Source of the DNA: Roseburia sp. 831b
GTDB lineage: Bacteria > Bacillota > Clostridia > Lachnospirales > Lachnospiraceae
DNA length: 64,000 nt
Direction: 5' to 3'
Assembly: GCF_001940165.2 (NCBI RefSeq)
Contig: NZ_CP135162.1
Coordinates: 795,501-859,500 of the forward strand
Each line of letters opens with the position of its first letter. The stretch's first letter is position 1. Both the position numbers and the translations under genes were made by a program. Positions 1-64,000 of the stretch are shown here, one piece after another. The notes beneath the pieces were generated by a model that saw only the letters and a list, made by a program, of their open reading frames with translations, did not search any database and was not told the DNA's origin.

Positions 1-2206
1 ATATTCTGAGTTGATGCAAAAATCATATATCGATTATGCGATGAGTGTTATTATTGCACGTGCCCTGCCGGATGTAAGGGATGGGTTAAAACCGGTGCAA
101 AGAAGAGCGCTCTACGATATGTATGAACTTGGAATCCGTTATGATAAACCATATAGAAAATGTGCCCGTATCGTCGGAGATACCATGGGTAAATATCACC
201 CGCACGGAGACAGCTCCATCTACGATGCATTGGTTGTAATGGCACAGGATTTTAAAAAGGGACTTCCACTTGTGGATGGTCACGGTAACTTTGGCTCTAT
301 CGAGGGGGATGGAGCGGCTGCAATGCGATATACGGAAGCAAGGCTTCAGAAGATTACGCAGGAAGCATATCTTGCAGACTTAGATAAAAATGTGGTCGAT
401 TTCGTGCCAAACTTTGATGAGACCGAAAAAGAGCCATCTGTACTTCCGGTAAAGGTACCAAACCTTTTATTAAACGGAGCAGAAGGTATTGCAGTTGGTA
501 TGGCGACCAGTATTCCACCACATAACTTTGCAGAAGTGATAGATGGTGTCATTGCATATATGAAGAATCCGGACATCAATACCGAGCAGATGATGGAATA
601 TATCAAAGGACCGGATTTTCCAACCGGAGGAATTGTGGCAAACAAAGATGATTTGTTAGCCATCTACTCGACCGGTGCCGGAAAAATCAAAATCCGTGGT
701 AAAGTAGAGGTAGAGCAGGTCAAAGGTGGAAAAGAAAGACTTGTCATCACGGAAATTCCTTACACCATGATTGGTGCGAATATCGGAAAATTTTTGAATG
801 ATGTATACAGTCTTGTAGAGACAAAAAAGACCAATGATATTGTCGATATCACAAACCAGTCTTCCAAAGAAGGAATCCGTATTGTATTAGAGCTTCGAAA
901 AGGCGCTGATGTCAACAATTTAAAGAACCTTCTTTTTAAGAAAACCAAATTAGAAGATACGTTTGGTGTGAATATGTTAGCGGTTGCGGATGGAAAACCA
1001 GAGACGATGGGACTTGTCCCGATTATCAGACACCATGTGGATTTCCAGTATGAGATTGCAACAAGAAAATACAATACACTTCTTGCAAAAGAACTCGAAA
1101 AGAAAGAAGTGCAGGAAGGTCTGATTAAGGCATGTGATGTCATTGACCTGATTATTGAGATTTTGCGTGGAAGTAAGAATGTAAAAGAGGCAAAGGCATG
1201 TCTGGTGGAAGGTGAGACAGGAAACATCAAGTTTAAATCCGAACAGTCTAAAAAGGATGCCGCAAATCTTCATTTTACAGAAAAACAGGCTTCTGCAATC
1301 TTAGAGATGCGTCTTTATAAATTAATCGGATTAGAGATTGAGGCATTGTTAAAAGATCATGAGCAGACCTTGGCAAACATCGCAAACTATGAGGATATTT
1401 TAAATAACCGTGCGACGATGGCAAAAGTAATCATCAAAGAGCTGACAGCATTTAAGAAGGAATATGCAAGGGAAAGAAAGACTGAGATTGCAAACTTAGA
1501 AGCTGCGGTTGTCGAGGAGAAAAAGATTGAGGAAACCGATGTTGTATTCTTGATGGATCGTTTTGGATATGCCAAAACGATTGACGTGTCTGCATACGAG
1601 AGAAACAAAGAGGCGGCAGACAACGAGAATAAGTACATTTTAACCTGTAAGAACACCGACAAGATTTGTCTGTTTACCAATCAGGGACAGCTTCATCTTG
1701 TCAAGGTACTCGATTTGCCTTATGGAAAATTCCGTGACAAAGGAACACCGATTGATAATGTAAGTAACTACAGCAGTAGTCAGGAAGACCTCGTCTACGT
1801 CACTTCATTAGGACAGATACGTGGACGCATGGTTTTATTTGCAACAAAGACAGCGATGCTTAAGGTTGTAGATGGTGGCGAGTTTGACGTGGCAAAACGT
1901 ACAACCGCTGCAACTAAGTTAAACGAGGGAGACGAAGTCCTTTTTGTACATGAGATTACAGGTGAAGAGAATATGGTCATGCAGTCTGAAAAGGACATGT
2001 TCCTCCGCATCGAGACAGGTACAATTCCAGAGAAGAAAAAAGGTGCTGTCGGTGTGCGTGGCATGAAATTATCGATGGGTGACAGCTTAACGAACGTTTA
2101 CCTGCTAGACACAGAGGAACCGATAACTGTTGAAGTCAAAGGCAAAGAAGTCGTGTTAAACCGCCTTCATGTACAGAGCCGTGACACCAAAGGTGTAAAA
2201 AAGTAA
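1..2206 (+). CDS. parC: Type IIA topoisomerase subunit A, ParC-like (5' end outside window)
   Basis: This is the DNA-cleaving and rejoining A subunit of a type IIA topoisomerase, which acts with a ParE/GyrB-type ATPase subunit to decatenate or relax DNA. The reading frame is open from base 2 and the conserved SYIDYAMSVI block is entered at once, so the true start lies upstream and the TTG at 11 is only an internal codon. The winged-helix region carries GKYHPHGDSSIYD, which keeps the Ser-Ser pair of the quinolone region. The catalytic Tyr sits in AAMRYTEARL (codon 329-331). A GyrA-like C-terminal beta-pinwheel follows, but no canonical QRRGGKG GyrA box is visible; the nearest is KKKGAVGVRG near the end. 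The missing box and the sequence divergence suggest the second, topo IV-like paralogue rather than gyrase. FolC begins 7 bases after the stop. Confidence 0.85.
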   Translation, partial: YSELMQKSYIDYAMSVIIARALPDVRDGLKPVQRRALYDMYELGIRYDKPYRKCARIVGDTMGKYHPHGDSSIYDALVVMAQDFKKGLPLVDGHGNFGSIEGDGAAAMRYTEARLQKITQEAYLADLDKNVVDFVPNFDETEKEPSVLPVKVPNLLLNGAEGIAVGMATSIPPHNFAEVIDGVIAYMKNPDINTEQMMEYIKGPDFPTGGIVANKDDLLAIYSTGAGKIKIRGKVEVEQVKGGKERLVITEIPYTMIGANIGKFLNDVYSLVETKKTNDIVDITNQSSKEGIRIVLELRKGADVNNLKNLLFKKTKLEDTFGVNMLAVADGKPETMGLVPIIRHHVDFQYEIATRKYNTLLAKELEKKEVQEGLIKACDVIDLIIEILRGSKNVKEAKACLVEGETGNIKFKSEQSKKDAANLHFTEKQASAILEMRLYKLIGLEIEALLKDHEQTLANIANYEDILNNRATMAKVIIKELTAFKKEYARERKTEIANLEAAVVEEKKIEETDVVFLMDRFGYAKTIDVSAYERNKEAADNENKYILTCKNTDKICLFTNQGQLHLVKVLDLPYGKFRDKGTPIDNVSNYSSSQEDLVYVTSLGQIRGRMVLFATKTAMLKVVDGGEFDVAKRTTAATKLNEGDEVLFVHEITGEENMVMQSEKDMFLRIETGTIPEKKKGAVGVRGMKLSMGDSLTNVYLLDTEEPITVEVKGKEVVLNRLHVQSRDTKGVKK

Positions 2207-2213
2207 AAGAGAG

Positions 2214-3524
2214 ATGAGAGCATTGAGAACATACGAAGAAGCCAGAGCTTATAGCAAAACAATCAGCAAGACCGGAAGTATTCTTGGACTTACCAGTATC
2301 AGAAATTTAATGCGAGAACTGGGGGATGTTCAGGAAAAGCTGCACATTCTTCATATTGCAGGAACAAATGGGAAAGGTTCTACGGGAGCCTTTCTTGCTG
2401 CAATTTTAAAAGAAGCAGGTTTTTCGGTAGGAAGATATACCTCACCGGCTGTTTTTACACCATTAGAAGTATGGAGCATCAATGGAACAAACATTTCAGA
2501 GGAAGAATATTGTAAGATATTGTCACAGGTAAAAGATGCCTGTGACATTCTGGTATCAAAGGGAATGCCGCATCCTACCATTTTTGAGGTTGAGACTGCT
2601 GTTGCATTTCTTTATTTTTATCAGAAAAAGTGTGATTATGTCCTGTTAGAAACCGGAATGGGCGGAAAAGAGGATGCGACAAATCTGATTCAAAAGCCGG
2701 TATGCTCCATTTTAACTTCCATCAGCATGGATCACATGAAATTCCTTGGAAATACGTTGCCAAAGATTGCGGCGCAAAAAGCAGGAATCATCAAAAAGGG
2801 CTGCCCGGCTTTTTCCTCCATGCAAAAAGAAGAAGCGCTTGCGGTAATTTTAAAGGAAGCAGAAAAAATGGATGCAAAGCTTACTGTGGCAAATCCAGAA
2901 GGTTATCATATTTTACAAAAAGAGGAAGATTCAACTACATTTGTAGAGCCTGACCTGGGGGAACTTACCATTCCAATGGCAGGGGAGTATCAGATTTTTA
3001 ACGTTTCGCTTGCGATTGAGACTGCGAAATGGCTGTTGCAGAAAGAGCAGGTAAAAAATGCCAAAGAAATCATAAAAAACGGGCTAAAGAAGGCATGCTG
3101 GCCGGGGCGTTTTGAACTTCTTTTAAAAGAGCCGGACGTCGTCGTGGACGGTGCCCACAATGAGGATGCGGCACTTCAACTGAAAAAAACCGTCGAAAAT
3201 TGTTTTACAAATAGGCGGATAACTTATATAATAGGGGTGCTTGCTGACAAGGAGCATGAGAAGATGTTAAAAATCATGCTGCCGCTTGCAGCAAAGGTCT
3301 ATACCGTCACTCCACACAATGACCGGGCGTTGTCCGGGGAACTGCTTGCAAAAGAAGCAAGAAAGTTTCACTCCGATGTGACGGAGGCAGAAAGTGTGGA
3401 AGAAGCAGTGGTACAGGCATTAAACCAAAGCAAAAAAGAGGATGTGATTCTTGCGTTTGGATCGCTCTCTTATCTGGCAGAGGTGAAAGAAGCAGTGAAA
3501 AAAGCTACGGACAGGAAGGCGTGA
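2214..3524 (+). CDS. folC: Folylpolyglutamate synthase / dihydrofolate synthase
   Basis: FolC adds glutamate to dihydropteroate and extends polyglutamate tails on folates, using ATP in the cytosol. The 436-residue protein has the normal length. It carries the Mur-ligase-type P-loop AGTNGKGST at residues 49-57, a central GMGGKEDATN block, SISMDHMKFLG and the VVDGAHN motif of the C-terminal domain. It starts at ATG 2214, seven bases after the topoisomerase stop, with a weak GAGAG ribosome site. It heads a folate set (folC, folE, folP, folBK) with short spacing, which supports co-transcription. Confidence 0.95.
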   Translation: MRALRTYEEARAYSKTISKTGSILGLTSIRNLMRELGDVQEKLHILHIAGTNGKGSTGAFLAAILKEAGFSVGRYTSPAVFTPLEVWSINGTNISEEEYCKILSQVKDACDILVSKGMPHPTIFEVETAVAFLYFYQKKCDYVLLETGMGGKEDATNLIQKPVCSILTSISMDHMKFLGNTLPKIAAQKAGIIKKGCPAFSSMQKEEALAVILKEAEKMDAKLTVANPEGYHILQKEEDSTTFVEPDLGELTIPMAGEYQIFNVSLAIETAKWLLQKEQVKNAKEIIKNGLKKACWPGRFELLLKEPDVVVDGAHNEDAALQLKKTVENCFTNRRITYIIGVLADKEHEKMLKIMLPLAAKVYTVTPHNDRALSGELLAKEARKFHSDVTEAESVEEAVVQALNQSKKEDVILAFGSLSYLAEVKEAVKKATDRKA

Positions 3525-3530
3525 GTTTAA

Positions 3531-4085
3531 ATGGTTGATAAAGAAAAAGTAAGACAGGGAGTGGAACTCATTCTCGAAGGAATTGGTGAGGATGCAGCAA
3601 GAGAGGGACTTCTTGAGACACCAGACAGAATTGCAAGAATGTATGAAGAAATATTTGCAGGAATGGATCAGGATGCAGCAGAGCCACTTTCTAAGACATT
3701 CCATGCGAAGAATAATGAGATGATTTTAGAAAAGGACATCACATTTTATTCTACTTGTGAGCATCATTTCATGCCATTCTATGGAAAAGCACACGTAGCG
3801 TATGTGCCGGATGGAAAAGTTGTAGGCTTAAGCAAGCTTGCAAGAACCGTAGAAATCTACGCAAAACGTCCACAGTTACAGGAACAGCTTACCGCGCAGA
3901 TTGCGGATGCCCTGATGGAACATTTGCAGCCCAAAGGAGCAATGGTAATGATTGAAGCAGAGCATATGTGCATGACCATGCGTGGCATCAAAAAGCCGGG
4001 AAGCAAGACGGTGACCTACACAACAAGAGGTGTTTTTCAAGAAGATGAGAAACTTCAGAATCAGTTTTTTACACTTGTAAAATAA
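3531..4085 (+). CDS. folE: GTP cyclohydrolase I
   Basis: FolE converts GTP to 7,8-dihydroneopterin triphosphate, the first step of tetrahydrofolate synthesis. The protein has 184 residues, normal for the bacterial type I enzyme. The zinc ligands are visible as Cys76 and His79 in STCEHHF and Cys147 in EHMCMTMRG. The GLSKLAR and [10 protein letters not shown] motifs are also intact. It starts 6 bases after folC. A gap of 104 bases without recognisable signals separates it from folP. Confidence 0.96.
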
Positions 4086-4189
4086 GCAGATTTGCGGGTG
4101 GAAGACAGACACAAATCAGGCAGGTTACAGGTGTTAAAATAAAGGCAACGATGAGTTAAGACAGAGGAAAGATAAAAGAGGGAAAAAAG

Positions 4190-4996
4190 ATGAGAATTGG
4201 AACAAAGGATTTTGATGTAGCAAATCACACGTATGTAATGGGAATTTTGAATGTGACACCGGATTCTTTTTCAGATGGTGGAAAGTTCAATCAGATTGAT
4301 CTAGCCTTAAAACATACGAAGGAAATGTTAGACGATGGAATGGCGATTGTAGATATCGGTGGTGAGTCGACAAGACCAGGATACACCAAGATTTCGGACG
4401 AAGAGGAAATTGAGCGTATTGTTCCGGTAATCGAGGCGGTAAAACGTGAGTTCGATGTTCCAATTTCAGTGGATACTTATAAAGGCGGCGTTGCCAAAGC
4501 AGCCATCGAGGCGGGTGCGGACTTAATCAACGACATCTGGGGATTAAAGTACGACGATAAGATGGCGGATGTCATTGCAAAAGGAAACGTTGCATGCTGC
4601 CTGATGCATAACAGAGAAAATCAGGATTATACCAACTTCAGACAGGATTTGTTAAGAGATTTAGAAGAAACAATTGAAATTGCAAAAAAGGCAGGTATTG
4701 CGGACGATAAGATTATCTTAGATCCAGGTGTTGGATTTGCAAAAAGTTATGAAAATAATTTAGAAGCAATTCATTATGTAGAGGATTTGCATCTGTTATC
4801 TTATCCGATTTTACTTGGCACTTCTCGCAAGTCTGTGATTGGATTAACATTGGATCTTCCGGCAGACGAACGTGTGGAGGGTACAGTTGTAACGACAGTT
4901 CTTGCCGTAGAAAAAGGCTGCGCATTCGTGCGTGTGCATGATGTGAAAGAAAACTATCGTGCCATCAAGATGACGGAAGCAATTCTTGGAAAATAG
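4190..4996 (+). CDS. folP: Dihydropteroate synthase
   Basis: FolP condenses dihydropterin pyrophosphate with p-aminobenzoate to form dihydropteroate and is the sulfonamide target. The 268-residue TIM-barrel protein shows NVTPDSFSDGG at residues 21-31, the pterin loop GGESTRPG, SVDTYK, DLINDIWG, a DPGVGFAK block and the GTSRKS motif. The ribosome site is AGAGGG, upstream of ATG 4190. It lies between folE and the folB-folK fusion, as expected for the pathway. Confidence 0.96.
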   Translation: MRIGTKDFDVANHTYVMGILNVTPDSFSDGGKFNQIDLALKHTKEMLDDGMAIVDIGGESTRPGYTKISDEEEIERIVPVIEAVKREFDVPISVDTYKGGVAKAAIEAGADLINDIWGLKYDDKMADVIAKGNVACCLMHNRENQDYTNFRQDLLRDLEETIEIAKKAGIADDKIILDPGVGFAKSYENNLEAIHYVEDLHLLSYPILLGTSRKSVIGLTLDLPADERVEGTVVTTVLAVEKGCAFVRVHDVKENYRAIKMTEAILGK

Positions 4997-5059
4997 AACA
5001 CATGAAATAAGATGATAGAAAACGATAAAAGCAAAATGATAGGAAAGCAAGGAAATAAC

Positions 5060-5887
5060 ATGGATTTTATCAAGATTACAAATTTGAAAATTTTTGCGCA
5101 CCACGGTGTTTTCCCGGAGGAAACAAAGAACGGACAGTTTTTTTATATCAATGCAAAGCTGTATTTAGACTGCAGAGCCGCTGGAAAGACCGACGATTTG
5201 ACGAAGTCGGTTCACTATGGGGAAGCATGTCAGTTTATGACAAAATTTTACGAGGAGCATACCTATCTTTTGATTGAGACAGCGGCAGAAAAGCTTGCCG
5301 AGGCATTACTTTTGGAATATGAATTATTGCAGAAGATTGAACTTGAATTATGTAAACCAGATGCACCGATTGGATTGCCGTTTGAAAATGTGTCGGTTAC
5401 AATTGAGCGTGGATGGCATACCGTATACCTTGCGATGGGCTCAAATATGGGCGAAAAAGACGATTATCTTGCCATGGGGGTAGAAGAACTTAAGAAACAG
5501 AAAGAAATCCGTGTAACGGGCGTTTCTGACGTGATTACGACAAAGCCATACGGCGTGACGGATCAGGATGATTTCCGGAATGGTGCAATTGCGATTCAGA
5601 CACTTTTTACACCACAGGAACTTTTAGATGTACTTCATGAGATTGAAGAAAAGGCGCAGCGCAAGAGAATCCGCCGCTGGGGACCAAGAACACTGGATTT
5701 GGATATCATTTTTTATGATAAATTGGTTTATGAGGATGAAAATCTGATTATTCCACATGTTGATATGGAAAATCGTACCTTCGTATTAGAACCATTGATG
5801 CAGTTATGCCCGAATTACAGGCACCCGATTCTAGGGAAAACGGTAGAACAGTTGTTGCGTGTGTTAAAAGAAAACAAGACGGAGTAG
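5060..5887 (+). CDS. folBK: Dihydroneopterin aldolase / HPPK fusion protein
   Basis: This bifunctional protein covers two consecutive folate steps. Residues 1 to about 115 are a FolB aldolase domain (ITNLKIFAHHGVFPEE, then KPDAPIGLPFENVSVTIER). Residues from about 118 onward are FolK pyrophosphokinase (YLAMGSNMGEKDDYL, RIRRWGPRTLDLDIIFYD, then the IIPH block). I place the start at ATG 5060, which has AAGGAAA just upstream and begins directly with the FolB fold; an ATG at 5012 in the same frame would add 16 lysine- and asparagine-rich residues not expected in FolB. FolB-FolK fusions are known in Firmicutes. Confidence 0.93.
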   Translation: MDFIKITNLKIFAHHGVFPEETKNGQFFYINAKLYLDCRAAGKTDDLTKSVHYGEACQFMTKFYEEHTYLLIETAAEKLAEALLLEYELLQKIELELCKPDAPIGLPFENVSVTIERGWHTVYLAMGSNMGEKDDYLAMGVEELKKQKEIRVTGVSDVITTKPYGVTDQDDFRNGAIAIQTLFTPQELLDVLHEIEEKAQRKRIRRWGPRTLDLDIIFYDKLVYEDENLIIPHVDMENRTFVLEPLMQLCPNYRHPILGKTVEQLLRVLKENKTE

Positions 5888-5889
5888 AG

Positions 5890-6537
5890 ATGAGAGCAGT
5901 ATTATTTGATTTGGATGGAACACTGATTAATTCCGAGGAAGGAATCACAAAGAGTGTTTCGTATGCACTTGCATATTATGGAATAAAAGTAGAGAATCTT
6001 GCAGATTTAAGATGCTTTATCGGACCGCCATTAGAGGTGATGTTTCACGAAAAATATCAGTTTGATGAAGAAAAATGCAAAGAGGCAGCCGCAAAATACC
6101 GGGAGCATTATCACGTAAAAGGGATTTTAGAGTGTTCACTTTACGATGGTGTGAAAGAGGCATTAGAGAAATTAAAAGCGGATGGATACCGGATTGCCCT
6201 GGCATCTTCAAAACCAGAGGAACTTTGCAGAAGAATTTTAAATATGTTTGAGATTACCGAGTATTTTGATGAGATTGTAGGTGCGACTTACGATGGGCGA
6301 ATCAGCAGCAAGGACGAGGTATTAGAAGAGTTAGAAAGGCGTATGACCGATATCCCTAAAAGTGAGATGTGCCTGGTGGGAGATACCAAATATGATGTCT
6401 GCGGTGCAAAGAAGTTTGGAATTGACTGTGTAGCAGTAAGTTACGGATTTGGCGACAGAAGGGAATTTGAAGAGCTTGGCGCGGTCTGTGTCTGCGATAA
6501 TTTGAAAGAAGTGGTGGATTACATTGAAGCAAATTAA
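5890..6537 (+). CDS. HAD family hydrolase, phosphoglycolate-phosphatase-like
   Basis: This is a HAD subfamily IA phosphatase of 215 residues. Motif I is LFDLDGTLINS at the N-terminus, with the Asp nucleophile. A helical cap follows (DLRCFIGPPLEVMF). Motif II is ASSKP and motif IV is VGDTKYDVCGAKKFGID. Substrate is not predictable from sequence; relatives include phosphoglycolate and nucleotide phosphatases. I chose ATG 5890, three bases past the folBK stop, because the family begins right at motif I; the frame extends upstream inside folBK but not meaningfully. Its position at the end of the folate operon could suggest a housekeeping dephosphorylation, but that is inference. Confidence 0.85.
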   Translation: MRAVLFDLDGTLINSEEGITKSVSYALAYYGIKVENLADLRCFIGPPLEVMFHEKYQFDEEKCKEAAAKYREHYHVKGILECSLYDGVKEALEKLKADGYRIALASSKPEELCRRILNMFEITEYFDEIVGATYDGRISSKDEVLEELERRMTDIPKSEMCLVGDTKYDVCGAKKFGIDCVAVSYGFGDRREFEELGAVCVCDNLKEVVDYIEAN

Positions 6538-7300
6538 AGGATACCGTTTGTGGCAAATTATTTACCCGGTTGGAATTTATTATGTGGTTTCGAGTGTCGT
6601 ATTTCTTTTTGCAGGAATGCTTTTTGGCAATGCGAACGAGACGTATATGCTGAGGCAGACACTGTGTGCCCTGGTAACGATTCCATTTTTGTATTTTTCT
6701 TTCTACCGAAAGGATAGGCAGTTAGAAAAGATTGTGATGGATGGAAAAGAAAAAGATACAGCTACGGATGTAGTTAAGTATATTATTTACGCCGTTATTG
6801 GCACAGGCACGCTTGGAATTGCCTGCAACAATCTGATTGCGATGACACCGCTTATGCAGGTATCATCTGGCTATCAGGAGACGAACCAGGCATTTTTTGG
6901 CGGCGGAATGGTATTTGAAATCATAGGTTCCGGTCTTTTGATTCCGATTGCCGAGGAGATGCTTTTCCGTGGAATTGTGTTCAAACGCCTTAGAATCTGG
7001 GCAGGGGAGAGGATTGCAATCGCAGGATCAGCCTTGTTTTTTGCCCTGATTCATGTGAATCTGGTACAGTTTCTTTATGCTGGTATCTTAGGAATTTTTC
7101 TGGCACTTTTGCTGGAAAAGTCAGGAAAGCTCTACATCCCGGTTTTGGGTCATATAACGGCAAATCTGATTGCGATTGCACGTGCAGAGACAGGATGGCT
7201 TTCTTTTGCTTATCAGATAACGCCGGCAGGGATTGGAGTGACGGTGGGATGTCTGCTGGTGGCAGGCTGCATTGTCTGGGTGTTGACGAGAGAAAGATAA
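6524..7300 (+). CDS. CPBP family intramembrane metalloprotease
   Basis: This is a membrane protein of 258 residues with about seven hydrophobic segments. It carries the three motifs of the CAAX-protease/bacteriocin-processing (CPBP, Abi) family: EEMLFRG (EExxxR), FALIHVN (FxxxH) and HITANL (HxxxN). It probably cleaves or protects against peptides within the membrane, but the substrate is unknown. It starts at TTG 6524, overlapping the HAD gene by 14 bases, with GGTGG upstream, so it is probably translationally coupled to it. Confidence 0.88.
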   Translation: MKQIKGYRLWQIIYPVGIYYVVSSVVFLFAGMLFGNANETYMLRQTLCALVTIPFLYFSFYRKDRQLEKIVMDGKEKDTATDVVKYIIYAVIGTGTLGIACNNLIAMTPLMQVSSGYQETNQAFFGGGMVFEIIGSGLLIPIAEEMLFRGIVFKRLRIWAGERIAIAGSALFFALIHVNLVQFLYAGILGIFLALLLEKSGKLYIPVLGHITANLIAIARAETGWLSFAYQITPAGIGVTVGCLLVAGCIVWVLTRER

Positions 7301-7322
7301 ATTATTTTAGATAAAATGTACA

Positions 7323-7351
7323 TTGTTCCTTTCAGAATCGGATGATATAAT
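7323..7351 (+). promoter_or_regulatory. Promoter for the Rpn-family gene
   Basis: TTGTTC at 7323-7328 and a perfect TATAAT at 7346-7351 are separated by 17 bases. The gene 28 bases downstream can therefore be transcribed separately from the folate operon. Confidence 0.6.
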
Positions 7352-7378
7352 AATCTTGGGAGAGTGGAAGGAGCCTGA

Positions 7379-8199
7379 ATGGCAAAAAATATGAGGAGTT
7401 GAATTTTACAGACGATTTCATGTTTTGTAAAGTTCTGACGAACAATCCACAGTTGTGTCACGAATTACTGGAACTTATAATCGGAAAAAAGGTTGGAAAG
7501 TTTCTAATGTTGGATAAACAAAAACCGATTGAGATTACAGCAGATGGAAAAGGAATTCGATTCGACGTGTACAGCGAGGATGACCAAAATGTTGTTTATG
7601 ACTGTGAGATGCAGGCGGCAGACAATACGAATCTGCCGAAAAGAACGAGATATTATCAAGGAATGGTGGATTTGAATCTGATTGAGCGTGGGGCGGATTA
7701 CAGTGAACTAAAAAAGAGCTATCTTATTTTCATTTGTCCCTTTGATGCGTTTGGACAGGGATTGCACAAGTACACATTTAAAAACTATTGTGAAGAGTTG
7801 CCAAGGCTTGCACTAGGGGATGAATCTACAAAAATTTTTCTGTGTGCAGAAGGAAACACAGATGATGTTTCCTTAGAAATGAGAGAATTTTTGAATTGGA
7901 TGACAAGTGGACAAAAGGGAAACATTAATCTTGTTAAGAATCTGGAACAGGCGGTACAAAAAGCCAGAAATCATGAGGAATGGAGGACTGAGTATATGAC
8001 ATTACTTATGAGAGACAATAAAATGCGGGAAGAAGGTCGCAGCCTAGGGCGAGAAGAAGGTCGTGAGGAAGAAATTTTCCTGAGTGTACAGGAGGGAGAC
8101 TACGGAATACGACGAGGCGCGGAAAAGCTGGGAATTACAGAGCAGGAATTCATCAAACGGATGAAAGCGGCTGGGTATCAAGTTACAGAGACAATATAA
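7379..8199 (+). CDS. Rpn / PD-(D/E)XK family transposase-like nuclease, start apparently frameshifted
   Basis: The body (from TTG 7399) resembles the Rpn / PD-(D/E)XK nuclease transposase family, common in multicopy in Lachnospiraceae. It shows NFTDDFMFCKVL, the nuclease-like strand pair RFDVYSEDD and YDCEMQ (D and ExQ), the segment LPKRTRYYQGMVD, and a charged C-terminus rich in REEGR repeats. The natural start seems to be ATG 7379, preceded by GGAAGGAG at 7366-7373. From there the frame reads M-A-K-N-M-R-S and stops. Inserting one A in the six-A run 7384-7389 gives M-A-K-K-Y-E-E-L joined to NFTDDF, the usual family N-terminus. TTG 7399 has no properly spaced ribosome site. So this is a recent pseudogene, a slippage-controlled gene or a base-calling error. 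Confidence 0.75.
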
Positions 8200-8227
8200 T
8201 TAAGGACAGAAAAGTAAGTTTTATTCT

Positions 8228-8284
8228 AAAAAGCGAGGGAAAAGCCGAGTAATTGTATGACATGGTTTTTCTCTCGCTTTTGGT
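8228..8284 (+). terminator. Terminator-like hairpin after the Rpn-family gene
   Basis: AAAAGCGAGGGAAAA pairs with TTTTTCTCTCGCTTTT across a loop of about 18 bases, with one G-U pair. A T-rich tail follows. Confidence 0.6.
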
Positions 8285-8367
8285 TTTATAAAGTAAAGCG
8301 TTTCGAGCAGTGCTGATAAGAAGGAAAAGTAGTTATATTTTGACACACAATTTAGACACAATTTAGG

Positions 8368-8407
8368 AAAGAGAGGGCAAAAAGCCCTCTCTTTCTTATT
8401 TTTTTAC
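8368..8407 (+). terminator. Second terminator upstream of gltB
   Basis: AAAGAGAGGGC and GCCCTCTCTTT form an 11-bp stem with an AAAAA loop, followed by a T-rich tail including seven T. It insulates gltB from upstream transcription. Confidence 0.8.
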
Positions 8408-8618
8408 ATTAATCTGATAGAGCGAATTGTGCGTATGAGTATAAAATGTAAAACACAATTTACAATAAAGACAGAAAATAATATGACAATATATGAATTC
8501 ACAAACTATCAGACAATAACAATGAAAAACAATGTTTACAAGGAAACAAAAAAGTTGTATATTGATATCAACAGAAAATGGTTCTGGATTTAGACAGAGG
8601 ATAGGAAAGGAAGTAAGT
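8408..8618 (+). promoter_or_regulatory. gltB upstream region with promoter 8535-8563
   Basis: This AT-rich stretch holds no gene. TTTACA at 8535-8540 and TATATT at 8558-8563 are spaced by 17 bases and form a good sigma-A promoter, giving a leader of about 50 bases before gltB. Further upstream, ATTGTG and CACAAT near 8430-8462 form a loose inverted repeat that could be an operator, but this is weak. Confidence 0.65.
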
Positions 8619-11600
8619 ATGAAGGAACAGTTTAACGAGAGCAACGCAGTTGCGAAGGGATTGTATGATCCGTCTTTTGAGCATGATAACTGTGGTATTG
8701 GTTCTGTTGTCAACATCAAGGGAATCAAGACGCATGCCACAGTAGAGAATGCATTGAAGATTGTAGAAAACTTGAAGCACAGAGCAGGTAAGGACGCAGA
8801 AGGAAAAACAGGTGATGGTGTTGGTATCCTGTTACAGATTTCCCATAAGTTTTTTACAAAGGCTGTAAAACCACTTGGAATTGAACTTGGTGGAGAACGT
8901 GACTATGGTATTGGTATGTTTTTCTTCCCACAGGATGAGTTGAAACGCAATCAGGCAAAGAAAATGTTTGAAGTCATTGTGGCAAAAGAAGGTATGGAAT
9001 TCCTTGGATGGAGAGAAGTGCCAAACGATCCTGGAAAATTAGGTCAGAAAGCCGTTGACTGTATGCCATATATCATGCAGGGTTTTGTAAAACGTCCGGC
9101 AGACGTTGCCAAGGGACTCGATTTTGACCGTAAATTGTATGTCGCAAGACGTGTTTTTGAACAGTCTAATGATGATACTTATGTTGTTTCATTATCAAGC
9201 AGAACAATTGTATACAAGGGTATGTTCTTAGTAGAGCAGTTAAGACAGTTCTTCCTGGATTTACAGGATAAGGATTATGAATCCGCAATTGCAACGGTTC
9301 ACTCCCGTTTCTCAACAAACACAAATCCAAGCTGGGAACGTGCGCATCCAAACAGATTTATCGTACATAACGGTGAGATTAATACCATCAAGGGTAATGC
9401 CGACAAGATGCTAGCACGTGAGGAGACGATGGAATCCGAGCATTTACACGGAGAGTTACAGAAGGTGCTTCCTGTTATCAACACAGAGGGTTCTGACTCA
9501 GCAATGTTAGATAATACATTAGAGTTCTTAGTGATGAGTGGAATGGATTTACCGCTTGCTGTTATGATTATGATTCCGGAACCATGGGCAAACAACAACA
9601 CAATGTCCCAGAAGAAAAAGGATTTCTATCAGTATTATGCAACAATGATGGAGCCTTGGGATGGACCGGCATCTATCCTCTTTTCCGATGGTGACATCAT
9701 GGGTGCGGTGCTTGACCGTAACGGACTTCGTCCATCCAGATATTACATCACAGATGATGATTATTTAATCCTTTCTTCTGAGGTTGGTGTTCTTGACATT
9801 GACCCAACCAAGATTAAGGTAAAAGAGAGACTTCGTCCCGGTAAAATGCTTCTTGTTGATACCGTGGCCGGACGTGTGATTGATGATGACGAGTTAAAAG
9901 AGCGTTATGCAAGCATGCAGCCTTATGGTGAATGGCTTGACCGTAATCTTGTCCGTTTGCAGGATTTAAAGATTCCAAACCAGAGAGTGGAAGAATATTC
10001 CAAAGAAGAGCGCCAGAGAATGCAAAAAGCATTTGGATACACTTACGAATCCTTAAAAGACCAGATTCTTCCGATGGCATTAAACGGGGTGGAAGGAACT
10101 TCTGCAATGGGTATCGATACGCCGCTTGCAGCACTTTGCAACGACCATCAGCCATTGTTTAACTACTTCAAACAGTTGTTCGCACAGGTAACAAACCCGC
10201 CAATCGATTCCATCCGTGAAAAAGTTGTAACATCTACCACAACTTATATTGGTGAGGACGGAAACCTCTTAGAGGAATGTGCAGAGAACTGTCAGGTATT
10301 GCAGGTGAAAAATCCAATTTTGACCAACACAGACCTGATGAAGATTAAAAATATGAAAAAAGAAGGATTTAACGTTGTTGTCCTTCCAATTATCTACTAT
10401 AAAAATACAAGCCTTGAAAAAGCACTCGATCGTCTGTTTATTGAAGCAGACCGTGCATACAGAGAGGGCGCAAACATCTTAATCCTTTCCGATAGAGGTG
10501 TGGATGAAAACCATGTTGCAATTCCATCTTTATTAGCAGTATCTGGATTGCAGCAGTACCTGGTTAAGACAAAGAAGAGAACAGCACTTGCAATCATTCT
10601 GGAATCCGGTGAACCAAGAGAGGTACATCATTTTGCAACCCTGATTGGATATGGTGCCTGTGCCATCAACCCATATTTGGCACATGAATCGGTCAAACAG
10701 TTAGTGGACGAGCATATGTTAGACAAAGATTACTATGCAGCAGTTGATGATTACAACAAAGCAATCATCAATGGTATCGTAAAGATTGCATCTAAGATGG
10801 GTATTTCCACAATCCAGTCCTACCAGGGTTCTAAGATTTTTGAGGCAATCGGTATTGATTCTACTGTAATTGACAAATATTTCACAAATACGGTCAGCCG
10901 TATCGGTGGTATCACATTAAAAGATATTGAAAATGATGTCAACGAGTTACATTCCGCAGCTTACGATCCACTGGGATTACAGACAGATTTAACGCTAGAC
11001 AGCAAGGGACGTCATAAGATGAGAAGTGGAGCAGACACGCACCTTTACAATCCTGCTACAATTCATCTTTTACAGGAATCCACAAAGCGTGGCGATTACG
11101 AGCTGTTTAAACAGTATACCAAATTGGTAAACGAAGAAGAAAAAGATGGAAACTTACGAGGACTGATGGACTTTAACTTCCCGAAAAAAGAGATTCCGAT
11201 TGAGGAAGTTGAAAGCGTTGACTCCATCGTAACCAGATTTAAAACAGGTGCAATGTCTTATGGTTCTATCTCAAAAGAAGCACACGAGACACTTGCAATT
11301 GCGATGAACCATTTACATGGAAAATCCAACACCGGTGAAGGTGGTGAGGATCCGGAGCGTATTCAGAGCAAGAACAGTTCGGTGAACCGTTGCTCTGCCA
11401 TCAAGCAGGTTGCATCCGGTCGATTTGGTGTTACAAGCCGTTACTTAGTCAGTGCGGAAGAAATCCAGATTAAGATGGCACAGGGTGCAAAACCAGGTGA
11501 AGGTGGACATCTTCCAGGCAAGAAAGTATATCCTTGGATTGCAAAGACAAGACTTTCCACACCAGGTGTAGCATTGATTTCTCCACCACCTCATCATGAT

Positions 11601-13172
11601 ATTTACTCCATCGAGGATTTGGAGCAGTTGATTTACGATTTGAAGAATTCCAACCGTGATGCGAGAATTTCTGTAAAACTGGTTTCTGAGGCTGGTGTAG
11701 GTACCGTCGCAGCCGGTGTTGCGAAAGCAGGAGCACAGGTTATCTTAGTTTCCGGTTATGACGGTGGTACCGGAGCAGCACCAAGCAGTTCCATCCACAA
11801 TGCAGGACTTCCTTGGGAACTTGGACTTGCCGAGACACACCAGACACTGATTATGAACGGACTTCGTAATAAGGTAAGAATCGAGACAGACGGTAAACTG
11901 ATGAGTGGACGTGATGTTGCAATCGCAGCATTGCTTGGAGCAGAGGAATTTGGTTTTGCAACAGCTCCGCTTGTAACCATGGGATGTGTGATGATGCGTG
12001 TCTGCAACCTGGATACCTGCCCGGCTGGTATTGCAACACAAAACCCTGAACTTCGAAAACGTTTTGCAGGAAAGCCAGAATATGTAGAAAACTTCATGCG
12101 TTTTATCGCACAGGAATTACGTGAGTACATGGCAAAATTAGGCTGCAAGACAATCGATGAGATGGTCGGACGCAGCGACTTGTTAAAGGTAAGAGAAGAT
12201 TTAACCGGCCATGAAAAAGAGTTGGATTTAAGCAAGATTTTGAACAACCCATTTGCAGGTCCAAAAGAAAAAGTGACCTTTGATCCAAAGCATGTTTATG
12301 ACTTTGAATTAGAAAAGACAAAAGATGAGACCGTATTGTTAAAACAGCTTTCTTCTGCATTAAACAACAAGCAAAAGAGATGCATCGAGGTGGAAGTAAC
12401 CAATACAGACCGTTCATTTGGTACCATTTTTGGTTCTGAAATCACAAAGAAATACGATGATACCTTAGAGGAAGATACCTTCATTGTAAAATGTAACGGT
12501 GCAGGTGGACAGAGCTTTGGTGCCTTTATTCCAAAGGGACTTACCTTAGAGCTTGTCGGAGATTCCAATGACTACTTCGGAAAAGGTTTATCCGGTGGTA
12601 AACTGGTTGTCTATGCGCCGGCTGGTGTCAAATACAAAAAAGATGAAAACATTATCATCGGTAACGTAGCACTTTATGGTGCGACAAGCGGAAAAGCATT
12701 TATCAGCGGTGTGGCAGGCGAACGTTTCTGCGTCCGTAACTCGGGAGCTTCCGCTGTCGTAGAAGGTGTTGGTGACCACGGCTGTGAATACATGACAGGT
12801 GGACGTGTTGTAATTCTTGGTAAAACTGGAAAGAACTTTGCGGCAGGTATGAGCGGTGGTATCGCTTATGTTTTAGATGAAGACAATGATCTCTATACCA
12901 GAATCAACAAAGAGATGGTATTTTCAGAGGAAGTAACCAATAAATACGATGTCATGGAATTGAAGGATATGATTAAAGAACATGTTTCCTTTACCAATTC
13001 TGAAAAAGGAAAAGAGATTCTAGATAACTTCAGCGAATATTTACCGAAGTTTAAGAAAGTCATTCCTTATGATTACAATCGTATGTTAATGGCAATCGTT
13101 CAGATGGAAGAGAAAGGTTTATCTTCCGAACAGGCACAGATTGAAGCATTCTATGCAAATGCAAAGATGTGA
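8619..13172 (+). CDS. gltB: Glutamate synthase, large (alpha) subunit
   Basis: GltB makes two glutamates from glutamine and 2-oxoglutarate, with electrons passed from GltD. The 1,517-residue protein has the N-terminal class II glutaminase domain with catalytic Cys25 in HDNCGIG after a short propeptide. The central domain and FMN-binding synthase barrel follow (LISPPPHHDIYSIEDL, GYDGGTGAAPSS). The 3Fe-4S ligands are Cys1123, Cys1129 and Cys1134 in a C-x5-C-x4-C pattern, and a C-terminal GXGXG beta-helix domain ends the protein. The start is ATG 8619, with AGGAAAGGAAG upstream; the open frame back to 8532 overlaps the promoter and is not used. GltD starts 17 bases after the stop. Confidence 0.97.
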   Translation: MKEQFNESNAVAKGLYDPSFEHDNCGIGSVVNIKGIKTHATVENALKIVENLKHRAGKDAEGKTGDGVGILLQISHKFFTKAVKPLGIELGGERDYGIGMFFFPQDELKRNQAKKMFEVIVAKEGMEFLGWREVPNDPGKLGQKAVDCMPYIMQGFVKRPADVAKGLDFDRKLYVARRVFEQSNDDTYVVSLSSRTIVYKGMFLVEQLRQFFLDLQDKDYESAIATVHSRFSTNTNPSWERAHPNRFIVHNGEINTIKGNADKMLAREETMESEHLHGELQKVLPVINTEGSDSAMLDNTLEFLVMSGMDLPLAVMIMIPEPWANNNTMSQKKKDFYQYYATMMEPWDGPASILFSDGDIMGAVLDRNGLRPSRYYITDDDYLILSSEVGVLDIDPTKIKVKERLRPGKMLLVDTVAGRVIDDDELKERYASMQPYGEWLDRNLVRLQDLKIPNQRVEEYSKEERQRMQKAFGYTYESLKDQILPMALNGVEGTSAMGIDTPLAALCNDHQPLFNYFKQLFAQVTNPPIDSIREKVVTSTTTYIGEDGNLLEECAENCQVLQVKNPILTNTDLMKIKNMKKEGFNVVVLPIIYYKNTSLEKALDRLFIEADRAYREGANILILSDRGVDENHVAIPSLLAVSGLQQYLVKTKKRTALAIILESGEPREVHHFATLIGYGACAINPYLAHESVKQLVDEHMLDKDYYAAVDDYNKAIINGIVKIASKMGISTIQSYQGSKIFEAIGIDSTVIDKYFTNTVSRIGGITLKDIENDVNELHSAAYDPLGLQTDLTLDSKGRHKMRSGADTHLYNPATIHLLQESTKRGDYELFKQYTKLVNEEEKDGNLRGLMDFNFPKKEIPIEEVESVDSIVTRFKTGAMSYGSISKEAHETLAIAMNHLHGKSNTGEGGEDPERIQSKNSSVNRCSAIKQVASGRFGVTSRYLVSAEEIQIKMAQGAKPGEGGHLPGKKVYPWIAKTRLSTPGVALISPPPHHDIYSIEDLEQLIYDLKNSNRDARISVKLVSEAGVGTVAAGVAKAGAQVILVSGYDGGTGAAPSSSIHNAGLPWELGLAETHQTLIMNGLRNKVRIETDGKLMSGRDVAIAALLGAEEFGFATAPLVTMGCVMMRVCNLDTCPAGIATQNPELRKRFAGKPEYVENFMRFIAQELREYMAKLGCKTIDEMVGRSDLLKVREDLTGHEKELDLSKILNNPFAGPKEKVTFDPKHVYDFELEKTKDETVLLKQLSSALNNKQKRCIEVEVTNTDRSFGTIFGSEITKKYDDTLEEDTFIVKCNGAGGQSFGAFIPKGLTLELVGDSNDYFGKGLSGGKLVVYAPAGVKYKKDENIIIGNVALYGATSGKAFISGVAGERFCVRNSGASAVVEGVGDHGCEYMTGGRVVILGKTGKNFAAGMSGGIAYVLDEDNDLYTRINKEMVFSEEVTNKYDVMELKDMIKEHVSFTNSEKGKEILDNFSEYLPKFKKVIPYDYNRMLMAIVQMEEKGLSSEQAQIEAFYANAKM

Positions 13173-13188
13173 GAAAGGATTGAAGAAG

Positions 13189-14682
13189 ATGGGAAAACCA
13201 ACGGGATTTATGGATTATGATAGAGAGAATGCAGCCGCAGTTGCACCAAAAGAGCGTATTAAGAACTTTAACGAGTTCCACACACCGCTTTCAAAAGAAA
13301 AACAGCAGATTCAGGGCGCAAGATGTATGAACTGTGGAGTTCCTTTCTGCCAGGCAGGAATGAATATCTGTGGAATGACATCAGGTTGTCCGTTACATAA
13401 CTTAGTACCAGAGTGGAATGATCTTGTATACACAGGAAATTGGGAGCAGGCATATAACCGTCTGGCAAAGACGAACAACTTCCCAGAATTTACCTCCAGA
13501 GTGTGCCCAGCACTCTGTGAGGCTGCATGCACCTGTGGACACTGGGAAGATCCGGTAACTTGTAGAGCGAATGAGAACGGAATCATTGAAAATGCATACG
13601 AACAGGGATATGCAAAGGCAAACCCACCAAAGGTCCGTACCGGAAAGAAGGTTGCAATCATCGGTTCCGGTCCATCCGGTCTTGCAGCGGCAGACCAGTT
13701 AAACAAACGTGGCCATCAGGTAACGGTATACGAGAGAGATGACCGTGTGGGCGGGCTTTTAATGTATGGTATTCCAAATATGAAGCTGGAAAAATGGGTG
13801 ATTGACCGAAAGATTGCAATCATGAAAGAAGAAGGCATTGTATTTGAGACAGGAGTCAATGTCGGAAAAGATATTAAGGCAGCAAAATTAGTAAAGGAAT
13901 ATGACCGTGTGATTTTAGCATGTGGAGCAAAAAATCCTAGAGACATCAAGGTTCCGGGAAGAGATGCAAAGGGTATCTATTTTGCAGTTGATTTCTTAAA
14001 AGCAACCACAAAGAGCCTTTTAGACTCCGATTTAAAGGATAACAAATATATTTCTGCAAAAGGAAAGAAAGTTGTCATCATCGGTGGCGGTGATACCGGA
14101 AATGACTGTGTGGGAACCTCAATCCGTCATGGCTGTGCAAGTGTGACACAGCTTGAAATGATGCCAATGCCGCCAAAGGAGAGAGCAGAGGACAATCCTT
14201 GGCCAGAGTGGCCGAAGGTCTTAAAGACTGATTACGGCCAGGAGGAGGCAATCGCAGTATTCGGACACGACCCACGAATTTATCAGACTACCGTAAAAGA
14301 ATTTACCAAAGATAAAAACGGAAATTTAAACGGTCTTGTGACAGTAAAATTAGAGCCGAAAAAAGATGAAAAGACCGGAAGAACAATAATGGAAGAGGTT
14401 GCCGGTTCTGAAAAGAAGATGGAGGCAGATTTAGTCTTAATCGCAGCCGGATTCCTTGGAACAGAACAGTATGTTGCCGATGCATTTGGCGTAAACTTAA
14501 ATGCCAGAACTAATGTGGCAACAGAAGAAGGCGCTTATGCTACCAATGTGAAAAATGTATTCGCCGCAGGTGATATGCATAGAGGACAGTCCTTAGTAGT
14601 ATGGGCAATCCGGGAAGGCAGAGAAGTCGCAAGAGAAGTCGACGAAAGTCTGATGGGATATTCTTACCTGTCTGTTCAGTAG
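13189..14682 (+). CDS. gltD: Glutamate synthase, small (beta) subunit
   Basis: GltD is the FAD- and NAD(P)H-binding partner that feeds electrons to GltB. The 497-residue protein has an N-terminal double 4Fe-4S cysteine region (CMNCGVPFC, CGMTSGCPLHN, CPALCEAAC). Two Rossmann nucleotide folds follow: GSGPSGLAAADQL for FAD and IGGGDTGNDCVG for NAD(P)H. The C-terminal FAD motif VFAAGDMHRGQS is intact. The start is ATG 13189, preceded by GAAGAAG; the longer frame from 13141 lies inside gltB. Confidence 0.97.
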   Translation: MGKPTGFMDYDRENAAAVAPKERIKNFNEFHTPLSKEKQQIQGARCMNCGVPFCQAGMNICGMTSGCPLHNLVPEWNDLVYTGNWEQAYNRLAKTNNFPEFTSRVCPALCEAACTCGHWEDPVTCRANENGIIENAYEQGYAKANPPKVRTGKKVAIIGSGPSGLAAADQLNKRGHQVTVYERDDRVGGLLMYGIPNMKLEKWVIDRKIAIMKEEGIVFETGVNVGKDIKAAKLVKEYDRVILACGAKNPRDIKVPGRDAKGIYFAVDFLKATTKSLLDSDLKDNKYISAKGKKVVIIGGGDTGNDCVGTSIRHGCASVTQLEMMPMPPKERAEDNPWPEWPKVLKTDYGQEEAIAVFGHDPRIYQTTVKEFTKDKNGNLNGLVTVKLEPKKDEKTGRTIMEEVAGSEKKMEADLVLIAAGFLGTEQYVADAFGVNLNARTNVATEEGAYATNVKNVFAAGDMHRGQSLVVWAIREGREVAREVDESLMGYSYLSVQ

Positions 14683-14707
14683 CAGATAACAATTCCATAA
14701 GAAAAAG

Positions 14708-14752
14708 GAAACCCCGCATAAATGGTTGCAGTCATTTATGCGGGGTTTTTTA
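14708..14752 (+). terminator. Rho-independent terminator of gltBD
   Basis: AACCCCGCATAAAT pairs with ATTTATGCGGGGTT (14 bp, loop of 10), followed directly by a T-run. This is a textbook terminator. Confidence 0.95.
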
Positions 14753-14925
14753 AGAAGGGGGTTTTGTTTTCTATAAAACCCATGTTGACGTCCTGACGCC
14801 AACGCATTTATTATGCATGATGATTCGAAAAAAATCTACAAAAAAATTGTGAACTTTTTTTGAAAATGCAATGACAAATGTACTTGAAACAGATACACAA
14901 AGTTTGCGCATCTGATACGTCGTGC
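14753..14925. other. Intergenic stretch between gltD and lepA promoter
   Basis: No gene is visible. It contains a small hairpin GGGTTTT/AAAACCC (about 14758-14780) and an imperfect palindrome GTTGACGTCCTGACGCCAAC at 14784-14803, which could be an operator or a minor terminator. The rest is AT-rich. Confidence 0.4.
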
Positions 14926-14955
14926 TTGACGTGATTTAGAGTTATCAAGTATAAT
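14926..14955 (+). promoter_or_regulatory. lepA promoter
   Basis: TTGACG at 14926-14931 and perfect TATAAT at 14950-14955, spaced by 18 bases. The start codon is 38 bases downstream. Confidence 0.75.
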
Positions 14956-14992
14956 AGCCACATATGGAAACATGGTTTTGGAGGAATAAAAA

Positions 14993-16804
14993 TTGGCAAT
15001 AGATCAAAGTAAAATTCGTAATTTTTGTATTATCGCACATATCGATCACGGCAAGTCGACACTTGCAGATCGTATCATAGAGATGACCGGAACCCTGACA
15101 AGCCGTGAGATGCAGGCTCAGGTTCTGGATAATATGGACTTAGAGAGAGAAAGAGGAATTACCATCAAATCCCAGGCAGTCCGTATTATCTATAAGGCAA
15201 AAGACGGGGAAGAGTATATTTTCAACCTCATTGATACACCTGGACATGTTGACTTTAACTATGAGGTGTCAAGAAGTCTTGCGGCATGTGATGGTGCCAT
15301 CCTGGTTGTGGATGCAGCGCAGGGGGTAGAGGCACAGACTCTGGCAAATGTTTATCTTGCCTTAGATCATGACCTTGATATTATGCCGGTTATCAATAAG
15401 ATTGACCTTCCGAGCGCGCAGCCAGATGAAGTCATCCAGGAGATTGAGGACGTTATTGGAATTGAGGCAGAGGATGCACCACGCATTTCTGCAAAGACCG
15501 GATTGAATGTAGAAGAGGTGCTAGAGCAGATTGTGACAAAGATTCCGGCTCCAACCGGAGATCCGGCGGCTCCGTTAAAGGCATTGATTTTTGATGCTTT
15601 GTACGATGCTTATAAGGGTGTCATTATTTTTTGCCGTGTGAAAGAAGGTACGGTAAAAGTTGGAGATACCATTAAAATGATGGCAACCGGAGCGATGGAT
15701 GAAGTCACAGAAGTAGGTTATTTTGGAGCAGGACAGTTTATCCCATGCGACGAATTGTCAGCAGGAATGGTAGGATATATCTGTGCCAGCATTAAGAATG
15801 TGAGAGATACCCGTGTCGGTGATACGGTTACGAATGCGAATCGCCCTTGCGCGGAGGCATTGCCGGGCTATAAAAAAGTAAACCCAATGGTATATTGTGG
15901 TCTGTATCCGGCTGACAGTGCGAAATACCCGGATTTAAGAGAGGCATTGGAAAAACTTCAGGTAAACGATGCATCGTTACAGTTTGAGCCGGAGACGTCG
16001 CTGGCGCTTGGATTTGGATTCCGCTGTGGGTTCTTGGGATTGCTTCATTTAGAGATTATCCAGGAACGATTAGAGCGTGAGTTTAATTTAGATTTGGTTA
16101 CAACAGCACCGGGTGTTGTATACAAGGTGCATAAGACAAATGGAGAAGTCATCGACTTGACCAATCCATCTAATTTACCAGACCCATCCGAAATCGAATA
16201 TATGGAAGAACCGATTGTTTCAGCAGAGATTATGGTAACAAGCGAGTATGTAGGTGCTATCATGAAATTATGCCAGGAGCGGCGCGGTGTTTATATCAGC
16301 ATGGAATATTTAGAGGAGACCAGAGCTTTAATCAAGTATGATCTTCCTTTGAATGAGATTATCTACGATTTCTTTGACGCATTAAAATCACGTTCCAGAG
16401 GATATGCATCTTTTGATTATGAGTTGAAAGGTTATGAGCGTTCTGAACTTGTAAAACTGGATATTTTAATCAACAAAGAACAGGTGGATGCGTTATCCTT
16501 TATTGTGTTTGAGGGAAGTGCTTATGAGCGTGGCAGAAAGATGTGCGAGAAATTAAAAGAAGAGATTCCAAGACATTTGTTTGAGATTCCGATTCAGGCA
16601 GCAGTTGGTGGAAAAGTCATTGCGCGAGAAACGGTAAAAGCAATGCGAAAAGATGTGCTTGCAAAATGTTATGGTGGTGATATTTCCCGTAAGAGAAAGC
16701 TTTTGGAGAAACAGAAAGAAGGAAAGAAGCGAATGCGCCAGGTTGGAAATGTAGAGATTCCACAGGAAGCATTCATGAGCGTTCTAAAATTAGACGAAGA
16801 TTAA
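14993..16804 (+). CDS. lepA: Elongation factor 4 (LepA), ribosome-associated GTPase
   Basis: LepA is a translational GTPase that binds the ribosome and is thought to help initiation or relieve stalled states. The 603-residue length is normal. The N-terminal G domain has [13 protein letters not shown] (P-loop), RGITIKSQ (switch I), DTPGHVDF and NKIDLP. The elongation-factor beta-barrel and EF-G-like domains III and V follow. The LepA-specific C-terminus is basic ([20 protein letters not shown]). Translation starts at TTG 14993, supported by GGAGG at 14980-14984 eight bases upstream. Confidence 0.97.
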
Positions 16805-16807
16805 GGA

Positions 16808-16862
16808 GAAGCTGTTACAGTAAAGTGGTCGAGAATGGAAACGTTACTGTGACAGCTTTTTA
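16808..16862 (+). terminator. lepA terminator
   Basis: AGCTGTTACAGTAA (16810-16823) pairs with TTACTGTGACAGCT (16844-16857) apart from one G-U pair, with a T-run after it. Confidence 0.85.
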
Positions 16863-16953
16863 TGAAATAAAGCGAGAATGGAAACGTTACCGTGACAGTT
16901 TTTTATAAAGAAATAAAACGAGAATGGAAACGTTACCGTGACAGTTTTTATAA
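16830..16953 (+). repeat. Three tandem copies of a terminator 3' arm
   Basis: A unit of about 35 bases (core GAGAATGGAAACGTTAC followed by YGTGACAGYTTTTTAT) occurs at 16830, 16873 and 16919, with periods of 43 and 46. Only the first copy has a matching 5' arm to form the lepA terminator. Copies 2 and 3 agree with each other more closely than with copy 1. Confidence 0.85.
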
Positions 16954-16987
16954 AAAGAGAAGTATCAGGGAAAAGAGGTGAATCGAT

Positions 16988-18220
16988 TTGGAACAAAAAG
17001 AATTGGAATTATATGTACATATTCCGTTTTGCATGAAAAAATGTTTGTATTGTGACTTTTTGTCAGCGCCGGCAGATGAGGAAACACAAAGAGAATATGT
17101 AGAAGCGCTGCTTCGGGAAATCCGTTTCTTTGGAGAGCGTTCGTCGGATTATGTGGTAAGTACCATTTATATTGGAGGCGGAACGCCATCCTGGCTGGAC
17201 GAGTCATTGATGGCAAAGATTATGGAAGAGATAACGCATCGTTTTCTGCTTGCAAAAGATGCGGAGATTACGATTGAATGTAATCCGGGAACCGTGACAG
17301 AGCGGAAATTTCAGGTTTACAAAAAGATTGGAATCAATCGTTTAAGCATCGGATTACAATCCGTCAATGAAAAAGAGTTACAGTTATTAGGAAGGGTTCA
17401 CACGTTTGACCAGTTTTTAAAGACCTATGAACTTGCGAGAAAAACAGGTTTTACCAACATCAATGTGGATTTGATGAGCTCCCTTCCGGGACAGACACCA
17501 AAGACGTTTGCAAAAACGCTTCAGCAGGTGATAAGGCTTCATCCAGAGCACATTTCAGCATATTCTTTGATTATTGAAAAAGGAACGCCTTTTTATGAAA
17601 CTTATAAGTTTGATGCAGTGAAACAAAGAGCCGGAATGCAGACCGAATTTTTGCCGACGGAAGATGAAGAGTACGAGATTGGAAAATTAACGCAGGTGGT
17701 TTTGGAAAAAGCAGGGTATCACCGCTATGAGGTTTCGAATTATGCAAGAGAAGGATATGCCTGCCGCCACAACATTGGTTACTGGAGGAGAACGAATTAT
17801 CTTGGAATGGGACTTGGAGCAGCCTCCCTTCTGGAGAACATCCGTTATACCAATACATCGGATTTGTATCACTATATTGAGGAAAGCGTTGACATCAAGA
17901 ATGTCATGGTGCCGGTGACGTTAGCAAACCAGACGACTGTACCGGTTCCGGCAACCAATCTTTCTGATACCGTGGATGTCATTGAGCGAAATGCACAGAT
18001 GGAAGAATTTATGTTTTTAGGACTTCGTATGACACAAGGGGTCTTTCGAGAAGATTTTGAGCGTGCGTTCGGAATGACGATTGAATCCGTTTATGGAGAG
18101 GTATTGCAGACCCTGTTACAGGAAGGGTTACTTGAAAAAAGTGAGGGCAGAATTTTTCTGACCGACCGGGGAATGGAATTAAACAGCTATGTGACGTCAC
18201 AATTCCTTTTTGGAAATTAG
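16988..18220 (+). CDS. hemW: Heme chaperone / coproporphyrinogen oxidase-like radical SAM protein HemW
   Basis: HemW is a radical-SAM protein related to oxygen-independent coproporphyrinogen III oxidase; characterised members act as heme chaperones rather than oxidases. The 410-residue protein carries the cluster motif C15-x3-C19-x2-C22 at the very N-terminus, in HIPFCMKKCLYCDF. The SAM-binding TIYIGGGTPSWL, the IGLQSVNEKELQLLGR block and the C-terminal HemN winged-helix domain are also present. The start is TTG 16988, preceded by AGAGGTGA. LepA-hemW neighbours are common in Firmicutes. Confidence 0.93.
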   Translation: MEQKELELYVHIPFCMKKCLYCDFLSAPADEETQREYVEALLREIRFFGERSSDYVVSTIYIGGGTPSWLDESLMAKIMEEITHRFLLAKDAEITIECNPGTVTERKFQVYKKIGINRLSIGLQSVNEKELQLLGRVHTFDQFLKTYELARKTGFTNINVDLMSSLPGQTPKTFAKTLQQVIRLHPEHISAYSLIIEKGTPFYETYKFDAVKQRAGMQTEFLPTEDEEYEIGKLTQVVLEKAGYHRYEVSNYAREGYACRHNIGYWRRTNYLGMGLGAASLLENIRYTNTSDLYHYIEESVDIKNVMVPVTLANQTTVPVPATNLSDTVDVIERNAQMEEFMFLGLRMTQGVFREDFERAFGMTIESVYGEVLQTLLQEGLLEKSEGRIFLTDRGMELNSYVTSQFLFGN

Positions 18221-18250
18221 ATTGTATCTTAAAAAATACTTGTTAAAATA

Positions 18251-18279
18251 TTGTCAATCTCGAAAATCCGTGTTAAGAT
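18251..18279 (+). promoter_or_regulatory. Promoter without a downstream gene
   Basis: TTGTCA at 18251-18256 and TAAGAT at 18274-18279 are spaced by 17 bases. Transcription would start near 18286 and reach the terminator at 18411-18448. Confidence 0.5.
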
Positions 18280-18285
18280 AAGTTG

Positions 18286-18448
18286 TCTGCGTAATGAGAA
18301 AGATTCTTGTTACAAAGCCATAGGAAAATCGAATACGGATGTCACTGACGTCAAAAATCGGATGATTTGAGAGGAAAGAGATTGGCATATTACAATGGAG
18401 CATACTAGCGGCCACTCTTTTTTGCGTACAAAAAAGGGTGGCTTTTTT
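18286..18448 (+). ncRNA. Candidate small RNA or leader upstream of the hyd cluster
   Basis: Between a plausible promoter and a strong terminator lie about 160 bases with no credible ORF (only a 9-codon frame at 18294 without a ribosome site). I see local complementarity (for example GATGTCA with TGACGTC) but no match to T-box, purine, SAM or ZTP motifs. It may be an independent small RNA or an attenuator ahead of the hydrogenase maturation genes. Confidence 0.35.
18411..18448 (+). terminator. Terminator before the fold-back element
   Basis: GCCACTCTTTTTT pairs with AAAAAAGGGTGGC (one G-U pair) around a six-base loop, followed by six T. Confidence 0.8.
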
Positions 18449-18450
18449 AG

Positions 18451-18869
18451 TTGAAAAGATTGGGATGTTGGAAAGGCTGTTCTATAAATTTATTTTCTGA
18501 TTTGGTTTGGGTGTCAAAAGATGCCCCCAAACCTGGCTAATTGACAAATTACAAAACGTCAAGTTTATTTTGTGCTGATGTACGAACATAAGAAAATCTA
18601 AGTATGCTTGAAAAAGTAATCTTAGAGTGACGTGACCGGCATTCAACGAGCCTTCCATGGCTCGTGAAGCCTTGTTCTGCCATCCGTGGCAGAACATCAC
18701 TGATGATGGACAAGTATACAAAGATTTTCTAATGTTCTTCCAAAGGCACGAAATAAACCTGTCTTTTTGCAATTTGTCAGTCAGCAGACAACGAGCCATC
18801 TTTTGACACCCGAACCCAAATCAGAAAATAAATTTATAGAACAGCCCTTCCAACACCCAAATCTTTCAA
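18451..18869. repeat. Fold-back element with about 160-bp imperfect inverted repeats
   Basis: The outer arms 18451-18522 and about 18798-18869 are near-identical inverted copies (shared core CTGTTCTATAAATTTATTTT). The pairing continues inward with TGACAAATTACAAAA/GACAAATTGCAAAA-type blocks and with GAACATAAGAAAATCT against its complement near 18735. The middle 100 bases hold two small hairpins, GAGCC/GGCTC and GTTCTGCCA/TGGCAGAAC. The only long ORF (105 codons, minus strand, 18482-18799) follows the palindrome and has no ribosome site. It looks like a non-autonomous mobile element (MITE type) or a long structured RNA. Confidence 0.8.
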
Positions 18870-18900
18870 AAAACGTCGCACATCGAGGAAAGGAGCAATC

Positions 18901-19158
18901 ATGGAGACGAGAGTGGCTTTGATTGGAATTATGGTGGAAAATCCGGATTCTGTGGGAGAATTAAACCAGCTGCTTCACGAGTATGGAAGTTACATCATTG
19001 GCAGAATGGGAATTCCGTATAAGGAGCGCGGAATCAACATCATAAGCGTTGCGATTGATGCACCGCAGGATAAAATCAATGCATTGTCCGGGAAAATCGG
19101 TAGATTGAACGGAATCAGTGCAAAGACGGTTTATTCCAATTTAAAAGAGAACAAATAA
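18901..19158 (+). CDS. TM1266-family iron-only hydrogenase system regulator
   Basis: This 85-residue ACT-like protein resembles the TM1266 family found next to [FeFe]-hydrogenase maturation genes and annotated as a putative regulator. The sequence RVALIGIMVENPDSVGELNQLLHEYG begins an ACT/NikR-C-type beta-alpha-beta fold, and IGRMGIPYKERGINIISVAID is the family core. It lacks a DNA-binding domain of its own. The ribosome site is AAAGGAG upstream of ATG 18901, and HydE follows 15 bases downstream. Function is by family association only. Confidence 0.82.
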   Translation: METRVALIGIMVENPDSVGELNQLLHEYGSYIIGRMGIPYKERGINIISVAIDAPQDKINALSGKIGRLNGISAKTVYSNLKENK

Positions 19159-19173
19159 GAAATTTGAGGTTAT

Positions 19174-20217
19174 ATGAAAAAAGAATTTGAACTTATTACA
19201 CAAATCAGAGAAAATCAGTCGATAAGCAGAGAGCAGTTTGAGACGCTTATGACGTGTGAGGATGCGCAGGTGATTGATTTTTTACATCAGCAGGCAAGAG
19301 AAGTGGCGGATGGCATTTATGAGAATAAAGTTTATATCCGCGGCCTGATTGAGTTTACAAACTACTGCAAAAATGACTGCCTGTATTGTGGAATCCGCAG
19401 AAGCAATGCGAAGGCGAACCGGTATCGTCTTACCAAAGAAGAGATTTTGGACTGCTGCAAGGTCGGATATGAATTAGGATTTCGGACATTCGTGCTGCAG
19501 GGCGGGGAAGACCCTTATTTTACAGATGACAGAATTTGTGAAATTGTATCTGCAATTCGAACAACTTATCCCGACTGTGCCATCACACTTTCCATTGGCG
19601 AGAAGGAAAAAGAAAGTTACGAGCGCTACTACAAGGCGGGAGCCAATCGTTATCTGCTCCGTCATGAGACCGCGGACGAGGCGCATTACCAATATCTGCA
19701 TCCAAAAGAATTATCCCTTGCGCATCGCAAACAATGCCTTTGGGATTTAAAGGAGATTGGTTACCAGGTAGGATGCGGTTTTATGGTGGGTTCCCCTCAC
19801 CAGACCAGAGATACCCTGTATGAGGATTTGATGTTTATCAAAGAACTGCAGCCGCACATGGTTGGAATTGGGCCGTTTATTCCACAGCAGGATACTCCGT
19901 TTGCAAAGGAGACAGCAGGAACGATGGAAGAGACGCTCCGGCTGCTTTCCATCATCCGGCTGATTCATCCGCATGTGTTATTGCCGGCGACAACAGCCCT
20001 AGGAACGATTCATCCGTTAGGAAGAGAAAAAGGAATCCAGGCGGGCGCCAATGTCGTGATGCCGAACCTTTCCCCGGTTGAGGTAAGGGACAAATATAAA
20101 CTGTATGACAACAAAATCTGTACCGGCGATGAAGCCGCAGAGTGCCGTTTCTGTATGCAAAGACGTATGGAAAGCATCGGTTACGAAGTGGTGACAGACC
20201 GTGGAGATTTCAAATAG
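19174..20217 (+). CDS. hydE: [FeFe]-hydrogenase maturase HydE (radical SAM)
   Basis: HydE is one of three enzymes that build the H-cluster 2Fe subcluster; it contributes to the dithiomethylamine/iron precursor. The 347-residue TIM-barrel protein has the radical SAM ligands Cys65, Cys69 and Cys72 in YCKNDCLYCG. Conserved blocks include VLQGGEDPYFTDD, RHETADEAHYQYLHP and GFMVGSPHQT. A C-terminal CRFCMQRR pair resembles the auxiliary cysteine site seen in many members. It is followed 17 bases later by hydG. Confidence 0.94.
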   Translation: MKKEFELITQIRENQSISREQFETLMTCEDAQVIDFLHQQAREVADGIYENKVYIRGLIEFTNYCKNDCLYCGIRRSNAKANRYRLTKEEILDCCKVGYELGFRTFVLQGGEDPYFTDDRICEIVSAIRTTYPDCAITLSIGEKEKESYERYYKAGANRYLLRHETADEAHYQYLHPKELSLAHRKQCLWDLKEIGYQVGCGFMVGSPHQTRDTLYEDLMFIKELQPHMVGIGPFIPQQDTPFAKETAGTMEETLRLLSIIRLIHPHVLLPATTALGTIHPLGREKGIQAGANVVMPNLSPVEVRDKYKLYDNKICTGDEAAECRFCMQRRMESIGYEVVTDRGDFK

Positions 20218-20234
20218 TAGAAAGAAGGAAAAAA

Positions 20235-21653
20235 ATGTATAACGTAAAATCATTAAAAGCAGAAGAATTTATTTCAGATGAAGAGATTCAGGAGACACTT
20301 GCCTACGCAGATGCGAACAAGGACAACGTAGAACTGATTGACCAGATTATTGCAAAGGCAAAATTAGAAAAAGGACTGACACACCGTGAGGCATCTGTCT
20401 TATTAGCCTGTGAAATCCCGGAAAAATTAGACGAAGTCTACAAATTAGCAGAAAAAATCAAACAGGACTACTACGGAAACCGTATCGTTATGTTTGCACC
20501 GCTTTACTTATCCAACTATTGTGTCAATGGCTGTGTGTACTGTCCATATCATATGAAAAACAAACACATCGCCCGTAAAAAACTAACACAGGACGAGGTG
20601 CGCAAAGAAGTAATCGCATTGCAGGATATGGGACACAAACGACTTGCAATCGAGGCAGGAGAGGACCCGGTCAACAACCCAATCGAATATATCTTAGAGT
20701 GTATCGATACCATTTACAGCATCAAACACAAAAACGGTGCCATCCGTCGTGTTAATGTCAATATTGCCGCAACAACAGTCGAAAACTACCGTAAATTAAA
20801 AGAAGCCGGAATCGGAACCTATATTCTTTTCCAGGAGACCTACCACAAAAAGAGTTACGAAGAACTTCACCCGACAGGACCAAAACATGATTACGCCTAT
20901 CACACAGAAGCAATGGATCGTGCGATGGAAGGTGGAATCGATGACGTAGGACTTGGTGTTTTATTCGGTCTTGAAATGTACCGCTATGAGTTTGCAGGAC
21001 TCTTAATGCATGCAGAACACTTAGAGGCAGTACATGGCGTCGGACCACATACCATCAGTGTTCCTCGTGTCAAACATGCGGATGACATCGATCCAAACGC
21101 ATTTGATAACGGCATCACCGACGATACTTTTGCAAAAATCTGTGCTTTAATCCGTATCTCCGTTCCATACACCGGAATGATTATCTCCACACGTGAGAGC
21201 CAGGCAGTTCGTGAAAAAGTATTGCCACTTGGTGTTTCCCAGATTAGTGGCGCTTCACGTACAAGTGTAGGTGGATATGCTGAGCCAGAACCGGAAGAAG
21301 AAAGTTCCGAACAGTTTGACGTCAGCGACAACCGTACCTTAGATGAAGTTGTAAACTGGCTGATGAAATTAGGTTATATTCCATCCTTCTGTACCGCATG
21401 CTACAGAGAAGGAAGAACCGGTGACCGTTTTATGGCACTTTGCAAGAGCATGCAGATTTTGAACTGCTGTCATCCAAACGCACTTATGACATTAAAGGAG
21501 TACTTGGAGGATTATGCAAGTGAAGAGACCAGAGAAATCGGAATGGCATTAATCGAGAAAGAATTAGAGAAAATCCCGAATCCAAAGGTAAAACAGACTG
21601 CATACGAGCATATTCATGACATCGCAGAAGGAAAACGTGATTTCCGTTTCTAA
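20235..21653 (+). CDS. hydG: [FeFe]-hydrogenase maturase HydG (tyrosine lyase)
   Basis: HydG cleaves tyrosine to make the CO and CN ligands of the H-cluster. The protein has 472 residues. The radical SAM motif is Cys96-x3-Cys100-x2-Cys103 (YCVNGCVYC). The family-defining C-terminal auxiliary cluster motif C-x2-C-x22-C is exactly present as Cys386, Cys389 and Cys412. The start is ATG 20235, with AAGGAAA upstream; the frame back to 20142 lies inside hydE. Confidence 0.96.
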   Translation: MYNVKSLKAEEFISDEEIQETLAYADANKDNVELIDQIIAKAKLEKGLTHREASVLLACEIPEKLDEVYKLAEKIKQDYYGNRIVMFAPLYLSNYCVNGCVYCPYHMKNKHIARKKLTQDEVRKEVIALQDMGHKRLAIEAGEDPVNNPIEYILECIDTIYSIKHKNGAIRRVNVNIAATTVENYRKLKEAGIGTYILFQETYHKKSYEELHPTGPKHDYAYHTEAMDRAMEGGIDDVGLGVLFGLEMYRYEFAGLLMHAEHLEAVHGVGPHTISVPRVKHADDIDPNAFDNGITDDTFAKICALIRISVPYTGMIISTRESQAVREKVLPLGVSQISGASRTSVGGYAEPEPEEESSEQFDVSDNRTLDEVVNWLMKLGYIPSFCTACYREGRTGDRFMALCKSMQILNCCHPNALMTLKEYLEDYASEETREIGMALIEKELEKIPNPKVKQTAYEHIHDIAEGKRDFRF

Positions 21654-21749
21654 AAGCAGTCTTGTTTGACATGATAGGATGGTAATAAATTGCCGCAATT
21701 GTTGATGACTGACATCATGGGGATGATGGAATCGAAAGGAAAAAGTAAT

Positions 21750-23012
21750 ATGGCAACTCTAAATGAAACACCGAGCAGCAATCGGCTTCACATTGGAATC
21801 TATGGAAAAACAAACAGTGGAAAGTCTTCCTTTATCAATGCATTTACGAATCAGGAAGTCTCCATTGTGGCAGATGTAGCTGGTACAACCACCGATCCGG
21901 TTTATAAGCCGATGGAAATCAATCCACTCGGACCATGTGTCATTATTGACACAGCAGGTTTTGATGACGAGACAGAACTTGGCGCAAGACGTGTGGAAAA
22001 GACACAGCTTGCCGCAGAAAAAACGGATATTGCCGTCATTTTAGTGACGGCGGAAGCATCCGAAGAATCGGCTTCGGTATCCCAAAAAGAGATGGGCTGG
22101 AAAGCTGGAAATTTTGTGGAAAGTTTCCCGGAAGAGGCAAAGTGGTATCATATTTTTAAAGAAAAAAAGACACCGATTCTTTTCGTGGTCAACAAGGCAG
22201 ACCAGGAAGAGGATTCCAATGCCTTAGCGGAATGGTTAAGAGAGCAGACAAAGACGGAGACGATTGTCGTCAGTGCCAAGACAGGTGATGGCATGGAGCA
22301 GGTAAAAGCTGCATTGACCCGCCTTATGCCGGAAAATTTCGGGGAAGAATATATCACCGGAACGTTAGTCGGCGAGGACGATTTAGTCCTTCTTGTGATG
22401 CCACAGGATATCCAGGCACCAAAAGGACGCTTGATTCTGCCGCAGGTGCAGACATTGCGGGAACTTTTAGATAAAAAATGTATGGTCATGAGTGTGACGA
22501 CAGATAAATTGGTTCCTGTTTTAAAGGTCTTAAATCAGCCGCCAAAACTCATTATCACCGACTCCCAGGTATTTGGTTATGTCTATGAGCAGAAACCAAA
22601 GGAAAGTATGCTGACTTCCTTTTCGGTGCTGTTTGCAGCTTACAAAGGAGACCTTCCCTATTATATCGAAGGTGCAAAAGCAATCGATTCCCTGAAAGAG
22701 ACATCGAAGGTATTGATTGCAGAGTGCTGTACGCATGCGCCGTTAGCGGAGGATATCGGACGTGTGAAGATTCCACGCATGCTGCGCAAACGTGTGGGAG
22801 AGGGACTTACCGTAGACGTGGTAAGCGGAACGGACTTCCCGGAAAACTTAAGTGATTACGACTTAATCATTCAGTGCGGCGCCTGTATGTTCAACCGCAA
22901 GTATGTGCTTTCGCGCATTGACCGTGCCAGAGCGCAGAAGGTGGCAATGACCAATTACGGTGTCACCATTGCACATATCACCGGAATTTTAGATAAAATT
23001 GCAGAACCTTAA
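21750..23012 (+). CDS. hydF: [FeFe]-hydrogenase maturation GTPase HydF
   Basis: HydF is the scaffold that receives the 2Fe precursor and transfers it to apo-hydrogenase. The 420-residue protein has an N-terminal GTPase domain (GIYGKTNSGKSSF, DTAGFDD, VNKAD) and a C-terminal 4Fe-4S domain. The cluster ligands fit the family pattern: Cys327-Thr-His329, then 46 residues, then Cys376-x2-Cys379. Gln375 replaces the His found before the CxxC in some members. I use ATG 21750, preceded by AAAGGAAA, since the preceding TTG 21690 frame adds an atypical segment. Confidence 0.94.
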   Translation: MATLNETPSSNRLHIGIYGKTNSGKSSFINAFTNQEVSIVADVAGTTTDPVYKPMEINPLGPCVIIDTAGFDDETELGARRVEKTQLAAEKTDIAVILVTAEASEESASVSQKEMGWKAGNFVESFPEEAKWYHIFKEKKTPILFVVNKADQEEDSNALAEWLREQTKTETIVVSAKTGDGMEQVKAALTRLMPENFGEEYITGTLVGEDDLVLLVMPQDIQAPKGRLILPQVQTLRELLDKKCMVMSVTTDKLVPVLKVLNQPPKLIITDSQVFGYVYEQKPKESMLTSFSVLFAAYKGDLPYYIEGAKAIDSLKETSKVLIAECCTHAPLAEDIGRVKIPRMLRKRVGEGLTVDVVSGTDFPENLSDYDLIIQCGACMFNRKYVLSRIDRARAQKVAMTNYGVTIAHITGILDKIAEP

Positions 23013-23033
23013 AAATTGAAAAAGCGAATACCT

Positions 23034-23074
23034 AAAAAAAAGATACCATTTTTAAAAATGGTATCTTTTTTTGT
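23034..23074 (+). terminator. Terminator of the hyd cluster
   Basis: AAAAAGATACCATTTTT pairs with AAAAATGGTATCTTTTT, with T-run. It could act on both strands. Confidence 0.9.
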
Positions 23075-23132
23075 ATGCCCATCTTCTTTACAATGCAACT
23101 AACAGTGAAAAAGGAAAAGAGAGGCATGTGTT

Positions 23133-25850
23133 ATGGAATATAAGTTTTTAGACGAAAATGGTACATTTTGCATGGACAGACCGGAAAATAACAGTGATTT
23201 TTATTTCCCGATTGCCGCAGAAAACGGAATCAAAAGTGCGGTGACGCCAAACTGGGGCGGAGATAGTAAATGGGATCAAAATCATTTTTTGTTAGAGCCT
23301 GTCAGTGTGGAAAATTTGCATAATAACCGGAGCAGCAGAAACTTCTGGTGTCAGGTGAAAGGAATTGGAAACTGGTCCGTGACAGGTGTTTCCGCGGAGG
23401 CAAATGCAGCGAAATTCACGGATTGTCAGGAAGAAAGCCAGATGGAAGCAGGTTACATGTGGCAGACGACACGAAGAAGTTCCAAAAAATATCAGTTACA
23501 GTCAGAAGTCACCATGTTTGCACCGGAAGTGGATGAGGATTTTTCGATGGAAGTGATGCAGGTGAAGGTCACAAACATAGGAAGAATCTGCGCGTTTCTT
23601 ACACCGGTTGCCGCCGTTCCGATTTATGGAAGAAGTGCAGATAATATAAGAGATCACAGACACGTGACATCTTTGTTACATAGAATTTCCACAATGGACT
23701 GTGGTGTAGAAGTGACACCGACCATGTCCTTTGATGAGAGAGGACATCAGGAGAACTATACCACCTACTTTGTGTGCGGTGTCACGGGAGAAGGCGGCAA
23801 GCCAAAACGTTTTTATCCGACGCTGCGCGAATTTATTGGGGAGGGCGGTAACTTAGAACGTCCAAGAGCATTGATAGAAAAGAAAGAAGGACATCCTGCC
23901 GGCGCTTCCTTTACCGGGGAGGCATTTGGCGGAATAAAATTTGAGGAAATCTGCTTAGAACCGGGAGAGACGGCAAGCTATACCATCTTTTTAGGTATCT
24001 GCAAAGGTTCTGGCACACGAGAGGAAAAGAAAGAAAAGATTGCGAAAATAATCGAAAAATATAAAACCGAAAAACTGGTAGAAGAAGCATTTTTAAAGAC
24101 CAAGGAGAAATGGAAAAACCAGGTGAACGTTCATTATCACACCGGAGAGGAAACATTCGACCAGTTTTTAAATTGGGTAAGTTTCCAGCCAATTTTAAGA
24201 AGAATTTACGGTTGTTCCTTTTTACCACATCATGATTACGGAAAAGGTGGAAGAGGATGGAGAGATCTCTGGCAGGACTGTCTGGCACTTTTGATTATGA
24301 GTCCGACGCAGGTTCGAAAAATGTTGTTAGATAATTTTGGCGGTGTGCGGATTGACGGAACAAATGCCACAATCATCGGAGAGAAACAGGGAGAATTTGT
24401 CGCAGACCGTAACAATATTACAAGAGTGTGGATGGATCATGGCGTCTGGCCGCTTTTGACCACAAATCTGTACTTAGAGCAGACCGGAGATTTTTCCATT
24501 TTAGAGGAGAAAGTTCCGTATTTTAAAGACAAACAGATTGTCCGTGGTACAAAGACAGATGAGGAATGGAAGGAAGGGGAGACCTGGCAGCAGACAAAGA
24601 ACGGAGAAATCTATTATGGAAGCGTGTTAGAACATTTGTTAATCCAGCATTTGACGGCATTCTATGAAGTTGGGGAACACAATGAAATTTTGCTGCGCGG
24701 TGCAGATTGGAACGATGCTTTGGATATGGCATCAAAGCGCGGAGAGAGCGTTGCCTATACCAATGCTTATGCCGGAAATTTAAAGAGCCTGGCTTCCATT
24801 ATCCGTTACGAAGCTAAAAGAACAGGAAAAAAACAGCTTCTGTTATGGGAAGAAATCGAAAGATTATTGGAAGATAACAAAGAACTTTATGAATCCGTTT
24901 CAGACAAGAAAAAATGTCTGGATTCCTACTTGGAACAGGGATGTCATTTCATTTCCGGAAAAAGAAAGGAATTTGACGCGGAGGATGTTGCAACAGGGTT
25001 AGAGCATAAGGCTGACTGGATGATGGAACATATCCGTAAGACGGAATGGGTGACGGACGCAAAAGGAAATGGCTGGTTCAACGGCTACTATGATGACCAC
25101 GGAAGAATGGTAGAAGGAAAGATGGAACAGGGTGTCCGCATGATGCTGACAAGTCAGGTGTTCTCTATTATGGCGGGTACTGCAACCGATGAACAGGTGC
25201 GTGCAATTACAAAGAGTGCGGATACGTATCTTTTTGAAAAAGAGATTGGTGGTTATCGTCTGAATACAGATTTTAAAGAAGTGAAGATGGATTTAGGCCG
25301 CATGTTTGGATTTGCTTATGGAGAAAAGGAAAATGGAGCAGTATTTTCCCACATGGCGGTCATGTATGCAAATGCACTGTATCAGAGGGGATTTGTGGAA
25401 GAAGGATACAAAGCGTTGAAAGCATTAGAAGAACAGGCGATGAATCCTTCCGTCAGTCACATTTATCCGGGAATTCCAGAGTATTTTAACAGTGATGGAA
25501 AGGGCTTGTACCACTATCTGACCGGAGCTGCAAGCTGGTATATGCTCACGGTAATCACACAGATGTTTGGTGTTCGTGGAGAGAAAGGCGCCCTAAAGAT
25601 TGCACCAAAACTCAAAAAAGAGCAGTTCGATGCGAAAAATGAGGCAAAAATTACATTGCCGTTTGGTGGAAAAAACTGGGAAATCTGTTTAAAAAATCAG
25701 TTCGGAGCCGAATACGGAACCTATCAGATAAAAAAAGCAGTATGGAATCAGACCGAATGTCAGCTGGACGGAGCAGAGTCATTCCTTTTGACAAAAGAGG
25801 AGATAGAACAGGCACCACAAAATAATGTAATAGAGATTTGGCTTAGTTAA
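23133..25850 (+). CDS. GH94 phosphorylase, laminaribiose-phosphorylase-like
   Basis: This is a cytosolic inverting disaccharide phosphorylase of GH94 with 905 residues and no signal peptide. An N-terminal beta-sandwich is followed by an (alpha/alpha)6 barrel. The catalytic acid region is [10 protein letters not shown], with Asp525 and Asp528. The block [16 protein letters not shown] and the phosphate-site segment near the C-terminus ([24 protein letters not shown]) fit the family. The length is close to that of laminaribiose phosphorylases (about 910) rather than cellobiose phosphorylases (about 810), which supports beta-1,3 specificity, but this is not proven. Products would be glucose-1-phosphate and glucose. 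It is the first gene of a beta-glucan locus. Confidence 0.75.
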
Positions 25851-25873
25851 AAAGGCAGAAGGAGAGAATGATT

Positions 25874-28800
25874 ATGAAATTTGAACAGAGAGATTATGGA
25901 AAAAAGACAACATTTGCAAGCTTTCTTCCGGGAATAGCCGGAGTGAGAGGAATTCCAATCTGGTGTTATTATGTAAACCGTGGTCAGGCAGTGGTAAGCT
26001 TTGGTGTTGAAAACAAGGACCACGCAATCATGGAGTTTTATCCGGCACATCAGGCATACCAGAATGTAGAACGTACGGGTTTTCGTACGTTTTACCGGAA
26101 AAACGGTGTATATGGAGAAGCATTCCGTTCGGTAAAAAATGAGCAGGTAATGCGCATTGGACAAAATGACCTTGAGATAGAGGAAATGAACGACGAACAG
26201 CAGCTTAAGACAAAAGTAAATTATTTTACATTGCCAGGTGAGCATATCGGAGCACTGGTTCGAAAGGTGGAGGTAAAAAACTGTTCTAAGAAAGAAATTT
26301 CACTGGAACTTTTAGATGGAATGCCGGCGTTAATTCCTTATGGAGTTGACAATGAGAGCATGAAAAATATGGGACAGACGGCAAAAGCATGGATGCAGGT
26401 GGAAGATGTAGAAAAAAGAATCCCATATTTTAGAGTGCGTGCAAGTATGGGAGATACCGCATCTGTGCAGCAGATTGCAGGCGGTAACTTTTCGTATGCA
26501 TGCCTTTCAAATGGAGAAAGCCTTCCAATGATTGTCGATCCTACCGTTGTCTTTTCTTATGATTTGTCTTTAGACCAGGCTGTGGGCTTTATAGAGCAGG
26601 GGGCAGATGGCATTTTAAAACAACACCAGAAGTTGCAGAATCAGCTGCCATGCAGTTTTGCAGTTGTGAAGAAAGATTTAGCAGCAGGTGAGAGTGTCGT
26701 TCTTTATGAGCTGATTGGTCAGGTAGAAAAAAAGGAGCTTTTAGAAGAATATTTTGCAGAAGTAAAGACAAAGGACTACTTTGAGGCGAAGCTTAAGGAA
26801 GCAAAAGAATTAGTGGAAGATATCTGCAAGGGTATCACAACCAAGACAGATTCAAAAGAATTTGATGCATATTGTAACTATACCTATATGGATAATGTGC
26901 TGCGTGGTGGTTTGCCGATGCAGCTTGGAAATAACAAGATTTTTTATGTGTACTCCAGAAAACATGGAGATTTGGAACGTGACTACAATTACTTTTCCAT
27001 GCTGCCGGAATTTTATTCACAGGGAAATGGAAACTTCCGCGATGTGAACCAGAACCGTCGCTGTGATACGTTTTTTGCACCATTCGTTGGCAGAGAAAAT
27101 ATTCACACCTTTTACGGATTGATTCAGTTAGACGGATATAACCCATTGGGTGTGGAAAAGATTACCTACCAGATGGATGAGAAGGTCGCAGATGAACTTT
27201 TAGCGGAATTGAAAAAGGAAGAACGTGACGCCATAAAAGAGGTGGTTACCAAGCCGTACACACCGGGCAAGCTGTATGAAAAGTTAGAGGAAATCTGGAA
27301 GGAAGACTGGAGAGAATCGTTCTTTACACAGATGATAGATTTTTCAGACAGCCTTGTAAACGGGAACTTCGGGGAAGGCTACTGGAGCGACCACTGGACC
27401 TACAATATGGATTTGCTAGAAGATTATTTAGAGGTTTTCCCGGAAAAAGAAAGAGAATTGTTATATGAGGAGAACTATCCATATTTCTTAAGCCAGGTGA
27501 ATGTGAACCGCCGTGCAAAACGTTATGTTGAGACGGAGCACGGAGTCCGTCAGTATCACGCACTGAACGAAAAGACCAAGCGTGATACCAAAGAAAAGCT
27601 GGTGCGCAGTGAATATGGAAAAGGAGACATCTACTATGGAACGCTGTTAGAAAAACTTCTTGTTTTATGTGCGACAAAGTTTGCAACGTTAGACAGCTAT
27701 GGAATGGGTGTTGAGATGGAAGGCGGAAAGCCGGGCTGGTACGATGCATTAAATGGTTTACCGGGAATTTTTGGTTCTTCCATGGCGGAAACTTACGAGC
27801 TTGCACGTATGCTGGACGGAACGATTGCGGCATTGAAACGCTGCCCGGGTGAGGTGGCTGTATTTGAAGAGTTAGGCTGCCTTTTGGATGAACTGGAGCT
27901 TATCAACAAAATTGAGCAGGACAATCTGAAAGAACAGGAAGAAGTAATTTCTTTCTGGAACCGCATCAATGATGCAAAAGAAATTTACCGTGATAAGACA
28001 TTTTCCGGCATACTCGGAAAAAAAGTTACGTATGCTTCTTCCCGTCTGGTTGAGATGTTAGAGGGATTCCGCGCAACAGTTGCATTGGGAATCGAAAAGG
28101 CATGCAGACTGGGAGATGGAATCTGCCCAACCTATTTTTCTTATAAAGTGCTGGATTATGAGAAGGAAGTGGATGAAATTAAAATAAAGAAATTCCAGGT
28201 GCAGAGTGTTCCGGATTTCCTGGAAGGACCGGTTCGTTACTTAAAACTTGACCGCACAAAAGAGGAAAAACAAGAACTTTATCAGGCAGTGAAAAAGAGT
28301 GAACTCTACGATCAAAAATTAAAGATGTATCGTGTAAACACTTCCTTGCAGGAGGCATCTTATGAACTTGGAAGAGCCAGAGCTTTTACACCGGGCTGGT
28401 TAGAAAATGAGTCCATCTGGCTTCATATGGAATATAAATATTTGCTGGAAGTCCTAAAATCCGGACTTTACAAAGAATTCTTTGCAGATTTTAAGAATGC
28501 TGCTGTTCCATTTTTGGATGAAAACGTATATGGAAGAAGCATTTTAGAGAATTCATCCTTTATTGCAAGCAGCAAGAACCCGGATGAATCCATTCACGGA
28601 AAAGGATTTGTGGCGCGCTTAAGCGGTTCTACCATTGAATTTATCAGCATCTGGAAACGCATGATGTTTGGCGCAAATGTGTTTAAAGAAGAGGAAAAAG
28701 AACTGGTGTTTGCACCACAACCGGCATTGCCAGAATACTTAGTATCGGAAGAAAAAGAAGTGGAAGCCATTCTGTTAGGAAAAACAAAAGTGGTTTATCA

Positions 28801-28972
28801 GTTTCTGGAAAAACAGGACTATATTCCGGGAACGTATCAGATTAAAAATATGAAATTTTACTATCCAAACGGAAGTGTGGCAGAAGTTCACAAGGAGTAT
28901 GTAAAAGGAAAGTTAGCAGAGGATATCCGAAACGGAAACGTGGAAAAAATTGTCATTCGGATAGAAGGATAA
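25874..28972 (+). CDS. Large beta-glucan phosphorylase, GH161-like
   Basis: This 1,033-residue cytosolic protein belongs to the GH94/GH149/GH161 phosphorylase clan. Distinctive blocks are [15 protein letters not shown] near the N-terminus, [22 protein letters not shown] and the putative catalytic site [17 protein letters not shown], with Asp624. These resemble the beta-1,3-oligoglucan phosphorylases of GH161 more than sophoro-oligosaccharide phosphorylases of GH94, from memory of those families. It would shorten oligoglucans by phosphorolysis and hand disaccharide to the GH94 neighbour. ATG 25874 has better spacing from AAGGAG than ATG 25868. Confidence 0.65.
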
Positions 28973-28994
28973 GAGGAAAGATGAGGTAGAGACG

Positions 28995-30332
28995 ATGAAA
29001 AATGTACGTGTAATAACAACAGACATTGCAAAAAAGACGTACTGGGAAGAAAAGACCGTGGCAAGTGAAGCATGCGACGAAGCGATGCAGGTCTTAAACG
29101 TTTTTCCGGAAGTCAAAGAACAGACGTTTCGCGGGTTTGGCGGAGCCTTTACGGAGGCAGCAGCCCATGTATATGCAGGGTTAAAGAAAGAGCAGAAAGA
29201 GGAAGTCATAAACGCTTACTTTGGAAAAGAGGGTCTTCGCTATCAGATGGGAAGAATTCATATGAACAGCTGTGATTTCGCACTTGGAAATTATACCTAT
29301 ATCGAAGAGGGGGATGTGGAGTTAAAGACATTCTCCATTGAACATGACAGAAAAGAGATTCTTCCATTTATTTTAGATGCCAAAAAGGCAGCGGGGGAAG
29401 AAATACCGCTTCTGGTAAGCCCTTGGTCACCACCAGCTTTTTGTAAGACAAACGGCGAGATGAATCATGGCGGTTCCCTAAAGAAGGAGTATTACGCATT
29501 CTGGGCTGATTACTTTGTAAGATTTATCAAGGAGTATCAAAAAGAAGGAATGCAGATTCGCTATCTTACTGTACAAAATGAGCCTGCAGCAGTCCAGACC
29601 TGGGATTCTTGCATTTACAGTGGAAAAGAAGAAGGCGAATTTGTAAGGGATTACCTTGGACCGAAGATGAAGGAAGCAGGCCTTGGCGATATTAAAATTT
29701 TTGTGTGGGATCACAATAAGGATTTGGTATATCAGAGAGCCAAAGAGACCATGTCTGTGCAGGGAGCGGGCGCGTATGTAGATGGTGTGGCAGTGCACTG
29801 GTACACCGGCGATCATTTTGATGGAATTTCACTTGTGAAAAAGCAGTATCCAAAGCTGGAGGTATTTTTCACAGAAGGATGTGTGGAATATTCTAGATTT
29901 TCCGACTCCAATGAAGTCGAAAAAGCAGAGATGTATGCACATGATATGATTGGCAATTTAAATGCAGGAATCAGCGGATCTTTGGACTGGAACCTTCTTT
30001 TAGACGAAAAAGGAGGCCCTAACCACGTAGGAAATTTCTGCGCGGCACCTTTACTGTGCGATGTGAAAAAGAGCGAAGTTTCCAAACAGTTATTCTACTA
30101 TTACATTGGACATTTTAGCCGCTACATCAGAAGCGGAGCGGTAAAAATTGGTACAACACGCTATACAGATGCCATTGACATGACGGCATTTGAAAATCCA
30201 GATAAGAGCATTGCGATTATGCTGTTAAATAAGACAAATCAGGCACAGCCGTATGTCTTAAAAGAGGCGGAAAAAGGGGTTACAGGGGAACTTGCACCAC
30301 ATTCCATCCAGACGATTCTTTTTGAAAAATAA
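28995..30332 (+). CDS. GH30 family beta-glycosidase, cytosolic
   Basis: This 445-residue glycoside hydrolase has the GH30 fold seen in beta-1,6-glucanases, glucosylceramidases and related enzymes. Conserved blocks are FRGFGGAFTEAAAH and SPWSPPAFCKTNGEMNHGG. The acid/base is Glu196 in TVQNEP and the nucleophile Glu294 in FFTEGC. A beta-sandwich C-terminal part completes the domain. There is no signal peptide, so it acts inside the cell, probably on imported branched or mixed-linkage oligoglucans. Together with the two phosphorylases it suggests handling of beta-1,3/1,6-glucan fragments. Confidence 0.85.
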   Translation: MKNVRVITTDIAKKTYWEEKTVASEACDEAMQVLNVFPEVKEQTFRGFGGAFTEAAAHVYAGLKKEQKEEVINAYFGKEGLRYQMGRIHMNSCDFALGNYTYIEEGDVELKTFSIEHDRKEILPFILDAKKAAGEEIPLLVSPWSPPAFCKTNGEMNHGGSLKKEYYAFWADYFVRFIKEYQKEGMQIRYLTVQNEPAAVQTWDSCIYSGKEEGEFVRDYLGPKMKEAGLGDIKIFVWDHNKDLVYQRAKETMSVQGAGAYVDGVAVHWYTGDHFDGISLVKKQYPKLEVFFTEGCVEYSRFSDSNEVEKAEMYAHDMIGNLNAGISGSLDWNLLLDEKGGPNHVGNFCAAPLLCDVKKSEVSKQLFYYYIGHFSRYIRSGAVKIGTTRYTDAIDMTAFENPDKSIAIMLLNKTNQAQPYVLKEAEKGVTGELAPHSIQTILFEK

Positions 30333-30437
30333 AAAAATGACACCTTTTTAAAATCTGGTACATTTTTTGCAAGATGGATACGTCTTATAATTCAATTATC
30401 AACAAAACAAGTTGTACAAAAAAAGGAGGAAGTTTAT

Positions 30438-31835
30438 ATGAACTGGAAAAAAGTAGTATCAGTATTAATGGTGGGGGCCATGTTGGCAGGATGTGCCGCA
30501 TGTGGATCTTCCGGTAGCGGAGAAAGCGCAGGAAATGGCAGCACAGAGACAGGATCAAAAGATTCCAAAGGAGACAACAAATTAGTTGTCTGGACACTTT
30601 CAAACGACCTGATTGATTTCGGAGAGAGATACAAAGAACAGACAGGCGTGGATGTAGAGACTGTAGTCATTGAGCCAGCAAACTATCCAACCAAGGTTCA
30701 GACAGCTTTGATTGCTGGAGAGACAGAGCCGGATATCATCGTAGGAGAGCCAAAGATGTTAGAGGACTTCTATGACGCTGGATTCTTTGAAGATTTGAAC
30801 CAGGCTCCATACAATGCACAGGATTACGCAGATCAGATTGTGGATTATGTATGGCAGGTAGGACAGGATTCCGAAGGAATTCAGAGAGCCATTTCTTACC
30901 AGATTACGCCAGCAGGTATCTACTACAGAAGAGATATCGCAAAAGAGGTATTTGGAACAGATGACCCGGATGAAGTTGGAAAACTGTTCAAGGATTATGG
31001 AACTATTTTACAGACAGCACAGACTTTAAAAGATGCAGGTTACAGAATCTTCTCCTCTGATGCTGAAATGAATGTATTCTCTGGTGACTCTGCATGGGTT
31101 GTAGATGATACCTTAAATGTTGATCAGTCCAGATATGATTACATGGATTTATGTGTCAGCTTATATCAGAATGATTTAACAGCTTATGCAAACCAGTGGT
31201 CTACACCATGGTACCAGGCAATGGCAGGTGAGGTCCCAATCTTAACAGCCGACATTCAGTCTTATGCAGATGATTCCGTTAACGTATGGGATGCAGATGA
31301 ATTCGCAAAAGCAACAGAAGGACTTGATACAACAGAAGTATTTGCATTTGGTCTTCCTTCCTGGGGAGTTCTTACCATGAGAGATAATGTAGGTGACACA
31401 TCAGGACTCTGGGGTGTTTGTGCAGGACCTTCTTATGGATTTGACGGTGGTACTTATATCGGAATTTCTTCTCTTTCAGAAAGAAAAGATACCGCTTGGG
31501 ATTTCGTAAAATTCTGTACCTTAAATGAAGACACAGCTGACTGGTGGATTGATTACTCACAGGGTGATACTGTTTCCTTAAAATCAGCATTAGAGAAACA
31601 TGCAGATGATGAGAACCCAATCTATGGTGGTGAGAAACTGTACTCCTTCTGGCAGGAACAGGCAAAAGGAATTGATTACTCAAAAGTAACAAGATACGAC
31701 CAGGCAATCGGTGATGCATGGGGAGAAGCAATCTCTGCAGTTAAAACTGGTGAAAAGACAAAAGACGAAGCAGTATCTGATTTCTACGATAAGATTGAAG
31801 CTACATATCCAGAAATTAACATTAACAGAGATTAA
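30438..31835 (+). CDS. Sugar ABC transporter substrate-binding lipoprotein
   Basis: This is a family 1 extracellular solute-binding protein of 465 residues, anchored outside the membrane. The signal peptide MNWKKVVSVLMVGAMLAGC gives a lipobox with Cys19, followed by a Ser/Gly-rich linker. The binding fold starts near LVVWTLSNDLIDF. It probably captures oligosaccharides for the permeases downstream. The ribosome site is AAAGGAGG upstream of ATG 30438. A TATAAT at 30386-30391 has no matching -35, so I do not call a promoter. The hairpin after it (31862-31880) may make it more abundant than the permeases. Confidence 0.88.
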   Translation: MNWKKVVSVLMVGAMLAGCAACGSSGSGESAGNGSTETGSKDSKGDNKLVVWTLSNDLIDFGERYKEQTGVDVETVVIEPANYPTKVQTALIAGETEPDIIVGEPKMLEDFYDAGFFEDLNQAPYNAQDYADQIVDYVWQVGQDSEGIQRAISYQITPAGIYYRRDIAKEVFGTDDPDEVGKLFKDYGTILQTAQTLKDAGYRIFSSDAEMNVFSGDSAWVVDDTLNVDQSRYDYMDLCVSLYQNDLTAYANQWSTPWYQAMAGEVPILTADIQSYADDSVNVWDADEFAKATEGLDTTEVFAFGLPSWGVLTMRDNVGDTSGLWGVCAGPSYGFDGGTYIGISSLSERKDTAWDFVKFCTLNEDTADWWIDYSQGDTVSLKSALEKHADDENPIYGGEKLYSFWQEQAKGIDYSKVTRYDQAIGDAWGEAISAVKTGEKTKDEAVSDFYDKIEATYPEININRD

Positions 31836-31861
31836 TGTTTCAGAACCAAACATGAGTGAGT

Positions 31862-31880
31862 AAGGGGCGAAAAGCCCCTT
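31862..31880 (+). other. Intercistronic hairpin between binding protein and permeases
   Basis: AAGGGGC and GCCCCTT form a 7-bp stem with a GAAAA loop, without a T-run. Such hairpins usually protect the upstream mRNA from 3' decay and raise the binding protein level relative to the permeases. Confidence 0.6.
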
Positions 31881-31941
31881 GCCCATTTCAAAATTCCAAA
31901 AAAAGCGTGGAGACAAACGCTTTAGAGAGGGGAAATAGTAT

Positions 31942-32871
31942 ATGACAAAGTCAGAGACGAAAGTTAAAAAGATGAGAGATTATAATAAAATGGGGTACCT
32001 GTTTGTATTGCCATTTGTAGTTGTGTTCCTGATTTTTAGCGTGTATCCCGTATTAAGAACCTTGTATTTAAGTTTTACCAATTATAGAGGATTTGGAGAG
32101 GCAACCTGGACGGGTTTTTCAAATTATATCAGAGTATTCCAGGATAAGTTTTTCTGGAAAGCGCTATGGAATACAGTAAGAATCTGGATTGTAAACATTG
32201 TATTACAGTTAGGATTAGCATTTTTACTTACCATTGTATTTAGTGATATTAAATATAAAATAAAAGGTTTGGGAATTTTCAGAGCAATTTATTTCTTACC
32301 AAACCTGATTGCAGCAACATCAGTTTCATTCATGTTTAAAACACTGTTAGACTGGAGATATGGAAGTTTTAACCAGATCATCAGTGCAGTGTATAAATTA
32401 TTTGGAGCAACTTACAATCCAGTAAACTGGCTTGGTACTTCAGCAACAGCAGGTACGACCATCGCAGTCATCAATGCATGGATGTGGTTTGGTAATTCCT
32501 TCATCATGTTGATGGCGGGCGTACAGGGAATCTCAAAAGATTACTTTGAGGCAGCTGCAATTGACGGAGCCGGCAGATGGACAGTATTTGGAAAAATCAC
32601 ATTACCATTGTTAAAACCAATCTTATTATATGTGGCAATCACATCCTTGATTGGTGGATTACAGATGTTCGATATGCCATTCTTAATGACAGATAAGGCA
32701 TCCGCATCTTATGAGTCTGTACAGACAGCGGTAATGTATCTCTATAAATTTGGATTTGAGACAGGCACCACACAGGTTGGATACGCATCCGCAATTGCTT
32801 ACATCCTGTTTGATATCATCCTGATTGTTTCGATTGTTCAGTTTAAGTTGTTTAACAAGAAGGAGGACTAA
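31942..32871 (+). CDS. Sugar ABC transporter permease, MalF type
   Basis: This inner-membrane permease of 309 residues has six transmembrane segments. The cytoplasmic EAA loop reads EAAAIDGAGRWTVFGKITLP, which contacts the ATPase. The first TM is YLFVLPFVVVFLIFSVYPVL. It forms a heterodimer with the next permease. No ATPase gene is present here; in such Firmicutes a shared MsmK-type ATPase elsewhere is usual. The ribosome site is AGAGGGG. Confidence 0.9.
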   Translation: MTKSETKVKKMRDYNKMGYLFVLPFVVVFLIFSVYPVLRTLYLSFTNYRGFGEATWTGFSNYIRVFQDKFFWKALWNTVRIWIVNIVLQLGLAFLLTIVFSDIKYKIKGLGIFRAIYFLPNLIAATSVSFMFKTLLDWRYGSFNQIISAVYKLFGATYNPVNWLGTSATAGTTIAVINAWMWFGNSFIMLMAGVQGISKDYFEAAAIDGAGRWTVFGKITLPLLKPILLYVAITSLIGGLQMFDMPFLMTDKASASYESVQTAVMYLYKFGFETGTTQVGYASAIAYILFDIILIVSIVQFKLFNKKED

Positions 32872-32873
32872 AA

Positions 32874-33707
32874 ATGAAAGCATTTGATAAAGTAAAAAAA
32901 GTGATTTTATATCTTTTGTTGATTTTATTAGGAGCAGCCTGCCTGTTACCATTCTTACTTACGATGGTAAATGCAACGAGAAGTGGAGTGGAGATTACAA
33001 AATCCTTTACCTTGATACCAAGCACACACCTGAAAGAAAATTTAGATATTGTATTCAGTTATTTCAATTTGTTTAAAGGTATGTGGAACAGTTTAATCGT
33101 TGCAGTTCCTGCAACAGCTTTGACAGCATATTTTTCAGCTTTGACAGCTTACGGACTTGCAATGTATAAGTTTAAAGGAAACAAAGTGTTGTTCTATACC
33201 ATTGTGATTTTCATGATGATTCCGGGACAGTTAGGATTAATCGGTTTTTACAATTTATGTACCAAATTACATCTTGTAAATTCCTATGTTCCATTAATTA
33301 TTCCAGCAATTGCAGCACCGGGAACCGTATTTTTCTTAAGACAGTATGTCCTTTCGGTTCTGCCACCATCTTTGATTGAGGCAGCAAGAATCGACGGCGC
33401 CGGAGAATTATATTCTTTCCATAGAATTGTTCTTCCAATCATGTCTCCAGGTATTGCAACCATGGCAATCATGGCTTTCATCGGAAGCTGGAACAACTAC
33501 CTGATGCCAATGATTATTTTAAATAAGAATGATAAATTCACATTGCCGGTTATGATGGCAACATTAAGAGCTTCTACGGATATTCAGGCAAATCAGGGAG
33601 CCATTTATCTGGCTGTTGCAATTTCAGTCATTCCAATTTTGTTAGTATTTTGTTTCTGTTCGAAATACATTATCAGCAGTATTTCAGCCGGAAGTGTAAA
33701 AGAATAA
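32874..33707 (+). CDS. Sugar ABC transporter permease, MalG type
   Basis: Second membrane permease, 277 residues, six predicted transmembrane segments. The EAA motif is EAARIDGAGELYSFHRIVLP. It starts two bases after the MalF-type gene, with AAGGAGG overlapping the previous stop, so the two are translated together. It ends before a weak terminator at 33732-33775. Confidence 0.9.
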   Translation: MKAFDKVKKVILYLLLILLGAACLLPFLLTMVNATRSGVEITKSFTLIPSTHLKENLDIVFSYFNLFKGMWNSLIVAVPATALTAYFSALTAYGLAMYKFKGNKVLFYTIVIFMMIPGQLGLIGFYNLCTKLHLVNSYVPLIIPAIAAPGTVFFLRQYVLSVLPPSLIEAARIDGAGELYSFHRIVLPIMSPGIATMAIMAFIGSWNNYLMPMIILNKNDKFTLPVMMATLRASTDIQANQGAIYLAVAISVIPILLVFCFCSKYIISSISAGSVKE

Positions 33708-33731
33708 GAAAATAAAATCGAAAAAAAGAAG

Positions 33732-33775
33732 CAAGACAGTGTCAGGATTTTCTGATGCTGCCTTGCCTTTTGTGA
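33732..33775 (+). terminator. Possible terminator of the ABC transporter operon
   Basis: CAAGACAGTGTCAG and CTGATGCTGCCTTG pair imperfectly, followed by TTTTGTG. It overlaps the next promoter's -35. Confidence 0.5.
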
Positions 33776-33798
33776 TTTCAGGAAAGTTATGGTATAAT
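33770..33798 (+). promoter_or_regulatory. Promoter for binding protein and two-component genes
   Basis: TTGTGA at 33770-33775, 17-base spacer, TATAAT at 33793-33798 with an extended TGG just before. It separates the second binding protein and kinase from the transporter operon. Confidence 0.75.
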
Positions 33799-33836
33799 AG
33801 ATAGGTAAAAAAAGGAAACTCTTGGGGGAGAGAAAG

Positions 33837-35450
33837 ATGAAGAAAAAGTGGTTGGCGCTCTTTTTAGTGGCGGTTCTTGGAACTTTGACACTGGAAACGG
33901 CAGCATGTGGTACAGAACAGACGGCAACGGGGGAAAAGGAAGAAGAACAGACAGCGTGGGAGCGCTATGCGAAAGATGATATTACATTAGACTGGTATGT
34001 CAATTACTCCTGGTTTGCAACGCCGTGGGGAAATAATCTGGTTTCGAAAACGATTACGGATGAGACCGGGGTAGATATCAATTTTATCACGCCAATTGGC
34101 AATGAGACAGAAAAATTAAATGCTTTGATTGCGTCGGATTCCCTGCCGGATATTATCACGTTAGGCTATTGGGAACCACAGGTATCGGAACTGATTTCAG
34201 GTGATATGGTTTATGCGCTCAATGAGCTTGCAGAGGAATATAACACAGATTTTTTCAAGGTCTGCGATGAGGATGCCGTGAACTGGTACACGCAAGAGGA
34301 CGGCAATCTATACTGTTATCCGAATACCTGCGTGACACCGTCAGACTTAAAGGAGAATGAAATCAGCTCAAACGAGACATTTCTGGTACGAAAGGACATT
34401 TACGAGGCAATCGGTTCCCCGGATATGACAACGATGGAGGGATTCGAGGCTGCGGTAAAGAAGGCGGTAGAACTTTACCCGGAAGTGGATGGAGAACCAC
34501 TAATTCCGATAGGAGCACAGGTATTTGACAATGAGGGATGTGTCTCGTTTGATAAATATCTGATGAATTTTCTGGCGGTTCCATGGGAAAAAGATGGTCA
34601 GTTTTATGACCGTTTTACAGACCCGGAATACATTTCGTGGCTGAAATTTTTCCGTCATTTAGGGGAGGAAGGATATCTTTCCAACGATATTTTTGTGGAT
34701 ACCAGGACGCAGATGGAAGAAAAATTGGCGTCCGGCAGATATTTTTGTATGCTTTATCAGTACACGGATATGTTGAGCCAGCAAAAAACATTGTTACAGG
34801 AACACCCGGAGCGTGTTTATATTGCGGTGGATGGACCGAAGAATTCAAAGGGGGACGATTATACCCTGCCATGCAACGGTGTAAGTGGCTGGACCGTTAC
34901 CATGATTTCAAAAAACTGCAAGAATCCAGAGCGTGCGCTGGCACTGATGGAGTATATGATGAGTGAACACGGACAGAAGATGATTTATCTGGGCGTGGAA
35001 GGGGAGACGTACGATATGGTTGACGGGAAACCGGTTCTAAAAGATGACGTCAAAAACCTTTTAAATACAGACAGGGAAAAGTATGACGAACTGTACGGTG
35101 CAGACGATGCTTATTGGATGTTACAGGATAATGTGATGCAATTACAGTGGAAACAGGAGTTAAGCCCTGAGATTGAGCAGTTAGAACAGTGGACAATCCC
35201 TTATGTGGTATATGACGGACAGTATGATGTGCAGTTTCCGGTTGATTCGGATGAGGCAAATGAAGATAACAAGATAACCAGGCTATGGAGTCAGACACTT
35301 CCGCAATTGCTGTTAGCACCAACGGAAGAAAGTTTTGACGAGATATGGCAGGAATTTTTAGATAAGAGAGCATCCTATGGATTTGCTGATGTTCAACGTA
35401 AAAAGATAGAGTTTATGAAGGAAGCAAAAGAAAAATTAGGAATTGAGTAA
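33837..35450 (+). CDS. Second solute-binding lipoprotein, partner of the two-component system
   Basis: This 537-residue extracellular solute-binding protein has a signal peptide MKKKWLALFLVAVLGTLTLE and a lipobox-like TAAC with Cys24. The body resembles LplA-type binding proteins (GWTVTMISKNCKNPERALALMEYM). It lies 2 bases upstream of a YesM-type sensor kinase and shares its promoter, with no permease following. I infer a role as ligand sensor feeding the kinase, like binding-protein-assisted three-component systems, although it may also serve the transporter upstream. The start ATG 33837 follows GGGGGAG; TTG 33822 is a less likely start. Confidence 0.82.
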   Translation: MKKKWLALFLVAVLGTLTLETAACGTEQTATGEKEEEQTAWERYAKDDITLDWYVNYSWFATPWGNNLVSKTITDETGVDINFITPIGNETEKLNALIASDSLPDIITLGYWEPQVSELISGDMVYALNELAEEYNTDFFKVCDEDAVNWYTQEDGNLYCYPNTCVTPSDLKENEISSNETFLVRKDIYEAIGSPDMTTMEGFEAAVKKAVELYPEVDGEPLIPIGAQVFDNEGCVSFDKYLMNFLAVPWEKDGQFYDRFTDPEYISWLKFFRHLGEEGYLSNDIFVDTRTQMEEKLASGRYFCMLYQYTDMLSQQKTLLQEHPERVYIAVDGPKNSKGDDYTLPCNGVSGWTVTMISKNCKNPERALALMEYMMSEHGQKMIYLGVEGETYDMVDGKPVLKDDVKNLLNTDREKYDELYGADDAYWMLQDNVMQLQWKQELSPEIEQLEQWTIPYVVYDGQYDVQFPVDSDEANEDNKITRLWSQTLPQLLLAPTEESFDEIWQEFLDKRASYGFADVQRKKIEFMKEAKEKLGIE

Positions 35451-35452
35451 AG

Positions 35453-37267
35453 ATGAAACTAAATCAGTTATTTCACCAGCTTAAGTTGAATGTAAAATTT
35501 ACAATATTAATCATTGTCATGTTGGTTATTCCAATCGGAGTTTTTGCAGGAATTTTATTTTACCTGATGGAACAGAACGTCGTGGATGAAAACTGTAACT
35601 ATATGCAGTATACGATGGAGAGAAGTCAGGATGACATTGCAACGAAGATAGATTCCATTAATATGCCGACGCAGTTTTTCTTAAGTGATGATGATTTAAA
35701 AGAGGCGCTGCTTGCAGCCGCATCCGGACAGGAACTTTCCACAGAGGAATGGCTTTCCCTGAAAAAAAATGACATTTCCTCTCTGGAGCGTCTGGTCAAC
35801 AACAACCCGCTTTTGTACAGTGTGCGTGTGTATGCAATCAATGATGATGTACAGGAGATGATGCCGATTTTATACAATCACACCCGTATGGAACGGCTTG
35901 CATGGGCGGATGATACGGAAAGCGGATGGAAATTTAATTATGTGGATGCAGTTTTTGATTCCTATACGATGAATCAGAATCAAAAACTGATTTCACTTGT
36001 CACACCGATTGTAGATTATGATTATGGTGTGATTGGAACAATAGAAGCTGCTATGACGATGCAGGATATGTTTCCGGGACTTTATGAAAACATTGAAAAT
36101 GAGTGGAGCTGCTTTGTGACCGATGAGGGCGAACTTTATTTTGGAGACAATGAGCAGGATGATTCCGTAGAATTATTACAGGAAATCTTAAAACAGAATC
36201 AAAAGACAGAGGAGACCCAGGTAGTGTACTCTAAAATTAAGGGGAGAAAGCTGGTGATTTCTAGTATGCCAGTGAAAGAGCTTTCCGGAACCTTGATTTC
36301 TGTAAAAGATATCACAGAAAATGTACATCGTGTTTATTTTATCCGAAACGTATTTGTCGTTGTAATGCTTTTTGTCATTGCACTTTTGGTGCTCTGGGTC
36401 AATCATATTGTAAAACGTCTGCTCCGACAGCTTTACGATATTTTAGCGTCTATCCGTGAAGTACAGAAAGGAAACTTAGACGTTGTGATTGAAAACTGTG
36501 GTCCGGATGAAATGGGTGAGTTAGGAACGCAGATTAATAAGATGCTGCGTCGGATTAAGCGTCTGATGGAGGATAATTTAAAACGTGAGATGCTGATGAA
36601 AAACTCGGAAATCCGGGCGTTACAGAATCAGATTAATGCGCATTTCATTTATAATGTATTAGAGTCCATCAAGATGATGGCGGAAATCGACGAGGAATAT
36701 GCAATTTCCGATGCGGTCACGTCCCTTGGAAAACTGCTTCGTTACAGTATGAAATGGGTATCCGGCAATGTGCTGGTTGAACAGGAATTGGAGTATATCA
36801 AAAATTATATGGCGCTGATTAACCTAAGGTTTGATTATGAAATTTATCTTTCCTTAAATATCCCGGACAGCATCTTAAAACAGGAGATTCCGAAGATGTC
36901 GTTACAGCCGATTGTGGAAAATGCAATTTATCACGGGATTGAGCAGATGGCGGAGGACACCAATATTTACATCAAAGGCTTTGTAGAAGAAAATGACTGT
37001 GTCATTGAGATTACTGATGCCGGAAAAGGAATGACAGAAGAAGAGGTTGAGCAGCTTAAAAAGAAGATAACCGGGGAGATGGAATCCGATGGTGGAAGTG
37101 GAAACGGGATTGGACTAAAGAACGTACAGGACCGTATCCAGATTGCATTCGGAGAAAAATATGGAATTGAGGTTGCCTCAAAGTTAGGATGTTATACGAA
37201 GATAAGGGTAAGAATTCCGTGGCATCCGGTATATGAAGAAACTGTGAAAGTGGGGGGAGCAGTGTGA
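35453..37267 (+). CDS. YesM-type sensor histidine kinase
   Basis: Membrane sensor kinase of 604 residues. A TM at about residues 15-40 and another at about 290-315 enclose an extracellular dCache-like sensor. Then come HAMP (residues about 315-370), the dimerisation/phosphoacceptor block with His397 in NAHFIYNVLES, and the HATPase domain with NAIYHGIEQ and GNGIGLKNVQDR. YesM-type kinases of Firmicutes mainly respond to carbohydrates. It overlaps the response-regulator gene by 4 bases. Confidence 0.94.
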   Translation: MKLNQLFHQLKLNVKFTILIIVMLVIPIGVFAGILFYLMEQNVVDENCNYMQYTMERSQDDIATKIDSINMPTQFFLSDDDLKEALLAAASGQELSTEEWLSLKKNDISSLERLVNNNPLLYSVRVYAINDDVQEMMPILYNHTRMERLAWADDTESGWKFNYVDAVFDSYTMNQNQKLISLVTPIVDYDYGVIGTIEAAMTMQDMFPGLYENIENEWSCFVTDEGELYFGDNEQDDSVELLQEILKQNQKTEETQVVYSKIKGRKLVISSMPVKELSGTLISVKDITENVHRVYFIRNVFVVVMLFVIALLVLWVNHIVKRLLRQLYDILASIREVQKGNLDVVIENCGPDEMGELGTQINKMLRRIKRLMEDNLKREMLMKNSEIRALQNQINAHFIYNVLESIKMMAEIDEEYAISDAVTSLGKLLRYSMKWVSGNVLVEQELEYIKNYMALINLRFDYEIYLSLNIPDSILKQEIPKMSLQPIVENAIYHGIEQMAEDTNIYIKGFVEENDCVIEITDAGKGMTEEEVEQLKKKITGEMESDGGSGNGIGLKNVQDRIQIAFGEKYGIEVASKLGCYTKIRVRIPWHPVYEETVKVGGAV

Positions 37268-38745
37268 AGAGCGTATTGATTGTAGAAGATGAAAAAATGA
37301 TTCGACAGGGAATTAAGACGATGGTTTTGCGCAGCGGTGTGCCGGTCGAAATGGTTTTGGAATGCAATAACGGGGAGACGGCGTTAGAAATTTTAAGGGA
37401 ACACAAAATAGACGTTATGTTTACGGATATCCGTATGCCAAAACTAGATGGAATCCAGCTGGTACAAAAAATGCAGGAGCTTGAACACATTCCGCTTACC
37501 GTTGCCATCAGTGGGTACGATGATTTTTCTTACGCAGTGGAAATGATGCGCCATGGAGTCAGAGAGTATCTGTTAAAGCCGATTGAGCGAACTAAGATAA
37601 CAGAGATTTTAACAAAATTAAACGAAGAACTTGAGGCGGGAGCACAGAAAGAAAACGCAAACCGTAAAATTGGAATCCAGCAGATTAAGCGTCTTGTTTT
37701 AGAGGATACGATTTCGGATGATGAAATGGCAGCGTTAAAGGTGCAGTATGAGAAATCGTTTTATCAGGAACCTTACCGTGCCTGTTACATGAATTCATTC
37801 GAACACAGATTAGGGGCAACACGCGAGATTGTCTATCTGCCAAATCTTCCATACGGGGATGTTTTTTTTGTGGAGGAAAAGGAGTTAGAGGATTTTTTAC
37901 AGGAAGAGCTTATGGAGGGAGCAGTTGCCATCAGCGATCCACACATGGGGATTGACCAGATCAGAACGGCCTATGAAGAAGCAAAGCAGGCGAGAAGAGA
38001 AGGATTTTATCAAGATATAAGAAAGTATTTCTGGTGTGAGAGAAAAGAGAAAAAAGAAGAAACAGTACCGGAACAGATGCGGCAGGAGGCAAAGAAACTA
38101 ACCGAAGAAAGTGCTGCACTTCAGCGTGTTCAGCTGCTTGGAACAGAGAAGACAGAGGAACTGGAAAAAGTGTGGAAACGTTTCTTTTTTGAAGTGAAAA
38201 AAGGAAGAATAACCGTTGAGGAATTTGCTGTCTGCATGCAGAACTTTTTTGCTGATGTGAAAAAGACGTATCGGAGTGTATTAGAGGAGGAAGATCAGAA
38301 CCTGGAACTGGAAAATATCTGGAGTTATCCAACGATTTCTTCCTATGAGGAGAATATGCTAGAGTGGCTGCTTGGAATGCAGGAAGGAATCAATAGCAGA
38401 TTCGATGCGAACAAGAATAAGGCAAAGATTCAGATGGCATTAGAATACATGGAACAGCATTACGCCGAGGATTTAAATATGGCGGTGGTATCAAATTACA
38501 TTTCCATGAATTATTCCCTGTTTTCCTATTCCTTTAAACAGTACACGGGAAGCAATTTTGTGAATTATCTAAAGGAAATCAGAATGAAAGAGGCGATGCG
38601 GCTTTTAAGGGAAACCGACGATAAAATCATTGACATCAGCCAAAAAGTAGGGTATGAAAATGAAAAACATTTTATGAAACTGTTTAAGGCAAGCTGTGGC
38701 GTATCGCCGAGCGAATACCGGAAAAACACAAGATGCGAGAAATAA
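37264..38745 (+). CDS. YesN-type response regulator with AraC DNA-binding domain
   Basis: This 493-residue cytosolic regulator has an N-terminal receiver domain (VLIVEDEKMIRQG, phosphoacceptor Asp55 in MFTDIRMP, KP in LLKPIE). A middle helical linker follows. The C-terminal AraC-type double helix-turn-helix runs from about residue 390 (NMAVVSNYISMNYSLFSYSFKQYTG and ISQKVGYENEKHFMKLFK). It likely activates the upstream phosphorylase/transporter genes. GTG start at 37264. The CooC-like gene starts 15 bases after its stop, so read-through is possible. Confidence 0.94.
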   Translation: MKSVLIVEDEKMIRQGIKTMVLRSGVPVEMVLECNNGETALEILREHKIDVMFTDIRMPKLDGIQLVQKMQELEHIPLTVAISGYDDFSYAVEMMRHGVREYLLKPIERTKITEILTKLNEELEAGAQKENANRKIGIQQIKRLVLEDTISDDEMAALKVQYEKSFYQEPYRACYMNSFEHRLGATREIVYLPNLPYGDVFFVEEKELEDFLQEELMEGAVAISDPHMGIDQIRTAYEEAKQARREGFYQDIRKYFWCERKEKKEETVPEQMRQEAKKLTEESAALQRVQLLGTEKTEELEKVWKRFFFEVKKGRITVEEFAVCMQNFFADVKKTYRSVLEEEDQNLELENIWSYPTISSYEENMLEWLLGMQEGINSRFDANKNKAKIQMALEYMEQHYAEDLNMAVVSNYISMNYSLFSYSFKQYTGSNFVNYLKEIRMKEAMRLLRETDDKIIDISQKVGYENEKHFMKLFKASCGVSPSEYRKNTRCEK

Positions 38746-38760
38746 AAGAGGAGCTATAAA

Positions 38761-39540
38761 ATGGAACAGGAGAAAAAAAGGCCAAAGATTCTTGCCGTTG
38801 CAGGAAAAGGGGGTGTAGGTAAGACATCCATCGCAGCAACAATTGTTAAAATATTAACGAAAGCTTACCCAAACAAGAAGATTCTGGCAATTGATGCAGA
38901 CCCTGCTGTTGGATTATCGACAGCACTTGGAATTGAGGTTGAAACAACCATTGACGATATCCGCAAGGAGGTAGTCGCAACTGTTGAGGACGGCAATACC
39001 AAAGCAGCGGTTGAACTTTTAGGGGAGGCGAGATACCGGATTTATGATGCAATCGTGGAAGCTGACGGTTATGCGTTTATCGCAATTGGAAGACCGGAAG
39101 CAGCAGGCTGTTACTGCAAAATCAATTCCTATTTAAAAGAAGTAATCAAGATGCTATCGGAGAATTTTGATTATATTGTAATCGATGGGGAGGCTGGAAT
39201 CGAACAGATTAACCGTCGTGTGATGGAAAAGGTTACACATTTGCTTTTGATTACGGATGCAAGCAAGAAGGGAACGCAGGTGGTTAAGACAATCAAAAAT
39301 GTTGCGGACGAACTTGTGATGTATGAAAAGATTGGTGCGATTGTAAACAGAGTCAGCGATATGAGCGTGACAGAGTTTATGGATATGGGAGAGATTCCGG
39401 TCATGGCTTATATTATGCAGGATTCCAAGCTTGCCATCTGTGACATCAAAGGGGAGAGTGTCTTTAAACTGCCAGAGGATGCAGCTATCGTAACAGGTGT
39501 TACAGAGGCTTTAAAGAATATGGAGATAATCGAAAAATAA
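38761..39540 (+). CDS. CooC-type nickel-insertion ATPase
   Basis: This 259-residue P-loop ATPase of the MinD/ParA class matches CooC, which uses ATP to load nickel into CO dehydrogenase or acetyl-CoA synthase. The deviant Walker A is GKGGVGKTS. The CooC signature GRPEAAGCYC, with Cys117 and Cys119, forms the CxC metal site at the dimer interface. IDADPAVGLSTALG and a Walker-B-like DYIVIDGEAG are present. No CO dehydrogenase catalytic gene is in the window. It is separated by 92 bases and a promoter from the ASKHA gene that follows. Confidence 0.85.
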   Translation: MEQEKKRPKILAVAGKGGVGKTSIAATIVKILTKAYPNKKILAIDADPAVGLSTALGIEVETTIDDIRKEVVATVEDGNTKAAVELLGEARYRIYDAIVEADGYAFIAIGRPEAAGCYCKINSYLKEVIKMLSENFDYIVIDGEAGIEQINRRVMEKVTHLLLITDASKKGTQVVKTIKNVADELVMYEKIGAIVNRVSDMSVTEFMDMGEIPVMAYIMQDSKLAICDIKGESVFKLPEDAAIVTGVTEALKNMEIIEK

Positions 39541-39558
39541 GGGAACTTATAAAAAGTA

Positions 39559-39587
39559 TTCTTTGAAACCGGATAGTATGGTATAAT
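39559..39587 (+). promoter_or_regulatory. Promoter with extended -10 upstream of the activator gene
   Basis: TGGTATAAT ends at 39587; the -35 (TTCTTT at 39559-39564) is weak, which fits an extended -10 promoter. Confidence 0.55.
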
Positions 39588-39632
39588 GAGCGATGTTTAC
39601 AATATAATGAAAAATACGCGAGGAAAAAGAAG

Positions 39633-40427
39633 ATGAAATATTATGGTGGTTGTGATTCGGGTAGCACTTATACCAAATGTGTTATTTTAGATGAGACTGG
39701 GAAAATGGTATCCGATGTGACATTAAGAAGCCGCATAAATTCTATTTTGAGTGCACAGGATGCATTAAATCAGGCAGTTGCAAAGGTAGATGGATTAGAG
39801 AAACCGGAAGATTTAGATTATCTGGTCGGAACCGGATATGGACGTAACAAGGTTCCGTTTGCGGATGAGAACATTTCTGAAATAAGTTGTCATGCGATGG
39901 GCGTTCATGTGGCGGACCCGGATGTCAAAGCAATTATCGATATCGGTGGACAGGACGTGAAGGGAATTGCGGTAGATGACGATGGAACCGTTTTAAATTT
40001 TGCGATGAATGACAAGTGTGCTGCCGGAACAGGGCGTTTCTTTGAGACGATGGCAAAAGCGTTCGAGATGGAATTGCCAGAGTTCTCAAAATTATCCCTA
40101 AATGCCAAAAATGTCATTCCGATTACAGCACAGTGTACCGTATTTGCAGAGAGCGAGGTTATCTCATTAGTCGGAGAAGGAAAACCGATGGATGAAATCG
40201 CAGCAGGAATCGAATTATCCGTTGCCAAAAGATGTTTTGTCATGGCTAAAAAAGCCGGTGCGGTAGAGAACATCACACTGACCGGTGGATGCGCAAAGAA
40301 TGACGGGCTGAAGGCAGCTATTGAAAAAGTCTTAAAGTTAAACGTAATTGAACTTCCAATTGACCCGCAGCTTATGGGAGCACTTGGAGCAGCAGAATTT
40401 GCACGCCAGAAGGGAATGGCAAGATAG
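39633..40427 (+). CDS. BadF/HgdC-like ATPase, 2-hydroxyacyl-CoA dehydratase activator family
   Basis: A 264-residue ASKHA-fold ATPase of the activator (archerase) family, which use ATP hydrolysis to push electrons from a bridging 4Fe-4S cluster into a partner. The N-terminal nucleotide loop is GGCDSGSTYTKCVILD. The two cluster Cys are Cys129 in NDKCAAGTGRF and Cys168 in ITAQCTVF. A phosphate-2 block (IIDIGGQDVKG) and adenosine loop (GGCAKNDG) are intact. No dehydratase subunits lie nearby. Next to CooC and an acetyl-CoA-synthase-like protein, it may instead reduce a metal centre, as RACo-type activators do for corrinoid proteins; that role is inference. Confidence 0.85.
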   Translation: MKYYGGCDSGSTYTKCVILDETGKMVSDVTLRSRINSILSAQDALNQAVAKVDGLEKPEDLDYLVGTGYGRNKVPFADENISEISCHAMGVHVADPDVKAIIDIGGQDVKGIAVDDDGTVLNFAMNDKCAAGTGRFFETMAKAFEMELPEFSKLSLNAKNVIPITAQCTVFAESEVISLVGEGKPMDEIAAGIELSVAKRCFVMAKKAGAVENITLTGGCAKNDGLKAAIEKVLKLNVIELPIDPQLMGALGAAEFARQKGMAR

Positions 40428-40436
40428 GGAGGAAAT

Positions 40437-40604
40437 ATGCCAGTTATGTTAAAAGTATTATTGATTGTTGCAATTGTGATTGCAGTTTTGTTTGTGCTAA
40501 GTCTGATTGTTTATTTTTTCAACTTAGACATGAAGCTTACTTCAGCTATCCAGCCATTGTTAGAAAAACATTATGATAAAATAAAAAGAGAGCGTAAATT
40601 ATAA
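40437..40604 (+). CDS. Small single-pass membrane protein (55 residues)
   Basis: ATG 40437 with GGGAGG upstream opens a 55-codon frame ending 2 bases before the next gene. The first half is one strongly hydrophobic segment (LLIVAIVIAVLFVLSLIVYFF), followed by a charged tail (KHYDKIKRERKL). It has no recognised family. It probably anchors something or marks the membrane near its neighbours, since its spacing on both sides (9 and 2 bases) implies one transcript with the ATPase and the following gene. Confidence 0.7.
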   Translation: MPVMLKVLLIVAIVIAVLFVLSLIVYFFNLDMKLTSAIQPLLEKHYDKIKRERKL

Positions 40605-40606
40605 GC

Positions 40607-41344
40607 ATGAAATTATACGATGAGTCCATTGCCAGACTTTATGAAATGTTAGATGGATTTGAAAAAAAGCAGCTTGACTTTTCAGACCGGAATTCTGATT
40701 GGATAGACAGTGGGAATGCAAATATGATTTTGCGGGGAGATATGGCATACGAGCTTGGTGGGGATGCACTTTTTGCCATCAGCGGGCTTGCGTTAACCAC
40801 GGAGGAGCATTTGATTCCAAAGGATGAAATTTTACTATATGGACCAGATTTACCGGAAATCAAAGCGGACCTTCCTTATGCAAGACTTGCATTTGTAAGA
40901 GTGAAAAAAGACAGCATGGGAGAAGGCAATACGCTTTATAATGCCATCCGTAAAATTGAATATGTCAGATATCACTTGAATCCCAAAGGATTTATGATGC
41001 GTATTTCGGCATCGAATGACAGAGAACCGGCAAGAGTTGGAAAAGAGGCCTTACAGCAGGGACTTGATTTTGCAAAAGTTGGAAAGCTTTTTCTAAAGGC
41101 ATATCATGAAAATCCAAATGTTGAGGCGGTAAAACTGGTGTTTGTTACCTGTAAGGATTTTCCTTATGAGGCATTAAAGAAACAAGTAAAAAAGAATGAG
41201 CAGATTACAGCAGCCATTGACCATATTATGAAAAATCTGATAATGGACTGTAAGGCGTGTAATTTAAAAGAGGTCTGCGATGAGGTTGAAGGAATGAAAG
41301 AACTTCACTTTGCGCAGACAAAAGATGTGACAAGAACCTCCTAA
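40607..41344 (+). CDS. Small acetyl-CoA-synthase-like protein
   Basis: This 245-residue protein resembles the middle domain of acetyl-CoA synthase/CdhC (LRGDMAYELGG, then EILLYGPDLPE, then DFAKVGKLFLKAYHE), a judgement from memory of the family. It lacks the N-terminal CODH-binding domain and the region holding the canonical A-cluster. Near its end is a compact C-x2-C-x5-C, Cys215, Cys218 and Cys224, which could bind a metal or cluster. Co-occurrence with CooC and a reductive activator suggests a nickel- or iron-dependent protein, not a complete acetyl-CoA synthase. No family function can be assigned. Confidence 0.55.
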   Translation: MKLYDESIARLYEMLDGFEKKQLDFSDRNSDWIDSGNANMILRGDMAYELGGDALFAISGLALTTEEHLIPKDEILLYGPDLPEIKADLPYARLAFVRVKKDSMGEGNTLYNAIRKIEYVRYHLNPKGFMMRISASNDREPARVGKEALQQGLDFAKVGKLFLKAYHENPNVEAVKLVFVTCKDFPYEALKKQVKKNEQITAAIDHIMKNLIMDCKACNLKEVCDEVEGMKELHFAQTKDVTRTS

Positions 41345-41379
41345 GTAGTTGGAAACCAGCTGCTTAGGGGGTTCTTGTT
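41331..41379 (+). terminator. Terminator overlapping the stop of the ACS-like gene
   Basis: CAAGAACCTCCTAAGTAG and CTGCTTAGGGGGTTCTTG form an 18-bp stem; the stop codon lies within the 5' arm. The T-tract after it is weak (TTGT). Confidence 0.75.
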
Positions 41380-41483
41380 GTATAATAGGAAATTTTATTC
41401 AAAAAGTTTACAGAAATTGGAAAGATTTCTTAAGAATTTTTAAAAATCGGATATTTTGAAACACAATGTGATATGATTTGAAA

Positions 41484-41536
41484 GGTTTCGTTGTCGGAGA
41501 CCTGTTTTAGATGGACAGGTGTCCGATGATGAAACC
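41484..41536 (+). promoter_or_regulatory. Long leader hairpin before the MacA-like gene
   Basis: GGTTTCGTTGTCGGAGACCTGT pairs with ACAGGTGTCCGATGATGAAACC, 22 bp with G-U pairs and one G-G mismatch, loop TTTAGATGG. It lies 30 bases before the gene. No T-run follows, so it is not a simple terminator; it may be an operator or a translational control element. Confidence 0.6.
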
Positions 41537-41565
41537 AAAAAGAAAGTAAAAATAAGGAGAACAGC

Positions 41566-43119
41566 ATGAAGGGAAATGTAAAATCAAAAAAAACAAAAGT
41601 AATTTTGATTGTGGTGGCAGTCATTCTTGTGGTTGTCATTGCGATTAGTTTCGTGGTGTCACGTCTTAAAACAGCAGTGGAGAGCGTGGCAAATACGGTA
41701 GAGGTTGAGACAGTGGAAAAAAGAGATTTGTCTGATTCCATTTCTTTGACCGGTACAGCGGCGGGTGCAAGTAAGACAAATATTACATCCAAGGCACAGG
41801 CAGAGGTAACAGCAGTGAATGTACAGGTAGGAGACCAGGTAACGGCGGGAGATGTGCTTTGTACCTTTGATTCCGCAGCAATTCAGGAGAACCTTTCCAT
41901 TACAGAGAAAACACTGACAAACGAATCTGCAGTTACAAAAAATACGGCAAAACAGAATGAAAAGGCATTGAGCGATGCAAAATCAGATCAGCAGGATCAG
42001 TTAAATGCAGCAAACACAAAGATTACGCAGGCACAGGAAGATTATGATTCTGCCAATACAAAACTTGCCAACGACAGGAATACATTAGCAGCCAAACAGG
42101 CAGATTTAAGTGCAGCAGAAGCTGCAATGAATCAGGCGAACAGCGATGCGGCAGCAGCACCGGACGATACCACAAAGGCAAAAGCAGCAGAGAATGCAGC
42201 AACTACATATGAATCCTTAAAGACAGAGGTAAGTGCGCTTCAGTCACAGGTGGATACCGAGAGTGCATCTTTGACAGACTTAGCAAGAGCAGTTGATTCT
42301 GCAAAAAGTGATTATGACAGTGTAAAAAAATCAACAGATAAAGCAATTGCATCCGCACAGAATGTTGTAGATATGCAAGGATATCAGGATACCGATTCTG
42401 CGACACAAAAAACACAAAAAGATTTACAGAATCAGTTAGATGATTGTCAGATTGTTGCACCATGCGATGGTGTTGTAACGGCTGTAAACGTTTCTGTTGG
42501 GGATACCAATACACCGGGAACAACAATCATTACGATTGAAGACACAAGCAGCATGAAAATCAATGCAACGGTAAATGAGAGTGATATTTTAAAAATTCAG
42601 GAAGGCATGACTGCAGTTGTAAAGACAAATGCAACCGGTAATGAAGAGATTCCTGGTACTGTCAGCCGTGTAGTCCGCGTGAAAAATCAGTCCACAGCAC
42701 CTACAACAGACAGCACAGCATCTGCATCCACATCTACAAGTGGAGGTTATGCGGCAGAGGTAACAGTAGGTCCATCCGATCTTTTGGTTGGAATGAGTGC
42801 AAAAGTAAAGGTTATCATCGAAGAGCGTAAAAATGTACTTGCAGTTCCATACGATTTGATTCAGACAGATGAGAACGGTAAAAATTATGTGATGCTCGCA
42901 GACTATCAGAAAGATGGTTCCGCAGTTGCAAAACGTTGTAATGTAGAAGTTGGAAAAGAAGTCAATTATTATACAGAGATTACAGGCGGAGACTTAAAAG
43001 AGGGAGATGCTTTGATTTATGATACTTCCATACAGGAAGGAGCAACGTTTTCTCCTAGCCAGATGTACTCGAATGGAACTACAACCGTAGAGAATGAGAC
43101 AACGGAGGAAGAACAGTGA
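41566..43119 (+). CDS. MacA-like efflux adaptor (HlyD family)
   Basis: A 517-residue periplasmic-adaptor-type protein for an ABC exporter. One N-terminal TM (about residues 8-28, VILIVVAVILVVVIAISFVV) anchors it. The biotinyl-lipoyl half motif ITSKAQAEVTAVNVQVGDQVTAGDVL is followed by a long Ala/Asp/Gln-rich coiled-coil hairpin (about residues 115-285), the second lipoyl half (IVAPCDGVVTAVNVSVGD) and a beta-barrel. In Gram-positive cells it would extend outward from the membrane. The gene overlaps the ATPase gene by 4 bases. Substrate unknown. Confidence 0.88.
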   Translation: MKGNVKSKKTKVILIVVAVILVVVIAISFVVSRLKTAVESVANTVEVETVEKRDLSDSISLTGTAAGASKTNITSKAQAEVTAVNVQVGDQVTAGDVLCTFDSAAIQENLSITEKTLTNESAVTKNTAKQNEKALSDAKSDQQDQLNAANTKITQAQEDYDSANTKLANDRNTLAAKQADLSAAEAAMNQANSDAAAAPDDTTKAKAAENAATTYESLKTEVSALQSQVDTESASLTDLARAVDSAKSDYDSVKKSTDKAIASAQNVVDMQGYQDTDSATQKTQKDLQNQLDDCQIVAPCDGVVTAVNVSVGDTNTPGTTIITIEDTSSMKINATVNESDILKIQEGMTAVVKTNATGNEEIPGTVSRVVRVKNQSTAPTTDSTASASTSTSGGYAAEVTVGPSDLLVGMSAKVKVIIEERKNVLAVPYDLIQTDENGKNYVMLADYQKDGSAVAKRCNVEVGKEVNYYTEITGGDLKEGDALIYDTSIQEGATFSPSQMYSNGTTTVENETTEEEQ

Positions 43120-43817
43120 GTGAACCAGTAATTCGAATGGAACAAATTATTAAGAGGTATTATATTGGCCAGCCGAATGAACTTCAGATTTTAAACGGGA
43201 TTGACCTTACAGTAGAAAAAGGTGAGTTTGTTTCGATTGTAGGAGAATCCGGTTCTGGTAAGAGTACGTTGATGAATATTATTGGTGTCCTCGACAGACA
43301 GACAGAAGGACGTTATTTTCTGGAAGGAAGGGATGTCAATATGATGCGTGATGAAGAACGAAGTGCAATTCGAAACAGACGAATTGGATTTGTTTTTCAG
43401 AATTTTAATCTGCTGCCACGTGCCAATGCATTGAAAAATGTAATGGTACCTCTTATGTATAGCGAAGAGCATATAAAAAATCAAAAAGAAAAAGCAATGG
43501 AAATGTTAGAAATGGTTGGAATGCAGGAGCGTGCACTGCATCGTCCAAATGAGCTTTCCGGTGGACAAAAACAGCGTGTTGCCATTGCAAGAGCAATGAT
43601 TAATGACCCGGCAATTATTCTGGCAGATGAGCCTACTGGAGCGCTCGACTCCAAAACAAGTCATATGGTGATGGATTTATTTCATGAACTTCACGAGAAA
43701 CAGGGAAAAACGATTGTATTAATTACACATTCTCAGGAACTTGCGGCAGAGACACAGCGTATTGTGACAATCCGTGATGGTAACGTGATATCGGATAATG
43801 GGGGTGTGAAAGCGTGA
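43116..43817 (+). CDS. MacB-type ABC exporter ATPase
   Basis: 233-residue LolD/MacB-type ATPase. Walker A is GESGSGKST, the Q-loop is FVFQNFNLL, the signature [14 protein letters not shown], Walker [13 protein letters not shown] and the switch His in LITHSQ. It powers the FtsX-type permease that follows. Start is GTG 43116 inside the stop of the adaptor gene; the permease gene again overlaps by 4 bases, so the three form one translational unit. Confidence 0.94.
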
Positions 43818-45136
43818 TATTTGAAAATATTAAAGAGGCAATTACGAGCATATTTAGTAATAAAATGAGATCAATTCTAACGATGCTTGGAATCATCATC
43901 GGTATCAGTGCCGTGATTACCATTACGACGATAGGTAGTTCCATCAAGAGTACACTAAGTTCGACAATGAATTCGCTTGGTGGAAATACAGTTTCTGTTT
44001 ATGTGGAAGCAAGATATCCGGAGGATGATGCAGACTGGGACACCTGGATTTATCCAGATATGAAAGAGAGTGATTATGTCACACAGGAGATGATTGATGC
44101 ACTCAAAGAAAAATATCCGGGAGAATTTCAGGGGATTGCAGCCAACAATTACTTTACGGATGGTCAGGTAAGACAGGACAGTAAACGTTATGCAAACGTT
44201 AGTGTACAGGGAATGACATCAGAGTATCTTGATTATTTAAAGCTTGAATTATTAGAAGGACGTGGAATTACCGATAAGGACTGTGAAGGAAGAAAGAATG
44301 TCTGCGTCATTTCAGACCTTATGCAAAATCAATATTTTGGTGATGAAAATCCGATTGGCCAGGAAATCAGTGTGGATGCAAATGATGGAAATTCCTATGA
44401 TTTTGTTGTGGTTGGTGTTTTCAAGTATAATTCGGCTCTTTTTGGAAAGATTGACACATCTGTTCCAGAAAAAGACCGTTCTACACCATTGCTGATTCCA
44501 TATCAGACAACGACAAAACTGCAGGGAAGTGAACAGGTTGGATATGATATGTTTAACTTATTGATTAATTCAACTGCGGACATCGAACAGGCAACCCAGG
44601 ATGCATCCGATTTCTTGAATCAGTATTATGAGAACAATGAAAACTTTAACATTGTAACGAACAATGCATCATCTAGTCTTGGAATTATTAATGTTGTGAT
44701 TAATGTTGTAACCGTTGCAATTTCCGGAATCGCAGCAATCTCATTGATTGTTGGTGGTGTCGGTGTTATGAATATCATGCTGGTATCGATTACAGAGCGT
44801 ACAAGAGAAATTGGTGTTCGTATGGCACTTGGAGCAAAACGAAAAGTGATTCGTATGCAGTTTGTGATTGAGGCGATTGTTCTTTGCCTGATTGGTGGAA
44901 TGATTGGAATTACACTTGGCATTTTAAATGGATTCCTGTTAGGAAAAGTTGCAGGACTGATTATTCAGTCTGCCTACTCGGAATACTCCCAGTACATTAT
45001 CATGTCCGTTCATCCATCACTCACCGCAATCTTATTGTCCTTGTTCTTCTCAATGCTCACAGGTGTATTTTTCGGATACTATCCTGCGAACAAGGCATCT
45101 AAGATGGAGGTCATTGACGCACTCCGCTACGAATAA
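43814..45136 (+). CDS. MacB-type ABC exporter permease (FtsX family)
   Basis: A 440-residue permease with the MacB/FtsX layout: one TM at about residues 20-40 (SILTMLGIIIGISAVITITTIGSS), a large extracytoplasmic domain, and three C-terminal TMs (about residues 290-430) that enclose the conserved SITERTREIGVRMALGAKRK coupling loop. It probably exports a peptide or amphipathic drug using the mechanotransmission mechanism described for MacB. A GTG start is used. Terminator 45212-45272 ends the operon. Confidence 0.92.
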   Translation: MIFENIKEAITSIFSNKMRSILTMLGIIIGISAVITITTIGSSIKSTLSSTMNSLGGNTVSVYVEARYPEDDADWDTWIYPDMKESDYVTQEMIDALKEKYPGEFQGIAANNYFTDGQVRQDSKRYANVSVQGMTSEYLDYLKLELLEGRGITDKDCEGRKNVCVISDLMQNQYFGDENPIGQEISVDANDGNSYDFVVVGVFKYNSALFGKIDTSVPEKDRSTPLLIPYQTTTKLQGSEQVGYDMFNLLINSTADIEQATQDASDFLNQYYENNENFNIVTNNASSSLGIINVVINVVTVAISGIAAISLIVGGVGVMNIMLVSITERTREIGVRMALGAKRKVIRMQFVIEAIVLCLIGGMIGITLGILNGFLLGKVAGLIIQSAYSEYSQYIIMSVHPSLTAILLSLFFSMLTGVFFGYYPANKASKMEVIDALRYE

Positions 45137-45211
45137 AAGCGTGTTGAAGATTTGTTTCGGATAGAACAGATAGAGAAAAAAGAAGGGCGTATGTAGAAAA
45201 GATTATTATAT

Positions 45212-45278
45212 AGAAGAAACCGGTGATTTTTGCATAAAAGTTAAAAGCAAAGGTCGCTGGTTTTCTTTTTTAGAAAAA
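45212..45278 (+). terminator. Terminator of the MacAB-like operon
   Basis: AGAAACCGGTGATTTTTGC pairs with GCAAAGGTCGCTGGTTTTCT with G-U pairs, followed by TTTTTT. The region 45137-45211 before it holds nothing recognisable. Confidence 0.75.
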
Positions 45279-45312
45279 AATCGAAAAAAAAGAAATTTTT
45301 TTGAAATGAGTG

Positions 45313-45341
45313 TTGACAAAGAAATATGATGGTGCTATCTT
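45313..45341 (+). promoter_or_regulatory. Heat-shock operon promoter
   Basis: TTGACA at 45313-45318 and TATCTT at 45336-45341, 17-base spacer, directly before the CIRCE element. Confidence 0.85.
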
Positions 45342-45354
45342 AAATACAAGGATA

Positions 45355-45381
45355 TTAGCACTCCGCATTAATGAGTGCTAA
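45355..45381 (+). promoter_or_regulatory. CIRCE operator (HrcA binding site)
   Basis: Perfect TTAGCACTC, nine-base spacer, GAGTGCTAA. This is the consensus target of the HrcA repressor, placed just after the promoter in the transcribed leader. It shows autorepression of the hrcA-grpE-dnaK-dnaJ operon at normal temperature. Confidence 0.98.
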
Positions 45382-45441
45382 CAAATCTGAAAGCTTGTGA
45401 GAAAAAGTACCAAGTTCTAAGAGAAAGACAGGAGCGATGAC

Positions 45442-46494
45442 ATGGAAGAGTTCGAATTAGATGATCGAAAAACTAAAATTTTAAATGCAATCATCAAGAA
45501 CTATATGGAAACTGGTGAGCCGGTTGGTTCTAGAACAATTTCCAAGTATACAGATTTGAATCTAAGTTCTGCAACAATCCGAAATGAGATGGCAGATTTA
45601 GAGGAATTAGGATACATTGTTCAGCCACATACTTCGGCAGGACGAATTCCATCGGATAAAGGATATCGTTTCTATGTGGACAATCTGATGGCAGAGAAGA
45701 ATCAGGAAGTGTCCGACATGAAGGATTTTGTAATCGAACATACCGAGAAGATGGAACAGGTCTTACAGAAAGTTGCAAAAATACTTGCGACAAATACCAA
45801 CTATGCGACCATGGTATCGGCGCCATCCTATCATAAGAACAAGGTGAAATTCATTCAGTTGTCGAACGTGCAGGATGATCAGATTCTTGCAGTAATCGTA
45901 ACAGAGGGCAACATCGTAAAGAACAAGATGATTTCTGTTTCAGAGCCAATCGACAATGAGACGATGTTGAAACTGAACATCCTACTGAATTCCAATTTGA
46001 ATGGTCTTGCATTGCAGGATATCAATCTTGCCACAATCGCAAAACTGAAAGAGCAGGCAGGAATCCATAGCGACATTATCAGTAATGTGTTAGATACCAT
46101 TGCAGAGACGATGGGAGCAGATGATGACATTCGAATCTATACAAGCGGTGCAACAAACTTTTTCAAGTATCCGGAATTAAGTGATTCGGAGAAAGCAAGT
46201 GAACTGATTTCCACATTCGAAGAGAAACAACAGTTAGCAAGCCTTGTGACAGAGAATCTTTTGGATGAGGAGAATACCGGAATACAGGTTTATATCGGAA
46301 ATGAAAGCCCGATTCAGACCATGAAAGATTGCAGTGTTGTGACAGCAACCTACGAGCTTGGCGAGGGTGTTCGAGGAACGATTGGAATTGTCGGACCGAA
46401 GCGAATGGATTATGAAAAAGTAATGGATAATTTAAAAACGCTGAAAAATTCTTTAGATGGAATTTTAGATAAACAAAAGAATGAGTTAGAATAG
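45442..46494 (+). CDS. hrcA: Heat-inducible transcription repressor HrcA
   Basis: HrcA binds CIRCE to repress chaperone genes; GroEL normally supports its folding. The 350-residue protein has an N-terminal winged helix (LDDRKTKILNAIIKNYMETGEPVGS, then LSSATIRNEMADLEELGY) and the conserved QPHTSAGRIPSDKGYRFYVD block, then the GAF-like dimerisation domain ending IGIVGPKRMDYEKV. It starts at ATG 45442, 60 bases after the CIRCE. Confidence 0.97.
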   Translation: MEEFELDDRKTKILNAIIKNYMETGEPVGSRTISKYTDLNLSSATIRNEMADLEELGYIVQPHTSAGRIPSDKGYRFYVDNLMAEKNQEVSDMKDFVIEHTEKMEQVLQKVAKILATNTNYATMVSAPSYHKNKVKFIQLSNVQDDQILAVIVTEGNIVKNKMISVSEPIDNETMLKLNILLNSNLNGLALQDINLATIAKLKEQAGIHSDIISNVLDTIAETMGADDDIRIYTSGATNFFKYPELSDSEKASELISTFEEKQQLASLVTENLLDEENTGIQVYIGNESPIQTMKDCSVVTATYELGEGVRGTIGIVGPKRMDYEKVMDNLKTLKNSLDGILDKQKNELE

Positions 46495-46506
46495 AAAGGT
46501 GGCTGG

Positions 46507-47151
46507 ATGATGGCAGAGAATAAAGAAGAAGTTTTAGAAGAAGTTTTAGAAGATTTAGAAAAAGAAGCAGCAGAATCTGAAGAGACAACAGCGGAAGACA
46601 CCACTTCTACCGAAGAAGAAACTTCCGAGGAACATACAGAACAGACAGAGGAAGAAAGCGAATCAGACGATTCAGCTTCCGATGAGAAGAAAGGATTTTT
46701 CAAAAAGAAAAAGGACAAAAAAGACGAACAGATTGAAGATTTAAACGATCGTTTGAAACGTCAGATGGCAGAATTTGATAACTTTAGAAAACGTTCTGAA
46801 AAAGAAAAATCCCAGATGTATGATATGGGTGCTAAAACAGTTGTAGAAAAGATTTTACCAGTTGTTGATAACTTCGAAAGAGGTCTTGCAGCAGTCCCGG
46901 AAGAGAATAAAGAAGATGCATTCGTAGCCGGAATGGATAAAATCTACAAACAGATGATGACCGTATTAGAGGAGATTGGAGTAAAACCAATCGAGGCAGT
47001 TGGTCAGGAATTTGATCCAAATTTCCATAACGCAGTGATGCATGTGGAAGATGAAGAACTTGGCGAAAATGTAATCGCAGAGGAACTTCAGAAAGGTTAT
47101 ATGTACCGTGATGCAGTTGTAAGACACAGCATGGTAAAAGTGGCAAACTAA
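46507..47151 (+). CDS. grpE: GrpE nucleotide exchange factor
   Basis: GrpE releases ADP from DnaK. The 214-residue protein has a very acidic and low-complexity N-terminus (about residues 1-60, Glu/Ser/Thr-rich), then the long paired helix (RLKRQMAEFDNFRKRSEKEK) and the C-terminal beta domain (GVKPIEAVGQEFDPNFHNAVMHVED). Two adjacent ATG (46507 and 46510) are possible starts; AAAGGTGG precedes them. It lies between hrcA and dnaK as usual. Confidence 0.96.
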   Translation: MMAENKEEVLEEVLEDLEKEAAESEETTAEDTTSTEEETSEEHTEQTEEESESDDSASDEKKGFFKKKKDKKDEQIEDLNDRLKRQMAEFDNFRKRSEKEKSQMYDMGAKTVVEKILPVVDNFERGLAAVPEENKEDAFVAGMDKIYKQMMTVLEEIGVKPIEAVGQEFDPNFHNAVMHVEDEELGENVIAEELQKGYMYRDAVVRHSMVKVAN

Positions 47152-47191
47152 TTTTATCTGTTGCATAAATAATTCAAACAATAGATAAAAT
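47151..47191 (+). other. AT-rich hairpin between grpE and dnaK
   Basis: ATTTTATCTGTTG and CAATAGATAAAAT can pair across a loop of about 15 bases. It has no T-run and may be an mRNA processing or stability site that favours dnaK. Confidence 0.4.
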
Positions 47192-47247
47192 TTAGATAAG
47201 AGCAAATGCTCATAAGAACAAGTAAATTAAGTTTCATTTTATAATAG

Positions 47248-49131
<1,884 letters not shown>

Positions 49132-49134
49132 AAT

Positions 49135-49314
49135 TGAGTCATTCTAAAGTCGGCGATGCACCAGAGGGTGCGTCGCCGAAGAATGACTAACAATTCTACA
49201 AAGTTTGCAAAGGCAGCAAACTTCTGAGTCATTCTAAAATCGACAACGAACCAGAGGGTGCGTCGCCGAAGAATGACTAACAATTCTACAAAGTTTGCAA
49301 AGGCAGCAAACTTT
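49135..49314 (+). repeat. Two tandem 90-bp hairpin repeats between dnaK and dnaJ
   Basis: Unit 1 spans 49135-49224 and unit 2 49225-49314. In unit 1 AGTCATTCT/AGAATGACT and CGGCGATGCACC/GGTGCGTCGCCG form a strong stem with an AGAG loop, and AAGTTTGC/GCAAACTT forms a second hairpin. Unit 2 keeps the 3' arm but its 5' arm has several changes (CGACAACGAACC), weakening the first stem. Confidence 0.9.
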
Positions 49315-49339
49315 AGAGTTGTTAGATGTATGGATAGAG

Positions 49340-49375
49340 GGGTTTCCAGGTATGGATGTATCTGGAAACCTTACT
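49340..49375 (+). terminator. Hairpin upstream of dnaJ
   Basis: GGTTTCCAG pairs with CTGGAAACC (loop of about 12), followed by TTACTGTATT. It is probably a partial terminator that lowers dnaJ expression relative to dnaK. Confidence 0.55.
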
Positions 49376-49414
49376 GTATTGTAAGATGGATGAGTGATAT
49401 TAGAGGAAAAAGTT

Positions 49415-50581
49415 ATGGCAGATAAGAGAGATTATTATGAGGTATTAGGCGTTCCAAAGAATGCGACTGAGGCCGAGATTAAGAAGGCGTTCCGTACCAC
49501 TGCGAAGAAATATCATCCGGATATGCATCCAGGTGATAAGGAGTGTGAGGAGAAGTTTAAAGAGGCGCAGGAAGCTTATGCTGTATTAAGTGATGCAGAA
49601 AAGAGAAGACAATACGATCAGTTCGGTCATGCTGCATTTGACGGAAGCGCAGGAGCAGGAGCTGGTGGATTCGATTTCTCCGGCATGGATATGGGAGATA
49701 TCTTTGGAGATATTTTCGGAGATTTCTTCGGTGGCGGTTCTAGACGTAGAGATAACAGTGGCCCTATGAAAGGTGCAAACCTTCGTACAAGCGTGCGCAT
49801 TACATTTGAAGAGGCTGTTTTCGGTTGTGAAAAAGAAATCGAAATGGTATTAAAAGATGAGTGTAAGACCTGTCATGGAACAGGTGCTAAACCTGGAACC
49901 AATCCAGAAACCTGTACAAAATGTGGTGGTAAAGGTAAAGTTGTCTTTACCCAGCAGTCCTTCCTTGGAACAGTTCAGAATGTGCAGACCTGTCCGGATT
50001 GTGGAGGCAAGGGTAAGATTGTACGTGAGAAGTGTCCAGATTGTCGTGGAACAGGTTATATTGCAAGCAAGAAGAAGATTCAGGTATCTATTCCAGCCGG
50101 TATTGACAACGGACAGAGTGTCCGTATCCGTGAAAAAGGGGAACCGGGTGTAAATGGCGGACCAAGAGGAGATTTGCTGGTTGAAGTAATTGTATCCAGA
50201 CATCCAATTTTCCAGCGTCAGGATATGAATATTTTCTCCACAGCACCAATTTCCTACGCGATTGCGGCATTAGGGGGAACAATCCGAATCAACACAGTGG
50301 ATGGAGATATCTTGTACGATGTAAAACCAGGTACACAGACAGATACCAAGATTCGTTTAAAAGGAAAAGGTGTTCCATCCTTGCGTAATAAAGCTGTACG
50401 TGGAGACCATTATGTAACACTTGTTGTTCAGGTACCGACAGGCTTAAATGCGGAGGCAAAAGATTTGCTTCGTCAGTTTGATGAGGCATCCGGCGGTTCT
50501 TTGACAAAAGAATCCGGTTCCGGAGAAAAAACAGAGAAAAAGAAAAAAGGCTTCATGGGAAAGATTTTTGATGAATTATAA
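49415..50581 (+). CDS. dnaJ: Chaperone DnaJ (Hsp40)
   Basis: Type I J-protein of 388 residues that stimulates DnaK. The N-terminal J domain has the HPD motif in [12 protein letters not shown] Gly/Phe-rich segment ([25 protein letters not shown]) follows. Four zinc repeats are [24 protein letters not shown] and CPDCRGTG. A lysine-rich tail ([18 protein letters not shown]) ends the protein. I use ATG 49415, with GAGGAAAAAG upstream, rather than the frame's first codon at 49394. The last 103 bases are duplicated past the IS element. Confidence 0.96.
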
Positions 50582-50692
50582 AACCAGGAAGAGATAGAAA
50601 AAAGGACATTTCCTGTCTGATACAGGAGATGTCCTTTTTCGTGTGCACCTTGTGTTATATGTTTCCGTTACAATTTCCTATTGTCCTAAGAT
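50479..50692 (+). repeat. Target duplication, left copy (214 bp)
   Basis: Host sequence covering the last 103 bases of dnaJ, its terminator and downstream bases. It is base-for-base identical by eye to 52687-52900 on the other side of the IS, with no indel (both 214 bases). Confidence 0.95.
50597..50641 (+). terminator. Terminator of the dnaK operon
   Basis: AAAAAGGACATTTCCTGT pairs with ACAGGAGATGTCCTTTTT with T-run. A second copy lies at 52805-52849 in the target duplication. Confidence 0.92.
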
Positions 50693-52686
50693 CCCATCTT
50701 TGACAGTTGAAAAGCAAGAAAACGGTTGTGAAGCCAGTAAAATCAAGGCTTACAGCCGTTTTTTATTTCGTAGCGATATGTGCTATTGTGCTATATTTTT
50801 ACATTATTGTAAGTTAATTTCTTTTGTCTGCTTGATGATGCTTCGCATCGTAGATTTTTTGATAAATTCATAATCGGTCCGAAACCCGAAAGTTTGGTGT
50901 AAAGAATCTGTTATTTCAGTTCGGGTGTAGGATGGAACGTATCCATTAGCAGTATTTAACAGTGTCATTTTCATGGAGCGTAAAGTCTCGATGAGCTGCT
51001 CTGTTGTATAGCTGTTTCCTATTTTTTTCTCTAACAGGCGGTAGAGAAGAAGGCTGATATAGCAGGTCATGAAATGTGCCTTAATCCGGTCATCTCTTCT
51101 GACATACACAGGCCTTGCTTCGAATTCGGTTTTCATAATTCTGAAGTTCTCTTCAATTTCCCAGCGCTGCTTGTTAATCTTTATGATTTCCTCAATATTT
51201 CCCTCCAGATTTGTCATAACCGCATAGAAACCATCGTAAAGTTCTTCTTTTGCTATCTGTTCCTCATCAATCTCATATACGTTCTTTTCTGCAATCTCAC
51301 CATCGTTTGTTACGGCAGTATTTTTCACAAAACGCATTGGATCATTTTGATTTTTGCCCTTTCGTTTTTTGCAAGGAGAGTTAATAATCATCTCTGCACG
51401 CTCGATTTGACGTGACCGGATTCTTTGCTGATAAGCTTTATATTTCGGTGAGTATGTAACGATTAGTGTTTCATCCAAATCTCCAGTAACAACAGGAACT
51501 TCTTTGTAATAAATGGAGTTAAAAACTTCTTCATCGGTTTCGTCCAAAGTCCTGATATCTATAAAATCTGTCGAACCAACCTTTCTGAACTGTGTTAGAT
51601 TCAGGGCGATATCACGGTCTTCCTGCTTCATCTTCTTAAGGGAATGCGTGATGACATAAGCCCGATTCCCGATGCTGTTAAACGCTCGGTTATTTGCACT
51701 TCCAAGACCGGCATCTGAACAGAAAATAAATTCACTGCAGTTGAAATCCTGTATGATTTTTTTCTCCAAAGGTTTGAGCGTTGTCTGCTCGTTTTGATTG
51801 CCTGGAAAAATATTAAATGCAAGTGGAATGCCATCAGCATCCATAAACAGGCCCATACCAACAATCGGATTTGGGCGGTTCTCTTTGCTTTTTCCATAGT
51901 GCTTCAAACCGCTTTCTTCCTCAATCTCAAAGTAATAATTTGTACAGTCATAGTAAAGTATCTTCTGATTTCTTGGATAGATGAAGTTTGAGTTTTTGTA
52001 TAGTTCACTTTGGATGAAATCTGATTCCTCTGCGATTACAGACAAAGCTCTGTAAACATCCTGAATTTCATACTTTGGCGGCTCCAGCAGAGTTTTACAA
52101 AAGTTATAGCTGCTGAGCTTGCTTGAAGGAGAAAGGATCCTTGCGTAAACCAGATCAGTAAGAATCGCATGGAAATCATACTTAAATTTATGGCGTCCTT
52201 TAATGGCACGGCAGATGTTATCAAGACGGAGGTGTGTGCATAGCTGTTGAAGGAAGAGATAACCGGCATGAAAAGAACGTTCTTCGTTCATAGGGATGCA
52301 GGCAGCCTGAGAAAACTCAACTGTGACTTTCCCTGTGCGCTCATTGTAGAGTTCGGTTTCTTTGGCAGCTTCGCTTTTCGCCCAAGCCATAAGTTTTTCA
52401 TCATCACCATTGAACTGTTCCAGCAAAACGTTGTATTTTCCGAGCTTTTTATAGATACGAGAAGATGATTTTCCGTCTTCTTTTCGGAATGACTGATAAA
52501 TGTAAACATCTTTATTGTTTTTACTACCTGTAACTGCAATATACATAACACAAAATCCTTTTTTTCTTTTAAGTATACCACACTATTGCAAACAAGTACA
52601 TATTAAAACGAAAAATTTGACATAAAAAATGCAGGTTTTATGCGACCTGCGATAACTTTTTTTAATATTCAACTGTCAAACTCCCG
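50693..52686 (-). mobile_element. IS1634-family insertion sequence, about 1,994 bp
   Basis: The element is bounded by terminal inverted repeats whose ends read CCCATCTTTGACAGTTGAA (left) and, inverted from the right, CGGGAGTTTGACAGTTGAA; the shared core is TTTGACAGTTGAA. A single transposase on the minus strand fills it. Internal hairpins lie near both ends: AAAACGG at 50719 paired with its complement at 50763, and GCAGGT/ACCTGC at 52631-52650. It inserted just after dnaJ and is flanked by 214-bp direct repeats, so it appears complete and recent. Confidence 0.92.
50804..52546 (-). CDS. IS1634-family transposase
   Basis: A 580-residue DDE transposase of the IS4-related IS1634 family. Asp residues of the triad are in ILYYDCTNYYFE and FIFCSDAGLG. 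The catalytic Glu lies in the YREK-like signature INKQRWEIEENFRIMKTEF. The C-terminal FGFRTDYEF is typical of the family. The ORF is intact, starting at 52546 with AAGGA upstream (minus strand). It is likely active or recently active. Confidence 0.93.
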   Translation of the reverse strand: MYIAVTGSKNNKDVYIYQSFRKEDGKSSSRIYKKLGKYNVLLEQFNGDDEKLMAWAKSEAAKETELYNERTGKVTVEFSQAACIPMNEERSFHAGYLFLQQLCTHLRLDNICRAIKGRHKFKYDFHAILTDLVYARILSPSSKLSSYNFCKTLLEPPKYEIQDVYRALSVIAEESDFIQSELYKNSNFIYPRNQKILYYDCTNYYFEIEEESGLKHYGKSKENRPNPIVGMGLFMDADGIPLAFNIFPGNQNEQTTLKPLEKKIIQDFNCSEFIFCSDAGLGSANNRAFNSIGNRAYVITHSLKKMKQEDRDIALNLTQFRKVGSTDFIDIRTLDETDEEVFNSIYYKEVPVVTGDLDETLIVTYSPKYKAYQQRIRSRQIERAEMIINSPCKKRKGKNQNDPMRFVKNTAVTNDGEIAEKNVYEIDEEQIAKEELYDGFYAVMTNLEGNIEEIIKINKQRWEIEENFRIMKTEFEARPVYVRRDDRIKAHFMTCYISLLLYRLLEKKIGNSYTTEQLIETLRSMKMTLLNTANGYVPSYTRTEITDSLHQTFGFRTDYEFIKKSTMRSIIKQTKEINLQ

Positions 52687-52789
52687 TGATGAGGCATCCG
52701 GCGGTTCTTTGACAAAAGAATCCGGTTCCGGAGAAAAAACAGAGAAAAAGAAAAAAGGCTTCATGGGAAAGATTTTTGATGAATTATAA
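52687..52789 (+). pseudogene. Duplicated 3' fragment of dnaJ
   Basis: This is the last 103 bases of dnaJ (tail [16 protein letters not shown] onward) with its stop, in the right copy of the IS target duplication. It has no start, is not expressed as a protein, and is identical to the intact gene's end. Confidence 0.9.
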
Positions 52790-52900
52790 AACCAGGAAGA
52801 GATAGAAAAAAGGACATTTCCTGTCTGATACAGGAGATGTCCTTTTTCGTGTGCACCTTGTGTTATATGTTTCCGTTACAATTTCCTATTGTCCTAAGAT
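52687..52900 (+). repeat. Target duplication, right copy (214 bp)
   Basis: Identical to 50479-50692, including the dnaJ terminator at 52805-52849. After 52900 the host sequence continues into the next intergenic region (52901-53062), which holds a TATAAT at 52992-52997 with a weak -35 and otherwise no gene. Confidence 0.95.
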
Positions 52901-53062
52901 ACCAAATGTAGTAAGATGAGTTTAAAATAGAGTGATTATTATCTGGATATTGCGGTAAAATGTGTGAATTACATATTCTTTTTGAAAAATATATAATATT
53001 CAGACAAAAGATGCCAGACATGAGCCAGGACAAGCACACAAAAGAAGAAAGGATGAGTCGGA

Positions 53063-53581
53063 ATGGAACAGACGGCCTTTGATAATTGGTGTTTTCAGGA
53101 AACGGTTGAGATGGAACACAAAAAACAGATTATAAAAAAAGCATGTGAAGACTTAACCAGACAACAGAAATTGCTTGAACAGGAACGGAAAGATTTTTTA
53201 AGAAAAAAAGAGATGGAAGAGCGGAGAATCGAGCAGGAACATCATCTTTTTGAGATGAAGTGGAAGATTCTAGAAGAAGAGATGCGAAAGCTTGCGGACG
53301 AAAAATTGCAGATTAAGAAGCAGAGAGCATTTTTTAAACGTGTGGAAGAGTATGAGGAGAGCATGCAGGAAGACAATGCGCAAGAGGACTTTGAAAAAGA
53401 AATGTCTAGTCTTATCGGCGATGATATGTTTTTTGTCGGCGTGAAGGATCTTAGCTCGCTAAAGAAACGCTATAAGGATTTGATTAAGATTTACCACCCG
53501 GACAATGTGGCGGGAGATACGGAGGCACTGCAGGAAATCAACCGCGAGTATGAAGCATTACAGCAAAGATTCCGGGCGTAA
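53063..53581 (+). CDS. Coiled-coil protein with C-terminal J domain
   Basis: The 172-residue protein has a long, charged coiled coil (about residues 15-115; many Glu/Lys/Gln heptads) and a compact C-terminal J domain of about 50 residues with HPD in IKIYHPDNVAG. It lacks G/F and zinc regions, so it is a type III J-protein that would recruit DnaK to a special client or location. It sits downstream of the dnaK operon and is separated from it by the IS. No named family is recognised. Confidence 0.75.
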   Translation: MEQTAFDNWCFQETVEMEHKKQIIKKACEDLTRQQKLLEQERKDFLRKKEMEERRIEQEHHLFEMKWKILEEEMRKLADEKLQIKKQRAFFKRVEEYEESMQEDNAQEDFEKEMSSLIGDDMFFVGVKDLSSLKKRYKDLIKIYHPDNVAGDTEALQEINREYEALQQRFRA

Positions 53582-53649
53582 TTTCTGGAAAAGCAGGCGA
53601 CGAGCGCATGGAAAGATTAGAAGAATAAATTTTTAGGTAAGGAATCAGT

Positions 53650-54090
53650 ATGGAGAACAGACTCGTTGATAAGGAACTAAAATTAGTTCGATATTACCCG
53701 AATTATAAAACTTCCCTGGCATGGTATCAGGACTTAGATGTATGCAAGCAGGTGGATAACCGGGATACGGTCTATGATTTGGATGTGCTAAAGCGCATGT
53801 ACAAATATCTGGACAAAAAAGGGGACTTATTTTACATCAAATACAAAAACAGATTATGCGGAGATGTATGCCTGCTACCAGATGGTGAAGTCTGTATTGT
53901 GGTTGCAAAGCCATTTCAGAACAGGCACATTGGAAGAAGAGTGATAAATGAAATCATAAAGCTTGCGGGAGAGCAGGGACTTTCAGAATTGCATGCGCAG
54001 ATTTATTCCTTCAATACCCAATCACAGAAGATGTTTGAAAGTATTGGATTTAGGAAAGTGGAAGAGGAACAATATTGTTTAAAGTTATAG
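53650..54090 (+). CDS. GNAT family N-acetyltransferase
   Basis: 146-residue acetyltransferase of the GNAT fold. The acetyl-CoA P-loop appears as VAKPFQNRHIGRRVINEIIKLA (Q/RxxGxG/A type), with the C-terminal SFNTQSQKMFESIGFRKVEEEQYCLKL typical of RimI-like members. Acceptor substrate unknown. It lies 68 bases after the J-domain gene and ends at a bidirectional terminator shared with luxS. Confidence 0.85.
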   Translation: MENRLVDKELKLVRYYPNYKTSLAWYQDLDVCKQVDNRDTVYDLDVLKRMYKYLDKKGDLFYIKYKNRLCGDVCLLPDGEVCIVVAKPFQNRHIGRRVINEIIKLAGEQGLSELHAQIYSFNTQSQKMFESIGFRKVEEEQYCLKL

Positions 54091-54091
54091 C

Positions 54092-54125
54092 AAAAAAGAG
54101 AATGGAAGAAGCCATTCTCTTTTTT
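54092..54125. terminator. Bidirectional terminator between GNAT gene and luxS
   Basis: AAAAAAGAGAATGG and CCATTCTCTTTTTT, 14-bp stem, symmetric A and T runs, so it can end both convergent transcripts. Confidence 0.9.
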
Positions 54126-54250
54126 GTGTAATAGGAAATTTCGTTCCTATTACACAAAAATGCTCCGCGAGGATCGCACTGCGGCGGAGTTGAACAGTGT
54201 CGCAAATGCGACCCGCCGCAGGCGGAGAATCCTGCAAGCAGGATTCTTAT
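54121..54250. repeat. Dense cluster of palindromes, GC-rich
   Basis: Successive hairpins occur: TTTTTGTGTAATAGGAA with TTCCTATTACACAAAAA (54121-54160), CTCCGC with GCGGCGGAG (54163-54189), GTCGCA/TGCGAC (54199-54212), CCGCC/GGCGG (54213-54225) and GAATCCTG/CAGGATTC (54227-54246). The GC content is clearly higher than the neighbours. It may be a dispersed repeat or an RNA in the luxS 3' region. Confidence 0.6.
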
Positions 54251-54259
54251 TTAAATCTA

Positions 54260-54739
54260 TTATGCTGGATAAACAAGATGTTTTTCATCAATACCGTACA
54301 AGGTATTCTCTAAGTAACGGTTGGCAAGGTAATTTGCCATGCCAAGGTTCATATCAAGGTAATTGCCGCAGTCTTTCGGGCTTGCGCCTGGAACGTCTCC
54401 TTTAAAGTCACGGATAAATTCAAACATTTCTGTCATCAGTGGCACGATGTCTTTGGATTCATAATCGCCTGCAAGGAGCAGGTAAAATCCGGTACGGCAT
54501 CCCATCGGTCCAAAATAAATGGTCTTATCTGCATAGACAGCATGATTTCTTAAAAAAGTAGCAGCAAGATGCTCAATTGTGTGAACCTCTGCTGTATTCA
54601 TGACCGGCTCATCGTTTGGAGATGTCATACGAAGGTCAAAGGTTGTGATAACCTCGGAACCAACATGGTCTTTTCTGGAAACGTAAATCCCTGGTTCAAG
54701 TTTGATATGATCAATGGTAAAGCTTGCAATTTTTTTCAT
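54260..54739 (-). CDS. luxS: S-ribosylhomocysteine lyase LuxS
   Basis: LuxS splits S-ribosylhomocysteine to homocysteine and the AI-2 precursor, in the methyl cycle. The 159-residue protein has the zinc ligands His53, His57 (HTIEH, with Glu56 as base) and Cys124, plus the catalytic Cys81 in GCRTGFY. The start is 54739 on the minus strand, with AGGAGG-type site behind it. The promoter is TTGACT/TAATGT at 54790-54818 (minus strand). Confidence 0.97.
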   Translation of the reverse strand: MKKIASFTIDHIKLEPGIYVSRKDHVGSEVITTFDLRMTSPNDEPVMNTAEVHTIEHLAATFLRNHAVYADKTIYFGPMGCRTGFYLLLAGDYESKDIVPLMTEMFEFIRDFKGDVPGASPKDCGNYLDMNLGMANYLANRYLENTLYGIDEKHLVYPA

Positions 54740-54789
54740 AAAAAGCCTCCTTTGGATAATAAATTTTCTGAATCATCATTCTAAATGAA

Positions 54790-54818
54790 ACATTAAATCA
54801 TGACGTTAAAATAGTCAA
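54790..54818 (-). promoter_or_regulatory. luxS promoter
   Basis: On the minus strand TTGACT (54813-54818) and TAATGT (54790-54795), spacer 17. It diverges from the MATE promoter 45 bases away. Confidence 0.65.
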
Positions 54819-54862
54819 GAAAAAGATGTAGGAAAAAGGGAGAAAAAAGACGGCAATAAAGA

Positions 54863-54891
54863 TTGACAAACGTCGATAAAACGTTTATTTT
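54863..54891 (+). promoter_or_regulatory. MATE promoter with internal dyad
   Basis: TTGACA at 54863-54868 and TATTTT at 54886-54891, 17-base spacer. AAACGT (54868-54873) and ACGTTT (54881-54886) form an inverted repeat placed exactly between the two boxes, a position where a repressor would block RNA polymerase. Confidence 0.65.
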
Positions 54892-54931
54892 GAGAGAACA
54901 GTAAAAGAAAGTAAAAAGAAAGTGAAAAGGA

Positions 54932-56293
54932 ATGAAGATGGAAAATAAGAGAACACTAACAGAAGGAGAACCAATGAAGTTGATTTTGCTGTTTGCAATC
55001 CCAATTTTCTTTGGAAACCTTTTTCAGATTTTATATAGTTTGATTGACACAAAAATTGTAGGAAGTATTTTAGGAGAGAATGCACTTGCTGCAGTTGGTT
55101 CGGTATCCACACTTTATAACCTGCTTGCAGGGTTTGTGAACGGACTTACGATGGGATTTTCCGTGCTCACGGCGCGCTACTATGGAAGCAAAGAGGAAGA
55201 AGCCTTAAAGAAAAGTGTAGCAAATACCATTTCACTTGGATTCCTTATTACATTACTACTTGTAGTTGGAACACTTGCAGGACTGGGACCGATTCTTCAT
55301 CTTTTAAATGTTCCCTCTAAGCAGTATGCAATGTCATATGAATATGTGGGTATTTTGATTCTGGGAATGTTTGTCACACTGGGTTATAACATTTGTGCGA
55401 ACACACTTCGTGCAATCGGAGATTCCCTGACGCCACTTATTTATCTGATTGTTGCTGCTGTGCTGAATGTCGGTCTGGATTATCTTTTTATCTTAGGATT
55501 CCAGACAGGGGTAAAAGGTGCTGCGTATGCGACTGTAATTGCGCAGGGAATTTCAGTGGTGCTTTGTCTGGTGCGCATTATTCGTAAATTCCCGATTTTG
55601 CATGTAAAGCGCAAAGATTTTAAGATGGAAGCAAGGCAGGTGGCACTTATGATGAAAGGTGGCCTTTCCATGGGACTAATGTCTTGTCTGGTTAATTTTG
55701 GAACCTTATCCTTACAGACGGGAATTAATACGCTTGGTACGACCATTATTGTGGCACATACAGCGGCAAGAAAAATTTTTGAAATCTGGTGTCTGCCGAT
55801 TACTGTAATCGGTTCTGCGATGGCGACTTACTGCGGACAAAATTATGGGGCAGGAAAGTATGACAGGATACGGGATGGATTAAAGGCAGCCTTAACGTTA
55901 GGAACCGTATGGAGCGCGCTTGTTGTGCTGATGGCGCATACCATATCAAAGCCACTGATTCATTTTGTGGCAAGTACCACAAACAAGGAAATTATCTATT
56001 GGGGTTCAACGTATCTAAAATTTGATATGTCATTCATTGTGATTTGTGCGTTTATCGTGATTTTGCGAAATTCCATGCAGGGATTTGGAGATCATGTGAC
56101 ACCTGTGGTTTCCAGTTTTATTGAACTGGTCGCAAAACTTGCATTTTCTTTCATTTTTGTTGGCATTTTTGACTACTGGGGTATTATCTGGGCAGAGCCG
56201 GTTGCCTGGATTCTGATGGTAATTCCGCTTGTTTTGAAAACGTTTCGAAATCGGGAGATATTTCCACAAAAAACGACGTCGAAAAGAAATTGA
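54932..56293 (+). CDS. MATE family multidrug efflux transporter
   Basis: Membrane antiporter of 453 residues with 12 predicted TM segments, using a Na+ or H+ gradient to export drugs or metabolites. Typical sequences are GEPMKLILLFAIPIFFGNLFQILYSLIDTKIVG at the N-terminus and GYNICANTLRAIGDSLTPLIYLIVAAVLNVGLDYLF in the middle. The actual start may be the ATG at 54938, which is better placed behind AAAAGGA. The dyad in its promoter suggests a local repressor, but no regulator gene is adjacent. Confidence 0.9.
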   Translation: MKMENKRTLTEGEPMKLILLFAIPIFFGNLFQILYSLIDTKIVGSILGENALAAVGSVSTLYNLLAGFVNGLTMGFSVLTARYYGSKEEEALKKSVANTISLGFLITLLLVVGTLAGLGPILHLLNVPSKQYAMSYEYVGILILGMFVTLGYNICANTLRAIGDSLTPLIYLIVAAVLNVGLDYLFILGFQTGVKGAAYATVIAQGISVVLCLVRIIRKFPILHVKRKDFKMEARQVALMMKGGLSMGLMSCLVNFGTLSLQTGINTLGTTIIVAHTAARKIFEIWCLPITVIGSAMATYCGQNYGAGKYDRIRDGLKAALTLGTVWSALVVLMAHTISKPLIHFVASTTNKEIIYWGSTYLKFDMSFIVICAFIVILRNSMQGFGDHVTPVVSSFIELVAKLAFSFIFVGIFDYWGIIWAEPVAWILMVIPLVLKTFRNREIFPQKTTSKRN

Positions 56294-56364
56294 TTGAAAC
56301 GTTATTTCGAGTTAAAATATAGGTATAGACAATGAGAGAAAACGAAGGATAAGAAGGTGATGGT

Positions 56365-57021
56365 ATGGATATTAAAAGACTTGGCGAGAATTCCGTCCGC
56401 TGCGTATTGACTGAGGAAGAGATTCACGGTATGGGATTTGATATTGATGAGATTATAACAGACAGCTCCAAAACGCAGGAGTTCATGCAGGAAGTATTAG
56501 AACTGGTGGAGGAAGAGGAGAACATCCGCTTTGAGAAGATTTCACCAATGGTGCAGGCAGAACTTTTGCCAGATCACCAGCTTGCTGTTACCTTTGGTTC
56601 AGATAGTGAGGCTGGAATCCGTAGTATCGTAGATACCATCCGTCAGATGATGAATGGAATTTCAATGGAAAAGAAAGCAGCAGAGCAGAAAGAGGATGCC
56701 ACGCCGGATGCGGGTGACGAAGAATACGAGGAACGCAAAGTCTGCAGTCTGTGCTTTGAAGATTTAAAAGAGGCCATGCTTTTTTGTAAGGGCAGCGTAG
56801 GATTAAAATTACCTGAGAGCATGCTATATAAGCTGAAAGAAGAATATGAGCTGATTTTAGACTTCTCCGCATTCACAGAGGAGGAGATAAAATCTTATGC
56901 GTTTGTGACAGGAGAATTTGGAAAGAAATATGAATTTGGAGAGGCACGTGTTGCCTATATTCTTGAACACGGAAGCAAGTTGATTGCAGAGGATGCAATT
57001 ATGACACTTGCAAGTTTGTAA
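56365..57021 (+). CDS. mecA: Adaptor protein MecA
   Basis: MecA delivers substrates to the ClpC-ClpP protease. The 218-residue protein has the N-terminal domain MDIKRLGENSVRCVLTEEEIHGMGFDIDEI, an acidic linker (about residues 105-125) and the C-terminal ClpC-binding domain (VCSLCFEDLKEAMLF onward). A TTGAAA box at 56294 has only a weak -10 partner. The terminator at 57034 ends it. Confidence 0.88.
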   Translation: MDIKRLGENSVRCVLTEEEIHGMGFDIDEIITDSSKTQEFMQEVLELVEEEENIRFEKISPMVQAELLPDHQLAVTFGSDSEAGIRSIVDTIRQMMNGISMEKKAAEQKEDATPDAGDEEYEERKVCSLCFEDLKEAMLFCKGSVGLKLPESMLYKLKEEYELILDFSAFTEEEIKSYAFVTGEFGKKYEFGEARVAYILEHGSKLIAEDAIMTLASL

Positions 57022-57033
57022 AAAAATCAGATA

Positions 57034-57087
57034 GCGTCCCTTCATCGTTAGAATATTGGCTGACGGTGAGGGGACGTTTTTATTTTT
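57034..57087 (+). terminator. mecA terminator
   Basis: CGTCCCTTCATCGTTAG pairs with CTGACGGTGAGGGGACG (G-U pairs), T-run follows. Confidence 0.85.
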
Positions 57088-57092
57088 ATAAT

Positions 57093-57121
57093 TTGCAAGC
57101 ACGCACATTTTGTGGTAGTAT
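57093..57121 (+). promoter_or_regulatory. prmA operon promoter
   Basis: TTGCAA at 57093-57098 and TAGTAT at 57116-57121, 17-base spacer. Confidence 0.65.
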
Positions 57122-57170
57122 GTTTCATGAGTTTGTGCGCCTTGCGCAAAAGTAGAACGGAGGATATGCC

Positions 57171-58154
57171 ATGAAATGGAATAAATATACCATTGAGACA
57201 ACGACAGCAGCGGAAGATTTTATGAGCTCTATGCTGATGGACTTAGGAATTGAAGGCGTGGAGATTGAGGATAATATCCCATTGTCTAAAGAAGATCAGG
57301 CAGATATGTTTATCGACTTTTTGCCGGAACTTCCACCGGACGAGGGAATCAGTCATGTTAGTTTCTATTTAGAGGACCAGGGACAGGATGATACAGAGAC
57401 TTTGAAAAAAGTAAAAATCGGTCTTGAGAATCTTAGAAAAATCGTGGACGTGGGAAGTGGAGAAATCACATCCGCACAGACAGAAGATTTAGACTGGATT
57501 AATAACTGGAAGAAATATTTCAGCTCTTTTTATATCGAGGATATTTTAATCAAACCAACCTGGGAAGAATTAAAAGAGGAAGATAAAGATAAATTCCTGA
57601 TTGAGATTGACCCTGGAATTTCATTCGGTACCGGAAAACATGAGACAACACAGCTTTGTATCAGACAGCTGTTAAAATATATCCGTGGTGATAAGGATTA
57701 CACACCAAAAAATCAGACGCCGAAGGTATTGGATGTTGGCTGTGGAAGTGGAATTTTGTCGATTGTCTCCTTAAAATTAGGCGCAAAAGAGGTTGTTGGA
57801 ACCGATTTGGACCCGGATTGCATGACTTCCACCTACGATAACATGGAAGTCAACCATCTTGCAAGGGAACTTGGAACATTCTATGTTGGAAATCTGATTG
57901 ACGACGTCGAATTACAGGAAAAAGTAGGAACAGAGGAATACGATATCGTAGTGGCAAATATTTTGGCAGACGTAATTATTCCAATGGCACCGGTAATCCC
58001 GGCAAGACTAAAAAAAGGCGGAATGTTTATCACATCCGGAATCATTGACTTTAAGGAAAACGAAGTGAAGGATGCAATTGAGGCAGCAGGCCTTGAGGTG
58101 GTAGAAATCAATCACCAGGGAGAGTGGGTCAATATTACAGCCCGTAAGAACTAA
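57171..58154 (+). CDS. prmA: Ribosomal protein L11 methyltransferase
   Basis: PrmA trimethylates L11 using SAM. The 327-residue protein has the N-terminal substrate-recognition domain (KWNKYTIETTTAAEDFMSSMLMDLGIEGVEIED), the linker IDPGISFGTGKHETTQLC and the class I Rossmann motif KVLDVGCGSGILSIVSLKLGAKEVVGTDLD. The NPPY-like site reads VVANILADVI. It heads an operon with rsmE, cysteine desulfurase and thiI, spacing 5-18 bases. Confidence 0.96.
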   Translation: MKWNKYTIETTTAAEDFMSSMLMDLGIEGVEIEDNIPLSKEDQADMFIDFLPELPPDEGISHVSFYLEDQGQDDTETLKKVKIGLENLRKIVDVGSGEITSAQTEDLDWINNWKKYFSSFYIEDILIKPTWEELKEEDKDKFLIEIDPGISFGTGKHETTQLCIRQLLKYIRGDKDYTPKNQTPKVLDVGCGSGILSIVSLKLGAKEVVGTDLDPDCMTSTYDNMEVNHLARELGTFYVGNLIDDVELQEKVGTEEYDIVVANILADVIIPMAPVIPARLKKGGMFITSGIIDFKENEVKDAIEAAGLEVVEINHQGEWVNITARKN

Positions 58155-58172
58155 GCATTTGGAGGAAAGGCG

Positions 58173-58916
58173 ATGTACCAGTTTTTTATAGAGGACGAGC
58201 AGGTTCATGATACCTATGTGACGATTGAAGGCACAGATGTAAATCATATCCGGAATGTCTTGAGAATGAAAAAAGGAGAAAAAATCCGCGTGAGCAGCCG
58301 CTCTGGAATGGGATATTTCTGTGAGGTCGATATGATTACAGAGCAGTGCGTAGAGGCGAAGATTCTTTCTTTGGATGAGACTGGTACCGAGCTTTCCAGC
58401 AAGATTTCTTTATATCAGGGATTGCCAAAGAGTGATAAGATGGAACTCATTATACAAAAGGCAGTGGAGCTTGGTGTGTATGAGGTAATTCCGGTTGCCA
58501 TGAAAAACTGCGTGGTAAAACTGGATGAGAAAAAGGCAGCATCGAAGGTAAAAAGATGGCAAAGCATTGCAGAGAGTGCGGCAAAGCAATCTAAAAGAAG
58601 CCTGATCCCGGAAGTCGTGCAGCCAATGAGTTACAAACAGGCCTTAGAAAGAGCGCAGGATTGTGACAGAATCTTAATTCCGTATGAGAATGAGCGTGGC
58701 ATGCTTGCAACAAAAGAGGCGGTGGAGGCAATCGAACCCGGAGAGTCCATAGCCATTTTTATCGGGCCGGAAGGTGGATTTGCACCGGAAGAAATTACAA
58801 ATGTAGGTGAAAAGGCAAAGCTGATTTCTCTTGGCAAACGGATTCTTCGTACGGAGACAGCAGGACTTGCAACACTTGCAATTTTAGGATATCAGTTAGA
58901 AAGCAAAGAAGGATAA
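58173..58916 (+). CDS. rsmE: 16S rRNA m3U1498 methyltransferase RsmE
   Basis: RsmE methylates N3 of U1498 in 16S rRNA. 247-residue SPOUT protein with an N-terminal PUA-like domain (HIRNVLRMKKGEKIRVSS). The knotted SAM site is IFIGPEGGFAPEE and RILRTETAGLATLAILGYQLE. The prmA-rsmE order is common in Firmicutes. The ribosome site GGAGG precedes ATG 58173. Confidence 0.96.
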   Translation: MYQFFIEDEQVHDTYVTIEGTDVNHIRNVLRMKKGEKIRVSSRSGMGYFCEVDMITEQCVEAKILSLDETGTELSSKISLYQGLPKSDKMELIIQKAVELGVYEVIPVAMKNCVVKLDEKKAASKVKRWQSIAESAAKQSKRSLIPEVVQPMSYKQALERAQDCDRILIPYENERGMLATKEAVEAIEPGESIAIFIGPEGGFAPEEITNVGEKAKLISLGKRILRTETAGLATLAILGYQLESKEG

Positions 58917-58920
58917 GAAA

Positions 58921-60075
58921 ATGGAAGCATATTTGGACAACTCAGCAACAACGCGTTGCAGTGAACGTGCAAAGGATTTGATGGTAAAGGTACTGATGGA
59001 GGACTATGGCAATCCATCGTCCTTACACATGAAAGGTGTGGACGCTGAAAATTATATCAAAGAGGCACAGAAAAAGATTGCAAAGACCTTAAAGGTTGAC
59101 GAAAAAGAAATTCTTTTTACCTCAGGTGGAACGGAATCGAACAACATGGCACTGATTGGAACGGCACTTGCAAACAAAAGAAGTGGAATGCATTTGATTA
59201 CGACTTCCATCGAACATGCATCCATTTCAAGCCCTATGCAGTTTTTAGAAGAGCAAGGCTTTCATGTGACCTATCTTAGCGTGGATGAGAATGGAGTCAT
59301 TTCTTTGGATGAGCTAAAAGATGCCGTCTGTGAGGACACGATTCTGGTCTCTCTTATGATGGTAAACAACGAGATTGGAGCGTTAGAGCCAATTGAAGAG
59401 GCAGTAAAGGTAATCAAAGCGAAAAATCCCGCAACACTCGTTCATGTGGATGCGATTCAGGCATATGGAAAGTTTCGTATTTTTCCCAAAAAATGGGGAA
59501 TCGATTTGCTTTCCGTGAGCGGTCATAAGATTCATGGACCAAAGGGAAGCGGATTTTTATATATCAAAGACAAGACGAAAATTAAGCCGTTAATCTACGG
59601 TGGCGGACAGCAGAAGGGAATGCGCTCTGGAACCGAAAATGTGCCGGGAATCGCAGGGCTTGGCGAAGCTGCAGCGGAAATTTACGAAAATTTTGAAGAA
59701 AAGATTGACCGCATGTATCAATTGAAACAGAAATTTGTGGAAGAAGCGTCTAAAATTGAAGGGGTATCCATCAATGGAAAGACAGGGCGTGATTCCGCAC
59801 CGCAGGTTGTCTCTGTCAGTGTGGATGGAGTGAGAAGTGAAGTCATGCTTCATACATTAGAGGACCGCAACATTTTTGTTTCAGCGGGAAGTGCCTGCTC
59901 CTCGAATAAACCGGCAGTTAGTCACACCTTACAGCAGATTGGGTTAAAACAGAATCTTCTTGATTCGACCATTCGTTTTAGTTTCAGTGTTCATACAAGC
60001 GAGGAGGAAATCGATTATGCAATCGAAGTGATGCGTGAAGTGATTCCTCAGCTGCGGAAATATACAAGACATTAG
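58921..60075 (+). CDS. Cysteine desulfurase, partner of ThiI
   Basis: PLP-dependent class V aminotransferase-fold enzyme of 384 residues. It releases sulfur from cysteine as persulfide. The PLP Lys203 is in SGHKIHGPKGSG and the catalytic Cys326 in SAGSACSSNK. The gene lies 4 bases after rsmE and 16 before thiI; a dedicated NifS/IscS-type donor for tRNA 4-thiouridine (as Bacillus NifZ is for ThiI) is the likely role. No IscU or other assembly gene is present. Confidence 0.93.
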   Translation: MEAYLDNSATTRCSERAKDLMVKVLMEDYGNPSSLHMKGVDAENYIKEAQKKIAKTLKVDEKEILFTSGGTESNNMALIGTALANKRSGMHLITTSIEHASISSPMQFLEEQGFHVTYLSVDENGVISLDELKDAVCEDTILVSLMMVNNEIGALEPIEEAVKVIKAKNPATLVHVDAIQAYGKFRIFPKKWGIDLLSVSGHKIHGPKGSGFLYIKDKTKIKPLIYGGGQQKGMRSGTENVPGIAGLGEAAAEIYENFEEKIDRMYQLKQKFVEEASKIEGVSINGKTGRDSAPQVVSVSVDGVRSEVMLHTLEDRNIFVSAGSACSSNKPAVSHTLQQIGLKQNLLDSTIRFSFSVHTSEEEIDYAIEVMREVIPQLRKYTRH

Positions 60076-60091
60076 AAAACAGGAGGAAATT

Positions 60092-61276
60092 ATGTACAAA
60101 GCATTTCTTATCAAATATGCAGAAATTGCAATCAAGGGAAAGAACCGTTATTTGTTTGAAGATGCACTGGTAAGCCAGATAAACCATGCATTGAAAAAAG
60201 TAGAAGGAGAGTTTCTGGTCCGAAAAGAGCAGGGAAGAATCTACGTCGATGCATTAGGTGACTATGATTACGATGAGGCAGTGGATGCCTTAAAATGCGT
60301 ATTCGGTATCGTGGGAATCTGTCCGGTTGTTTTATTAGAGGACGAAGGATTCGACAAATTAGCAGAAGAAGTGGTTGCTTACATTGACAAGGCATACGAG
60401 AACAAGAATTTTACATTCAAAGTAAATGCAAGACGTGCCAGAAAAAATTATCCAATGGACTCCATGGAAATCAATGCAGCATTAGGAGAAAAAATCCTAG
60501 ATGCATTTCCGGAGACAAAGGTGGATGTACACAAACCAGAGGTTGTATTTAACGTAGAGATTCGTAATAAAATCAACGTTTATTCCATTATTGTTCCAGG
60601 TCCTGGCGGAATGCCGGTTGGCTCGAATGGAAAAGCAATGTTATTATTGTCCGGTGGTATCGACAGCCCGGTTGCCGGCTATATGATTTCCAAACGAGGT
60701 GTTGCAATTGATGCAACTTATTTCCATGCACCACCATATACCAGTGAGAGAGCAAAACAGAAAGTGGTCGATCTTGCAAAAATTATTTCCCGATATACAG
60801 GACCAATCAATCTTCATGTTGTCAATTTTACTGATATTCAGCTTTATATTTATGAAAAATGCCCGCACGAGGAACTGACAATTATTATGCGCCGTTACAT
60901 GATGCGGATTGCAGAACATTTTGCAAAAGAAAATAATTGTCTTGGACTGATTACAGGAGAGAGTATTGGTCAGGTGGCAAGCCAGACGATGCAGTCACTT
61001 GCAGCTACCAATGATGTTTGTACCATGCCGGTATATCGTCCGCTCATTGGATTTGATAAACAGGAAATCATCACAATCTCAGAGAAAATAGATGCTTATG
61101 AGACATCTATCTTGCCATTTGAAGATTGTTGTACGATTTTCGTAGCAAAACATCCGGTTACGAAGCCAAATATCAATGTGATTCGGAAATCAGAGGAGAA
61201 GCTTTCGGAAAAAATCGATGAGCTTGTGAAAACAGCAATTGATACGACAGAAGTTATCTGTGTAAAAGCGGAGTAA
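60092..61276 (+). CDS. thiI: tRNA 4-thiouridine synthase ThiI
   Basis: ThiI thiolates U8 of tRNA using a persulfide donor and ATP. The 394-residue protein has an N-terminal ferredoxin-like domain and THUMP domain (about residues 60-165) and the PP-loop SGGIDSPVAGYM. Cys pair is in PFEDCCTIFVAKHP. The rhodanese domain of the enterobacterial enzyme is absent, as in many Firmicutes, consistent with direct sulfur transfer from the preceding desulfurase. It ends before the bidirectional terminator at 61359. Confidence 0.95.
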   Translation: MYKAFLIKYAEIAIKGKNRYLFEDALVSQINHALKKVEGEFLVRKEQGRIYVDALGDYDYDEAVDALKCVFGIVGICPVVLLEDEGFDKLAEEVVAYIDKAYENKNFTFKVNARRARKNYPMDSMEINAALGEKILDAFPETKVDVHKPEVVFNVEIRNKINVYSIIVPGPGGMPVGSNGKAMLLLSGGIDSPVAGYMISKRGVAIDATYFHAPPYTSERAKQKVVDLAKIISRYTGPINLHVVNFTDIQLYIYEKCPHEELTIIMRRYMMRIAEHFAKENNCLGLITGESIGQVASQTMQSLAATNDVCTMPVYRPLIGFDKQEIITISEKIDAYETSILPFEDCCTIFVAKHPVTKPNINVIRKSEEKLSEKIDELVKTAIDTTEVICVKAE

Positions 61277-61358
61277 AATCAGTTAAGGATAAAAAAGACA
61301 GAAAATAAGTGCGTTTTTTCATAAAAAGAAAGACAGCGCAACAGATTTTAGGCATACA

Positions 61359-61388
61359 AAAAGCCACAGGACATTTGTCTTGTGGCTT
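61359..61388. terminator. Bidirectional terminator between thiI and the HPr-like gene
   Basis: AAGCCACAGGACA with TGTCTTGTGGCTT, short loop, flanked by A and T residues. It serves both convergent genes. Confidence 0.85.
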
Positions 61389-61405
61389 ATGTACAAGATT
61401 TAAAA

Positions 61406-61636
61406 TTAGACTAAATATGGTTTTAAAATTTCCATAATTTCATCTACATTTGCCTCAGCATGGATTGCTAAATCGATAGGTTTAGATAAATCTAAGCTGA
61501 AAATACCCATGATAGATTTTGCATCAATGACATATCTTCCGGAAATTAAGTCGAAGTCATATTCGAACTGTGTAATTGCATTAACGAAAGATTTAACCTT
61601 GTCAATAGAATTTAATGAAATCTGTACTGTTTTCAT
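61406..61636 (-). CDS. HPr-like protein without the phosphorylated histidine
   Basis: A 76-residue protein of the HPr fold. The Ser46-type region is recognisable (IDAKSIMGIFSLDLSKPIDL), which in HPr is the regulatory kinase site. In the position of the PTS active-site His15 region (usually NxxGLHARPA) it reads SLNSIDKVKSFVNAITQ, so it cannot carry the PTS phosphate. A regulatory role like that of Crh is possible, but Crh relatives retain more. The true start is 61636 on the minus strand, behind an AAGGAGG site; the longer open frame upstream is not coding. Promoter TTGACT/TACTAT at 61676-61704. Confidence 0.8.
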   Translation of the reverse strand: MKTVQISLNSIDKVKSFVNAITQFEYDFDLISGRYVIDAKSIMGIFSLDLSKPIDLAIHAEANVDEIMEILKPYLV

Positions 61637-61675
61637 GTAAAAAACCTCCTTGTTAACTAAATATAAGATAATTTT

Positions 61676-61704
61676 ATAGTAATGTTTTTTGAACAAAAAG
61701 TCAA
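61676..61704 (-). promoter_or_regulatory. Promoter of the HPr-like gene
   Basis: On the minus strand TTGACT (61699-61704) and TACTAT (61676-61681), 17-base spacer. Confidence 0.55.
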
Positions 61705-61767
61705 GATATACAGCGAGAATTTTCGCAGTTTTTACCAAAAAATAGAAAGGAAAGGCATTGATAAAAT

Positions 61768-63075
61768 ATGACAAAAAAAGCAGCATTACATAACCTTGGA
61801 TGTAAGGTAAATGCGTATGAGACAGAGGCAATGCAGCAGATCTTAGAAGATGCCGGATATGAGATTGTTCCGTTCCAGGAATATGCGGATGTCTATGTGA
61901 TTAACACCTGTTCTGTGACGAATATGGCGGACCGCAAATCCAGACAGATGCTTCATAAGGCAAAAAAAATAAATCCAAATGCAATTGTAGTTGGAGCGGG
62001 CTGTTATGTGCAGACGAAAGAGGCACAGGCACTTTTGGATGATGCAATTGACATTGTGATTGGAAATAACAAGAAACATGAGTTGCTTTCTTTGATTGAG
62101 CAGTACGAGAAAGACCACGGCATGAACCATCTTGTGGTTGACATCAATCACGAGAAACAGGAATACGAAGAACTTTACCTGGAAAAGACAGCGGAACACA
62201 CCAGAGCGTTTATCAAAGTGCAGGATGGATGTAACCAGTTTTGCAGTTACTGCATTATTCCGTTTGCAAGAGGAAGAGTCAGAAGCAGAAAAGCAAAGGA
62301 TGTTGTGGCAGAGGTGAAACGTCTGGCTGAAAGCGGATTCCATGAGGTGGTTTTAACCGGAATCCATTTAAGTTCCTACGGTGTGGATACGGATGATAAT
62401 TTGTTGCATCTGATTGAACTTGTTCACCAGGTGGATGGAATTGAGCGGATTCGTCTTGGAAGTTTAGAACCAAGAATTGTGACGGAAGAATTTACAAAGC
62501 GCCTGTCACAGTTAGAAAAAATATGTCCGCATTTTCATTTGTCCCTGCAGAGCGGCTGCGATGCAACGTTACAGAGAATGAACCGGAAGTATGATACTGC
62601 GCAGTACGAAGAGGGCTGTAAGATTTTACGGAAGTATTTTGAACATCCGGCAATCACAACCGATGTCATTGTAGGTTTTCCGCAGGAGAGTGAGGAGGAA
62701 TTTGCAGTCACAAAGGCATTTTTAGAAAAAATCCATTTTTATGAAATGCATATTTTTAAATATTCCAAGCGTGAGGGTACGAAAGCGGCCGTGATGCCAG
62801 GACAGATACCGGAACCGGAAAAGACCAAAAGAAGTGCCATTCTTCTCGACCTGGAAAAGAAAATGTCGGAGGAATTCCGCAATTATTATGTTGGAAAAGA
62901 AGTAGAAGTTCTGATGGAAGAGGAGATGGAATATCAGGGCGAGACTTATTTTACCGGATACACGAAAGAATATGTAAAAGTTGCGGTAAAGGGAGATAAA
63001 AATCTTTCCAATACATTTGTAAGTGGCACAATTACAGGACGTCTGACAGAGGAAGTCTATTTGTTACAGATGTAA
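61768..63075 (+). CDS. mtaB: tRNA ms2t6A methylthiotransferase MtaB
   Basis: MtaB converts t6A37 to ms2t6A37 in tRNA. The 435-residue radical-SAM methylthiotransferase has the UPF0004 domain (LHNLGCKVNAYETEAMQQ, NTCSVTNMADRKSRQ, VGAGCYVQT: three cluster Cys), the radical SAM motif QDGCNQFCSYCIIPFARG and a C-terminal TRAM domain. It starts at ATG 61768 with AAGGAAAGG upstream at a loose spacing. Confidence 0.95.
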   Translation: MTKKAALHNLGCKVNAYETEAMQQILEDAGYEIVPFQEYADVYVINTCSVTNMADRKSRQMLHKAKKINPNAIVVGAGCYVQTKEAQALLDDAIDIVIGNNKKHELLSLIEQYEKDHGMNHLVVDINHEKQEYEELYLEKTAEHTRAFIKVQDGCNQFCSYCIIPFARGRVRSRKAKDVVAEVKRLAESGFHEVVLTGIHLSSYGVDTDDNLLHLIELVHQVDGIERIRLGSLEPRIVTEEFTKRLSQLEKICPHFHLSLQSGCDATLQRMNRKYDTAQYEEGCKILRKYFEHPAITTDVIVGFPQESEEEFAVTKAFLEKIHFYEMHIFKYSKREGTKAAVMPGQIPEPEKTKRSAILLDLEKKMSEEFRNYYVGKEVEVLMEEEMEYQGETYFTGYTKEYVKVAVKGDKNLSNTFVSGTITGRLTEEVYLLQM

Positions 63076-63079
63076 AAAA

Positions 63080-63126
63080 GATGCAGGCTGCTGTTTTTAT
63101 TTATAACAGCAGTTCGCATTTTTTTC
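63080..63126 (+). terminator. mtaB terminator
   Basis: GCTGCTGTT and AACAGCAG with outer GATGC/GCAT pairing, T-run after. Loop is AT-rich. Confidence 0.8.
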
Positions 63127-63154
63127 GTACTTTTTTGGGGAATACTTTTTTTAG

Positions 63155-63183
63155 TTGAATTTTAGGACAAACTATATTAAAAT
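63155..63183 (+). promoter_or_regulatory. ireB promoter
   Basis: TTGAAT at 63155-63160 and TAAAAT at 63178-63183, 17-base spacer. It shows that the frame's earliest TTG at 63155 is not the start codon. Confidence 0.65.
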
Positions 63184-63241
63184 AAATGTAGCAATGCTTT
63201 TAGGTCTAGTACAAAAGAGCAATCATAAGGGCGTGAAAAAT

Positions 63242-63505
63242 ATGCAGAATATCAATAATACACAATATTTTAGAGTTGAAAAAGAACCGGAATTACAGGT
63301 GGGCGAAGTGCTTGCTATCGTTTATCGTGCCTTAAGCGAGAAAGGATATAATCCGGTAAATCAGATTGTTGGATATATTATGTCTGGTGATCCAACTTAC
63401 ATTACCAGCCATAATAATGCAAGAAGCTTGATTATGAAAGTGGAACGTGATGAATTAGTGGAAGAAGTTTTAAAGGCATACATTAAAAACAATTCCTGGG
63501 AATAA
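63242..63505 (+). CDS. IreB family regulatory phosphoprotein
   Basis: 87-residue protein of the IreB (UPF0297/DUF965) family, substrate of PASTA kinases in Gram-positive bacteria, where it affects cephalosporin tolerance in Enterococcus. Sequence blocks [34 protein letters not shown] are diagnostic. An N-terminal NNTQYF is consistent with the Thr phosphosites of the family. The start is ATG 63242 (a GTG at 63233 is an alternative). It sits before ruvX as in many Firmicutes. Confidence 0.93.
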
Positions 63506-63621
63506 TTTTTCGGGGAACATGTATCGTTTGAACGGAATCCGTGTGCGTTTTTTCAAAAAGAATATGGGATAGTAGCGTCTGTGACTTTTACGTTAAAAAG
63601 GAAAGGCATGGTTATTTTTTT

Positions 63622-64000
63622 ATGCGAATTTTAGGACTTGATTTTGGTTCCAAGACAGTCGGAGTAGCAGTGAGTGACAGTTTAGGCTGGACGGCGCAGG
63701 GACTTGAGATTATCAGAAGGCAGTCTCCTGGTAAGCTGCGTCAGACCTTAGCGAGAATCGAGCAGATTATTGCGGAATATCAGGTAGAAAAGATTGTATT
63801 AGGTTTTCCTAAGAATATGAACAATACAGAGGGAGACCGTTGCGAAAAGACAAAAGAATTTAAAGAGATGTTAGAAAGAAGAACCGGACTTGAGGTTGTA
63901 CTTTGGGATGAGAGACTGACAACGGTAGCAGCAGACCGTACGATGATGGAATCTGGAATCCGAAGAGAACATCGAAAAGAATATGTGGACGAGATTGCGG
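63622..64000 (+). CDS. ruvX: Holliday junction resolvase-like protein RuvX/YqgF (3' end outside window)
   Basis: Partial gene, cut by the window edge after 126 codons. The RNase H-like fold begins [22 protein letters not shown], with the catalytic Asp in GLDFG; the conserved [15 protein letters not shown] and WDERLTT (DER motif) are present. The family is needed for pre-16S rRNA 5' end processing. ATG 63622 fits the family start, but the strong AAGGAAAGG (63598-63606) is better spaced to an ATG at 63608 in another frame, which opens an 8-codon peptide. Translation may be coupled. Confidence 0.92.

Follow-up and report, generated by a model that had tools for sequence, protein, structure and literature searches.

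A set of four genes in the window, the name used here for the whole 64,000-nucleotide stretch of DNA analysed, probably codes the power and maturation half of a reductase that is ATP-driven, works at very low potential and belongs to the class I BCR/2-hydroxyacyl-CoA dehydratase/DCCP family. Its products are a CooC-type ATPase, an ASKHA activator, a short hydrophobic peptide and mini-CdhC, a stand-alone ACS domain (Table 1). A sequence-only reading had considered the cluster to be an orphan, but it has a regular partner in a pair of HGD-D proteins of the BzdNO/HAD/DCCP family, HgdB and HgdA, whose genes adjoin it in most fetched relatives. The basis of this model is the gene set, its co-occurrence, the predicted folds and the conserved ligand positions.

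We infer a mechanism in which an electron donor, perhaps an IsrA-like NAD(P)H flavoprotein or else ferredoxin, would reduce the ASKHA dimer. ATP hydrolysis at this dimer would drive electrons into an [8Fe-9S] double cubane of the HgdB-like subunit, from which they would move on to the HgdA-like subunit, whose [4Fe-4S] active site would reduce the substrate. The peptide would anchor the reductase complex at the membrane. The CooC ATPase and mini-CdhC, the latter as a three-cysteine carrier or docking subunit, would assemble or metallate the unusual cluster, nickel being one possible metal. Assembly or loading is the most likely function of these two proteins given the family of CooC and the co-occurrence, and mini-CdhC may act in electron transfer. 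We know of no CooC or CdhC partner in the known BCR, HAD and DCCP systems.

Table 1. Features of the gene cluster in the window and of associated genes elsewhere in the window genome (G000).
Feature	Position	Strand	Characteristics
CooC-type SIMIBI ATPase, 259 aa	38761..39540	+	P-loop GKGGVGKT, Cys117-x-Cys119
cooC-ASKHA gap, 92 bp	39541..39632	+	occupied by two HGD-D genes in most fetched relatives
ASKHA activator, 264 aa	39633..40427	+	acyl-CoA dehydratase/benzoyl-CoA reductase kind; Cys129, Cys168
55-aa peptide	40437..40604	+	one hydrophobic stretch (by eye), conserved YFFNLDMK
mini-CdhC, stand-alone ACS A2 domain, 245 aa	40607..41344	+	additionally Cys215/218/224
Terminator-like hairpin, 20 pairs	41333..41375	+	end of unit
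hgdBA pair of G000	C1:1675027-1676565 and 1676568-1677755	minus	HGD-D proteins
HypA, IsrA-like FAD/Fe-S oxidoreductase (924 aa), HypB	G000:C1:1642027-1646047 = L134:10028-14048		flavoprotein flanked by HypA/HypB

Organization of the gene cluster and its HGD-D partner

The four ORFs (plus strand, 38761-41344) are spaced by 92, 9 and 2 bp. All four proteins had been correctly described in the sequence-only reading, the transmembrane nature of the peptide being judged by eye. The hairpin closing the unit is the longer of two terminator-like sites found in the scanned region, where about two are expected by chance. A promoter scan gave results at chance level. Genes coding an extracellular solute-binding protein, a histidine kinase and an AraC-type response regulator (33822-38745) end 15 bp upstream of cooC, and their transcription may continue into it.

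Of 434 stretches found in genome contigs, 80 loci were retained. Their commonest gene order, cooC-hgdB-hgdA-askha-tm-miniCdhC, is followed by genes for a flavoprotein of ~940 aa and HypA (17 loci of the 80); HypB is coded upstream of cooC in a few loci. The HGD-D genes are missing from the cooC-askha gap at the window locus, and loci L020, L023, L034, L041 and L068 look alike. The pair found in the window genome lies 840 kb from the window set and has 60–64% identity to the copies of locus L039. In a tree of 43 rows its HgdA falls together (97/92) with an unlinked Pseudobutyrivibrio copy and three copies located inside operons, a clade nested in a starred group of 13. IS1182-type transposase ORFs of 485 aa with a common start sequence are present at L094:12035-13492 and L095:9700-11157 (67 bits of 270). 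They lie near the relocated hgdBA pair (~2.3 kb away) and near the hybrid-cluster-protein gene, and the operon may have been split with the help of an element of this type.

HgdAB pairs are also found at L128:5168-8128, L133:4428-7370 and L129:5779-8525, in fetched stretches free of cooC and activator genes. The gene of the hydrophobic peptide directly follows hgdBA in L128 and L133 with neither cooC nor an activator gene beside it, so that the peptide seems to be linked to the reductase. A second, divergent HgdAB pair adjoins the main cluster at L127:4616-13363 and L136:5468-14248, both of which code a BaiCD/BilR/FadH-type flavoenzyme; a flavoenzyme of the OYE/BaiCD/BilR kind stands beside the cluster in L127, L131 and L136. 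Further HgdAB pairs are present in the genera of L127 and L136 and absent from that of L131. This distribution suggests that one helper module serves several reductases.

In a set of 294 genomes belonging to the order, 20 code mini-CdhC and 21 code full-length HgdA. HgdA is present in every one of the 20 mini-CdhC genomes, but the associated Fisher value of 4e-30 overstates independence because these genomes belong to 8 genera. The only genome with HgdA and no mini-CdhC match (G131) carries cooC-hgdBA, which counts against the reductase model; another genome (G258), with a 62-aa PF03598 fragment only, was left out of the mini-CdhC count. In a first sample of 98 relatives, a single-protein search turned up three genomes with mini-CdhC, each from the genus of the window. 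That genus is represented by 60 genomes in the sample, the window's own counted, and one of the three proteins has an internal stop, so that the module is rare there, which counts against a general role. The proposal that the four genes form one system was borne out, and the system is conserved.

CooC, HypA/HypB and the IsrA-like flavoprotein

CooC is a P-loop ATPase whose CxC motif aligns with that of a solved CooC (3kje); its cargo could be nickel or an Fe-S cluster, or it may carry neither of them. A genome search found no CODH, as had been anticipated. The best CooS match in the window genome (27.5 bits of 478) falls on a hydroxylamine reductase/hybrid cluster protein (708-762 bits). As the latter is the sole prismane-family match in this genome, a CODH coded elsewhere and served by CooC was rejected. 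NiFe-hydrogenase and urease gave no match in the same genome.

In the 48 mini-CdhC genomes, HypA is above the cut-off in 42, CooS is found in 9 and a NiFe-hydrogenase match in 18, of which 17 are partial; 22 genomes have HypA with no match to CooS or NiFe-hydrogenase. HypA is present in 19/20 mini-CdhC genomes versus 67/274 others (P 2e-10), an association for which genus and the IsrA-like gene are confounders; 4 of the 67 are weak matches (29-32 bits). The IsrA-like flavoprotein of the window genome matches the L039 copy at 62%. The flavoproteins of L039 and L134 are candidate members of the IsrA clade, with which they agree in size, domains and HypA/HypB neighbours. A 523-aa AcsV/RamA-type corrinoid activator adjoins the HypA-flavoprotein-HypB group of the window genome.

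A narrower reading, compatible with the reductase model and given a somewhat less than even chance, is that HypA/HypB serve the IsrA-like flavoprotein only, the module being nickel-free and CooC an Fe-S insertase. It is consistent with the flanking of the flavoprotein by HypA and HypB in the window genome, with the 6/48 mini-CdhC genomes in which HypA is below the cut-off or missing, and with the common vicinity of these genes to IsrA homologues (for 988 homologues, HypA near ~73% and HypB near ~56%, according to the available part of PMC10134865). Since HypA/HypB are reportedly general companions of IsrA-type flavoproteins, their presence says no less about the flavoprotein than about HgdAB, and a role of nickel in the HgdAB system would rest mainly on CooC. 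Against this reading, among the 62 mini-CdhC loci whose downstream stretch exceeds 3.5 kb, 36 also code the flavoprotein and 29 code HypA, and flavoprotein and module thus seem functionally linked.

HgdBA, the activator and mini-CdhC

Both HGD-D subunits have the predicted fold of the BCR/HAD/DCCP superfamily. In the alignment HgdB keeps all six cysteine ligand positions of the [8Fe-9S] double cubane, and HgdA has three family ligand cysteines. Two points weaken the comparison: HgdA Cys209 is one residue off BzdO Cys128, and Cys443 is matched through MbdO only. Besides the three family ligands, Cys369 of HgdA-like proteins (L094 numbering, motif NCWG) is kept in 70 of 71 sequences, with one X, and is a possible extra metal ligand. 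Scores are 147-152 bits for the double_cubane model NF040772 (equivalog cut-off 350), 94-114 bits for the BzdN model TIGR03190 (cut-off 453.8) and 95-102 bits of 700 for the HadC model on HgdB. All are below curated equivalog cut-offs and hence no identity with a known enzyme can be claimed.

The shared superfamily, fold and activator type, together with the HadC match, would fit an ordinary (R)-2-hydroxyacyl-CoA dehydratase with inconsequential extra neighbours. This is unlikely, because the HgdB cysteines include the one at position 270 that HadC does not have, and because the cysteines of CooC and mini-CdhC are kept and their co-occurrence with HgdAB is too tight for idle genes.

The ASKHA protein carries two cluster cysteines and its nearest solved structure is MbdQ; structure and cysteine comparison agree with its earlier assignment to the reductive-activator kind. 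The regular partnership of the set with the HGD-D pair makes this pair the most likely partner of the activator. The mini-ACS, previously proposed as the client, is not favoured as it has no A-cluster nickel ligands.

The predicted structure of mini-CdhC agrees with the A2 (middle) domain fold of AcsB/CdhC, as the sequence-only reading had it; that other folds were missing from the fold comparisons is given no weight. Its three cysteines are invariant in 83/83 sequences and sit close to the first A-cluster cysteines of AcsB, and the window protein ends 21 residues past the third. The AcsB ORF of L102 has cysteines at 413, 416, 425, 435, 502 and 504; we take the A-cluster to comprise four [4Fe-4S] cysteines and the C-G-C nickel motif of AcsB. 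Mini-CdhC has no counterpart of this motif and no C-terminal A3 domain (245 aa in total, whereas AcsB open reading frames have 710-722 aa), and a complete ACS was therefore rejected. The name "carbon monoxide dehydrogenase" used by some sources for the ~240-aa homologues is misleading. Among the best 120 named homologues (of 912 and of 1116) Butyrivibrio proteoclasticus is listed and Ca. G. soehngenii is not; a substrate hint from rumen biohydrogenators such as the former is a guess.

The true A2 fold, the position of the invariant cysteines and the family of CooC, a CODH loader, led to the initial proposal that mini-CdhC is a nickel/iron enzyme loaded by CooC and activated by the ASKHA protein. 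We consider this doubtful, as the A3 domain and the nickel motif are lacking and 20/20 mini-CdhC genomes code HgdAB, a protein of the type with which activators of this kind usually work. Equally doubtful is a nickel-dependent double-cubane enzyme, in which CooC, HypA/HypB and the stripped-down ACS domain would load nickel into the BCR-like heterodimer. If true, it would add a third type of Ni-Fe-S chemistry at low potential, acting on CO/CO2 or hydrogenating unactivated C=C bonds, in Lachnospiraceae of the gut and rumen as well as in some spirochaetes. It might then also stand in for the CODH/ACS that is missing in Ca. Galacturonibacter soehngenii. A non-canonical CO/acetyl-CoA enzyme in which HgdAB and mini-CdhC replace CODH/ACS is very improbable: it would account for the CODH activity of this Lachnospiraceae acetogen, reported to have no CODH/ACS genes in the available part of PMC7000372, and the ACS domain, CooC, HypA and HypB are found together, with AcsB (17 genomes) and mini-CdhC (20) sharing none of the 294 genomes, but this non-overlap is the chance expectation (exclusion not significant, P 0.6), CooS is present in 9/48 mini-CdhC genomes and no nickel ligands were found.

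Comparison with known systems

A literature search, in which subscription papers were poorly covered, found no description of the four genes combined with a reductase; we could not find a stand-alone ACS piece among helper genes for a double-cubane reductase, a combination apparently undescribed. The 2024 gut CODH survey used CODH queries, according to its available text (PMC11338639), and would probably have missed the set. The set can be tested as a possible source of the CODH activity that is left unexplained in the accessible part of PMC7000372. The double-cubane cluster was reported only for DCCP prior to BzdN, as stated in the available part of PMC11971306 (2025). Another widespread clade, equipped with a dedicated CooC-type ATPase, would provide a handle on how double cubanes are made and on their role in gut and rumen bacteria.

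The IsrA operon of Acetobacterium wieringae similarly has a large FAD/Fe-S oxidoreductase beside HypA/HypB in a genome without NiFe hydrogenase; HgdAB and mini-CdhC are not described there in the available text of PMC10134865, the comparison being by description only. The A2 domain fold and the CooC CxC motif are shared with CODH/ACS (AcsB/CdhC, CooC), but the A1 and A3 domains and the nickel motif are absent and no CooS was found in the genome. HadBC/HadI, the (R)-2-hydroxyisocaproyl-CoA dehydratase, is alike in fold and activator type and differs at position 270. DCCP/DCCP-R shares the six cysteines, the ASKHA reductase and the fold. DCCP is a homodimer with one cluster per subunit (available part of PMC11971306), unlike the heterodimer with one double cubane predicted here. 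BzdNO(PQ) and MbdONPQ likewise have two HGD-D subunits, with six double-cubane cysteines in one and three in the other, and the activator is nearest to MbdQ. The present system scores far under the Bzd equivalog cut-offs, shows one activator gene instead of two, and features CooC, mini-CdhC and the hydrophobic peptide as additional components.
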